Shown here in pieces: positions 1 through 37,999 of a stretch of 37,999 nucleotides of DNA. The stretch is taken from the NCBI RefSeq assembly GCF_016863295.1, contig NZ_BOOP01000050.1, forward strand, positions 1 through 37,999, written 5' to 3'. The notes beneath the pieces are model-generated. The model ran no database searches, was not told the origin of the DNA, and worked only from the letters and a program-made list of their open reading frames with translations. The translations under genes were made by a program, and so were the position numbers. Source of the stretch: Planotetraspora phitsanulokensis (lineage in GTDB: Bacteria; Actinomycetota; Actinomycetes; Streptosporangiales; Streptosporangiaceae). How positions within the stretch are numbered: the stretch's first letter is position 1; each line of letters opens with the position of its first letter.

Positions 1-127
1 ATGATGCACAAGAACGTTCGCCGAACGCCGTCTCCCTCATGGCTTACCGTTAGTCACCGCACTGACGGGCACGCGACGGGCACGGGCAAGCAGCGTCCGT
101 CATCCCCGCAAATGAGTGCGGGTCATA

Positions 128-571
128 TCATGCGGTCACTGGCTCCGCACTTTGCCTCAATGAGGAAGGCCGCTGCTCCCGTGCCTTGCCCCACTGTGTA
201 CGGCTGCGCTCAGCAATGATCAGGCTGACCTCCATGGCTGCGGCCACCGGCCATTCGATCACTTCGAACGCGGCCAGAGCGGCGAGAGCGCCGCTGTAAA
301 CGAGGTGCTCTGGTTGCAGAACCCACCGGGTGGTGCCTGCCATGGTGCCGGCCACCGATCGAGTGGTGCCCGCCACACTGCCGACCATGTTTCCGACCTG
401 CTGGCGGCTCGGCGGGTGGACGTTGAAGCGGAGCATCGGCAGGTCCAGCGTGAGCCCGCGCCTTTGACCGTCGTGCTTCACGACCGGTCCTCCGGCCTTC
501 TGCTTCTCGGGCTCGCGCTTCCCGCTTCTCGCCGACCTCGGCTTGCGAGCGCGTGTTGTGGGCTCGGTCAT
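128..571 (-). CDS. Hypothetical protein, basic N-terminus and C-terminal hydrophobic segment
   Basis: A 147-residue protein I cannot assign to a named family. The ATG is preceded by a strong GGGAGGAG ribosome binding site, which supports this start. Residues 7-37 are very basic (Arg/Lys-rich). The middle (about 55-83) repeats short VAGT/MAGTT stretches. Residues about 91-120 are hydrophobic and contain an FEVIEWPVAAA motif, probably one membrane or amphipathic helix. Similar actinobacterial small proteins ending in an IEWPVA segment are known to me only as hypothetical. It is transcribed away from the LexA-box gene to its right, so the two share an intergenic region of about 190 bases. Function unknown; that it is a real gene is fairly well supported by the RBS and composition. 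Confidence 0.6.
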   Translation of the reverse strand: MTEPTTRARKPRSARSGKREPEKQKAGGPVVKHDGQRRGLTLDLPMLRFNVHPPSRQQVGNMVGSVAGTTRSVAGTMAGTTRWVLQPEHLVYSGALAALAAFEVIEWPVAAAMEVSLIIAERSRTQWGKAREQRPSSLRQSAEPVTA

Positions 572-725
572 GACTCCTCCCCTGACGAGTTGGAGCTTCG
601 ATTCAAGGGATACGTATCGTTGCAGGTACGGTCCTGGATTCCTGTCTCCCCTTCCTGGGGGTGCAGGTCCGAAACCCTCACAGTCGCAAAGGATGAGCTT
701 TGCGGCCCAAGCTCTCCATGCTGGT

Positions 726-741
726 TAGAACATTTGTTCGA
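726..741. promoter_or_regulatory. Candidate LexA/SOS box
   Basis: The sequence holds GAACATTTGTTCGA, an inverted repeat of GAAC and GTTC around a 4-base AT-rich spacer. It matches the established Gram-positive/actinobacterial LexA box (TCGAAC-N4-GTTCGA) at all core positions except the outermost left flank (TAGAAC instead of TCGAAC). It ends 17 bases before the GTG of the 96-residue gene at 759, where a repressor would block transcription. DNA-damage control of that gene is inferred. Confidence 0.6.
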
Positions 742-758
742 GTGGGTAGCGATGAGGG

Positions 759-1049
759 GTGACGCATGACCTCCCTCCACGGGTCCGCGACCTAGTTCGC
801 GGCGGCCATCACTCCTACATCGACGAGTGGCAACGCCGTGACGATGGCTGGTGGGCGCACCTGTGGTGGATCGAGGACAACCCCAAAAGCGGCTGGTCTA
901 AACACAAGGATCCGTTCCTGCAATGCGATGCCTGGCGGCCCGCCGCGATGGTCCAGCGCATTGACGGAGAGATCTACCGGAAGGTTCGCCGCACGCGGCT
1001 CGATTCGTCGACGGGCACTCCGGTACCGATCAACCCCCTTGACACCTGA
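759..1049 (+). CDS. Small tryptophan-rich hypothetical protein behind a LexA-type box
   Basis: A 96-residue protein not assigned to a named family. A stop codon lies in frame at 753, so the GTG at 759 is the first possible start; GAGG sits very close upstream, an unusually short spacing. The central part is rich in aromatic residues (DGWWAHLWWIED, residues 29-40), followed by KDPF, a WRPA motif near 59-62 and a basic tail IYRKVRRTR (72-80). A damaged second copy of its C-terminal half lies at about 26.9-27.04 kb, so the family was present at least twice. The LexA-like palindrome just upstream suggests induction by DNA damage. No catalytic residues are recognisable. A nucleic-acid-binding or regulatory role is possible but not shown. 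Confidence 0.6.
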   Translation: MTHDLPPRVRDLVRGGHHSYIDEWQRRDDGWWAHLWWIEDNPKSGWSKHKDPFLQCDAWRPAAMVQRIDGEIYRKVRRTRLDSSTGTPVPINPLDT

Positions 1050-1105
1050 GCGCCAAACAGGGAGATGGCCCCGAGTCCTCACGCGCCGTAGGAACGACCC
1101 ACTGC

Positions 1106-1552
1106 TCAGCCGGCCCTAGGCAAGGGCCTCACCGCGCTGCTTTCCGTCCTGACGTCAGTGGTCGCCTCTTGTCCACGGTTCACGGTCTCTTGTGGCCCGT
1201 CCGTGTCTCCGGCCAGAAGCTCGATCAAGCGAAGCATGTGGCGTGGCACGTTGATGAGTAGGACGGAGTCGTCGCGACAGAGTCCGGTCAGCATGCGCAG
1301 GCCTGCGAGGTCGATAAAGTCGAGCTGGGCGGTGTCGATGACGAGGGTGTCTTCACCTCGTCCGACTTGTGTCAGTGTCCTGGCGAGCGCCTGGGCATTG
1401 CTGGCGTCCAGCTCGCCGATCAACTGGATGAGCGTGGTGCGAAGTCCCAGATTGCAGGTGACGCGGAGGTGCTGATCGAGGTACAACACGGCCTCGACTG
1501 GGTCGCCGGCCTTACGGGCGCCCGGTGTGACGCTTTTGCGGATCACGGTCAT
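1106..1552 (-). CDS. STAS-domain protein (anti-anti-sigma type) without the phosphorylatable serine
   Basis: A 148-residue STAS-domain protein of the SpoIIAA/RsbV class, which normally binds an anti-sigma kinase and frees a sigma factor. The ATG at 1552 is chosen because AGGGGG lies at proper distance; an in-frame ATG at 1585 would add 11 residues. The fold is recognisable from the GELDASNAQALARTL stretch (47-60) and the strand-loop DFIDLAGLRML (78-88). In active antagonists the loop reads D-S-(S/T/A)-G. Here residue 82 is Leu, so the usual kinase target is missing. The protein may therefore be constitutively active, or may serve as a binding module only. Two more STAS proteins (2837 and 13760) and a SpoIIE-type phosphatase (25301) occur in the window. 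It is divergent from the winged-helix gene at 1735. Confidence 0.8.
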   Translation of the reverse strand: MTVIRKSVTPGARKAGDPVEAVLYLDQHLRVTCNLGLRTTLIQLIGELDASNAQALARTLTQVGRGEDTLVIDTAQLDFIDLAGLRMLTGLCRDDSVLLINVPRHMLRLIELLAGDTDGPQETVNRGQEATTDVRTESSAVRPLPRAG

Positions 1553-1619
1553 GGATCTACCCCCTGACCTTCCGAGATCGCGCACCGGCCGACGTCGGCA
1601 CGTCTATTGGACCCTAACA

Positions 1620-1665
1620 CCTGAAGGGACTTATACGAAAGTGTCTTCATGTATCCTTCTTCAGG
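1620..1665. promoter_or_regulatory. Inverted repeat in the divergent STAS/winged-helix promoter region
   Basis: CCTGAAG (1620-1626) and CTTCAGG (1659-1665) form a 7-base inverted repeat in the AT-richer gap between the divergent genes at 1552 and 1735. TTGGAC (1607-1612) and TATACG (1632-1637) could be a -35/-10 pair with a long 19-base spacer. An operator role is a guess. Confidence 0.25.
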
Positions 1666-1734
1666 AGAAGATGATCAGGTATCGTTAGCAGGTCCGCATG
1701 TTCGGGCTGATGCCGAAAAAGGTGGGAAGCCGTC

Positions 1735-2073
1735 ATGACGAGCCCCGACGCCCGTTCGTCCTCGTGGACCTTCCTGACTCATCACGCCCGGGTCTTGTTG
1801 GAGATTGCGCGCGATCCGGAAGCACGACTTCGAGACATCGCGAACGCCATCGGCATCACCGAGCGTGCGGTGCAAAACATCGTGAACGACCTGCGTGATG
1901 GGGAGTACGTGACGTGCTTCAAGGTCGGGCGCCGCAACCACTACAAGATCAATCCTGGCCGGGGCTTCCGCTATCCGACCGAGGCGAACACACCCATCGG
2001 CGTCCTACTGGCCATGTTCAATACGCACGATCAGTCATCCACGAACACCCCCCGACAGTCGGCGCTCAGCTAG
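1735..2073 (+). CDS. Winged-helix (MarR/ArsR-like) transcriptional regulator
   Basis: A 112-residue single-domain DNA-binding protein. Residues about 15-28 (THHARVLLEIARDP) and 31-57 (ARLRDIANAIGITERAVQNIV region) form the helix-turn-helix of the small winged-helix regulators common in actinomycetes. The wing is residues 58-74 (GEYVTCFKVGRRNHYKI). The C-terminus (about 80-112) carries PIGVLLAMF, a likely short helix. Such proteins often contain little beyond the DNA-binding domain and have no known ligand. GGTGGGA precedes the ATG. It is divergent from the STAS gene at 1552, so it may control that gene or itself through the shared gap; this is inferred from layout only. Confidence 0.8.
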   Translation: MTSPDARSSSWTFLTHHARVLLEIARDPEARLRDIANAIGITERAVQNIVNDLRDGEYVTCFKVGRRNHYKINPGRGFRYPTEANTPIGVLLAMFNTHDQSSTNTPRQSALS

Positions 2074-2125
2074 ACAGTCCCATCCCGCTCCATCCGTCGT
2101 AGCCAAGCGACTGGGGCACGAGAAC

Positions 2126-2250
2126 TGAGGGGGCAAGGAGCGCTCATCACCCCCCGATAACGGGTGCCCCCTGTGACCCCTGGTGGAGGGGGACAGCCTG
2201 GCGGAACTCGGGCCAGGCCCTCGCGCGGTCTCCTCCCGAGAGGGAGGCGC
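2126..2250 (+). ncRNA. Duplicated structured non-coding element, copy A
   Basis: This stretch aligns over about 120 bases, with small gaps, to 13243-13372. Shared blocks include GGAGCGC, ACCCCCCG, a CGGGYGC step, GGTGGA and CCTGGC followed by AACTCGG and CCAGGCCC. Three hairpins can be drawn here. AGGGGGCA (2128-2135) pairs with TGCCCCCT (2165-2172). GCCTGG (2196-2201) pairs with CCAGGC (2213-2218). CCTCCC (2232-2237) pairs with GGGAGG (2242-2247) around a GAGA (GNRA) tetraloop. No convincing reading frame runs through it. The orientation is inferred from the downstream genes. The run of six C in a loop recalls actinobacterial 6C RNA, but I cannot confirm that family. An RNA, a leader element or a dispersed repeat are all possible. 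The remaining gap 2251-2537 shows no gene. Confidence 0.45.
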
Positions 2251-2537
2251 AGTCGGAAACGTAGCATCTACGCAGGTCAAACCGGGTGAGCGCAGCATGG
2301 ACCGCAAGGCAAGAGGACGCAAGCTGAAGGCCATAGTCAGGGTGTGAACCGCCCCGCGCACGGGTTCGGCACTTGCCGGCCGGGTAGGGAAGCCAAGTCC
2401 CGCCCTTCAAATCTCGCAGATGGCAGGCGGGATGCTCAGGCGGCCCCGGTAAGGGTGCTGGCGCCTCCGCGCCGGGGTCGTTCCACGTGTGTGAGCTGAC
2501 CCGAAATTACAGAGAAGACGGCCACCCAGAGGTAATC

Positions 2538-2684
2538 GTGATCAGGAACGCGCTCGTCGCAATGCTGGCCGTTATGGCAGGGCTCGTCGCCTACGCCTAC
2601 TGGCTGGCTATCGTGAGCCGGCGCGACGCCAGAAGGGCTCCGTGGCACGCGACTGAGATGTCACTACCGCCCAAGTACCGCTGA
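2538..2684 (+). CDS. Small single-span membrane protein
   Basis: A 48-residue peptide. The GTG at 2538 is preceded by AGAGGT, a plausible ribosome binding site; a longer in-frame start at 2487 exists. Residues about 5-26 (ALVAMLAVMAGLVAYAYWLAI) form one transmembrane helix, followed by a basic, probably cytoplasmic stretch SRRDARR (27-33). No family recognised. It lies between structured element A and a STAS gene. Confidence 0.4.
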   Translation: MIRNALVAMLAVMAGLVAYAYWLAIVSRRDARRAPWHATEMSLPPKYR

Positions 2685-2836
2685 CAGGTATCTGAAGATC
2701 TCCATGGTGTTGCCGGGCTTGCACCCATAAAGGCTGCTTTCGAGCGTAGCTTGGGGTCACAGAGGACTCTTTGTGCGTTGGCACCAGGGTCGGCGTCGCC
2801 CGAGGCGTAAGTCAACACGTAAGCCAGGCGATTGTG

Positions 2837-3268
2837 ATGCCAAAACAACTCACCAACACGGTCCACTCACGGCCTCCCACACGGTCGCGTCTGCCGGCAG
2901 TTCGCGTGTCCGCCTACACGATCGTCGGTCTCCATGGCGATATGGATATCGCCACCGGTCCGGCAATGAGGATGCACCTACATGAGGCGCTTCGACAGTC
3001 CAAGGACGTACTCATACTCGATCTGTCCGGTGTGTCCTTCTGCGACGCATGCGGATTGGCCGTGTTGGTAGGCATCCGGCGTGAGACCAGGGAGCGTGGC
3101 ATCACGCTGCGGCTCGCGGCGCCGACTATGCGGATGACCCATCTGCTGCGCATCACGTGCCTGGACCAAAGCTTCACGATCCACGCGACGCTGTCCAGCG
3201 CGATCGCGTCCACACACCGATCCGGTTGCCTGAAACAGGCAAACTACGTCTGCCTCTACGTCCTGTAG
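2837..3268 (+). CDS. STAS-domain protein (anti-anti-sigma type) with Ser replaced by Ala
   Basis: A 143-residue STAS protein. Residues about 25-120 give the domain: GLHGDMDIAT (31-40), a strand-loop with VSFCDACGLAVLVGI (66-80), and the LRLAAPTMRMTHLL region after it. The phosphoacceptor loop normally reads CDS(T/S)G; here it is D70-A71-C72-G73, so the target serine is lost, as in the STAS protein at 1106 but by a different substitution. The C-terminus (SGCLKQANYVCLYVL) is unusual and may come from read-through beyond the ancestral stop. The ATG at 2837 fits the family length. A TTG at 2771 would add 22 residues and has AGAGGA just upstream, so the start is uncertain. Likely role: partner of an anti-sigma kinase. 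Confidence 0.75.
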   Translation: MPKQLTNTVHSRPPTRSRLPAVRVSAYTIVGLHGDMDIATGPAMRMHLHEALRQSKDVLILDLSGVSFCDACGLAVLVGIRRETRERGITLRLAAPTMRMTHLLRITCLDQSFTIHATLSSAIASTHRSGCLKQANYVCLYVL

Positions 3269-3282
3269 CAGTGCGACAAGGA

Positions 3283-3459
3283 GTGCCCATCACCCCTGTC
3301 TATCCCGATGCTGCCATCGACCCCCAAGCGGCAGCCCCGTGGGTCGTCAGAGGCAACGTCGCCACCACGGCGACCATCTGGAACAACGTCTGGACCGGCG
3401 CTGTCGCCGTCCTGCTCGGGCTCGGCGCGATGTTCCTCGGGAACAGCCGGGCCCGATGA
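3283..3459 (+). pseudogene. SPW-repeat membrane protein, C-terminal fragment
   Basis: The frame encodes APWVVRGN, then TIWNNVWTGAV and a hydrophobic tail. It closely matches the second repeat of the SPW gene at 17602-18052 (APWVISGQ, TVWNNVVTGAV). SPW proteins are small membrane proteins with two such repeats; here the first repeat and its start are missing. No ATG or good RBS lies ahead; GTG codons at 3271 and 3283 are possible starts. It is probably a truncated remnant. A strong hairpin follows at 3483. Confidence 0.6.
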
Positions 3460-3482
3460 CCGTCGGGTGACGCCGCATCTGC

Positions 3483-3513
3483 GCGGAAGCCGGACCTGAG
3501 CTCCGGCTTCCGC
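3483..3513. terminator. Strong hairpin, terminator-like
   Basis: GCGGAAGCCGGA (3483-3494) and TCCGGCTTCCGC (3502-3513) are perfect 12-base complements around a 7-base loop. There is no T-run, as is common for actinomycete terminators. It lies between the SPW fragment and the patatin remnant. Confidence 0.55.
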
Positions 3514-3544
3514 CCGACGCCGGACCATTCACGGGGGTGGAGGG

Positions 3545-4454
3545 ATGAGAGCGTTCGTCCTTTGGGGCGCGGGAAGCCCTCGGCGCCGCCCAGGTGGGGA
3601 TGTTGCGAGCTCTGACCGAACAGGGGATCGGGCCGATCTCGTCGTGGGGGCATCTGTGGGCGCGCTCAACGCGGCACACCACGCGGCCCATCCCCATGCG
3701 GAAGGCGTCGAGGACCTCGCGAAACTGCGGTTGTCGGTAGGCCGCCACGACTTCTATCCGCTCAGCCTGGCCGAGATGGGTCACGTCCTGGCTCGCTACC
3801 TCCCCTGGCACCCGCTGCGCGGCGGGTCATGCGCGCTCGGTCTGCGCAACTATGCGTTTCCGGTGAATCCGCTCACCATCGAGGCGGTGGCCACAGGCCG
3901 GCAGAACCATCTCTTCGACAACAAGGAACTGGCCTGTTTCCTGGACCGGGCCCTGCCCTTCGACCGCCTCGAGAACACCGAGATCCGCCTCGCCGTCCTG
4001 GCGGCCGACGCACACAACGGGGATCCGATACTGCTCTCGCACGGGCCGGCGCTACCCGCCCTGCTGGCCAGCACGGCGATCCCGGGCCTCTACCCCACCG
4101 TGAAAGTCGACGGCCGGCCCGCTCATGGACGGCGGCCTCGCACGGCACACCACGCTCGACGCGGCGTTCACGTGTGGAGCCGACGAGGTGTACGGGCTCA
4201 GCCCGGGATTCTCCTGCCAACTGCCGAGCCTGCCCTCCAGTGTCATCGGCATGATGCTCCACGCGTACAACCTGCTCGCCGAGCAGCGCATGGCCGCCTC
4301 TATCGCCCGAGTCGAGCAGCCCACAAGACTGCACCTGCTCCCGCCGCTGTGCCCGGTCGACGTGCTGCCCATCGACTTCCGGCAAACCGCCGATCTGATC
4401 ACCATGGCCTCCGACGCCACGAGGCGCTGGCTGGAAGGCGACCAGGGACCCTAG
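3545..4454 (+). pseudogene. Patatin-like phospholipase, broken by three frameshifts
   Basis: Patatin-like proteins are lipid acyl hydrolases with a Ser-Asp dyad. The Gly-rich oxyanion loop (GAGSLG), the nucleophile motif GASVG (near 3650) and the DGG motif (near 4128) are all encoded, but in different frames. Reading starts at ATG 3545, must shift near 3578 to read LGAAQVGMLRALTEQG, shift back near 3633 to read DLVVGASVGALN, and shift again near 4118 to read PLMDGGLARHTTL. Put together, the segments give a normal family protein of about 300 residues ending at 4454. Two of the three shifts lie in C/G runs, so sequencing error is an alternative, but three in one gene favour decay. GGGGTGGAGG precedes the ATG. 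Confidence 0.8.
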
Positions 4455-4523
4455 CGCGACAAAACAAGCAGTCCCCAGTAGACCGCACAGGGTGATCGGC
4501 GGTGACAATGGTCCGCCAGCCGT

Positions 4524-4925
4524 TCACGTCCTGCGGATGTCGGCGGCCCGGAGGTCGGCGATCGTGGGGTAGCCGTCGATGGCCATAAGAAGATCGAGCT
4601 CAGCGAGGACTGAGCGTAGGTGGTGGATCAGCCCGTCAGAGACTCCCACGGCCAACGCATAGGCGTACGGCCTGCCTATCCCCCACCGCGGTGGCTCCCA
4701 AGGCAATGGCCTTGGCGACGCGGAGCCGCTACGGACGCCGGAGTCGAAGAGCACCGGCAGGTCGCCGGCCGCCTCGACGACGCCGGGCAGCAGATCGAGC
4801 GCGGCGAGCCCGCCATTGGCCTGTCAGCCGCCGTGGTTGGAGCAGTAGATCGCGTCGATGCCATGGTCACGCGCGCGTCGGGCGTCGTCGGGGTGACATA
4901 TGCCAGCCGCCAAGTAGGCGCTGCT
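4524..4925 (-). pseudogene. FMN-dependent alpha-hydroxy-acid oxidase/lactate monooxygenase, 3' remnant
   Basis: The reverse strand encodes the C-terminal third of the FMN-dependent alpha-hydroxy-acid dehydrogenase family. Recognisable parts are [16 protein letters not shown], the active-site block CSNHGG followed by QANGG, then DLPVLFDSGVRSG, and after a frameshift VGIGRPYAYALAVG and the end DLRAADIRRT. In the family the block reads SNHGGRQ, with catalytic His and Arg. Here the Arg codon is TGA, one C-to-T step from CGA. The frame also shifts in the segment between GVRSG and GIGRPY, and everything upstream of about 4925 is missing. This is a clear gene fossil with at least three lesions. The family oxidises L-lactate or similar hydroxy acids. 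Confidence 0.85.
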
Positions 4926-5063
4926 CTGGGAATCTGTGCCCACTTCCAGCTCGGCTCACGTTGTTAACTCTTCGACGGCGGGGCTAGTGCTGCAGGGTTA
5001 CATGAAGACGACCTCGCGCCAGCGATCGCCGTGGCGGCCGAGCAAACGAATGTTTCCTTGGGC

Positions 5064-5300
5064 TTAGGGCTGCCCGGCGGGCCGCGCCTCCCCTTGGTGC
5101 CGCCCGACGCTGACCAGTCCAGTCTCGTAGGCGACGATGACTGCCTGGACACGGTCGCGGAGCCCGAGCTTGGCAAGGATGCGGGCGACGTGGGTTGCGA
5201 CGGTCGCCTCGGATAGGAACAGGCGATCGGCGAACTCTGCGTTACTGAGACCGAGGGCCAGTAGACCTAGCACTTCCAACACCGGTCCTCTTGAGCAGCA
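5064..5300 (-). pseudogene. LuxR/NarL-type response regulator, C-terminal HTH fragment
   Basis: The frame reads [19 protein letters not shown], then a [18 protein letters not shown] motif and [13 protein letters not shown]. This is the complete four-helix LuxR-type DNA-binding domain seen at the end of NarL/FixJ response regulators. The receiver domain (about 120 residues with the phosphoaccepting Asp) is absent, and the sequence ahead of the HTH is unrelated. The usual T-x-R-E-x-E-V-L start of the domain has decayed to GPVLEVL, and Lys in TVKTH is Ala. A truncated remnant is most likely. A short HTH-only protein is possible but has no obvious start. Confidence 0.65.
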
Positions 5301-5411
5301 TAAACGGCCCATTTCCGCCGGGACCTTCCAGTGGGTATGAAGCTAAGAACTGTCGCTCCGGATGTGACCGCTGCTGATAAGCCTGCCGTCCTGAGAGGAT
5401 CGGAGGAATTG

Positions 5412-5933
5412 ATGCTCACACGGCTCATCGCTCTGGTCGCCATCATGTCCGTCGCGCTGGTAGGCAGCGCCAGCACTCACGCCGCCACAACGCCCGATGT
5501 CAACGAACAGGACCGGACGTTCCTACTCGAGGCGCACCAGGGGAACCTGGCGGAGATCAAGGCAGGACAGCTCGCACAGAAGCAGGCAACCACGGAGGCG
5601 GTCCGCGGCATGGGCGCACGGCTCATCCGCGACCACGAGGCTCTCGACGACGAGGTCCGCAGAGTGGCCGACAAGGTCGGCGTCACTCTTCCAGATGAAC
5701 CGAGCAACGAGCAGCAGGCAGCGCTCGAGCAGGTCTCCGACAAGAAGGGCGCCGAGTTCGACCGGGCGTGGACCGCCTCACAGATCACCGGGCACCGCAA
5801 GACGCTCGCGGCTGTTGCGACGGAGCTGTCGAACGGCTCGTCGGAGCAGGTCAAGCAACTCGCCCGCGACGCCAAGCCGGTCGTCCAGGAGCACCTTGAT
5901 CTACTTGAAAGCATCCAGGGGCAAAACGACTGA
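5412..5933 (+). CDS. DUF4142 secreted protein
   Basis: A 173-residue DUF4142 protein. The ATG at 5412 follows GGAGGA at ideal distance. Residues 1-25 are a signal peptide (hydrophobic LIALVAIMSVALVGSA, then THA-A as a likely signal peptidase site). The mature part is a ferritin-like helical bundle: DRTFLLEAHQGNLAEIKAG (35-53), ARLIRDHEALDDEVRRVAD (69-87), then EFDRAWTASQITGHRKTL and a last helix ending EHLDLLESIQ. DUF4142 is common in actinobacteria and proteobacteria; its biochemical role is not established, although stress or envelope functions have been proposed. It stands alone, intact, between decayed genes. Confidence 0.85.
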   Translation: MLTRLIALVAIMSVALVGSASTHAATTPDVNEQDRTFLLEAHQGNLAEIKAGQLAQKQATTEAVRGMGARLIRDHEALDDEVRRVADKVGVTLPDEPSNEQQAALEQVSDKKGAEFDRAWTASQITGHRKTLAAVATELSNGSSEQVKQLARDAKPVVQEHLDLLESIQGQND

Positions 5934-6212
5934 CCCTCCCAAGCCGATGGGGCTGCCGCTGCCATCTCCTGGCTCGTGAAGCGTCTAAATGCGTGATCAA
6001 GCTCTTCGAAGGGCTCCCGCCGGCCGCCCGGCAGGCTCCACGATCCTGGGTCGCGGACACCAGCATCCGGTCCGTGACCTCTCATGGATGAGGACGGAGG
6101 CTACGTCGACGCTCTGCGGTCGAGTCGCCGGCCTTCGAGAATCAGGGCGCCGCGCCCAGCTCTGCGCTCAGGATTTTTGCGAGTGCGGCTCCGGTTCGCG
6201 ACGGCTGGTCGC

Positions 6213-6458
6213 TCATTCCTCGCAGACCTCGCGCAGAATTCGCGAGTAGAACTCTTGGACGCTACCGCCCTCCCACAAGGTCTCGGCGTTGTCTTGGGGG
6301 TCGTCGGCGCGAACCACCATAATCCGCAGGTCCCATGCGGAGACTTCCAGAAGCTTGATCACATCGTCGTCGCGGTGCTCCCAGTGAGGGAAGAACGGCG
6401 CGGCTACAGTCCACGCCGCCGCACGTAGCCGCTCCATCACCTCGACGGGCTCGCTCAC
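6213..6458 (-). CDS. Small hypothetical protein
   Basis: An 81-residue soluble, acidic protein of unknown family. The GTG at 6458 is preceded by GAGGGAG. The sequence starts with a helical MSEPVEVMERLRAAAW and contains FFPHWEHRDDDVIKLLEVS, a strand-like LRIMVVRADD and a final helix EFYSRILREVCEE. It has no membrane segment and no recognised motif. Codon pattern and length fit a real gene. It follows a startless remnant of another frame on the same strand. Confidence 0.45.
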   Translation of the reverse strand: MSEPVEVMERLRAAAWTVAAPFFPHWEHRDDDVIKLLEVSAWDLRIMVVRADDPQDNAETLWEGGSVQEFYSRILREVCEE

Positions 6459-6499
6459 GATGGCCGCTCCCTCTTGGTCGGCTCCTCGACGTAGGCCAG

Positions 6500-6658
6500 T
6501 TAGCAGCGCCGTAGCCCGGGTACGTCGGCGAACCGTACGTGGATCAACTGCATGAGCCCCCAGAAGGCCTTCCAGGTCCCCGCCCGAGGATTGAGGGCGA
6601 CGACACGGAACGCGTCGGACAACCGCCCGTGCGCCGCCTGGGCTGTGAGCGGGCCGAC
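6500..6658 (-). other. Startless open fragment, probable gene remnant
   Basis: The reverse strand is open from just after a TAG (6661-6659) to a TAA (6502-6500) and reads like protein: RLSDAFRVVALNPRAGTW, then KAFWGLMQLIHVRFADVPG. It has no start codon or RBS, so it looks like the 3' end of a lost gene. No family recognised. Confidence 0.3.
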
Positions 6659-6698
6659 CTAATGTTGTGAACGACTTGCAGACCTGAGCGTGCGCTCA

Positions 6699-7091
6699 TC
6701 ATTCGGCAGACATGCAGTCACGTGAAGCTGTGCTTCTGCGTTGCGCCCTGGACCCCGACTTGGTCTGCGACGCAGAACGAACGGGAGCCTTCCTCTCCTG
6801 GCGGTCGGTCGTCGGCCTGGCGGACTCGGAGATCTCTTCGAGTCCCTGAGCTGCCTCTTCGCTCACTTTGGCCACGGCTTTTCGGCCGCGGGCCGCCTTC
6901 TCGTCGTAGAGCTCGTTGAACATCGTGGTCACGGTGTTGGTGTACTCGTGCGGGGTCGCGGTCGGTGATGATGCCCTTGAGCCGGATGTCCTCGCCGCAG
7001 ATGGGCAAGGCTCCGACGTCCCGTTTGGCCATCCGCCGGCCGCATCGTCCAGGCTCTCGTTGATCCCCACGCACTCACAGCCGTGGTGCAT
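6699..7091 (-). pseudogene. CBS-domain protein, frameshifted and fused to an unrelated tail
   Basis: The first codons encode GCECVGINESLDDAA, and then, only after a one-base frame change, RMAKRDVGALPICGED and LKGIITDRD. This is the first half of a CBS-domain protein (CBS pairs bind adenosine nucleotides and regulate partner proteins). The second half of the CBS pair is missing. The reading frame then passes into an unrelated helical stretch, MFNELYDEKAARGRKAVAK, with a Ser/Arg-rich tail ending near 6699. That tail could be a separate small gene starting at about 6921, but it has no RBS. Most likely a truncated CBS gene joined to other DNA. Confidence 0.6.
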
Positions 7092-7477
7092 TACTTCTTA
7101 GATCCTTTTGATTCTTTTTCGGTGCCCTGCTCCCTCAGGGGAGTGTGAAACCTCGTTCGAAGCATTCTTGACCTGCATATTGAGGCTCTGCCCAGAGTGC
7201 GGGTTTCCGGGGAGTCGAATCGTGTAAGGGAGGTTCAGCCTGGCTGCCCGTCCCAACAGGCTCTGGCCGAGCTGGGCATCATGATGATGCCTGACGGCGA
7301 CGAGGCGTCGGGTGTCGCCTCGTCGCGGCTGGGTAAGGCCAACGGAGACATTCGACGTCATATCAGCGGATATTCGCTTTGCTCCCTCGCGGACCGGCCG
7401 GTGCCAGCCAGTGATGGTGGTTGAAGAGGCCGTGACCACGTTGGAGCTCGGCAGCGAGAGTCTTTTGCGAGGACGTT
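7092..7477. other. Intergenic region with a strong inverted repeat
   Basis: No convincing gene. CGACGAGGCG (7298-7307) and CGCCTCGTCG (7316-7325) form a perfect 10-base hairpin with an 8-base loop. A T-rich patch (about 7098-7121) lies next to the CBS remnant. The promoter of the three-gene block starting at 7478 should lie here. Confidence 0.4.
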
Positions 7478-8395
7478 ATGAGTGGTGCTCACGACTCCAT
7501 GCCCGACCGGCTCGCGCACATGCTCGGCTGGGCCAGCCTCGTCTTGGGTGCAATGCAACTCGCCGCCCCGCGTGCCATAGCCCGCATCAGCGGGGTCGAT
7601 GACTCGCCCGCAGCCCGGGTGGTCATACAGCTGGCCGGCTCGCGGCAATTGCTTCACGCGACCACCCTCCTGCGCGGGCGGAAGCACGCAACAGGGCTCT
7701 GGAACCGTCTCGCAGGTGACGCCGTGGACGTTACGTCGCTCACCGGTGCGCTGGTCGGACGTACGGGTGCAAGACGCCGCCGGGTCGCCGCCGCCACCGC
7801 CGGGGTCATCGCCCTCACGGGCGTGGGCGCGTACGCCGCACTGAGGATCCGCCGGGCCCGAGGGCGAGCGGCGGACACGGCCGAGAGCGAACTGCGCGCC
7901 GCCATCACCGTGAAACGCCCTCGGGAGGAGGTCTACCGGTTCTGGCACGACTTCGAAAACTTCCCCCGCTTCATGACGCACGTCGACTCGGTGAGGATGA
8001 GCGACGGGCAGACCCACTGGAGGGTGCGCGGCCCGGCGACGAAGGCCGTGGAGTGGGACGCCGAGATCGTCGAGGACCGCCCCGGGGAGCTGATCGCCTG
8101 GCGATCGACCGGCGGTTCCCTCGTGCCGAACAGCGGAATCGTGCGGTTCACCGACGCGCCCGGCGGCCGCGGGACCGAGGTGCGCGTGCGACTGCTGTAC
8201 CACGTGCCTGCGGGCAGGCTGGGAGGCGCCCTGGCCAGGCTGACAGGTGAGCATCCCGAGCAACAGGTACGGGACGACCTGCGCCGATTCAAGCAGGTCA
8301 TGGAGACCGGCGAGGTGGTCAGGTCGGAGGGCAGCCCTGAGGGCACCCGGGCGCTGCGGCAGGCATTCCAACGACGTGCGCAGCCGGTCGCGTGA
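7478..8395 (+). CDS. SRPBCC-family (cyclase/dehydrase-like) membrane-associated protein
   Basis: A 305-residue protein. The ATG follows GAGGA. Residues 1-100 are moderately hydrophobic with Gly/Ala-rich helices, and about 100-125 ([20 protein letters not shown]) form a likely membrane span. From about 137 onward is an SRPBCC (START/Bet v1-like) domain: [26 protein letters not shown], then [22 protein letters not shown] and a [12 protein letters not shown] strand. SRPBCC domains bind hydrophobic ligands in a deep pocket. Membrane-anchored versions of this arrangement are common in actinomycetes and have no assigned substrate. The next gene begins 10 bases after the stop, so the two form an operon with the zinc dehydrogenase; a shared lipid or aldehyde substrate is possible but unproven. 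Confidence 0.8.
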
Positions 8396-8405
8396 GGAGG
8401 CTCCG

Positions 8406-9575
8406 ATGAAGGCGAACTGCTGGATGGGCCGCAACACCGTCGAGGTGCGGGACGTGCCCGACCCGAAGATCCTCAACAGCCGTGACGCGATCGTGCGGAT
8501 CACGTCGACCGCGATCTGCGGCTCCGACCTGCATCTCCTGGACGGGTACGTCCTGACCATGAAGAAGGGCGACATCCTCGGCCACGAGTTCATGGGAGAG
8601 GTCGTGGAGGTGGGACCCTCCGTGTCGAACCTCCGGGTCGGCGACAGAGTGGTGGTGCCCTTCCCCATCGCCTGCGGACACTGCAACGCGTGCGAGCACG
8701 ACATGTTCTCGCTGTGCGAAAACTCCAATCCCAACGCGGGACTGGCGGAGAAGTTCATGGGCCACGCGCCCGCGGGGATCTTCGGGTACTCCCACATGCT
8801 GGGCGGGTATCCGGGCGGCCAGGCCGAGTACGCCAGAGTGCCGTTCGCGGACATCGGCCCCATCAAGATCGAGAATGGGCTTCCCGACGAGAAGGTGCTG
8901 TTCCTGTCCGACATCCTGCCCACCGGATGGATGGGCGCCGAGATGTGCGACATCAAGCCGGGAGATGTGATCGCGGTCTGGGGCGCCGGCCCAGTCGGTC
9001 AGTTCGCGGTCGCCAGCGCCTACCTCATGGGCGCCGAGCGCGTGATCTGCATCGACCGCTTTCCCTACCGCTTGAAAATCGCCGAGCGGGCGGGGGCTGA
9101 GACGATCGACTACGAGGACGTCGACGTCCAAGAGGCGCTGCTCGACATCACCGCCGGCCGCGGGCCTGACGCGTGCATCGATGCCGTGGGCATGGAAGCC
9201 CACCACCCCAACCCGGCGATGTACGCCTACGACCGCACAAAGCAGGCGACGCGCATGGAGACGGACCGGCCGTACGCACTGCGTGAAGCGATCATGGCAT
9301 GCCGCAACGGGGGAACGGTTTCCGTCATCGGGGTCTACGCGGGATTCGTCGACAAGTTCCCGGTGGGATCATTCATGAACAGGTCGTTGACGCTGAGGTC
9401 GGGGCAGTGCCATGTGCAGCGGTATCTGAAGCCGCTGCTCCGCCGGATCGAGAACGGCGACATCGACCCGAGCTTCGTCATCACTCACCGACTGCCGCTG
9501 CGCGACGCCCCGCGGGGCTACGACATGTTCAAGAACAAGGTCGACGACTGCAACAAGGTCGTGCTCTCGGCCTAG
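8406..9575 (+). CDS. Zinc-dependent alcohol dehydrogenase (formaldehyde dehydrogenase-like)
   Basis: A 389-residue medium-chain dehydrogenase. The ATG follows GAGGAG. Catalytic zinc ligands are visible: Cys38 in AICGSDLH and His60-Glu61 in GHEFMGEV. The structural zinc ligands are Cys90, Cys93, Cys96 and Cys104 ([15 protein letters not shown]). The Rossmann nucleotide-binding loop is GAGPVG (193-198). The long sequence and the DAVGMEAH motif resemble the glutathione-independent formaldehyde dehydrogenase subgroup, which carries tightly bound NAD; substrate assignment is inferred. All key residues are present and the gene is full length, unlike many neighbours. It is in one operon with the SRPBCC gene (10-base gap) and probably the DUF72 gene (23-base gap). 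Confidence 0.92.
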
Positions 9576-9598
9576 CTGTACGCCCTCGGTGGTGAGAC

Positions 9599-10480
9599 AT
9601 GGGAGAGATCCTGGTCGGCACGGCGTCGTGGACGGACGCCACACTCCTGCGGTCCGGCTGGTACCCGCCGGACGCCACGACGCCGGAGGAACGCCTTCGG
9701 TACTACGCGAACCGGTTCCCGCTTGTGGAGGTGGATTCGACGTACTACGCCCTGCCCGCAGCCGAGACGGTGCGATCGTGGGTCCGGCGGACCCCGCAGG
9801 GCTTCACCTTCGACGTCAAGGCGTTCTCATTGCTGACCTGTCATCCGACCCGTCCGGCGGCGCTGCCCAAGGAGTTGCGGATCGAATCCGGTACGGGCAG
9901 GAGGAACCTCTATGTGCGGGACCTGGATCACGGACGCGCCGACAAGGTATGGGAACGCTTCGTCTCCGCGCTGTTACCGATCCGCGAGGCCGGCAAGCTC
10001 GGCGCGGTGCTCTTCCAGTTCCCACGATGGTTCCCGATCGGCAGGCGCAACAAGAACTACATCCTCGAATGCAAACGGCGGTGTGACCCGTTGCGAATGT
10101 CGGTCGAGTTCCGCAATCGAACCTGGATGACTGAGGACAACCAGGCCGAGACGCTGGACTTCCTGCGCTCGCACGACATCCCCTACGTTTGCGTCGACAT
10201 GCCCCAAGGGCATCCCTGCTCGATTCCCCCTGTTGTGGCGGCCACGGCTGACCTCGAAATAGTCAGGTTCCACGGCCACAGCGACAAGTGGACCAGCCAC
10301 GACATTCACGAACGCTTCGGCTATCTCTACTCCACCGAGGAACTGCGGGAGTGGGCGCCGAAGCTGCACGAGCTGGCCGGGGAGACCTCCAGCACGCACG
10401 CGCTCATGAACAACTGCTACCGCGACTACGCGCAAACCAACGCCCGGCAACTCGCGGATCTGTTGAGAGCATTCGAATAG
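9599..10480 (+). CDS. DUF72 domain protein
   Basis: A 293-residue DUF72 (YecE-like) protein with a TIM-barrel fold. Typical blocks are the N-terminal LVGTASWTDATLL (5-17), FPLVEVDSTYYALPA (40-54), TPQGFTFDVKAF, the barrel strand MSVEFRNRTWM, and the end NNCYRDYAQTNARQLADLL. In YecE proteins these Glu/Arg/Asn residues line the barrel pocket; the reaction is unknown. The GTGAG before the ATG is a modest RBS, and the 23-base gap after the dehydrogenase suggests co-transcription. It is complete and in good codon register. Confidence 0.9.
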   Translation: MGEILVGTASWTDATLLRSGWYPPDATTPEERLRYYANRFPLVEVDSTYYALPAAETVRSWVRRTPQGFTFDVKAFSLLTCHPTRPAALPKELRIESGTGRRNLYVRDLDHGRADKVWERFVSALLPIREAGKLGAVLFQFPRWFPIGRRNKNYILECKRRCDPLRMSVEFRNRTWMTEDNQAETLDFLRSHDIPYVCVDMPQGHPCSIPPVVAATADLEIVRFHGHSDKWTSHDIHERFGYLYSTEELREWAPKLHELAGETSSTHALMNNCYRDYAQTNARQLADLLRAFE

Positions 10481-10516
10481 GGTTCGGTCGATGGCCTGAC
10501 CAGGCTGCGGCTCGCG

Positions 10517-10606
10517 GTGGTCATCTCCGCGGCGATCGCCGCCTTGGGCACCTGGTTGTGGTTCGTCCGGCCCCTCGTCTCGCTTCTCCGCGACAACGAC
10601 AAGTAG
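10517..10606 (+). CDS. Possible small membrane peptide
   Basis: After the DUF72 stop the same frame stays open to 10606 and encodes one membrane helix (AVVISAAIAALGTWLWFV) followed by RPLVSLLRDNDK. The only good in-frame start is GTG at 10517 (29 residues), with no clear RBS; a CTG at 10496 would include the basic TRLRL start expected before a membrane helix. Either a small operon-end protein or a remnant. Confidence 0.3.
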   Translation: MVISAAIAALGTWLWFVRPLVSLLRDNDK

Positions 10607-10661
10607 CGCGGACCAAAGCGGACTGCGCGATGCCGGCCGCCTCATGCATTCTTTCCGCCCT

Positions 10662-11618
10662 CTACGCGTTCAGCCGGGGCAGGATCTCGACCGAGTAGAA
10701 GGAGAAGAAGCCCTCCTGGTCGGGACCGATCTGGGAGATGTAGACCTCGTCGAACCCGGCCTCGACGTACTGCCTTATCGACCGGAGATGGTCGTCGACA
10801 GACGGCCCGCAGGGCACGTTCTCCGTCGCCTCCTCCACGGTGACGAGTTGGGCGAGCTGCTCGAAATGGCGCGGCAGCGGCAGGAGCTGGTTGGCCTCGC
10901 CGGGAATCGCGCTCGTCGGCCACAACCGGTGCACCGTCTCACGCGCACTGCCCTCGTCATGGGCCCAGCAGACCTTGATGCCCGCCGCTGTGGGCTTCCC
11001 TGTGCCGCCCGCCTTGTGGAACTGTTCGACGAGATCACGGTCGGGTGAGGTGGAGATGTACCCGTCGCCGGCCCGTCCGGCGAGTTCGACCGCCTTGGGA
11101 CCGAATCCGGAGATGTAGACGGGCGGCGGCGTGTCCGGCAGCGAGTAGATCCGTGCCGTATCCACGTCGTAGAACTCGCCCCGGTGGGTGACGAGTTCGC
11201 CGCTCCACAGTTTCCGGATGAGCTCCAGCGCCTCCTCCAGCATCCGTTGCCGTTCCTCCGCAGGCGGCCACGGATCACCGAGGATATGCTCGTTGAGCGC
11301 CTCCCCCGTGCCGACCCCGAGCCGGAACCTCCCGTCGAGCAGGATCTGGGCGGTGGCCGCGGCCTGGGCGATGATCGCGGGGTGGATCCGGATGATCGGG
11401 CAGGTGACCGCGGTGGTCACGGGCAGCGAGGTGGCCTCCGAGATCGCTCCGATGACCGACCAGACGAACGAGCTCTGCCCCTGTTCGTCGAGCCAGGGAT
11501 GAAAGTGGTCGGAGATCCACAGAGCCTCGAACCCGGCCTGCTCAGCCAGTTTGGCCTGCCGTACGAGCGCCTTGGGGTCGTGCTCCTCGCTCGAGAGGAA
11601 GTATCCGAATGTGGTCAT
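10662..11618 (-). CDS. F420-dependent LLM-class oxidoreductase (glucose-6-phosphate dehydrogenase-like)
   Basis: A 318-residue luciferase-like flavin/F420 enzyme. The ATG at 11618 gives the family start MTTFGYFLSSEEHDP; no strong RBS is visible. The active-site stretch SDHFHPW (36-42) aligns with that of mycobacterial Fgd, where the His and Trp act in hydride transfer to coenzyme F420. GVGTGEALNE (101-110) holds the conserved Glu. The C-terminus keeps FDEVYISQIGPDQEGFFSF. The short family around Fgd contains many enzymes of unknown substrate, so oxidation of glucose 6-phosphate is not assured. It is transcribed toward the DUF72 block. F420 use is in line with an actinobacterial host. Confidence 0.9.
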   Translation of the reverse strand: MTTFGYFLSSEEHDPKALVRQAKLAEQAGFEALWISDHFHPWLDEQGQSSFVWSVIGAISEATSLPVTTAVTCPIIRIHPAIIAQAAATAQILLDGRFRLGVGTGEALNEHILGDPWPPAEERQRMLEEALELIRKLWSGELVTHRGEFYDVDTARIYSLPDTPPPVYISGFGPKAVELAGRAGDGYISTSPDRDLVEQFHKAGGTGKPTAAGIKVCWAHDEGSARETVHRLWPTSAIPGEANQLLPLPRHFEQLAQLVTVEEATENVPCGPSVDDHLRSIRQYVEAGFDEVYISQIGPDQEGFFSFYSVEILPRLNA

Positions 11619-11739
11619 AGAGGCCACGTGCCCGGTGCTCTTAAAGCAAACGTCCGCCGATAGGCGTTCATTGACCCAAAACACCGACCGCTGCGACCGC
11701 TGATGTTATGAGGTCATTTGCCAGGGCACCTGGAGGTCT

Positions 11740-11889
11740 ATGGCTACGCTCCTCTGGCTCATCGCCGTCGTACTCGTAATCGCCGGGATCTACGTCATCC
11801 TGGCGCGTCGGGACATCCTCTGGGGGATCGTCCTCATCGTCGTCGGGCTCCTCGTCGGCCCCGGAGGCGTCAGCATCTTCAATCCATAG
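11740..11889 (+). CDS. Small membrane protein, DUF6131-like
   Basis: A 49-residue peptide with TGGAGG directly ahead of the ATG. Residues 3-21 (TLLWLIAVVLVIAGIYVIL) and 26-41 (ILWGIVLIVVGLLVG) are two membrane helices joined by an ARRD turn. The end is GPGGVSIFNP. Short two-helix peptides of this kind, some annotated DUF6131, are common in actinomycetes and have no known function. It starts about 120 bases from the divergent F420 enzyme gene. Confidence 0.65.
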   Translation: MATLLWLIAVVLVIAGIYVILARRDILWGIVLIVVGLLVGPGGVSIFNP

Positions 11890-12208
11890 TCGGCACCCCC
11901 TGAACAACGAACGGTCGGTGTCAGCTGACCGCCGTCCCGCTTGTTTCAGCCAGCCCGCAGCATCGCGATCCGCTCGCTCGGTCCAAACCGAGCCACGGGC
12001 AGCGGAGCGATAACCATCCGAACACGCCGAAAGATTCTGGAATTGCCCCCCCCGCCAACTGATCAAGCCGCGCCGCAACCTGCGATGAAACCGGGCTGAC
12101 CTGCAACGGTCGTCGGTGGCTCTGCGCATGGCACTCGTATCTCCCACCTCTTCAGGAGGGCCGTTTAGACCTCGCATCGGCGGACAGTGGCCGTCCGGAG
12201 GTGTGCTG
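11890..12208. other. Intergenic region without a recognisable gene
   Basis: No protein-like frame with an RBS was seen. A run of eight C (12046-12053) stands out. The hydrolase RBS (GGAGG, 12197-12201) lies at its end. Confidence 0.5.
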
Positions 12209-13090
12209 GTGTTTGAGGGATTCGCACTGGAACGGATCGATGTCGGTGAGGTGGAGCTGCGGGTACGGGTCGGCGGTGCGGGGCCTCCCGTCCTGTTGCT
12301 CCACGGCCATCCGCGCACGCATGCCACATGGCATCGGGTGGCGCCGCTGCTCTCCGACGATTTTCACGTCGTCTGCCCGGACCTGCGGGGGTATGGCCAG
12401 TCGTCGAAGCCGCCCACCTCCCCCGACCACTCGCCGTACTCGAAGCGGGCCATGGCCGGCGACTGTCTGACGTTGATGCGACGGCTTGGGCACGAACGCT
12501 TCGCCGTGGTCGGGCACGACCGGGGCGGATACGTTGCCCAGCGCCTGGCGCTCGACCATCCTGAGGCGGTGGACCGCCTGGTCATCCTCGGTGACGTGCC
12601 GATCGGCGAGGCGCTCAAGCGCTGTGATGCCCGCTTCGCCGCCTCGTGGTACCACTGGTTCTTCTTCGGGCAGACTGAGAATCCTGCCGAGCGTTTGATC
12701 AATGCCGACCCGGACGCGTGGTACAAGGCCACCGCCGACGAGATGGGCGCGGAGGCGTACGAGGACTTCCGGCGCGCGATCCATGACCCGAACGCGGTGC
12801 ACGCCATGATGGAGGACTACCGTGCCGGGCTCGGCGTGGACCGCGCGGCCGACGATGCCGACCAAGCGGCGGACCGCAAAATTCAGTGTCCGCTGCTCAT
12901 ACTGTGGGGCACCCGCGACGACCTGCCCGAGCTCTACGACGACATCCTCACCATCTGGCGAGACTGGGCCGGCGACGTCCAGGGGTACCCGCTCGACTGC
13001 GGCCATCACATGTCAGAGGAGGCGCCGTACGAGCTGGCCGCCGCCCTGCGCGCGTTCCTCTATCCGTCGGCGGCTCTTGACGTTCCCTGA
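12209..13090 (+). CDS. Alpha/beta hydrolase, haloacetate dehalogenase-like
   Basis: A 293-residue alpha/beta hydrolase. I choose GTG 12209 because GGAGG lies 7 bases upstream; the frame is open further up to 12116. The oxyanion motif HGHPRT is at 32-37. The nucleophile elbow is GHDRGG, with Asp104 as nucleophile and Arg105 next to it. Adjacent His-Trp (149-150 in SWYHWFFF) match the halide/fluoride-pocket His-Trp pair of fluoroacetate dehalogenases. The acid may be in WGTRDDLPELYDD (233-245) and the catalytic His is in DCGHHMSEEAP (263-273). These features point to a haloacid dehalogenase or closely related epoxide-hydrolase-like enzyme. Substrate is inferred only. No operon partner is visible. 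Confidence 0.85.
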   Translation: MFEGFALERIDVGEVELRVRVGGAGPPVLLLHGHPRTHATWHRVAPLLSDDFHVVCPDLRGYGQSSKPPTSPDHSPYSKRAMAGDCLTLMRRLGHERFAVVGHDRGGYVAQRLALDHPEAVDRLVILGDVPIGEALKRCDARFAASWYHWFFFGQTENPAERLINADPDAWYKATADEMGAEAYEDFRRAIHDPNAVHAMMEDYRAGLGVDRAADDADQAADRKIQCPLLILWGTRDDLPELYDDILTIWRDWAGDVQGYPLDCGHHMSEEAPYELAAALRAFLYPSAALDVP

Positions 13091-13211
13091 TCTTCGCACG
13101 TCCGATGTAGGTCCCGCCCGAGCCGGAGATCGTTCCGATGAGACCGCCGAGCACGCCAGGAGCGGAGTTGACCCTGACGTTCGCGATGTCGATGCCGCCG
13201 ACCAGCAGGTG
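13091..13211 (-). other. Open, protein-like remnant on the reverse strand
   Basis: Below a TGA (13214-13212) the reverse strand reads LVGGIDIANVRVNSAPG, then GVLGGLIGTISGSGGTYIG. This looks like real protein (Gly-rich, membrane-like), but it has no start and runs on antisense into the hydrolase 3' end. Probably the remains of a small gene. Family unknown. Confidence 0.3.
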
Positions 13212-13242
13212 TCAGGGGTGGCTGGCCACGGAAGGATGCGTG

Positions 13243-13372
13243 AACGGGCGAGGAGCGCCCTGAACCCCCCGGTAGCGGGCGCTCCTCGTGTCCCCGGTGG
13301 ACAAGAGCGGGACAACCTGGCAAAACTCGGACCAGGCCCACGCGCACTGCTCCTTAGCGGAAGAAGCGCACG
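13243..13372 (+). ncRNA. Duplicated structured non-coding element, copy B
   Basis: Second copy of the element at 2126-2250. The first stem is a perfect 12-base inverted repeat: CGAGGAGCGCCC (13249-13260) with GGGCGCTCCTCG (13277-13288), around a loop containing six C. A short GTCC/GGAC hairpin follows. CCTGG (13316-13320) pairs with CCAGG (13332-13336) around a loop containing AACTCGG, shared almost exactly with copy A. The outer stem differs in sequence from copy A but is still a long pairing, which hints at selection for structure. It sits upstream of a STAS gene in the same direction, as copy A does. The rest of the gap up to 13600 has no gene that I can support. Confidence 0.5.
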
Positions 13373-13600
13373 GGCGTTTCATCACCGAAGGTCAGCAACG
13401 CCAATCCGGACCGCGCGGTTTGAGGCGGCAAAAAGCGCCCGCCGCTCCCGGGAGGGTTGCTGCCGCGCTCGCCCGGGGCCGCCCCACTTCCCTTTGCTGG
13501 CGAGTGAGCCGGCTTCGGGACGCCTGCCTGGCACTCTTGCAACTAGCCAATTCTTGCCAATTTGGTGCGTTAATTCCGATATGTCGGGTACTCGGCTCCA

Positions 13601-13766
13601 ATGGCAATGGACCAGGTCAACAGGTACCACCTCGGCGAGAAGGTGCCACAGAGCGGCATCTACGAGTGAGCGTCCGCATGCGCCACCAGTGGAGCACAGA
13701 CGTGAAGAGCCGGCGACCGGTCATCTCTATGAGCCGCCCTATGGGGCGGAAGGGGCACGATGCTAG
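13601..13766 (+). pseudogene. Small YjzC-like protein gene with two frameshifts
   Basis: Starting at ATG 13601 (or 13607) the sequence reads NRYHLGEKVPQSGIYE and hits a TGA. In the next frame it continues HQWSTDVKSRRP, and in a third frame GHLYEPPYGAEGARC with a stop at 13766. Joined, these segments resemble short actinobacterial proteins with a GEKVPxSGIYxC start and an STDVKG middle. At least two single-base lesions break it. Its end overlaps the first codons of the STAS gene at 13760. The family link is from memory and moderate. Confidence 0.45.
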
Positions 13767-14095
13767 AACTGACCGTCAATCATGAGGCGACTCACGCCGT
13801 AGTCGCTGCGGACGGTGAGATTGATTTCCTTTCGGCCGACCTGCTGAGTGCCGTGCTGAACAAGCAACTCGCCGAAGGTCGACCCCATCTCATCATCGAC
13901 GCGTCTCGGCTGTCGTTCTGCGACTCCACGGGCTTGGGGGTTCTGCTGGAGGCCCGGGCCACGGCGATCAAGCGCGGCGGCTTCGTACGGCTCGCCGGGG
14001 TGCATGGCAGCTTCGATCGACTCCTGAGCATCACAGGTTTACGCGGGGCGGCGTTTCCGGTGTTCGACTCGGTGGCGGAGGCCGCCAGCGCGTAA
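13760..14095 (+). CDS. STAS-domain anti-sigma factor antagonist
   Basis: A 111-residue canonical anti-anti-sigma protein (SpoIIAA/RsbV class). GGAAGGGG precedes the ATG. The conserved loop LSFCDSTGLGVLL (51-63) contains Ser56, the site phosphorylated by the partner anti-sigma kinase and dephosphorylated by a SpoIIE-type phosphatase. In its unphosphorylated form such a protein binds the anti-sigma factor and frees the sigma factor. In contrast to the STAS proteins at 1106 and 2837 the phosphosite is intact, so this one can be switched. A possible partner phosphatase is at 25301. No anti-sigma kinase is encoded in the window. Confidence 0.9.
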   Translation: MLELTVNHEATHAVVAADGEIDFLSADLLSAVLNKQLAEGRPHLIIDASRLSFCDSTGLGVLLEARATAIKRGGFVRLAGVHGSFDRLLSITGLRGAAFPVFDSVAEAASA

Positions 14096-14143
14096 GGCCA
14101 GCCCCTGCCTGTACCGATCTTCGGTTGGGGTACCAGGACCGGC

Positions 14144-15133
14144 GTGGGGTCTCTGCCTCCGTACACGCCGATGATGGCCCAGCTCGGCCCGCTGCCCGAG
14201 CCGTCAGCGGACTACGCCCACGAGATGAAATGGGACGGCGTCCGCGCCCTCGCCTACGTGGAGAACCGGGCCCTGCGGCTCATCTCCCGCAACGGCAACG
14301 ACGTCACCGTCGCCTACCCGGAGGTGTATCCGCTGGCCGGGTCGACCGGCGGGCACGACTGCGTCCTCGACGGCGAGATCGTCGCGTTCGACGAGAACGG
14401 CCGGCCGTCGTTCTCGGCCCTGCAGCCCCGCATGCACCAGCGCCATTCAGAAACGATCATCCAGCTCGTCAAGCTGGCCCCCGTCACCTACCTCGTGTTC
14501 GACATCCTGCACATCAACGCCGTCACCTCGACGAAGATGGCGTACACCGAGCGGCGGAGCCTCCTCGAGGACGTTGTCACGGCGGGCGCGCGCTGGCAGG
14601 TGCCGGCGTGGTTCCCCGACGCCGGGCAGACCGCGGTCACCATGTCTCAACGGATGGGCCTGGAGGGCGTCGTCGCGAAGCGGCTCGACTCGCCGTACCG
14701 GCCGGGGAAACGGTCGGCCGACTGGACGAAGGTGAAGAACGTCGCCACCCAGGAGGTCGTGATCGGCGGGTGGAAACCCGGCGGCGGACACCGCGCCGGA
14801 ATGATCGGCTCGCTGCTGCTCGGCGTCCACGACGAGGCCGGCCGCCTCGTGTTCGCCGGCCACGTCGGCACCGGATTCACCGAAGCCGCGCTGCGCGACC
14901 TGGCCGAAGTGCTGGCGCCGCTGCGACGCAGCAGCTCACCGTTCGACGGGCCGGTGCCGCGCGAGCACGCCCGCTACGCCCAATGGGTGGAGCCGCGCCT
15001 CGTGGGCGAGGTGCAGTACGCCGAGTGGACCGCCGACGGCATCCTGCGTCACCCGTCGTGGCGTGGGCTGCGATCGGACAAGGACCCCGGCGACGTCGTC
15101 CGCGAGGTGCCGCCAGGGCGGCAAGTCGGCTGA
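14144..15133 (+). CDS. ATP-dependent DNA ligase (LigD/LigC-type ligase domain)
   Basis: A 329-residue stand-alone ATP-dependent ligase. The GTG at 14144 has CAGGA upstream; ATG at 14171 is an alternative. Motif I is EMKWDGVRA (27-35) with the adenylated Lys29. Later motifs are DGEIVAFDENGRPSF, LVFDILHIN, the EGVVAKR motif IV and the WTKVKN motif V. The C-terminal third is the OB-fold (HVGTGFTEAALRDL and on). In LigD, this domain is fused to a polymerase and a nuclease; here both are absent, as in LigC-type ligases used in backup end joining or base repair. All nucleotidyltransferase motifs are present. No ku gene is nearby. A small frameshifted gene follows by 15 bases. Confidence 0.92.
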   Translation: MGSLPPYTPMMAQLGPLPEPSADYAHEMKWDGVRALAYVENRALRLISRNGNDVTVAYPEVYPLAGSTGGHDCVLDGEIVAFDENGRPSFSALQPRMHQRHSETIIQLVKLAPVTYLVFDILHINAVTSTKMAYTERRSLLEDVVTAGARWQVPAWFPDAGQTAVTMSQRMGLEGVVAKRLDSPYRPGKRSADWTKVKNVATQEVVIGGWKPGGGHRAGMIGSLLLGVHDEAGRLVFAGHVGTGFTEAALRDLAEVLAPLRRSSSPFDGPVPREHARYAQWVEPRLVGEVQYAEWTADGILRHPSWRGLRSDKDPGDVVREVPPGRQVG

Positions 15134-15148
15134 ACAAGGGGGGCGATC

Positions 15149-15357
15149 ATGAGTCAGCCAGGAAACCCGATCCCGGGCCCGGAGGACCGGCAGTCCCTGT
15201 CGGAGATGCCGCGCGATGAGCTCCACATCCGGCTGGCGGCCGTCGTGTTCGCAGTCGCCTGATCGTGGCGGCCGTCGGCACGGCGGCGGACGCCCTGGCG
15301 GTGGCGAGGGGCGCGGAGGCCGACGACCAGACGCGAGAGGACCGACGAGACCGTTAG
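15149..15357 (+). pseudogene. Small membrane protein gene with one frameshift
   Basis: AAGGGGGG precedes ATG 15149. The first frame reads MSQPGNPIPGPEDRQSLSEM, continues to LAAVVFAVA and ends at TGA 15260. Moving by one base at the GCCTGATC site, the frame continues LIVAAVGTAADALAVARG and ends QTREDRRDR at 15357. Joined, this makes a 69-residue protein with one membrane helix spanning the break, which strongly suggests a single lost base. If the sequence is correct, only a 37-residue product is made. Confidence 0.55.
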
Positions 15358-15762
15358 GTCCTTCGAGCGAGGCGCCGACAAATGGCGCAGAGCGCCTGGA
15401 GCTTCTTCCTGCGGCCAGCAGCCTCGCTCACTCCATACGCAACGAGATCGAAATGACGCGGGATAGCCACCAGAGCCGGCGATCCTTTCGATTGCGGCCC
15501 GCACCTAGGTCACAGGCATATGACTAGAGGGATCGGTGAGCGGTGGGAAGACCGCACAGGGCTCAGAGATCGCACAGGCTCCTGTGAGACGAAGCAGTTG
15601 CCGAATCCATACCTCAAGGCCCGACTGGTCCGGCGGCGGGAGATATGAGGACGGCGTTGCACCCCCTTACCGATCTTCCCGGTGGGGAGATGAGCTGAGA
15701 CCCCCGAGGGTACTACGCAAAGTAGCGATTAGATACACATAGTTACGGCTCGAGGAGTTGCC
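15358..15762. other. Long leader region upstream of the decarboxylase pair
   Basis: No gene seen in about 400 bases. Small hairpins occur: CACAGG/CCTGTG (15573-15578 with 15581-15586) and CTAC/GTAG (about 15713-15725). The AT-richer stretch at about 15722-15745 probably holds the promoter. GAGGAG for the 52-residue gene lies just before 15763. Confidence 0.4.
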
Positions 15763-15921
15763 ATGCCGGAACTTCTTTTCATCACACTGCTTCCGACATT
15801 GAGTCGCCTGATCAGACTGGGCCTCCTGAGCACGTACCACAGCGATCTTCGACGGGGCCAGGCGGCGTGGTTCCTGAACACCATGGCCGCGACCGGCCCA
15901 GACGTGCGGCGGGAGGGCTGA
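15763..15921 (+). CDS. 52-residue protein directly coupled to the decarboxylase
   Basis: The ATG is preceded by GAGGAG. The peptide begins MPELLFITLLPTLSRLIRLG, an amphipathic or weakly membrane-active helix, then STYHSDLRRGQAAWF, and ends VRREG. Its TGA (15919-15921) is followed at once by the ATG of the decarboxylase, so the two are translationally coupled. No family recognised. It could be a membrane tether or a small subunit of the enzyme, or a leader; this is inferred from gene order only. Confidence 0.6.
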   Translation: MPELLFITLLPTLSRLIRLGLLSTYHSDLRRGQAAWFLNTMAATGPDVRREG

Positions 15922-17370
15922 ATGGATCAGAGACGCACACCTGTTCTGGACGCACTGGTCGCCTATCGCAGGCGAGGCGACCTGTCCTTCACCCCTCCGG
16001 GGCATAAGCAGGGTCGCGGGGTGGACCCTCGTGTGCTGGAGATCCTTGGCCGTGACATGTTCGCCGCGGATGTGATGGCTCTCAATGGACTCGACGATCG
16101 GCTGATGTCGCAAGGGGTGCTGGAACAGGCGCAAGAGCTGATGGCACAGGCCGTCCATGCCGATCACACGTTCTTCTCCACCTGCGGCAGTTCCCTGTCG
16201 GTCAAGAGCGCGATGTTGTCCGTCGCAGGGCCAGGTGAGAAACTCCTGGTCGCCCGCAGCTCGCACAAATCGGTGATCGCGGGTTTGATCATCAGCGGCG
16301 TGCACCCCGTCTGGGTCCATCCCGAATGGGACGCCGAACTCGGCTTTTCCTACCCTCCATCACCCGCTGCGGTAGAGGCGGCTTTCAAGGCCGAGCCGCA
16401 GGCCAAGGGAGCGTTGATCGCCAGCCCCACTGACTATGGAACCTGCGCCGACCTCGCCGGCATCGCGGAAGTCTGCCGGCGATACGACCGGACGTTCATC
16501 GTGGATGAGGCGTGGGGAGCTCATCTTCCCTTCCACGACGACCTGCCGGCTTGGGGCATGGACGCCGGAGCGGACCTCTGCGTGACCAGCGTGCACAAGA
16601 TGGGCAACGGGCTGGAACAGAGCTCGGTGTTCCACCTGAAAGGCGATCGCGTCGACCCAGCGGTGCTCAAGTTGCGTGAGGACCTGCTCGGGACCACCAG
16701 CCCATCCAGCCTGATCTATGCGGCACTGGACGGCTGGCGCAGACAGATGGTCGAACACGGCAGCGAACTGCTCAGCAGAGCCATGGAACTCGCCGAGTCC
16801 ACCCGCCGAGCCATCGATGGAATCGAAGGTCTGTGGACCCTGAGCAACGAGTCCACCCGCGCCTATGATCTCGATCCGTTGAAAATCGTCATCGACGCAT
16901 CCGAACTCGAAGTGGACGGCTATCACGCCGCTGACTGGCTGCGGAACCGTTGCAACATCAACATGGCGCTCAGCGACCATCGTCGTGTCAGCGCCCAGCT
17001 CACCGTGGCCGACGACGCCGAGACCGCAGGCGCCCTGGTCGACTCACTCCGAGCGCTCGCCTCAACCGGCGATCTTCCCCCAGCCGCCCATGTAGACCTG
17101 CCCCAACCTGGCGAACTCGAGCTGGAAACCCTCATGCTGCCGCGCGACGCATTCTTCGGCCGGGTGCAACAGATCCCGGCCGAGCAGGCCGTCGGCCGCA
17201 TAGCGGCCGAGATGGTCACCCCGTACCCCCCGGGCGCTCCGGCGATCACACCAGGTGAACGCATCACGGCACCCGTGCTGCGCTACCTGATCACGGGCCT
17301 CGCGGCCGGAATGCACATCCCGGACGCCAGCGATCCCACATTGAAGACCTTGCGAGTGGTCGACGAATGA
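15922..17370 (+). CDS. PLP-dependent Orn/Lys/Arg decarboxylase
   Basis: A 482-residue fold-type I PLP enzyme of the ornithine/lysine/arginine decarboxylase family (short form, as in Gram-positive bacteria). The N-terminus has FTPPGHKQGRG (23-33), typical of the family. The PLP site reads VTSVHKMGNGLEQ with Lys226 as the Schiff-base lysine, and IVDEAWGAH (193-201) carries the Asp that binds the pyridine nitrogen and the His that follows. The C-terminal domain keeps VTPYPPGAPAITPGE and ends after IPDASD. It would decarboxylate a basic amino acid to a polyamine (cadaverine, agmatine or putrescine). The precise substrate cannot be read from sequence. It starts right after the stop of the 52-residue gene. 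Confidence 0.92.
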   Translation: MDQRRTPVLDALVAYRRRGDLSFTPPGHKQGRGVDPRVLEILGRDMFAADVMALNGLDDRLMSQGVLEQAQELMAQAVHADHTFFSTCGSSLSVKSAMLSVAGPGEKLLVARSSHKSVIAGLIISGVHPVWVHPEWDAELGFSYPPSPAAVEAAFKAEPQAKGALIASPTDYGTCADLAGIAEVCRRYDRTFIVDEAWGAHLPFHDDLPAWGMDAGADLCVTSVHKMGNGLEQSSVFHLKGDRVDPAVLKLREDLLGTTSPSSLIYAALDGWRRQMVEHGSELLSRAMELAESTRRAIDGIEGLWTLSNESTRAYDLDPLKIVIDASELEVDGYHAADWLRNRCNINMALSDHRRVSAQLTVADDAETAGALVDSLRALASTGDLPPAAHVDLPQPGELELETLMLPRDAFFGRVQQIPAEQAVGRIAAEMVTPYPPGAPAITPGERITAPVLRYLITGLAAGMHIPDASDPTLKTLRVVDE

Positions 17371-17601
17371 TCGCGAGCTAGAACTCGGGATGTGCCTTCT
17401 TGAACGTGTCGACGCGCACCGTCGCGATCTCGTCCGGTAGGCCGGCGCACTCCACGGATAGTCGTTCAGAAACCGCCCCAGTCTCTTCAACTGTCAGGAC
17501 GACCCGGTGGTCGGCGACAGGGCCAGGCCGACCGCGTCTGAAGCAGACTCCGTCCCGCCGGACGGTTGGCGAACCGGACTCGCCAACGGCCTGAAGGGCT
17601 A

Positions 17602-18052
17602 CTACTTGCCGCCGGTTCCGTGGACCAGTTGCTGTTTCCGTTGCTGGAGCAGTGCGGTGGCCATGGCCGCAAGGCCGAACACGGCGATGACGGCACCCGT
17701 CACGACGTTGTTCCAGACGGTACGAGTGGTGGCCGGTTGTCCGCTGATGACCCAGGGCGCGATGATCGTCCACACGCCCAGCACAGGTAGCAGCCAGCTC
17801 ACGCCGTACGTCCGGCCGAATGCCGACGCGAACCATGGCGAGCGCGACGACCGCCAAGCCGACGATCAGATTGTTGAGCCTCAGGTTCCCGAACCCATAG
17901 AACCCGACGACCCACGGCGAAATCGCCAGATAGAGACCCGCCAGCAGAGTTAGGCCATCCGCGAACTGCGCTGGGGCGGTCGATCCCGCACGGTCGTACG
18001 TGTCCCGCAGTTCCGCCACATCCGGGCGAGCCGCCAAACCCGTTCGCATCAT
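17602..18052 (-). pseudogene. SPW-repeat membrane protein gene with one frameshift
   Basis: AGGGAAG precedes the ATG at 18052. The first SPW repeat is in one frame: GLYLAISPWVVGFYGFG, then LNNLIVGLAVVALAMVRVG. The second is in another frame: VSWLLPVLGVWTIIAPWV, then TVWNNVVTGAVIAVFGLAAM, ending QLVHGTGGK at 17602. The change lies near 17815-17830. SPW proteins are short membrane proteins with four helices and these paired motifs; function unknown. As written, the first frame runs on to 17378 through an unrelated protein-like end (VVLTVEETGAVSERLSVECA), perhaps the remnant of another gene. A related truncated copy is at 3283. Confidence 0.7.
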
Positions 18053-18176
18053 GATCTAGCTTCCCTTCTCACGATGCTTGCTTCACACCTCCCGCCTACC
18101 CGGCGACGCCCAGGCCATGGTCATCACAGGTCCATGAAAGGGCCACGGCTCGTCGCCCCGACCCTCAACGATCGCC

Positions 18177-18845
18177 TCACGCTTCGGTCTGCTTGTGCGG
18201 ATCGCCTACGCGTTTGGACTCAGGCGATCCGCGCTGGCGCAGGTAGATCGACAAGACGACCATAGATAACACGGCGAGGAACTCCGACTGCCAGTTCTGC
18301 AGCGTACGGTTCCAGAAGTCGGCGGAGACGATGTAATCCGACCAGCTCACCGGATCCTGGAGCTGCGACAGTTGCTCGGCGTTGTAGCTCGCCGTCCCCG
18401 CCACGGACTGCGCCAGCCACGACAGAACGAAGACCAGGCCCATGACGAGGCCCAGAGAATTGCTGTAAAGGAAGGGGCGCAGGCCTCCCGCTCGTGCCAG
18501 CCCCGGGCTGTCCGGTCCCGCGTACGGCCCCATCTGCTGCGCCTCGTCGCTCTCGGGTCCTTCGCGACCGGGCTCCTTCGACTCGTGCGAGCCCCGCTGC
18601 ACTAGCCATACCGTGATCAGGATGAACAGCAGAAACTGCAAATACTCCGACTGCCAGTTCTCGGCGACGTCCACGGCGTATGAACTGGACGTCACATAGG
18701 CGGGCCAGGAAATCGGAGCGCCACTGTTCGCGACCTGCTGCGCGTTGTAGTCGGCGTTTCCTGCGACCGACTGGCCTATGAGCGCGAGCACGAAGATGAC
18801 CAAGAAGAAAAGGCTGAGAGCCTGATCCCTCACGAACCGTCTCAT
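18177..18845 (-). CDS. DUF6766 family membrane protein
   Basis: A 222-residue protein made of two similar halves. The ATG at 18845 follows GAGGAG. Each half starts with a membrane helix (ALSLFFLVIFVLALIGQSVAG; LGLVMGLVFVLSWLAQSVAG), has a W-x-x-Y segment (SWPAYV; SWSDYI), then ENWQSE or QNWQSE and a second helix followed by QRGSHESK or QRGSPESK. Four membrane helices in total. The internal duplication and the NWQSE-x-QRGS-ESK pattern are those of the actinobacterial DUF6766 family, whose function is unknown. It is last in a three-gene operon behind a 27-residue peptide and a lipoprotein. Confidence 0.8.
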   Translation of the reverse strand: MRRFVRDQALSLFFLVIFVLALIGQSVAGNADYNAQQVANSGAPISWPAYVTSSSYAVDVAENWQSEYLQFLLFILITVWLVQRGSHESKEPGREGPESDEAQQMGPYAGPDSPGLARAGGLRPFLYSNSLGLVMGLVFVLSWLAQSVAGTASYNAEQLSQLQDPVSWSDYIVSADFWNRTLQNWQSEFLAVLSMVVLSIYLRQRGSPESKRVGDPHKQTEA

Positions 18846-18855
18846 GCCGCGCTCC

Positions 18856-18939
18856 TCACCGATGCAGCAGCCCGACGACCATGAAGCACGCCAGGCCGAC
18901 CACGATGACGGCCAGCGTGATCGCGAACATCGCCCGCAT
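18856..18939 (-). CDS. 27-residue membrane peptide
   Basis: A tiny gene with GGGAGG before its ATG. The product is nearly all one membrane helix (FAITLAVIVVGLACFMVVGLL) and ends HR. It starts one base after the stop of the lipoprotein gene and ends 10 bases before the DUF6766 start, which strongly suggests a real, co-translated gene. Function unknown; it may be a small partner of the DUF6766 membrane protein. Confidence 0.55.
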   Translation of the reverse strand: MRAMFAITLAVIVVGLACFMVVGLLHR

Positions 18940-18940
18940 G

Positions 18941-19348
18941 TCAGCCTCCCACCACGCACAGGTACGGCTCGTCCCCGCGAGGCCGGCAGCCCGCCGCCCG
19001 CACACGCCAGCCCTCGGGGAACCTGTGCAGGAACACCGTGTCGGCGGCCAAGCGCACCTGCGCCTCACTCCCCCACGCTGCCACCGTCCGCAGGGCCCCC
19101 GGCGGACGCAATTCCAAGACCGACATTGCGCAGTCGCTACCCCCGACCCCCAGTTCGGCCACCGTCCGCGGAGCGAGCAACGCACACGCGGCATCTCCCC
19201 GCCCGTCACGGACCGCGCCGTAGAACCGATCCACCACCGCGCCGATCCTGGCGTCCGGAACCGAGGAACAGCCCGACACCCCCACCAGGAGCGCCGTCGC
19301 CGTCGCGAGCATCACCCGTACCGCGTGACGTCCCACACTTCTGCTCAC
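18941..19348 (-). CDS. Putative lipoprotein
   Basis: A 135-residue secreted protein. GTG 19348 is taken as start, with AGGGT upstream. The N-terminus is basic (SRSVGRHAVR), then hydrophobic (MLATATALLVGV), then the lipobox VSGC, so the mature protein is likely anchored through a lipid-modified cysteine. The mature part reads ARIGAVVDRFYGAVRDGRGDAACALL and ends with a GWRVRAAGCRPRGDEPYLC strand, resembling the small NTF2-like or DUF4878-like lipoproteins of actinomycetes. First gene of the operon with the 27-residue peptide and DUF6766. Confidence 0.7.
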   Translation of the reverse strand: MSRSVGRHAVRVMLATATALLVGVSGCSSVPDARIGAVVDRFYGAVRDGRGDAACALLAPRTVAELGVGGSDCAMSVLELRPPGALRTVAAWGSEAQVRLAADTVFLHRFPEGWRVRAAGCRPRGDEPYLCVVGG

Positions 19349-19662
19349 GGACCGGCAGCTACCCTGGATCGCACATATCACCCGTAAAACAAGGATTTAG
19401 GCAGCCGCGTCAGGAATGCCAGGCCGAAGATCATCATCTTCGCGCATCGAAGCATCACCTGACCGATTCCTCCGTCACTTCCCGCAATATCAGGCCCAGC
19501 CGGCCAGGAATGGCCGAGACCGTAATGTCTGAGAGCCGCGGCCAGCGCCAACGGGAAGTTCGAGGGAGGCGTCAAGGCCGCTGACAAACATGCCGAAGAC
19601 GTCACGTTGCGCAGTCGACAGTCCGAAATTCATCGGTCGCTCCGGTGTAGGCGGCATGTCCG
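19349..19662. other. Region without a supported gene
   Basis: The reverse strand is open from 19605 to 19378 (ending FLTRLPKSLFYG), but it has no RBS and no family likeness; I do not call it a gene. The operon promoter of the lipoprotein should lie at the left end. Confidence 0.4.
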
Positions 19663-19875
19663 TCAGCGACGGCGTGATCGTTGTGCGCGTGCTTCAGTGA
19701 TCGAACGCCAGCGTTCGCCCATCATCAAGGCGCACGCGATGGCGACGGCGGTCAGGAGGATGCCGGCCAGGAAGAGCGGCCACACCCCCGCGATTCCCGC
19801 TCCGATCGCAACGAAAAGGAAAACGATGATCCCCAGGCAGGCAACGATCAGCTTGACGTCCAACGATCGTTTCAT
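19663..19875 (-). CDS. Small two-helix membrane protein
   Basis: A 70-residue peptide. The ATG at 19875 follows GGGAGG. It starts MKRSLDVK, then two membrane helices (LIVACLGIIVFLFVAIGAGI and VWPLFLAGILLTAVAIACAL), then a basic tail with RWRSITEARAQRSRRR, so the C-terminus should be cytoplasmic. No named family recognised; such peptides are frequent in actinomycetes. Confidence 0.55.
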   Translation of the reverse strand: MKRSLDVKLIVACLGIIVFLFVAIGAGIAGVWPLFLAGILLTAVAIACALMMGERWRSITEARAQRSRRR

Positions 19876-20133
19876 GTCCGCCTCCCTACCCTGCTCCACC
19901 AAATCAACCGGAGCGCCCACTGCGCATTCGGGTCATGCGGGGGACACCCCCTAAGCGTCCGGCCGGGCCAGCTACCCCGACATCGATGACGCCACGTGTG
20001 TACGGAGCCCACCGGCGGGTACTGGCTGCGGACAGGCTCTCGGCTCATCTCGGGAGCGCCATAACTGCAGGTCATTCGCCTGCGAAGGTCGTCATGCCGG
20101 TGTCGGCCGCGCCCGATTCACCTGTGGAGCGCC

Positions 20134-21138
20134 ATGCGACTGCCCACACCCAGAGGACCGCTCACCAACTGGCTCTTCGAGGAGCTGAGAAGCCCGGCTC
20201 ACGAGCTCGCGTCCCCTCCGCCCGGCAGGGACGAGGGCGAGCTCCAGGACGAGGATCTCCAGTTGGCGCTCTTCGCCTGCTACGAGTTGCACTACCAGGG
20301 GTTCGACGAGGTGGAGGACCGGTGGGAGTGGGCCCCGTCCCTTCTGGCGATACGGGAGATGCTGGAGTCCCATTTCGAACGGGCACTCGCACACCTGGTC
20401 CCGGCCCCTCTCACCATCCCGCCCGCTGAGGTGCCGCAGGCCCTGGTTGGGTTGGTTGCGGCCGAGCAAGGGCCTCGGTTATCGGATTTCCTGCACCGAA
20501 CCGCTGACATCGGCCAGTTTCGCGAGTTCGCCATCCATCGCTCGATCTACCACCTGAAGGAAGCTGATCCGCACACCTGGGCGATACCTCGGCTCCGCGG
20601 GCCCGCGAAGGCGGCGCTCGTCGAGATCCAGACGGACGAATACGGCGGCGGCCGGTCCCAGCGCATGCATTCGGAGCTCTTTCGCGCCACGATGCGCGCG
20701 CTCGGTCTCGATGACTCCTACGGCGCCTACATCGACCGCGTTCCGGCGATCACCCTTACGGTGGGCAACGTCATGTCGCTGTTCGGCCTGCACCGCAGGC
20801 ATCGCGGCGCGCTGCTGGGTCACCTGGCGGCCTTCGAGATGACGTCCTCCCTGCCCAACGCGCTATACAGCCAGGGGCTGAGAAGGTTGGGCGTCGATCC
20901 CGAAGCTCGCCGCTTCTACGACGAGCACGTGCAAGCGGACGCCGTACATGAGCAGATCGCCGCGCACGACATGTGCGGCGCGTTCGCCACGGACGATCCC
21001 TCCGCGACCGGCGCCATTCTGTACGGCGCCGCCTGCGCGCTGACTCTCGACCGGCTCGTCGCCGAGCATCTGATGAGCCAGTGGACGGAGGGCGAGACGT
21101 CGTTGCGGGAATTGTGCGAGTGGACGGCCCACCCGTGA
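20134..21138 (+). CDS. Iron-containing redox enzyme family protein (heme-oxygenase-like fold)
   Basis: A 334-residue all-helical protein of the family annotated iron-containing redox enzyme, related to heme-oxygenase-like di-iron oxidases. TGGAG precedes the ATG. The N-terminal 50 residues contain QLALFACYELHYQGF, typical of the actinobacterial branch. Likely metal ligands lie in the helix EIQTDEYGGG (164-173) followed by RMHSELF (177-183), and in the later helix YDEHVQADAVHEQIAAHDM. The family includes di-iron oxygenases and oxidases acting on amino- or fatty-acid-like substrates; no substrate can be given. It overlaps the glycosyltransferase start by 4 bases, so both form one operon. Confidence 0.8.
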   Translation: MRLPTPRGPLTNWLFEELRSPAHELASPPPGRDEGELQDEDLQLALFACYELHYQGFDEVEDRWEWAPSLLAIREMLESHFERALAHLVPAPLTIPPAEVPQALVGLVAAEQGPRLSDFLHRTADIGQFREFAIHRSIYHLKEADPHTWAIPRLRGPAKAALVEIQTDEYGGGRSQRMHSELFRATMRALGLDDSYGAYIDRVPAITLTVGNVMSLFGLHRRHRGALLGHLAAFEMTSSLPNALYSQGLRRLGVDPEARRFYDEHVQADAVHEQIAAHDMCGAFATDDPSATGAILYGAACALTLDRLVAEHLMSQWTEGETSLRELCEWTAHP

Positions 21139-22226
21139 TCGACCTCGACTATGTGCTGCCGTTGCGCTGCGAGGACGACACGGATCTCGCCGAACTCACC
21201 GGCTACCTCCGCTGGCTGAGCAGGCACGTACGCGTCCTCGTGGTCGACGGTTCGTCTCGAGGGCGGTTCTCCAGGAACGCCCGCCTGTGGGGGGATATGG
21301 TGCACCACCTGCCACCTCACGACGACCTTGTGACGGCCAACGGGAAGGTGGCCGGGGTCATCACAGGGGTGCGCGAAAGCCGCGCCGAGCATGTGGTGAT
21401 CGCCGACGACGACGTGCGCTACGACGCCATCGGCCTCACCCGCATATGGAACCTGCTACAGACCGCCGATCTCGTCCGGCCGCAGAATTTCTTCTCACCA
21501 CTCCCCTGGCATGCCCGATGGGACACCGCCCGGGCGTTGATCAACCGGGCCTTCGGGGGCGACTATCCAGGCACGTTCGGGGTCAGACGGTCGTTCTTCC
21601 TGACCATGGGTGGCTACGACGGCGACGTGCTCTTTGAGAATCTGGAGCTCATCCGCACCGTCCGGGCGCACGCAGGCCGCGAGCAGCGCGCCCTCGGTCT
21701 CTATGTGCGCCGGGTTCCCCCACGGACAGAGCGATTCTGGTCTCAGCGCGTCCGCCAGGCCTACGATGATCTCGCCCAACCTCTCCGCATGGCTGCTTTC
21801 CTTGCGGTTCTTCCCGGCCTGGCCGTCCTGGTGCGGCGGCACAACTACGGCATGGTGGGCCTCTGTGCCGGGATCTCGATGGGCGTCGCGGAACTCGGCC
21901 GCCGCCGCGCGGCCGGCCGGGGGGTGTTCCCGGCGAGTTGCCTGCTCTATGCGCCCGCCTGGGTGCTGGAACGCGCCGTGTGCAGCTGGCTGGCCCTCGC
22001 CGTACGTCTCGGGCGTGGCGGCATCCGCTACAGCGGGAACCGCATCCGCGTGTCAGCTCATTCATCGCGGCAACTTCGACGATGTCAGCCGGGTATCTCG
22101 GGTTCGCTGGCCGCTCGAAAGCCTGTCGCCTTGTGTGAGCCGTCGCAGAACGGCTTCGTCGCCGAACGCCCACATCGGCACAAGGCCACAGTCGCTCTGC
22201 CCGGCTCAATGGGCCGTCCATTCTGA
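21135..22226 (+). CDS. Family-2-like glycosyltransferase with C-terminal membrane segments
   Basis: A 363-residue protein starting at GTG 21135, which overlaps the TGA of the preceding gene (GTGA). The N-terminus is a GT-A nucleotide-sugar fold: LDYVLPLRC (3-11), VRVLVVDGSS (32-41) and VVIADDDVRY (87-96) with the metal-binding acidic triad. FGVRRSFFLTMGGYDGDVLFENLELIRT is the acceptor-side block typical of GT2 enzymes. Two hydrophobic segments follow (FLAVLPGLAVLV; GMVGLCAGISMGVAELG). The last 50 or so residues after RIRVSAHSSRQL are low-complexity and lie antisense to the CDGSH gene, so the native stop may have been lost. Probably a membrane-associated enzyme of glycan or glycolipid synthesis. 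Confidence 0.8.
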   Translation: MIDLDYVLPLRCEDDTDLAELTGYLRWLSRHVRVLVVDGSSRGRFSRNARLWGDMVHHLPPHDDLVTANGKVAGVITGVRESRAEHVVIADDDVRYDAIGLTRIWNLLQTADLVRPQNFFSPLPWHARWDTARALINRAFGGDYPGTFGVRRSFFLTMGGYDGDVLFENLELIRTVRAHAGREQRALGLYVRRVPPRTERFWSQRVRQAYDDLAQPLRMAAFLAVLPGLAVLVRRHNYGMVGLCAGISMGVAELGRRRAAGRGVFPASCLLYAPAWVLERAVCSWLALAVRLGRGGIRYSGNRIRVSAHSSRQLRRCQPGISGSLAARKPVALCEPSQNGFVAERPHRHKATVALPGSMGRPF

Positions 22227-22480
22227 GTAACCAGGCGGAAGGGACCTCGAATCAACAGCGGGCCGTCTCGGCATGGAGTGATCTCAACCCGATCGCCCGC
22301 TGAACGGTCAGGCTCCTCCTGGAAGCGGAGAGTTTGAACTGGTAGGCAACTCCGAAAGGCACCACGGCTCAGGCGCCGATCACGGGCGGCAGCAAGAAGG
22401 CGGCCCAGAACGAAAACCAGCGCGACTTCGCCCGCTCGCCGAATTGTTGATCGACGAGCAAGCCAGTGTCCTCCCCACAC
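22085..22480 (-). CDS. CDGSH-type iron-sulfur protein
   Basis: The C-terminal part is a CDGSH domain: ATVALCRCGRS then ATKPFCDGSHKATGF, with the three Cys and one His (C-x-C...C...H) that bind a 2Fe-2S cluster. CDGSH proteins are small redox or cluster-transfer proteins. The domain begins at about RVEITPCRDGPLLIRG. The true start is unclear: CCAGGAGGAGCC looks like an RBS directly ahead of the domain, but no ATG, GTG or TTG follows in frame, and the frame stays open to 22480. The listed start is therefore the outer limit. Its last 142 bases overlap the glycosyltransferase on the opposite strand. Confidence 0.7.
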   Translation of the reverse strand: MWGGHWLARRSTIRRAGEVALVFVLGRLLAAARDRRLSRGAFRSCLPVQTLRFQEEPDRSAGDRVEITPCRDGPLLIRGPFRLVTQNGRPIEPGRATVALCRCGRSATKPFCDGSHKATGFRAASEPEIPG

Positions 22481-22492
22481 GATCGGGGGACC

Positions 22493-22813
22493 TCAGCTGA
22501 GGGCCTTCTCCAGTTGCGACTTGCTCATGGACGAACGGCCCTTGATATTGCGACGCTTAGCCTCGGCGTAGAGCTGCTCCTTGGTACGACCGCCGGCACC
22601 GCTGTGCGAGCGCAGCCCGCCCCTGCGGGAAGAGGACATGTCCTTGGTGGACGTGCGGCTCGCTGTACGGGACTCGCCAGTACGGGCGCGCTCCTTGTTC
22701 ACGGTCCGGGCAGCGATCTCCTCGGCCCTTTTGTCGCTCTCCCCGCGCTGCTTCGCACTGTCCTTGATGTGCTCGTACTGCCGTTCCCGCTTGGGACTGG
22801 ACCCACGTGGCAT
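22493..22813 (-). CDS. Plasmid-stabilization-like basic protein with SAP/Rho-N-like end
   Basis: A 106-residue basic, mostly helical protein. GAGGTGAGG precedes the ATG at 22813. It starts MPRGSSPKRERQYEHIKDS, continues RAEEIAARTVNKERARTGE and SSRRGGLRSHSG, and ends with TKEQLYAEAKRRNIKGRSSMSK followed by SQLEKAL. The last part is a Rho-N/SAP-like helix-extended-loop-helix that binds nucleic acid. Proteins of this pattern are very common in streptomycetes and relatives, often labelled plasmid stabilization protein without evidence. Likely a small nucleic-acid-binding protein. Confidence 0.8.
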   Translation of the reverse strand: MPRGSSPKRERQYEHIKDSAKQRGESDKRAEEIAARTVNKERARTGESRTASRTSTKDMSSSRRGGLRSHSGAGGRTKEQLYAEAKRRNIKGRSSMSKSQLEKALS

Positions 22814-23326
22814 GGTCCTCACCTCGCTCAATGGCCTTACCTGCGCGCCTACCCATTGCCTTCGAGCTCACACCCGACGACCACGACACGGAGCAGTGGC
22901 AGAGGCCGCGCGTCGAGGGTCTATCGATACTGGTCCTCGATCGGTCGTCGGCTACCCGGGGCGAAGACCACTCGATTTCCCGTCGATTGCTCAGCGTCTT
23001 CTCCACGCCTGCTCAGTCCATGGGAGGGCATCGAGATCGCGTAGCGGTTGCCCTCGAGCGGCTGCCCGCACGCCGTCATCGCAGGCGGACCATCGTGTCA
23101 CTGACGGGTAGCGCACCCGGGCCAGCACGCCAGCACCCTCTCGAGCCCACCACCGTGACGTACCCGGAGCGCTGTCACCCGCACCTCCCGGCCAAGCAAG
23201 GTAAGTGAATGACCCGCGGTTCGCCCGAGAGCATGATCGAAGTGGACAGCGGGGGCAGGTTGTTATCGGGCGGCCTTTCAGGGCAGGTGACGGGCCCCTT
23301 GCCTCAGCGATCGAGGAGGACCCACG
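22814..23326. other. Intergenic region of about 510 bases
   Basis: No gene that I can support. Both strands have open stretches (forward 22837-23208, reverse 22991-23698), but without RBS or protein likeness. The promoters of the two divergent flanking genes should lie here. GAGGAGGA (23313-23320) is the RBS of the next gene. Confidence 0.4.
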
Positions 23327-23743
23327 GTGTCCCTTGCCGAAGGTTCCACTCCCACGATGCCGTCCGATGTCCGACGTCGCCTGTCCGCGTTCGACCGATT
23401 CGCCAGCGCCGCATCCAAGTACGCCTCCCGAGGCTCGTTCTTCGCGATGTGCGTGCTCCTCGTTCTGGTCTGGGCGCCATCCTTCTTCCTCATCGGCAGC
23501 ATCGACACCTGGCAACTGATCATCAACACGGCCACCACGATCGTCACCTTCCTCCTGGTGGCCCTGTTGCAGAACACGCAGAGCCGAGCCGACGCAGCGA
23601 TTCAGCACAAGCTCAACGCCATTGCCGACGGACTGGCCGACCTGATGAAACAGATCAGCGAGGAGCACGACGAAAAGCCGCTCCACACCGACGTCCAAGA
23701 GCTACGCGATGCCGTCGGCCTCGAGAACAAAGAGAGCGCATGA
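23327..23743 (+). CDS. Low-affinity iron permease family protein
   Basis: A 138-residue membrane protein. GTG 23327 follows GAGGAGGA. Residues 20-35 (SAFDRFASAASKYASR) precede helix 1 (36-57, SFFAMCVLLVLVWAPSFFLI), and helix 2 is 62-82 (WQLIINTATTIVTFLLVALL). QNTQSRADAAIQHKLNAIA (82-100) is the family signature, followed by a helical acidic tail. Members are called low-affinity iron permease after yeast Fet4-like proteins, but transport has not been shown for the short bacterial forms. It is convergent with the hemerythrin gene 21 bases away. Confidence 0.85.
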   Translation: MSLAEGSTPTMPSDVRRRLSAFDRFASAASKYASRGSFFAMCVLLVLVWAPSFFLIGSIDTWQLIINTATTIVTFLLVALLQNTQSRADAAIQHKLNAIADGLADLMKQISEEHDEKPLHTDVQELRDAVGLENKESA

Positions 23744-23764
23744 CCATCTCCGCTCGGCGAGCAG

Positions 23765-24238
23765 TCACGCCCACGCACTCATCAACGAGAGAGGATCACT
23801 CGGTGCGTCGGCCTTGGCCTTGCCCATGCGCTCACCGAGTTCCTGGAGCCTGTTACGTCCCAATGCCTTGCGGACCTGCGGGAACCACTCCTGCTCCTCC
23901 TCTTCCACATGATGCCGAACGTTCTCGATGAGGACGGTGACCTTGGCGTCGTACCTCTCGTCGGCCGGGTCGAGATTCTTGAGCTCGGACAACATCCACA
24001 CCACGACGTGGTGCTCCTCAACACTCTCCAGGACGTGAGAGCCGGTCTCCGGGACTTCATGCCGGGCCGACGGATAGAAGATCTCCTCCTCGATGTACGC
24101 GTGAACCGTAAGCTCCTGGATGATCTTTCCGACGATGCGCTGCTTCTCCTTATGCGCGCCCTTGCCCGCCTTCTCGAAGGCCTTGAACAGCTTCTCGACC
24201 GTCTTGTGATCGTCCTTCAACAGCACGATGGCATCCAT
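23765..24238 (-). CDS. Hemerythrin-domain protein
   Basis: A 157-residue hemerythrin-like four-helix protein. The ATG at 24238 follows AGAGGGGAAG; the frame is open further upstream but without likeness. Likely di-iron ligands are His11 (LLKDDHKTVE), His46 and Glu50 (HAYIEEEIFYP), His76 or His77 (EEHHVVVWML) and His110 with Glu114 (RHHVEEEEQEWFP). Such proteins bind oxygen, NO or iron and often act as sensors or scavengers under oxidative stress. It ends with a short Lys-rich then Ser/Pro tail. Together with the neighbouring iron-permease, CDGSH and iron-redox genes it forms an iron-rich stretch. Confidence 0.9.
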   Translation of the reverse strand: MDAIVLLKDDHKTVEKLFKAFEKAGKGAHKEKQRIVGKIIQELTVHAYIEEEIFYPSARHEVPETGSHVLESVEEHHVVVWMLSELKNLDPADERYDAKVTVLIENVRHHVEEEEQEWFPQVRKALGRNRLQELGERMGKAKADAPSDPLSLMSAWA

Positions 24239-24357
24239 CCGGCGGGCTTCCCCTCTGCGAGACTCGGCGAGTTGGCCGTCTGCCTCCCCCGCTGCCACCA
24301 GCAGGAAGGTCGAAACCTGGGCTCTGCACGCTCGGACGACGGCGGCACAGACAGCTG

Positions 24358-24678
24358 CTAGTCCTCGACGCCCTCCACGAACCACTCACCCGCGCGCTGG
24401 ACCAACTCCACGACTGCGGAGCGTTGTGGACCGTTGGCCCTTATACGCAAGTGCCTGACAGTGAGCTCCTCTAGGTCCGCGCCAAGGTTCTCGCTGGTCC
24501 ACCACGGCAAGAGTTCTTCCCAGTATTCGACCTCCTCCGCCACAACGTAGGTTCGGCTCCAAGCCGTGAATCTCACCGGTTGGCAGCCCTCGTCGAACTC
24601 GACCGCGGCGGGTTGGTGGTAGCGACGCACACTCCATTCTCGAACATCTGTGCTATAGATCGCTAGCTGGATAATCAC
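24358..24678 (-). CDS. Hypothetical protein, DUF6504-like
   Basis: A 106-residue soluble protein. The sequence REWSVRRYHQPAAVEFDE, FTAWSRTYVVAEEVEYWEELLPWW, then TVRHLRIRANGPQRSAVVELVQ and a final EWFVEG resembles the pattern of short actinobacterial proteins annotated DUF6504: a Tyr/Val strand, a W-x-x-x-x-x-WW turn, a strand with R-x-x-A, and a last strand. The likeness is from memory and moderate. The start codon is at 24678 and shares an AT-rich gap with the divergent broken gene at 24730. Function unknown. Confidence 0.5.
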   Translation of the reverse strand: MIIQLAIYSTDVREWSVRRYHQPAAVEFDEGCQPVRFTAWSRTYVVAEEVEYWEELLPWWTSENLGADLEELTVRHLRIRANGPQRSAVVELVQRAGEWFVEGVED

Positions 24679-24729
24679 AACGAGGGCGATTTACTACCTC
24701 TTGACCTGCTATTTCCTAGTCTCGCGCCC

Positions 24730-25018
24730 ATGTCGGTGTGGGTCGGTGCGGACGGGTACGAGGTCGAAGCGATCGTCCTGGACGGCCAGCACCGTCTACG
24801 CGTGTCCCGACGGCTGAACGGCCGCCGATACCTTGTGGCTTACTGCCATACGGACTGAACTGGCGGCACATGTAGACCTGGCCGATCTCGTGGAACTGGT
24901 CGAACTGCCGAATGAGGAGCGTTCACCGGCAACGACCGCAAGGGGCAAAAGGGCACCGATTGGCCGCTCACAGCATCCCCGCTGGCGCCCCAGGCCCTGT
25001 ACCAGCGGACAGGACTGA
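24730..25018 (+). pseudogene. Small conserved hypothetical gene with one frameshift
   Basis: From ATG 24730 the frame reads VWVGADGYEVEAIVLDG, then RRLNGRRYLVAYCHTD and a TGA at 24858. One base over, the sequence goes on ELAAHVDLADLVELVELPN. Joined at CATACGGACTGAACTG these give one coherent protein of about 65 residues or more; I recall actinobacterial proteins with the same start and an AxHVDLAxLVEV end. The break needs only a single-base change. If real, a 42-residue product remains. Confidence 0.5.
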
Positions 25019-25076
25019 ACATGACCAGCGAGGATTGATCAGTCGAGCGCGCGGAGGGGATCGCTCGGCACTCCGG

Positions 25077-25119
25077 CGAAGGGTGCCCGTCTCCTTCAAT
25101 GGCGGGCGCTCTTCGTTTT
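25077..25119 (+). terminator. Intrinsic terminator
   Basis: CGAAGGGTGCCCG (25077-25089) pairs along 13 bases, two of them G-U, with CGGGCGCTCTTCG (25103-25115), followed by TTTT. Strong stem plus T-run; orientation is forward. It probably ends transcription of the broken small gene at 24730. Confidence 0.7.
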
Positions 25120-25300
25120 CGGTTGACCAGTCCCGAGCAATCGCGCTCGAGATTGCTCGTCACATGTCAGCATGCGGGCTGGATCGTGTAGATGCCGGTG
25201 GGTGATCAGAGAGGTTCAAGTCGGCTTGGACTAGAGCTTCGTCCTGCAGTCGTAGTTTCATGGATGTCCCGCCGCGGGCGCCTCCCCTGCGCTGTGATGC

Positions 25301-26143
25301 TCACTTCCGGCCAGCGCTCGCCTCACCAGGCCGGATAACACGAAGCACCAGGATTGCCATGTCGTCGACCATGTATCCGTTGCTGTAGGCCAAGACAGCC
25401 TCACTGATCGACTTCACCAGAGCATCTGCCTCCGCGTCCACGACCTTCGAGATCAGCGCGATCAACCGCTCTTCCCCGAAGAGATCCCAGTCGTTCGCGG
25501 CGTGCGCCTCGGTGACCCCGTCGGAATACAGCACAAGAGCGTCACCGGGGTGCAGCGAGAACCGGACCTGTCCAAGGTCGGCGTCCGGGAACATGCCGAG
25601 CAAGGTGCCCGAGGTCCGCAAGGACTCCACGGTGCCGTCAGCGCGGTGGAGCAGCGCCGAAGGGTGCCCCGCGGTGGTGATCAGGCCGGTGAAACCGTCC
25701 GCATCCGGTCGCAGGATGGCGCAGACCGTGGTGAGGAACCGTTCGTCTGGTTGGCGTTGGGTCAATAGCGCCTGATTGAGCTGCGCCAAGACTCGGTTCG
25801 GCGACAGGGTGTTGAGAGCGTCGGCACGGATGGTGTACCTGGCCAGAGCAGTGACCTGGGCCGCGTCTACACCATGTCCTGAGACGTCTCCCAGAACCAC
25901 GCACCAGCGAGACTCGCCGCGCGGGAACAGGTCGTAAAAGTCCCCCGTGACGATCACGCCGCCGGCGGCGAGGATGAAGGCCGCCGCTACCTGCATACCG
26001 ACCATCTCCGGCATGATCGGCGGCAGAAGGCTCCGCTGAAGAGTCTGCGCGAGCTCTGTCGAGGTCGCTCCCGCCGCCTGCAAGCCGGACACGCGACGAT
26101 TCGCACGAGTCAATGCGCCGCGGAGCGCGATCCCAGATGACAC
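25301..26143 (-). CDS. SpoIIE/RsbU-type PP2C phosphatase, short N-terminus
   Basis: A 280-residue PPM-type serine phosphatase. The linker ELAQTLQRSLLPP (30-42) precedes the catalytic domain, as usual. Metal-binding acidic residues are in TGDFYDLF (66-73), GDVSGHG (85-91), YSDGVTEA (about 208-215) and DDMAILVL near the end. The residue before GDFYD is Thr instead of the usual Gly. Such enzymes dephosphorylate STAS antagonists like the one at 13760, turning on a sigma factor. Most relatives have a GAF, PAS or receiver domain in front; here only about 30 residues precede the linker. The GTG start lacks a good RBS and overlaps the start of the topoisomerase remnant, so the N-terminus may be truncated. 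Confidence 0.85.
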   Translation of the reverse strand: MSSGIALRGALTRANRRVSGLQAAGATSTELAQTLQRSLLPPIMPEMVGMQVAAAFILAAGGVIVTGDFYDLFPRGESRWCVVLGDVSGHGVDAAQVTALARYTIRADALNTLSPNRVLAQLNQALLTQRQPDERFLTTVCAILRPDADGFTGLITTAGHPSALLHRADGTVESLRTSGTLLGMFPDADLGQVRFSLHPGDALVLYSDGVTEAHAANDWDLFGEERLIALISKVVDAEADALVKSISEAVLAYSNGYMVDDMAILVLRVIRPGEASAGRK

Positions 26144-26316
26144 TGCCTGTGCCGGCGGTCGCCCGCGCCTCCTACGTCGACCCGCGCGTGATCGCGGCGT
26201 ACCAACGCGGAAAGACCATCTACTGCGCCCTCAAGGACCTTGGCGACAGCGACGGTCCCGCCACACACGGCGCGGCCGAACGCGCGGTGATCGAGTTGCT
26301 GAATCGCTCCAAGTAG
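26137..26316 (+). pseudogene. DNA topoisomerase IB, C-terminal remnant
   Basis: The frame encodes VARASYVDPRVIAAYQRGKT and ends AERAVIELLNRSK. This is the C-terminal end of bacterial type IB topoisomerases, where the RASYxxPRV motif carries the catalytic tyrosine that forms the 3'-phosphotyrosine bond. The remaining 250 or so residues are missing; the homology begins within 20 residues of the overlap with the divergent phosphatase. It is therefore a 5'-truncated fossil next to a possible deletion junction. Confidence 0.7.
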
Positions 26317-26416
26317 ATTGCAGCCTGCGCCGGAGGTACACGGTCGCGGATGTGCGCCCGAAGCCAGTAGGCCCGATGCGGAGACCCGCATCGAGAAACT
26401 GATCTCGACGGGACGA

Positions 26417-26611
26417 TCAGGCGGAGGTCGGCTTTTCGTATCCCTCGTCCTGGCCGTGGACCTCCTTGTCCGGGTCGGTTTCCGGCTGACCAGCAGGATC
26501 GGTGGGAGAAGGGGTGAACTCCTCGGCGAAGTCGGGCTCGTCGTGCACTGCCTCCTGCTCCGCCCGTCGATCGGCCAGCGGAATGTTCCTGTCATCTCGC
26601 TCTTGCGGCAT
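26417..26611 (-). CDS. Small acidic hypothetical protein
   Basis: A 64-residue, highly acidic and Pro-rich protein (MPQERDDRNIPLADRRAEQE, then DEPDFAEEFTPSPTDPAGQ and on). GTGGGGAA precedes the ATG at 26611. No motif or membrane segment; probably disordered. The frame is open upstream, but composition changes at the ATG. No family recognised. Confidence 0.45.
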   Translation of the reverse strand: MPQERDDRNIPLADRRAEQEAVHDEPDFAEEFTPSPTDPAGQPETDPDKEVHGQDEGYEKPTSA

Positions 26612-26889
26612 GGTTCCCCACAGGTATCTCGGGTGCCTGGCCGCGGTCGCCACAACCGGGCACGAAAGTTGCATACCTTCCCAAAGAGGGGCGAATACCC
26701 CGCGCCCCAACGAATAGTCGCGCTCCACAGGACTCGCTGCGCGCGCCGAGGGGTCGCTTGGGCCGAGGCACTCCCCCCACCGTCGCGCGCGTGTTCCTCC
26801 CGACGTGACACACCAAGGGTCTGCGCCGGTCGGGAACGATGGGCTCCGTGATCCCATACGGGGCCTCTGAGCTCGTGCAACAGCGGGCG

Positions 26890-27035
26890 GCAGGCAAAGA
26901 CCCGTTCCTCAGCACGACCCCTGGCGGCCGCCCAGGTCCAACGCATTGACGGAGGTCTACCGGAAGGTTCGCCGTACCCGGCTCGATCTGTCGACGGGTA
27001 AACCGATGCCGATCACCGACGCACCACGGCTGCCG
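26890..27035 (+). pseudogene. Decayed second copy of the 96-residue gene at 759
   Basis: The stretch from AAAGACCCGTTCCT through CGCATTGACGGAGGTCTACC to CGACGGGTAAACC matches 905-1035 base by base with small gaps. GACGGAGAGATCTACC has become GACGGAGGTCTACC, a two-base loss, and the part before it has further one-base losses (TGGCGGCCCGCC to TGGCGGCCGCC). The N-terminal half of the gene and the LexA-like box are not recognisable upstream. A clear degenerate paralogue. Confidence 0.65.
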
Positions 27036-27198
27036 AGTTCACCAGAGTGACCAGTCGCGGGGGCTCAGCTAATGCTGTTGCCCCTATGCCGATGGGCACG
27101 GATGCGGCGGCGGACGTGACGAAGCCGAGGAAGAAGAACATCCACTCGCGGCGGCGTTCGGCTCGGATAGTCGCTTTGGTCGTCGCCGACGAGGACAT
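27013..27198 (-). CDS. Possible small membrane protein divergent from the GntR gene
   Basis: From ATG 27198 the product is 61 residues: a basic start (TKATIRAERRREW), one or two membrane segments (MFFFLGFVTSAAASVPIGIG, then ATALAE) and a short end. GAGGAAG lies 13 bases upstream, rather far. Divergence from a GntR regulator is a common arrangement for a target gene. Not recognised otherwise. Confidence 0.4.
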   Translation of the reverse strand: MSSSATTKATIRAERRREWMFFFLGFVTSAAASVPIGIGATALAEPPRLVTLVNSAAVVRR

Positions 27199-27267
27199 TG
27201 CCGATGCGTTCGCTTCCTCAACGGTTGACGGCGAGAAGCTGCTCTCCCGACCGGGTATCAGGTCGTC

Positions 27268-27655
27268 ATGATCAAGGTGGGTGTCACCAGTCCCTCGCCG
27301 CCGTACGAGCAGATCCGGGCACAACTCGCGGAGCTGATCCGGTGCGGGGTTGTTGAGCGTGGGCACTTGTCTGCCCCCCGGTGCGCCGACTCGCCGCCGA
27401 CCTTGGCCTGGCGGTGGGCACGGTGGCCCGCGCGTACAGGGAGCTGGAACGGGCCGGTGACGTCAGCGGGAAGCGCGGTGGTGGCACCCGGGTACTGCCA
27501 CAGCCCGAGCCCCAGATGACGCAAGCGGACCTGATCGAGCGGCACGCTCACGCCTACCTCGCCGAAGTCGCCCGGCTCGGCCGACGAGGCGATCGAGGCC
27601 GTCCGGGCGGCCGCGCACGCGGACCCTGCTGACGAGGTGCGGGGTGGACCCTCCG
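27268..27655 (+). pseudogene. GntR/YtrA-family regulator with two frameshifts
   Basis: The first frame has PPYEQIRAQLAELI and the turn GVVERG. After a shift in a run of six C (near 27376-27381) the next frame reads VRRLAADLGLAVGTVARAYR, ELERAGDVSGKRGGGTRVL, then QADLIERHAHAYLAEVARLG. A second shift near 27575 is needed to read DEAIEAVRAAAHADP. Joined, this is a typical small GntR winged-helix protein of the YtrA type (about 125 residues), which controls transporter operons. The poly-C site is a classic slippage or sequencing-error point. As written, neither frame gives a full protein. Confidence 0.7.
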
Positions 27656-27777
27656 ATCCCCGTCACCAGCTGACGGACGGTCCAGGCATCGGGTACTCGG
27701 TGTTCTTACACCACTTCGTCGAGGGACGCGGGATCGGTTTATGGCGATCCTCCTGTCCCCAACTCGGTTCCAGATCG

Positions 27778-28332
27778 CTATTTCGGCAGAAGCACCAGAA
27801 TGGCGTGGTCAGGGGCCACCTCTGCCAGACGCAGCTGGATTGTGTTGATGCGTCCCGGTTTGTCGGTGGTCAGCGTCAGCTCTCCTTCATCGTGGCAGCG
27901 ACCGTTGGTGCAGGTGCCTGTGACGCTGACATTCCGTCCTTCGGCACGTAGGCCACCCGAGGAGCCTTTGAGAGCCAGCCTGATCTCTTCCCTCCCAAGG
28001 GACTTGACGGTGATCGCATCCAAACCGAACTTGGCATCGATCTTCAACCGGTCACCCGGTCGGACCTCAACTTCACAGTCGGCGTCCTTGCAGACTGCAA
28101 GGTCGGTCCCGTTGGCCGCTTTCGGCAATGCCGACGAGGTGGACGTCTCCGTCAGCGGCGGTGAGGCCGGCGCCGCCTCGGGTGTCGACGCCAAGTTGCC
28201 CGACGTAGCGGCGGATCGCTGCATCGGCGCCTCGCCTGAGCTGCAGCCGGCGAGCAACGCGACCGCCGCGACAGCGGCCGCAACGAACCGAACTCGGCTG
28301 ACATAGGCAGGCATGGTCAATCTGGTCCGCAT
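27778..28332 (-). CDS. Putative lipoprotein
   Basis: A 184-residue exported protein. The ATG at 28332 has AAAGG upstream; ATG 28314 is an alternative. The signal peptide is basic then hydrophobic (FVAAAVAAVALLAGC), and LLAGC is a lipobox. After a Ser/Thr/Pro-rich linker (about 25-68) the folded part starts at GTDLAVCKDADCEVEVRPGD, with two close Cys, then strands LKIDAKFGLDAITVKSL and NVSVTGTCTNGRCHDEGEL with another Cys pair. Mostly beta, probably two disulfides. Such serine-linker lipoproteins with a small beta domain occur widely in actinomycetes, without assigned function. Confidence 0.75.
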   Translation of the reverse strand: MRTRLTMPAYVSRVRFVAAAVAAVALLAGCSSGEAPMQRSAATSGNLASTPEAAPASPPLTETSTSSALPKAANGTDLAVCKDADCEVEVRPGDRLKIDAKFGLDAITVKSLGREEIRLALKGSSGGLRAEGRNVSVTGTCTNGRCHDEGELTLTTDKPGRINTIQLRLAEVAPDHAILVLLPK

Positions 28333-28702
28333 GACAGCCTTTCGGGGTTCACAGCAGAAATCAGCCATTACCAGCAAACCATCAGGCCATGCCGTAGGGC
28401 TCTCTTTTCCCTTGTCGCGCAGCCCTATGGCTGAGTACATCTCGCCGTCGGACGGGTTTCTTTCCCCATACCCGACGACCGAATCCGCGGTCCGAGGAGC
28501 ACTCGTCGGCGGACGGCAGACGCGCGATCAGGACTCAGCCACGGCACACCCTCCTCGATGAGGCTGAGGGGATGATCTCTTCAAGCCGTAGGCACGCACG
28601 TTGCCCATTCGGAAGATCAGAAGCGAACCATCGGCTTCGTCACCGTGCTGGGAGGTGCAGGTGTGCTCCATCCCGATGGCGGCGCATTCGACCGGCCACG
28701 CC
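28333..28702. other. Region without a supported gene
   Basis: Upstream region of the lipoprotein gene followed by unassigned sequence. I see no RBS-backed frame. Together with the next 900 bases it forms a tract of fragments. Confidence 0.4.
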
Positions 28703-28866
28703 TCAGCGCCTCGTGCCGGTCACCGGCGGACGGCATGGAGGGGGCGGTTTGGGCGTGGATGGCAGTTGGGGCCGTTGTCTCCCTGGCAACAGGATGGCGA
28801 TAGTGACGATCGCGGAAATCTCACCAGGACGCCCAGCAGAACTTCGAGAAGCACAATGGTCGACAT
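28703..28866 (-). pseudogene. Small membrane protein gene with one frameshift
   Basis: GGGAGGG precedes ATG 28866, and the first codons read MSTIVLLEVLLGVL. One base over, the sequence continues GEISAIVTIAILLPGRQRPQ and ends PPVTGTRR at 28703. Joined, this gives a membrane peptide of about 50 residues with one helix across the break. The RBS supports a former gene. Confidence 0.4.
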
Positions 28867-28964
28867 TGAGCCCTCCCTCGACCTCGCTGCGGACATGCGG
28901 CCACGAGGACGAAGGTCTTCCCACACCTCTAGATCGCCCGAGATGGCCACCCCGCCGGCGCTCG

Positions 28965-29136
28965 GGGACCCTGCGTCGGTGAGCATGTGGGCCGCGTCGG
29001 AGATCGATGCGAGCGACTGGACGACAAGGCCGATGACCACTTCAATGGCCATGAATCCCACGATCAGCGCGAGGCTCCGGACGGATGGCGCCGGTCTGCC
29101 TGTGCACTGACACCGTGCTCGTGACCATGCCCATGG
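28965..29136 (-). pseudogene. Cation diffusion facilitator (CzcD/ZitB-type), N-terminal remnant
   Basis: On the reverse strand a His-rich stretch HGHGHEHGVSAQADRR appears in one frame. After a shift LALIVGFMAIEVVIGLVVQS and LASISDAAHMLTDAG follow in another frame. This is the start of a CDF zinc/cobalt exporter: the His-rich tail, the first membrane helix, and the S-D-A-x-H-M-L-x-D motif with metal-binding Asp and His. The remaining five helices are missing. A fossil of a metal efflux gene. Confidence 0.7.
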
Positions 29137-29137
29137 C

Positions 29138-29305
29138 GCGATCGCTGGAGTCCGGGACGAGCTGACCAGCGGGGAGCGGGAGGAGTTGGCCGCGTTGCGG
29201 CGGGAGAATCGCCAGCGGTGCGAGCACGTTGACATCCTCCGGCTGGCCGAGCCGGTCGGCGCCGCCCTCCGCGCGCTGTACCGGCGCGAATCAGAGCGTA
29301 TGTGA
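29138..29305 (+). mobile_element. Possible IS3-type OrfA remnant
   Basis: The frame reads DELTSGEREELAALRREN followed by a helical stretch and a stop. IS3-family OrfA proteins have the similar LTxxEREELxRLRREN leucine-zipper start near their end. The rest does not match well and no ends or partner orfB are visible, so this is tentative. Confidence 0.3.
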
Positions 29306-29619
29306 GGCAGGGGGTCGGCGCTTGATCCTGCCGCCTGTCGAACCACGCTTGCCTCGAAGTACAGCGGATTCACGCCGATGAGGCTCATTCCAATGGCGGA
29401 CGTGCCGCTGGATCGGCACACGTAAAAAAGAGCTGTGCCCCGGTTGCATGCGTGCAGAGGCAGGTCCGGGGCTTATGCCGCCGAGTTTACAGCACCCGCC
29501 CGGGGTTGCTGCGGATCTGAAGCGCCGCGGGTCGCGTGGCATGATGCAATGCCGGTCCGTTCGCAGCTAAGGGTGGTTGTACCAGGTTCTGGACCTGGAT
29601 CCTCTTCGGTGCCGTGTTC
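29306..29619. other. Intergenic region with hairpins
   Basis: CCCCGG (29438-29443) pairs with CCGGGG (29466-29471). TGTACCA at 29578-29584 followed by TTCTGGACC resembles a poor copy of the palindrome at 30404. No gene seen. Confidence 0.35.
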
Positions 29620-30300
29620 TCACAATTCGTGATGCTGGAACGTCGTGCACTCGCCAGAACGCCACGGGCAGCAGCTGTGATGGTGGTCCACCCAGAGGTC
29701 CGCTACCTGGACGCCCCGCATAAATAGATCTTGTCGGCTATCAGACGTCTGCTCGGTCTGCGTGGATCGGTGCCCGGCGACTCGCATCTGCCACATGTAG
29801 CGCCTGTGGCCGTGGCGGGTTTTATCACGGGTGTGTCGCTGACACGCGCGTGCCCGGCCCGTGCCACCCGCGCCAGGCGCGGGTCCTGATTGCGCCGCCT
29901 CGAACATGGCTGTAGGCATCAAGCACGCCGATCCGGGGGAATGCGGCGATGACATGGTGGAACAGGCCGTGTCGGATCCGCGGTTCGTCTCCCGGTCGTG
30001 TGTGAGCACGATCCGGGCTGTTGGGCGGTTGACCTCCCACGCTGATGGTCGGGCTGTCGAGGATTCCAGGATGAGGCTGGCCTCCGCCGCATCCTTAAGC
30101 AGTTGCGTTGCCGCTGATTGCGCACGGAGTTCTTCGGCGAGATTCAACTGCTTCCCGTGGATGAACTGCAGGACTGAGTGAATTTCTGACGCGAGCTGTG
30201 CAGCGTGCTGGATGAGCCAGGCGGAGGATGGCGATCCGGTGGAGACCGTTTGGGGCGGTGTAAGCCGCTCGCTGGATGTGCTATTGGCGACTGTGATCAC
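29620..30300 (-). CDS. Hypothetical protein divergent from the XRE regulator
   Basis: A 226-residue protein. GTG 30300 is preceded by GGGAGGAGA, an excellent RBS. Residues about 25-75 are helical: SAWLIQHAAQLASEIHSVLQ, then FIHGKQLNLAEELRAQ and TQLLKDAAEASLILE. The part up to about residue 105 looks like ordinary protein. The C-terminal half is rich in His, Arg, Cys and Ser (HHHSCCPWRSGEC near the end) and may be out of frame, so the original gene could have ended or shifted near 30000. Divergent transcription from the XRE gene across a perfect palindrome suggests it is the regulator's target. Family unknown. Confidence 0.45.
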   Translation of the reverse strand: MITVANSTSSERLTPPQTVSTGSPSSAWLIQHAAQLASEIHSVLQFIHGKQLNLAEELRAQSAATQLLKDAAEASLILESSTARPSAWEVNRPTARIVLTHDRETNRGSDTACSTMSSPHSPGSACLMPTAMFEAAQSGPAPGAGGTGRARACQRHTRDKTRHGHRRYMWQMRVAGHRSTQTEQTSDSRQDLFMRGVQVADLWVDHHHSCCPWRSGECTTFQHHEL

Positions 30301-30403
30301 TGGCTCTCCTCCCGAGGGCTGCGCTGTAGGGGCGCGGGACAAAGGCGGTGCTGAGGCAGCATTGCGGATACTCGCGGCGGGCGTCCGGCCACTTGCCGCG
30401 ATA

Positions 30404-30421
30404 TGTACCAAACTTGGTACA
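30404..30421. promoter_or_regulatory. Perfect palindromic operator candidate
   Basis: TGTACCAA-AC-TTGGTACA: 8-base perfect arms with a 2-base centre, in the gap between the divergent genes at 30300 and 30457. It lies 36 bases before the XRE start and 104 bases before the other start. A dimeric XRE repressor acting on both genes is the simplest reading. Confidence 0.6.
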
Positions 30422-30456
30422 GACCTTGAAGGATCATGCCCACCAGGTTTGGGTAG

Positions 30457-30699
30457 GTGCACGCATCGATCCCGCCACGCCTCGCCGAACTGCGAAGACA
30501 GTTCGGTCTGCGGCTACGCGAGATACGCGAGGAGCACGATCTGACCCAGGAACGGCTGGGAGAACTGGCTGGCTTGGACCGCAAGACCATCAACCGGATC
30601 GAGAACGGCATGTACAGCCCGCGACTGGACAACATCTTCCAGATCGCCGACGCCCTTGGAATCACAGCCCGCGAACTCTTCCCGCGTGGGCTGTCGTGA
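30457..30699 (+). CDS. XRE-family transcriptional regulator
   Basis: An 80-residue protein consisting almost only of a Cro/C1-type helix-turn-helix (LREIREEHDLTQERLGELAG, then DRKTINRIENGMYSPRLDN and IFQIADALGITARELF). The recognition helix is in GLDRKTINRIENG. The listed start is GTG 30457, with only a weak AGG upstream; a later in-frame start would cut into the domain. It lies next to the perfect palindrome at 30404, its probable own operator, and is divergent from the unknown gene at 30300. An immunity-like or antitoxin-like pairing is possible but not shown. Confidence 0.85.
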   Translation: MHASIPPRLAELRRQFGLRLREIREEHDLTQERLGELAGLDRKTINRIENGMYSPRLDNIFQIADALGITARELFPRGLS

Positions 30700-30739
30700 G
30701 CGCACCTCTGCTCAACATCCCGAGGGCAGTCCCGCAGTT

Positions 30740-30769
30740 GGGTGACGCGCATTTCGCGCCGCGCCACCC
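30740..30769. terminator. Hairpin after the XRE gene
   Basis: GGGTGACGCG (30740-30749) pairs with CGCGCCACCC (30760-30769) with one mismatch. No T-run. It lies 40 bases after the XRE stop. Confidence 0.35.
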
Positions 30770-30893
30770 GGCACCTGTCTAGTGCCCGAAAAACACGGAT
30801 GCGGCCCCAGCGCCTGCAACATCACATCGACGTCATGGAAGAGCGCACGCCATACTCCTCGATACAGGTACGTTGCTCCGAATCCACTTCTCC

Positions 30894-31262
30894 CTACGGG
30901 CGCGCCGCCCGGGATACATGTCGAGTGGTTGCCCATGTATCGATCTGTTCCAACGCGGCACGCAGGGCAGCACCATCCTCGGTGAGGGCGTACGTGATCC
31001 TGGTTGGCGGACCGCCGTCTACCTCGCGGCGAATGAGTCCTTGGTCTGCGAGATCACGCAAGCGTTCGGTCAAGATACGGCGGGAAACACCGGGAATCGC
31101 CTGGGCCAGATCGCTGAAGCGCGCCTCACGTTGGCACAGTAAGTACAGCACCTGAGGGACCCAGCGCCGGCTGAGTAGATCCAGCGCCGCCGCAGTCGCA
31201 TCAGGTAGGAGCAGCTTGGCCGAAACCCTGCAGGGCGGAGCTGCGCTGGTGTTAAATCCCAT
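30894..31262 (-). CDS. HxlR-type winged-helix regulator
   Basis: A 122-residue HxlR/MarR-like regulator. The ATG at 31262 has GGAG upstream; longer starts up to 31388 exist. The N-terminus AALDLLSRRWVPQVLYLLC is the characteristic first helix of HxlR proteins (normally cGKWx-x-x-I-L). The recognition helix is in the segment FSDLAQAIPGVSRRILTERL, and the wing holds GLIRREVDGGPPTRITYAL. Ends with LRAALEQIDTWATTR. HxlR regulators often sense electrophiles and control divergent redox genes. No such neighbour is seen here; it is divergent from the transposition-like module at 31588. Confidence 0.85.
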   Translation of the reverse strand: MGFNTSAAPPCRVSAKLLLPDATAAALDLLSRRWVPQVLYLLCQREARFSDLAQAIPGVSRRILTERLRDLADQGLIRREVDGGPPTRITYALTEDGAALRAALEQIDTWATTRHVSRAARP

Positions 31263-31587
31263 CTTGGTTACTCCAGACAACCAGATCACGGTGTAGCCAT
31301 CGCCGGGTATCGCCTGCCCGGTCGGCAAGACCAGCGTAGTCACCGCCATCTGACACAACCGCATTGCACAGATCTTTACCAAAAACACGGCGAGAGGCTT
31401 GTGAGATGTCGATTCCAGGATGCCTGCCTGCGGTCCGCTGGGACGACTTTCCTTTCCCGCGTAGTGCCGCGTCGGCCGACTCGAGAAGCAACCTCAGCTG
31501 CATTCAGCAGGAGATACACACCTCGGGCCAACTGTCCTGCAGGTTTGAATCGACGCGTGCTTGCGGCCACGCCCCCCAAGGTCTGCG
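31263..31587. other. Left flank of the first AAA module
   Basis: About 325 bases, less GC-rich in places, with no gene I can support and no trace of the transposase tail that precedes the other AAA gene. A left transposon end would be expected here or further left; I could not identify one by eye. Confidence 0.4.
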
Positions 31588-32361
31588 ATGAGCACGTCCC
31601 GCCTGGGCTCCGACCAGGAGGAAGATCACTACCTATCAGTCGAAGGGACGAATGTCGTACCTACCGACAGTTTGAACGTTACGCTGAACAACCTCACCGA
31701 TGTTGTCACCACCGCAGGAATGGGTTGCATCTACGGAGACGCAGGCCTAGGTAAGACCTTGGCGGTCAATCAGGCACTGCGCGCCCTGGCGCCGGACTGC
31801 ACAATACGCCTGCAGTTCCGGAGCCGATCCCGTACCCGCGACATCCGCCATCTATTGTTCGACGCCCTAGAGATCGACGGCACCCCGGCGACCAAGCCGA
31901 TCGTGTTGGACCATCTACTCAAACGAGTCCTTTCCGAGCGATTCCGGGTGTTGGTGTGCGACGAAGCTCAGTGGATGCTGCCGGAGTGTTTCGAGTATTG
32001 GCGTTATCTGTGGGACGACCCATGCACGGAGCTCGCCCTGGTGTTCGTCGGAGGCGGTGACTGCTATCAGAAGCTGCGGAGCGAGTCGGTCTTGTCCTCA
32101 CGCATTCGCATCTGGCAGCAATTTCACCGCATGACCGGCGATCAGGTACTGAAGTCAATTCCCGAATATCATCCGCTATGGGCCAATGTCGACCCCGATG
32201 ACATCCTTTTCGCCGACAGTCATGCCTGCAACGGCAATTTCCGCGCGTGGGCGAAGCTCACTGCTCATGCTGTGATCGCCTTGTCTAAATCAGAACGCGC
32301 GACGCTTGATCGACAGTTTCTGGCTCGCCTAGTCAGCCGGATAGGCGGTCGAGGTGCCTAA
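31588..32361 (+). CDS. TniB/TnsC-like AAA+ ATPase, module 1
   Basis: A 257-residue AAA+ ATPase of the TniB/MuB/TnsC type, which in transposons selects targets and activates a DDE transposase. Walker A is GDAGLGKT (50-57), Walker B VLVCDEAQ (121-128), a sensor-like VFVGGGD is at 152-158, and Arg172 in LSSRI is a likely arginine finger. The pattern CDEAQWM...ECFEYWR is shared with the second ATPase at 37037 and the two align along their whole length, about half of the residues being identical by eye. ATG 31588 is chosen by comparison with that copy; upstream GGTCTGCG is a weak RBS. The next gene overlaps its stop. No transposase gene precedes it. Confidence 0.85.
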   Translation: MSTSRLGSDQEEDHYLSVEGTNVVPTDSLNVTLNNLTDVVTTAGMGCIYGDAGLGKTLAVNQALRALAPDCTIRLQFRSRSRTRDIRHLLFDALEIDGTPATKPIVLDHLLKRVLSERFRVLVCDEAQWMLPECFEYWRYLWDDPCTELALVFVGGGDCYQKLRSESVLSSRIRIWQQFHRMTGDQVLKSIPEYHPLWANVDPDDILFADSHACNGNFRAWAKLTAHAVIALSKSERATLDRQFLARLVSRIGGRGA

Positions 32362-33865
32362 AGCGCGAATGTCCGGCAAGGTCACCGTAATGTTCGACTC
32401 GACCGATGACTTCTCCGTCGCCAGGGCGGCATGGAGGCTCCACGCGCCTCTCCTTGGCCGCATCATCGTGGATCCGACGCCTTCTGTGCACAGCACGGCA
32501 GCTCTCGCTCATGATGTGCTGGCGGCGCTCGGCAAGCCCCCGCATCGGATCGCCACCGAGGGGATATCCTCCGATCGCCAGTCCTGGCGGGCGGCCGCGG
32601 CATGGATCCTCGGGGAGCGCATCCAGCAGTTGATCGTGCTCAGGGCACATCTGCAGAGTCCGGACCGCTGGCTCAAGATGATCGAATTGCAGCGGGTCAC
32701 CGCTATCCACATGGTCCTCATCTGTCACTCGAGGTCGCTTCCGCCGGCCATTGAGGAAATACTGGCCACAGGTGAGAACCAGCGGGTAACTTGCGGTCTC
32801 GAGTCGGCACTCGAACCCGTGGCGGACCTTGAACGACACGACGGTTGGCAGGAATCTGGACAAGCAGCCCCATCGGAGCTGCCGTCCTTGCCGAGTAGCG
32901 AGTTCACCCGATTTCGTGCGGACGCCTACCGGCAATTGTCCAACGACGAGTTCTCTGCAGTCGACGTCGAGTACGGTCGTGGCATTGATGCAGCGTGCGC
33001 GTGGCTGGCATCGCATATCGGCTACCGCGCTGATACACCGCCCACGTATAGCATCCGCTCGGTCGTGGCGCCGTTCCTGCTCCCTGTGGACCTTGAACGC
33101 AGCGCGGCGACGCTGGCCAAGATGTACTCCGATGCGCAGCTGGAAGGATTAGCCGAAGGACTTTGGTGTCTAGGCCGGAAGCGGCCCACTTCGGACCGTT
33201 ACCCGTACCCCTGGGATGACGAAGGTGGTCTTCAAGTTTTCCTGACTGACCTCGTGGCCGATAGCTCCAGCCAGCGTCACACACTAGCCCGGGTCCGCGG
33301 TGCCCAAGCCGGCTTCCTTCTGCACGGTCTCCTCCTGCACGCTCTTCCTGATTTGAGCACTAGCGGGCCGGGCGTCGGAGGCCCGTCTTTCACCCCCGCG
33401 ATGGCGGCCCGCATCCGGACCCGCATCGCACATCCTCAACGGGCGGCAGCGCTCGCCACCGCCCTGTTCACTCATGCCAACCATGACTCACTCGCGCGCA
33501 TCCTGATCAGCCAGCTGCGACCAGACGCCACAAGCCTGCAAATGCCTCTGCGCGATCGTGTCGTGTCCTACGCCGTCCCAGCCCCTGCCCGAGGCCTGCT
33601 GCGTGCTGCTCAACACTTCGCCGGCCTTCGCATCTCCTCGGAGTCCACGGGCAATCCCTGGCAACTTCTCGGCCCGGGCACCGGGTCACTCGGAGATCTC
33701 CTCCAGGAAGACGCTGCGATCTGCAGCGTGGTGCTGCCTGCGCGTCTCGACGGCCATTCAGAAGAGCCATGGCACTGCATGGCATCGTGCTGGTGGGTCG
33801 CCGATCCCTTACATGGACCCGAGCCGAACGACTGCGCCAGTCAGACCCTGAAGAAGCCGTTGTGA
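32354..33865 (+). CDS. Module protein B (about 500 residues), module 1
   Basis: A 503-residue protein of no family I recognise. GTG 32354 overlaps the stop of the ATPase gene by 8 bases; ATG 32369 or 32390 are alternative starts. Residues about 36-130 look like an AAA/TniB fold without its catalytic parts: the strand DPTPS, then LAHDVLAALGKPP, AAAWILGERI and LIVLRAHLQS, where a Walker B would have D-E but R-A stands instead, then AIHMVLICHS. The long C-terminal part has LPSLPSSEFTRFRADAYRQL, VRGAQAGFLLHGLLL near 315 and RIAHPQRAAALATALFTHAN. All of these are mirrored in the paralogue at 35449. Likely an accessory partner of the ATPase, by gene coupling only. Confidence 0.75.
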   Translation: MPKARMSGKVTVMFDSTDDFSVARAAWRLHAPLLGRIIVDPTPSVHSTAALAHDVLAALGKPPHRIATEGISSDRQSWRAAAAWILGERIQQLIVLRAHLQSPDRWLKMIELQRVTAIHMVLICHSRSLPPAIEEILATGENQRVTCGLESALEPVADLERHDGWQESGQAAPSELPSLPSSEFTRFRADAYRQLSNDEFSAVDVEYGRGIDAACAWLASHIGYRADTPPTYSIRSVVAPFLLPVDLERSAATLAKMYSDAQLEGLAEGLWCLGRKRPTSDRYPYPWDDEGGLQVFLTDLVADSSSQRHTLARVRGAQAGFLLHGLLLHALPDLSTSGPGVGGPSFTPAMAARIRTRIAHPQRAAALATALFTHANHDSLARILISQLRPDATSLQMPLRDRVVSYAVPAPARGLLRAAQHFAGLRISSESTGNPWQLLGPGTGSLGDLLQEDAAICSVVLPARLDGHSEEPWHCMASCWWVADPLHGPEPNDCASQTLKKPL

Positions 33866-34641
33866 CCGAGCCACTCATCAATCATGCGCTCATCCGTGCA
33901 CGAGTCGCCGCACTTGGCCTCGCTGATGAATTCGCCGCACGCACAGGCGTTCACCTGGCCGAATTGGAAATTGTCGTACGGCCCGAGCTCTCAAGCGTCC
34001 GCCTCCTGCTTCGAATTGCCGCCGTTCTTGACCTCGATCCCGGCGACCTCATCGCGAGGCCGGCTGGGCTACCTGCTGACAACTCAGCAGACGAGGACCG
34101 TGCAGATGACCTCGACGACCACGTCGACGATAAACTCGCTGAAGCCGTCCTCGCCGAACATGAGGCTTTCACTTTCGACGAGCTCGCCGACATCCTCGGC
34201 TGGACTCACGGTCGCCTCGACGCGGCCCTCAACGCCTTGGAAGTCAGGCTCGCTGACACACCCCACCGTCTAATCCGAACCGCAGACATCGTCGAACTGA
34301 CGGCTCACACGACGATCCTTCCGCCTGCCGCGTGGCGTCGGCTCGTCGCGTGGCGGCGGGGACGAGCCCTATTGACGCCGCAAGAAGCTTCCGTGATTGT
34401 TGACGTTATCCGCCTGGGAATCCTGCGTCCATTCTTCGCGGGGACTACACTAATGAAGTCGTACTTCGACCCAGCTTCTCATCGCGACCTCATAAGTCGT
34501 CAGCTCCTGGCGCTGCCGCCGACGGCGCTACCTTCACCCGGGACGCTTTACGAGATAAGTTGCCACCCTGATGTGATGTTCGCGCTTCGCCTCGCCACCG
34601 AACCGTCTGTGGACCATCCTGTCGATGGCCGCATGTGGTAA
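33862..34641 (+). CDS. Module protein C: XRE-like HTH plus winged-helix, module 1
   Basis: A 259-residue protein starting at GTG 33862, which overlaps the TGA of gene B (GTGA). Residues about 20-66 (DEFAARTGVHLAELEIVVRP, then SVRLLLRIAAVLDLDPGDLI) are a Cro/C1-type HTH. An acidic linker (about 72-92) follows, then FTFDELADILGWTHGRLDAA (about 108-127), a winged-helix-like element, and further helices in the C-terminal half. The order matches the paralogue at 34749. Probably a DNA-binding protein that acts with B and the ATPase; TniQ/TnsD-like target recognition is possible, but it has no zinc ligands and no sequence likeness to TniQ that I can see. Confidence 0.7.
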   Translation: MTEPLINHALIRARVAALGLADEFAARTGVHLAELEIVVRPELSSVRLLLRIAAVLDLDPGDLIARPAGLPADNSADEDRADDLDDHVDDKLAEAVLAEHEAFTFDELADILGWTHGRLDAALNALEVRLADTPHRLIRTADIVELTAHTTILPPAAWRRLVAWRRGRALLTPQEASVIVDVIRLGILRPFFAGTTLMKSYFDPASHRDLISRQLLALPPTALPSPGTLYEISCHPDVMFALRLATEPSVDHPVDGRMW

Positions 34642-34748
34642 TTTGCGCCAATACATAGGTCGGTCCAGTAATCCATTTGGGCGCCCAACCTAATAAACTC
34701 CTCACAAAAACCGGCACGCGATCGAAGAATTCAATAAAGATTTTCAGA
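34642..34748. other. AT-richer convergent gap with a palindrome
   Basis: The two modules end here, 107 bases apart. TTGGGCGCCCAA (34677-34688) is a perfect 12-base palindrome. The gap is clearly less GC-rich than the window. It could be a bidirectional terminator or a recombination point. Confidence 0.4.
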
Positions 34749-35456
34749 TCAGTCCGGCAGAGTTCCTATACATAGTCCGAAAATTGTGTCCGGGTGAGGC
34801 GCCAGACGGTAACGACTGTCACTGGTTTCGGTCACTTCCAACGGTTTACGAGTTGTGGCCATCAGGCGGCGCATGAGGATATGCGATATCTCCCATTGAA
34901 AAGCAATGCCGGAGTGGAGGGCCACTCCCCCGGCGTCACGTTCCTCGTGGATCAAGCGGAGCAGGACGGCAGCTTCTCTGGGAGTCGGAGGTATTTGTGC
35001 CTGCTTCGCTGTGCTTAACACGATTTCCGCTTTCGGGGGAAGAACTCCTGCGCGACATTCGAGACGGAGACGGTTGTCGACCTGCACTAGCTGCAGGGAT
35101 GTACTGCAAAGACGGTCTGCCAATCGTTTAGCTGCGCCTCGGAGGCGTTGGGGTGACCAGCCCAAAGCGTCCACAAGTTCATTGTCGGCGAGTTCTCCAT
35201 GGCAGGCTAGAGCCGCCTCCAGCATAAGATCATCGTCTTGTGGAGGAAGCGCAGTTCCCCCGAGCTCTGGGATAAGGAGCTCGGCAGGACTCATGTTCAG
35301 CGCAGCACTGATGCGGGTGATCAACGCGAGGCTAATACTTTCTGGTGGCAGCTGGTCATTCAATGCTCCTGGAGAGATGCCTGTACGTATAGTGAACTCT
35401 GTCGCGCTCATGCCGAGTTCTTTTATTCGACGCCTGATGGTATCGATGTCAAGCAT
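34749..35456 (-). CDS. Module protein C: XRE-like HTH plus winged-helix, module 2
   Basis: A 235-residue paralogue of the protein at 33862. ATG 35456 overlaps the TGA of gene B (ATGCTTGA). The HTH is residues about 14-62: GMSATEFTIRTGISPGALND, then SLALITRISAALNMSPAELL. The second element is NELVDALGWSPQRLRGAAKR (about 87-106), then a beta-rich part (LQLVQVDNRLRLEC) and the helix-rich end. Identity with copy 1 is low, but order, spacing and the DALGW/DILGW core agree. Likely DNA binding. Confidence 0.7.
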   Translation of the reverse strand: MLDIDTIRRRIKELGMSATEFTIRTGISPGALNDQLPPESISLALITRISAALNMSPAELLIPELGGTALPPQDDDLMLEAALACHGELADNELVDALGWSPQRLRGAAKRLADRLCSTSLQLVQVDNRLRLECRAGVLPPKAEIVLSTAKQAQIPPTPREAAVLLRLIHEERDAGGVALHSGIAFQWEISHILMRRLMATTRKPLEVTETSDSRYRLAPHPDTIFGLCIGTLPD

Positions 35457-36999
35457 TTGATCGATCCGACTCCCGGTCTGCTTTCTCCCACCCGGGGACA
35501 ACTATTCGTCTCGCGTCGTGCACGGGTTTTCCTACTATCCAGCAATGGGTCCGGCCATGCCAGGGACGAATGCCAGTGGTTCCCCCGTGCGCTATGGACG
35601 GCACAGTGAGGGCGCAGATTCGGGCTGTTTCGATGAGGCGCCGATTCCGCCGTCCGATGCCATCCTCCAGCAGGAGGTCAGTCGGTTGCTTCCCGTCCAG
35701 TAGGTGAAAAGTGCGCGCGGCTGCCAGAAGTGAGCGACCATAGCTGGGAATACTGTAAGTAAGTTGCTGATCGCTCGGGTTCGCGCCGTCATATACGCTT
35801 ACGGTGATCGCCAGCGTCGAACCGTCTTCGCTGAGGCTGTCAATGCGGACGTTGCCCAGTATGCGAGCGTTGAGTCCTGTGAGCAGCGCGGTGGCCAACG
35901 CTGCGGCATGCACCGGATGCGCCACAGCGGTGCGGATTCGATCCGCATCGCAGTGAGGGAGTCGCGCGATGAGACCGTAGCCCGTGCAACTTCCCAACAG
36001 GGCAGGCACCGTTAGCAGTATGCCATGTAAGAAGAAGCCCGCCTGCGCTCCGCGGATGCGCGTGATCGCGTGCTCTCGCGTTGGGCAATCAGCCACCAGT
36101 TCCGCTAAGAAGATCTGTAGCGACGGCAAGTCTGCTCGGTACGGGTAGGGTTCGAGATCCTCGGGACCAACCGCAAGCATCTGGTCGGCAACCAAGATCG
36201 GGAGTGGCCGCGACGGGTCCAACGACACTTCGCGGAGTTCACCAGGATCGCTCCCGATAGGCAATCCTTGCGGCAGTCGGGCCGGCAAAAACGCCTCGTG
36301 CCCATGGTGTTCTCTGATCCATGTACATGCCCGGTCCATCCCGTATCGGTAAACGATATCGAACCGAGTGAAATTCACCCTATCCAGTTGTCTGTGCGCG
36401 TCAGCGCGGAAGTGGAGGAAATCGCTGCTCGGCACCGAAGGCAGCGGACGTTCCCCTGACTCCGAGGTATACGGACTCGGCACCAGACCATGGGCTGTGC
36501 AGCGCACCACGGCACGCGCCGGCGTTGACCGAAGCGACGGGTTGTGCCTGAGTTCGGCCGCGGCGAGGGCCTGGGCGACGCTCTCAACGATGCGGATGTC
36601 GCCAGTGCCTGGCAGTTGGCTCGACCACTCCCGCGCTGCGTGCGCATGCCATATCAGTGTCATCGTGGCACCGCAGTCAGAAGCGAGTTGGATGAGAAAC
36701 CTGCGCTGATCTGTGGCAAGCAGGTGCGCCCGAAGCACAATGATGTGCCAGATACCTTCCGCTAGAGTCCAGGCAGCCGCAGCTCGCGCCCACACGTCAT
36801 GAATCCGTTCTGCAGACCGAGAACAGGAAGTCAGCTGGTCGATCGGCTTTCCTAACGCGGCCAACACATCAAGGCAGAGTTGGCTAACACTCCTCGTACT
36901 GGGGGTGGGGTGGATCGTAAGCTGCCCTGTTAACGGGTCGTGAGCGTCCAAGGCAGCGGCAGTGCACTCAACATCATCATCAGGGTCTAGGACGACCAT
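35449..36999 (-). CDS. Module protein B (about 500 residues), module 2
   Basis: A 516-residue paralogue of the protein at 32354. ATG 36999 has CAGGAG upstream; a TTG at 37032 would add 11 residues. Shared blocks in the same order: HPTPS (30-34), LDVLAALGKP (43-52), AAAAWTLAEG (73-82), IIVLRAHLL (86-94), TMTLIWHAH (112-120), LPSVPSSDFLHFRADAHRQL, IRGAQAGFFLHGILL near 315, and AVAHPVHAAALATALLTGLN. The missing Walker residues in the AAA-like part (R-A for D-E) are conserved in both copies, so this is ancestral and not decay. C-terminal end WHGRTHCWIVGKPVHD matches WHCMASCWWVADPLHG of copy 1. Role unknown. Confidence 0.75.
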   Translation of the reverse strand: MVVLDPDDDVECTAAALDAHDPLTGQLTIHPTPSTRSVSQLCLDVLAALGKPIDQLTSCSRSAERIHDVWARAAAAWTLAEGIWHIIVLRAHLLATDQRRFLIQLASDCGATMTLIWHAHAAREWSSQLPGTGDIRIVESVAQALAAAELRHNPSLRSTPARAVVRCTAHGLVPSPYTSESGERPLPSVPSSDFLHFRADAHRQLDRVNFTRFDIVYRYGMDRACTWIREHHGHEAFLPARLPQGLPIGSDPGELREVSLDPSRPLPILVADQMLAVGPEDLEPYPYRADLPSLQIFLAELVADCPTREHAITRIRGAQAGFFLHGILLTVPALLGSCTGYGLIARLPHCDADRIRTAVAHPVHAAALATALLTGLNARILGNVRIDSLSEDGSTLAITVSVYDGANPSDQQLTYSIPSYGRSLLAAARTFHLLDGKQPTDLLLEDGIGRRNRRLIETARICALTVPSIAHGGTTGIRPWHGRTHCWIVGKPVHDARRIVVPGWEKADRESDRSNA

Positions 37000-37036
37000 G
37001 ACAGATGCTCCTGCGTGCTGGCTCTGAGACAATTAC

Positions 37037-37816
37037 TCACCTACGCCCGCCAAGCCTCTTGAACACTCGCTTCAGCAAGTCACGATCGACAATCCGCTGC
37101 TCTGATCGATTCAGTTCCAGCAGGGTATGCACGGTGATCTTTGCCCATGAGCGGAAGTTTCCATGCCCTGCATACTTATCCACGAACTTCAGGTCCTCGG
37201 AGTCGACGTCCTCCCAGATGTGATGGAAATCAGGCATCACATCCTCTATCTGATTTATTGTCATACTCCGGTACTCCTGCCAAATGAAGATCCGTGACGA
37301 CAGCATCGGCTCACGACGCAAAACCCTGTAACAGTCACCACCCCCAACAAATATGACAGCCATCTGAGTGTATTTGTTATCCCACAAGTGCCGCCAGTAC
37401 TCAAAGCACTCTGTTGACAGCCACTGCGCTTCATCGCAGATGAATATCCGAAACTCCTCAGACAAGACACTTTTGAGTAGCTTGTCGAATTCAGCTGGCC
37501 CTCGGGGCTCTTTGCCCCCGATCTCCAAGGCTTCAAAGAGCATGCTGCGGATGTAGCGAGGTGTCGGGCGATCACGAAACTGGATGCGGTGGGTCAACTC
37601 CGGTGCCAGTGTTCTCAGCGAGGAGTTTACTGCAAACGTCTTGCCTAGGCCGGCGTTTCCGTGAATGCACATCATTGCTCGCGCGCTGATAACATCTTTG
37701 AGATTCTCGAGCGTTTCGCGCATTGATTCTGTCGCGACTTCGTTGCTGTCGACGAGACCAAGGTACTGGTCGTCGATAGCGGCTCCAAGGGAGCGGCCTT
37801 TTCCGGACATGCTCAT
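37037..37816 (-). CDS. TniB/TnsC-like AAA+ ATPase, module 2
   Basis: A 259-residue AAA+ ATPase closely related to the one at 31588. GGAGGT precedes ATG 37816, whose A is the last base of the stop of the transposase-like gene (TAATG). Walker A is GNAGLGKT (53-60), Walker B IFICDEAQ (124-131), the sensor strand VIFVGGGD, and Arg in MLSSRIFIWQEY is the likely finger. Base composition is visibly lower in GC than in the window as a whole, which supports recent transfer. In the TniA-TniB order of Tn5053/Tn7-like elements the ATPase follows the transposase exactly as here. Gene B begins after 37 bases. Confidence 0.9.
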   Translation of the reverse strand: MSMSGKGRSLGAAIDDQYLGLVDSNEVATESMRETLENLKDVISARAMMCIHGNAGLGKTFAVNSSLRTLAPELTHRIQFRDRPTPRYIRSMLFEALEIGGKEPRGPAEFDKLLKSVLSEEFRIFICDEAQWLSTECFEYWRHLWDNKYTQMAVIFVGGGDCYRVLRREPMLSSRIFIWQEYRSMTINQIEDVMPDFHHIWEDVDSEDLKFVDKYAGHGNFRSWAKITVHTLLELNRSEQRIVDRDLLKRVFKRLGGRR

Positions 37817-37999
37817 TATTGACCTCCGTGCTTGTTTTGTTGGCGCCGCCCTTTCGCAGTCCCGGGTAGAACCCCCGTGGACGGCAACCCATCTGTTGTG
37901 ATTCGAGCGCGCGCCTGTTTCACCTCCTCGATCTCTGCGGGAGATGCCTTGTCTGATAGTTCAGCGGAGCCGAGATAGCGACCGGTTCGTGCGTCGAAG
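37816..37999 (-). CDS. Transposase-like gene (Mu/TniA type), C-terminal end only
   Basis: The last 60 codons of a gene that begins outside the window. It reads FDARTGRYLGSAELSDKASP, then AEIEEVKQARARI and a basic tail (KGRRQQNKHGGQ). Mu-type and TniA-type DDE transposases end with a small beta-barrel carrying V-x-D-x-x-TG-x-YLG, followed by such a helix and basic tail. The coupled AAA+ ATPase downstream supports this. The catalytic DDE core is not visible, so the assignment rests on the tail motif and gene order. Confidence 0.65.
   Translation of the reverse strand, partial: FDARTGRYLGSAELSDKASPAEIEEVKQARARITTDGLPSTGVLPGTAKGRRQQNKHGGQ

Follow-up and report, generated by a model that had tools for sequence, protein, structure and literature searches.

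Which proteins choose the insertion site of a Mu-like transposon in which two further genes, here called B and C, follow the transposase and the ATPase, and why should such genes be present twice? In transposons of the Mu/Tn7 type, which are under development as insertion tools, a DDE transposase is the cutting and joining enzyme and target DNA is marked by an ATP-dependent activator, an AAA+ protein of the MuB/TnsC type; the known selectors are TniQ/TnsD, TnsE, TnsF and Cas effectors. The DNA analysed (the window) is a 37,999-nucleotide stretch of Planotetraspora phitsanulokensis. We consider it probable that its right side holds one end of a transposon of the MuA/MuB type (TnsB/TnsC-like), in which B and C replace TniQ/TnsD and a second set, AAA'-B'-C', is another selector module for the same transposase.

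Gene sets at the contig end and their order in relatives

The forward set AAA'-B'-C' (31588-34641) opposes the reverse set C-B-AAA (34749-37816). All six reading frames are open as the preliminary description had placed them, and its pairing of them as paralogues was borne out, since protein similarity between the two sets is far above chance (Table 1). Its count of overlaps at four of the five gene junctions was also correct. AAA'/B' and B/C overlap by 8 nt each, B'/C' overlaps by 4 nt, and the transposase tail and AAA have a TAATG in common, with a 1-nt overlap. The exception is AAA to B, where the gap is 37 nt, or 4 nt if B starts at the TTG at 37032.

Table 1. Features of the right part of the window, with strand and supporting evidence.
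Feature	Coordinates	Strand	Evidence
Flanking block including Xre gene 30457-30699; flank or part of the element	29388..30686	+	92% identical to the sequence left of the element in G002
Regulator of the HxlR family, transcribed away from AAA'; homologous over about 30897-31253	30894..31388	-	PF01638, 3e-21
AAA', paralogous to AAA, with intact Walker motifs	31588..32361	+	52% identity to AAA (BLASTP between sets, 244 aa, E 3.5e-101); PHROG 296; PADLOC TnsC
B', paralogue of B	32354..33865	+	35% identity to B (BLASTP between sets, E 4.5e-58)
C', paralogue of C	33862..34641	+	31% identity to C (BLASTP between sets, E 8e-23)
Spacer between the converging sets, 107 bp	34642..34748	.	44% GC versus 56 and 61% in flanking genes
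C, N-terminal Cro/C1 (Xre) HTH	34749..35456	-	HTH_26
B, AAA-like N-half without P-loop, C-half weakly tyrosine-recombinase-like	35449..36999	-	Profile-profile comparison; start possibly TTG 37032
AAA, AAA+ ATPase resembling MuB/TnsC, with intact Walker A and B	37037..37816	-	AAA_22, PHROG 296
Transposase C-terminus, Mu/TnsB-type DDE, cut by contig end	37816..37998	-	tblastn and profile match

The transposase gene runs off the contig at the head of the reverse set and is truncated in the window because the contig stops at 37999, which leaves no sequence for the rightward extension suggested earlier. Its 60-aa tail matches a transposase of S. filipinensis (tblastn E 2.9e-6, 61% over 31 aa) and a transposase profile (E 1.4e-7), confirming that the reverse set lies behind a transposase C-terminus. 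An intact transposase of 561 aa is encoded in the same genome (G000:C51:146-1831). The window's tail corresponds to the C-terminus of this protein, with 180 bp missing; this copy, with which C51 begins, is near-identical, yet not identical, to the tail. Besides the truncated gene of the window, the genome thus has another transposase copy, and it also has a piece that is rearranged. The intact protein scored above the curated cut-off for Pfam Mu-transpos_C and below it for rve, and the transposase matched PHROG 310 'transposase', a MuA-like family, at E 6.5e-58. TnsB chains were the nearest in the PDB (E 5e-11). Among the relative transposases the catalytic residues D, D and E do not vary (23 of 23), the last two being 35 residues apart in the reference. 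An upstream gene without a DDE core, which was to refute the earlier reading, was not what we observed, and a DDE transposase of the Mu/TnsB type at the head of the reverse set is supported.

The ATPase, compared earlier with TniB and TnsC, is MuB/TnsC-like: AAA matched Pfam AAA_22 (E 5.4e-17) and PHROG 296 'DNA transposition protein', a MuB-like family (E 6.3e-15), and AAA' matched PHROG 296 (E 5.1e-17) and PADLOC TnsC (E 8.5e-4). The Walker A pattern is present in 40/40 and the Walker B pattern in 37/40 ATPases; a PDB search with the ATPase gave zero matches.

The order transposase-AAA-B(-C) is conserved. Among 41 ATPase genes in 33 relative loci, a count that leaves out nine short, mostly weak ATPase loci, all without B, the transposase lies upstream of 36 and B downstream of 34. 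Both neighbours are present at 33 genes, C as well at 20, and one or both are missing at 8. Viewed from B, an ATPase lies within 6 kb at 26 of 36 places, so that B does not occur mostly apart from it; eight of the ten places lacking an ATPase at this distance are weak (E above 1e-21). SLP2 carries B with neither transposase nor ATPase of this family nearby. A scan of genome contigs returned one relative, and a related-locus search started from the B alignment was unproductive.

Two relatives, L057 and L169, are bounded by terminal inverted repeats (48 bp, 90%, and 28 bp, 93%, respectively) with repeated units ending TGTCAGT; the transposase, AAA, and B with a C-like tail lie between them. Target duplications at these ends were none of them convincing by eye. 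Elsewhere, weak terminal-repeat matches alone were obtained in 10 of 11 stretches in one comparison and 3 of 4 in another, and those of L041 (E 3e-4) and L040 (E 0.009) fall inside genes for protein D. The search for terminal repeats and target duplications suggested for the window found none there, the right side being cut, and a transposon end drawn from TGTCAG-type motifs was rejected. The analysis turned up neither a target sequence nor a duplication for which B and C would account.

Origin and upkeep of the second module

The HxlR-family protein left of AAA' has 55% aa identity to its homologue in L037 and 57% to that in L007, and in both loci the HxlR gene is divergent from the transposase. 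Its position beside AAA' is compatible with a second transposase having been lost from the window. The earlier suggestion that the left module lost its transposase is plausible to this extent, but a search of 30601-31900 detected no remnant of one (best E 0.08). The match to the sequence left of the element in G002 ends abruptly at 30686. A DNA match of 81% between window positions 31103-31170 and L007 9529-9596 was considered as a transposon end and discarded, as it sits inside the HxlR genes.

The left module could be a leftover, two related elements having come to lie tail to tail, one without its transposase, with AAA'-B'-C' idle and decaying. The HxlR gene next to AAA' has the appearance of a complete element's upstream end, the genome contains the additional transposase copy and the rearranged piece, the left side is without any transposase remnant, and B' is deeply diverged from B. 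However, AAA', B' and C' are all open and tightly overlapping, the Walker motifs of AAA' are intact, and tail-to-tail B'-C' sets are kept in two other genomes, G002 and G160. Between these, dN/dS is 0.375 for B' and 0.291 for C', against 0.363 for the main B and 0.331 for the main C; in this one pair of relatives, which stands apart from the window's own genes, constraint on B'/C' is thus similar to that on B/C. On balance we regard the leftover reading as rather unlikely.

The same recurrence, with dN/dS near that of the main set, counts against the view that one element simply landed in or beside an older relative, a view that is supported in part. Recent copying of one module was rejected, the DNA similarity being patchy (best 65% over 445 bp). 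In the B tree, main and second Bs are set apart by a split of 81/92 only; the trees of C (split 58/74) and AAA do not decide a single origin of the second modules. In our preferred reading, AAA'-B'-C' would be a second, diverged selector module working with one transposase. It probably came from a related complete element, the transposase of which was lost while the module was kept as a second targeting route. Elements with two such modules, diverged but similarly constrained, would open 'one transposase, two targets' to direct testing.

Proteins B and C in the place of the selector

B and C occupy the place of TniQ/TnsD, as had been proposed, and no match to TniQ/TnsD was found in B, C, B' or C' (Pfam, E up to 1), what lies beyond the contig end being out of view. 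C carries an HTH_26 domain at 25.4 bits (cut-off 22), and C' reaches 15.4 bits, below the cut-off. Neither B nor B' contains a Pfam domain at E up to 1, and zinc fingers were thus not seen at the N-terminus. Compared by hhalign, the N-half of B scored 39.9 against AAA (probability 53%) and the C-half 40.7 against D (47%) and 32.6 against tyrosine recombinases (9%); D itself scored 89.8 against tyrosine recombinases. The maxima for 40 column-shuffled B were 16.7 (AAA), 18.4 (recombinases) and 16.1 (D). In single-sequence searches with the AAA profile, one of 27 B proteins was found at E 0.01 and 8 of 27 at E 10, versus 5 of 270 shuffled sequences. None of the 27 reached E 0.01 against recombinases or D, and in the recombinase search shuffled B (best 0.63) outscored the best real B (6.8). 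Walker A was present in 0/27 B proteins, as was a box-I-Arg or HxLR-like pattern. A PDB search with the B profile returned four Ssr1698 chains and XerA, E 0.77. By these profiles, the N-half of B resembles the element's own ATPase minus its P-loop, and the C-half weakly resembles a tyrosine recombinase with the catalytic motifs absent.

B and C might instead be regulators or immunity factors, C repressing the operon, for example, and B capping AAA and so limiting transposition or conferring target immunity. The Cro/C1-type HTH of C would suit a repressor, and a dead AAA paralogue could conceivably serve as a dominant-negative cap. Yet a C-like segment is joined to B within one ORF in L057 and L169, some elements already have an HxlR regulator, and no other conserved candidate was seen for the place of TniQ. 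We judge such roles improbable.

In the reading that we consider probable, the DDE transposase does the cutting and joining and the AAA+ protein marks target DNA, as in their families, and B and C would jointly take over target selection from TniQ/TnsD. The AAA-like, P-loop-less N-half of B could bind the AAA filament or seed its assembly, and its recombinase-like C-half together with the HTH protein C could read the target DNA. We tentatively propose that B may be a chimeric dead-enzyme selector, a P-loop-less MuB-like AAA fused to a dead tyrosine recombinase, that joins the ATPase filament and homes the transposon together with C, two tail-to-tail modules giving some elements two addresses for one transposase. 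If true, such a selector, with a dead copy of the element's ATPase joined to a dead recombinase, would solve the task of the known selectors in another way and would hint at how selectors arise.

Replicon ends and known transposons

The family might simply target chromosome and plasmid ends, the contig of the window being part of a linear replicon's subtelomeric arm. In plasmid records of Streptomyces and Embleya, the best ATPase place is no more than 15 kb from an end of the record in 46 of 61 cases, where 7.4 are expected, and in three genomes (G398, G582 and G671; contigs of 9.2-9.7 Mb) copies lie about 8-11 kb from both ends. The bias is absent, however, from other actinobacterial records (2 of 14, 2.1 expected), which led us to reject strict end targeting as a family-wide rule; several elements with full B lie mid-contig, for example at 4.56 of 9.43 Mb in G279, and 10 of 20 ORFs scanned leftward in the window have ordinary non-mobile Pfam matches. 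We doubt this account of the window about as much as a regulatory role for B and C. A phage origin was dismissed, with no ATPase match in 50,697 phage records and 0/25 pattern stretches in viral contigs encoding a relative. Pfam recognised no phage genes among 20 window ORFs.

Telomeric transposons of linear bacterial genomes reportedly use the telomere as one element boundary. The Streptomyces branch, lying near replicon ends, may be among those published, whereas the non-Streptomyces plasmid records here are without end bias; one variety of CAST, found together with one class of telomeric transposons, is reportedly also without TniQ-TnsD. As in the modules of phage Mu and Mu-like elements, a DDE transposase with the Mu C-terminal domain precedes a MuB-like AAA+ ATPase in this family, but here B and C come after the ATPase, which had no match in the phage records, and no phage genes were recognised among the ORFs scanned. 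TnsF of Tn6022, a Tn7-like element, is described as a selector whose tyrosine-recombinase domain is inactivated and which has N-terminal zinc fingers and TniQ as partner (PMC10293859). On that description, a dead recombinase domain would be common to TnsF and B, though weakly recognisable in B, which has an AAA-like N-half instead of zinc fingers and is without TniQ. From Tn7-like elements and Tn5053/Tn402 (TnsB/TniA, TnsC/TniB, TniQ/TnsD) the family differs in that B and C have no TniQ/TnsD match and AAA' matches Pfam TniB no better than E 0.17. With them it shares the positions of transposase, ATPase and selector, TnsB as the closest solved transposase and, in the relatives L057 and L169, terminal repeats with TGTCAGT-ending units.

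Transposase and ATPase of the facing sets

The two convergent gene sets of the window (named AAA, B and C on the reverse strand and AAA', B' and C' on the forward strand) comprise six open reading frames, all of which were confirmed. The sets are paralogous in the same order (AAA'/AAA, 52% identity, E 3.5e-101; B'/B, 35%, 4.5e-58; C'/C, 31%, 8e-23), and four of the five gene junctions overlap, as the preliminary description had it. An AT-richer spacer of 107 bp (44% GC) separates them. The host genome, an actinomycete judging from its relatives, amounts to 9.17 Mb in 95 contigs. The window spans the whole of one of these, C50, whose end therefore truncates the leading reverse-set gene after 60 residues. 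Pfam matches were obtained for 10 of the 20 window ORFs scanned. Ordinary genes lie between 3.5 and 26.1 kb (patatin, alcohol dehydrogenase, DUF72, Orn/Lys/Arg decarboxylase, luciferase-like, haem-oxygenase-like and SpoIIE).

The leading gene had been proposed to encode a Mu/TniA-type transposase, and its 60-residue tail indeed resembles the C-termini of the relatives' transposases. Another contig of the same genome, C51, encodes a 561-residue transposase that matches Mu-transpos_C above the curated cut-off, rve beneath the cut-off and PHROG 310 'transposase' (6.5e-58). Its nearest solved chains are TnsB (5e-11), from structure entries of a type V-K CAST. The IS481 transposase model was also matched by one relative (1.2e-10), far under the model cut-off. 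An alignment of 23 relatives, which left out C51, shows the catalytic D, D and E without exception, the last two lying 35 residues apart in its reference sequence; the same residues are readable in the C51 protein. Identity between the window and C51 is 99% across 98 bp and 96% across 136 bp. C51 contains 180 bp of transposase C-terminus missing from the window, and its first ~95 bp repeat an internal stretch of the same transposase gene. The two near-identical transposase/AAA junctions may reflect a second copy, a population variant or a misassembly at a repeat.

Both ATPases match AAA_22 and a PHROG 'DNA transposition protein' family (6.3e-15 and 5.1e-17), and AAA' matches TnsC of type V-K CASTs with an E-value of 8.5e-4. 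All 40 relative ATPases carry a Walker A pattern, and 37 of them a Walker B pattern. Phage records searched with the ATPase gave no match.

Coordinates of the gene sets and of related features (L numbers are relative loci)
Feature	Location	Coordinates	Remark
Transposase tail	window	37816-37998	reverse
AAA	window	37037-37816	reverse
B	window	35449-36999	reverse
C	window	34749-35456	reverse
AAA'	window	31588-32361	forward
B'	window	32354-33865	forward
C'	window	33862-34641	forward
HxlR gene	window	30894-31388	reverse; divergent from AAA'
Left flank block	window	29388-30686	1.3 kb, with Xre gene
Ordinary genes	window	3.5-26.1 kb
Transposase/AAA junctions	window; C51 (L166)	37766-37999; 1-1831	two near-identical junctions in one genome
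D	L040 and L041	about 4.4-5.6 kb	flanks some elements on one side or on both
D	L041	11480-12796	as above
D	L007	2976-4184	as above
Lone B	SLP2 (L063)	9968-11080	near the plasmid's right end
Tandem transposase-AAA sets	L168 (G398:C1)	7.7-11.7 kb	second transposase a fragment; <12 kb from contig end
Inverted repeat	L007	10115-10154	perfect, 19 bp, 2-bp loop
Hairpin-like repeats	L007	11384-12958	~15 degenerate 45-nt copies
Direct repeats	L054	~11290-11370	four; G002:C37 near 175.3 kb

Conservation, boundaries and location of the module

Gene order was counted in 33 loci (L006, L007, L037-L052, L055-L066 and L168-L170), neighbours being taken on the same strand within about 1 kb. The order transposase-AAA-B(-C) is conserved: of the 41 ATPase genes, 36 are preceded by a transposase, 34 are followed by B and 33 have both neighbours, with C after B in 20 of these 33. 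Outside this count are the window, the flank stretches L053 and L054, further short loci, nine short loci (L028-L036; ATPase present, transposase piece in 3/9, B in 0/9) and the plasmid loci L115-L117, known by annotation alone, in one of which (L116) no B-like gene follows the transposase and ATPase. Four Streptomyces plasmids (L060, L061, L064 and L065) have the order transposase-AAA-AAA-B, with the extra ATPase before B; L060 carries an additional short B beyond C, and L065 a third ATPase-like gene. Further ATPase copies of G398, the genome with a tandem pair, lie near the opposite contig end and on a second contig.

Since most loci had been found via the ATPase, the family's genomes were searched separately with a B profile. 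B was found in 29 of 341 genomes and occurs mostly with the ATPase: 26 of 36 B places lie within 6 kb of one. Reciprocally, 24 of the 30 strongest ATPase places, among 62 listed, have B within 6 kb. Eight of the ten B places without ATPase are weak and two (in G153 and G157) are stronger. The Streptomyces lividans plasmid SLP2, which carries a lone B, is the sole locus of the 33 without ATPase; in the 20 kb inspected, neither a transposase of this family nor such an ATPase lies near B. The annotation of that stretch does include an IS5-like transposase, which is unrelated.

Terminal inverted repeats were recognized in the Arthrobacter pA19BH1 element (48 bp, 90%, E 1e-13) and the G524 element (28 bp, 93%). 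Both repeats begin TGAGAATGC and include TGTCAGTAA, and profiles place a transposase, an ATPase and a B with a C-like tail inside these ends. Neither element has a convincing target duplication, and the remaining loci tried gave no clear terminal repeats. In L007, a doubled relative from the same genus, the perfect inverted repeat lies upstream of the transposase, past the HxlR gene, with other TGACA/TGTCA motifs beside it. The hairpin-like repeats of L007 recur at ~70-bp spacing with wider gaps, outside ORFs of at least 180 residues; similar stretches occur in another contig of the host genome (C37). The direct repeats of L054, with TGTCAG at their ends, resemble the end of another such element.

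The ATPase occurs in 96 plasmid records, of which the 75 with listed positions were analysed. In 46 of the 61 Streptomyces and Embleya records the best place is no more than 15 kb from an end (expected 7.4), several of these records being near-copies of each other and some labelled circular (L061 and L064), where the end is arbitrary. The corresponding figure for other actinobacterial records is 2 of 14 (expected 2.1), the 14 including one Streptomycetaceae record with the ATPase 43 kb from its end. Three genomes (G398, G582 and G671) of a genus that we take for Streptomyces carry copies ~8-11 kb inward of each end of contigs sized 9.2 to 9.7 Mb, and in S. filipinensis the Tpg telomere-protein gene adjoins the element.

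Composition of B, C and D

B and B' had no match in Pfam, NCBIfam, PADLOC or PHROG at E up to 1. In profile-profile comparison, 27 B sequences aligned with 40 ATPases (score 39.9, probability 53%), pairing the ATPase Walker B region with a conserved VVLRAHLL stretch of B; the Walker A pattern occurs in 0 of 27. The C-terminal half of B scored 40.7 (47%) against the recombinase-like family D and 32.6 (9%) against 17 tyrosine recombinases, with which D scored 89.8 (97%). Forty column-shuffled B alignments stayed at or below 16.7 against the ATPase, 18.4 against recombinases and 16.1 against D, and other unrelated profile pairs gave 13.9 to 22.9. Single-sequence profile searches were weak: a single B of the 27 reached E 0.01 with the ATPase profile, no B did so with recombinases or D, and shuffled B outscored real B against recombinases. 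No box-I-arginine or HxLR-like pattern was found in the 27 B sequences; in D, each of the box-I-like and HxLR-like patterns occurs in 2 of 7, the 17 recombinases having been chosen by similar patterns and so giving no independent positive control. Given profile-profile scores set against weak single-sequence searches, the sequences make an AAA-like N-terminal half of B likely and are suggestive of a recombinase-like C-terminal half.

C has a Cro/C1-type HTH, which C' reaches only beneath the cut-off; PDB profile matches of C are the small HTH protein dh434 and HipB (E 0.009-0.02). In the pA19BH1 and G524 elements (L057 and L169) a single ORF continues B by a C-like segment, which argues that B and C act together. 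D follows C in L007, L037, L040 and L041.

The second set and its relation to known systems

Two other genomes, G002 of the same genus (L007) and G160 of a different one (L037), likewise have a convergent second set, consisting of B'-C' and lacking an ATPase of its own. Over ~9 kb these two elements share 79-80% DNA identity, which points to transfer between genera. Comparing them gives dN/dS values of 0.115 (AAA), 0.169 (transposase) and 0.464 (D); main B and C have 0.363 and 0.331, their second-set counterparts 0.375 and 0.291. In this pair the second set is thus about as constrained as the first. Main Bs of this group cluster apart from second Bs in the B tree (81/92); in the C tree the same split has just 58/74, and the AAA tree gives no information on it.

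The HxlR gene beside AAA' is 55 and 57% identical to those of L037 and L007, which sit divergent from the transposase. None was found near the C51 transposase, and in L048 HxlR precedes an ATPase-B pair with no transposase between, one transposase lying downstream of B. Because HxlR adjoins AAA' as it adjoins the relatives' transposases, and because second sets are constrained, the simplest history is that the left module came from a related complete element, lost its transposase, as had been proposed, and was retained. That in this genome it is a decaying remnant is a fair alternative, the constraint having been measured in G002 and G160. The left flank block and its counterpart beside the G002 element agree at 92% despite very different elements adjoining them at the same point, and may be a shared insertion spot; three further genomes from the genus gave no reported match (40 of ~200 candidate stretches each scored).

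ATPases of the MuB/TnsC type mark target DNA and activate the DDE transposase. In the mechanism we infer, B would dock onto the ATPase via its dead AAA-like half, its other half and C would bind the target, and another address would come from the second module. A role of B and C as operon regulator or immunity factor is a fair alternative. The transposition module is real, conserved and of the Mu/Tn7 kind, and its doubled arrangement is intriguing. Its selector is possibly undescribed so far: the literature on comparable selectors yielded no description of B or C, which does not prove absence, and a literature search linking telomeric transposons to Streptomyces came back empty. Among known systems, a TnsF selector and, in the Mu branch of TnsC homologues, a separate conserved gene beside MuB have been described (PMC10293859), as has a Rhodococcus Tn7-like element with TniQ (PMC12915292). 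Telomeric transposons with a CAST lacking TniQ-TnsD are likewise reported (PMC12669027), and the published work on telomeric transposons may already cover part of the Streptomyces branch.
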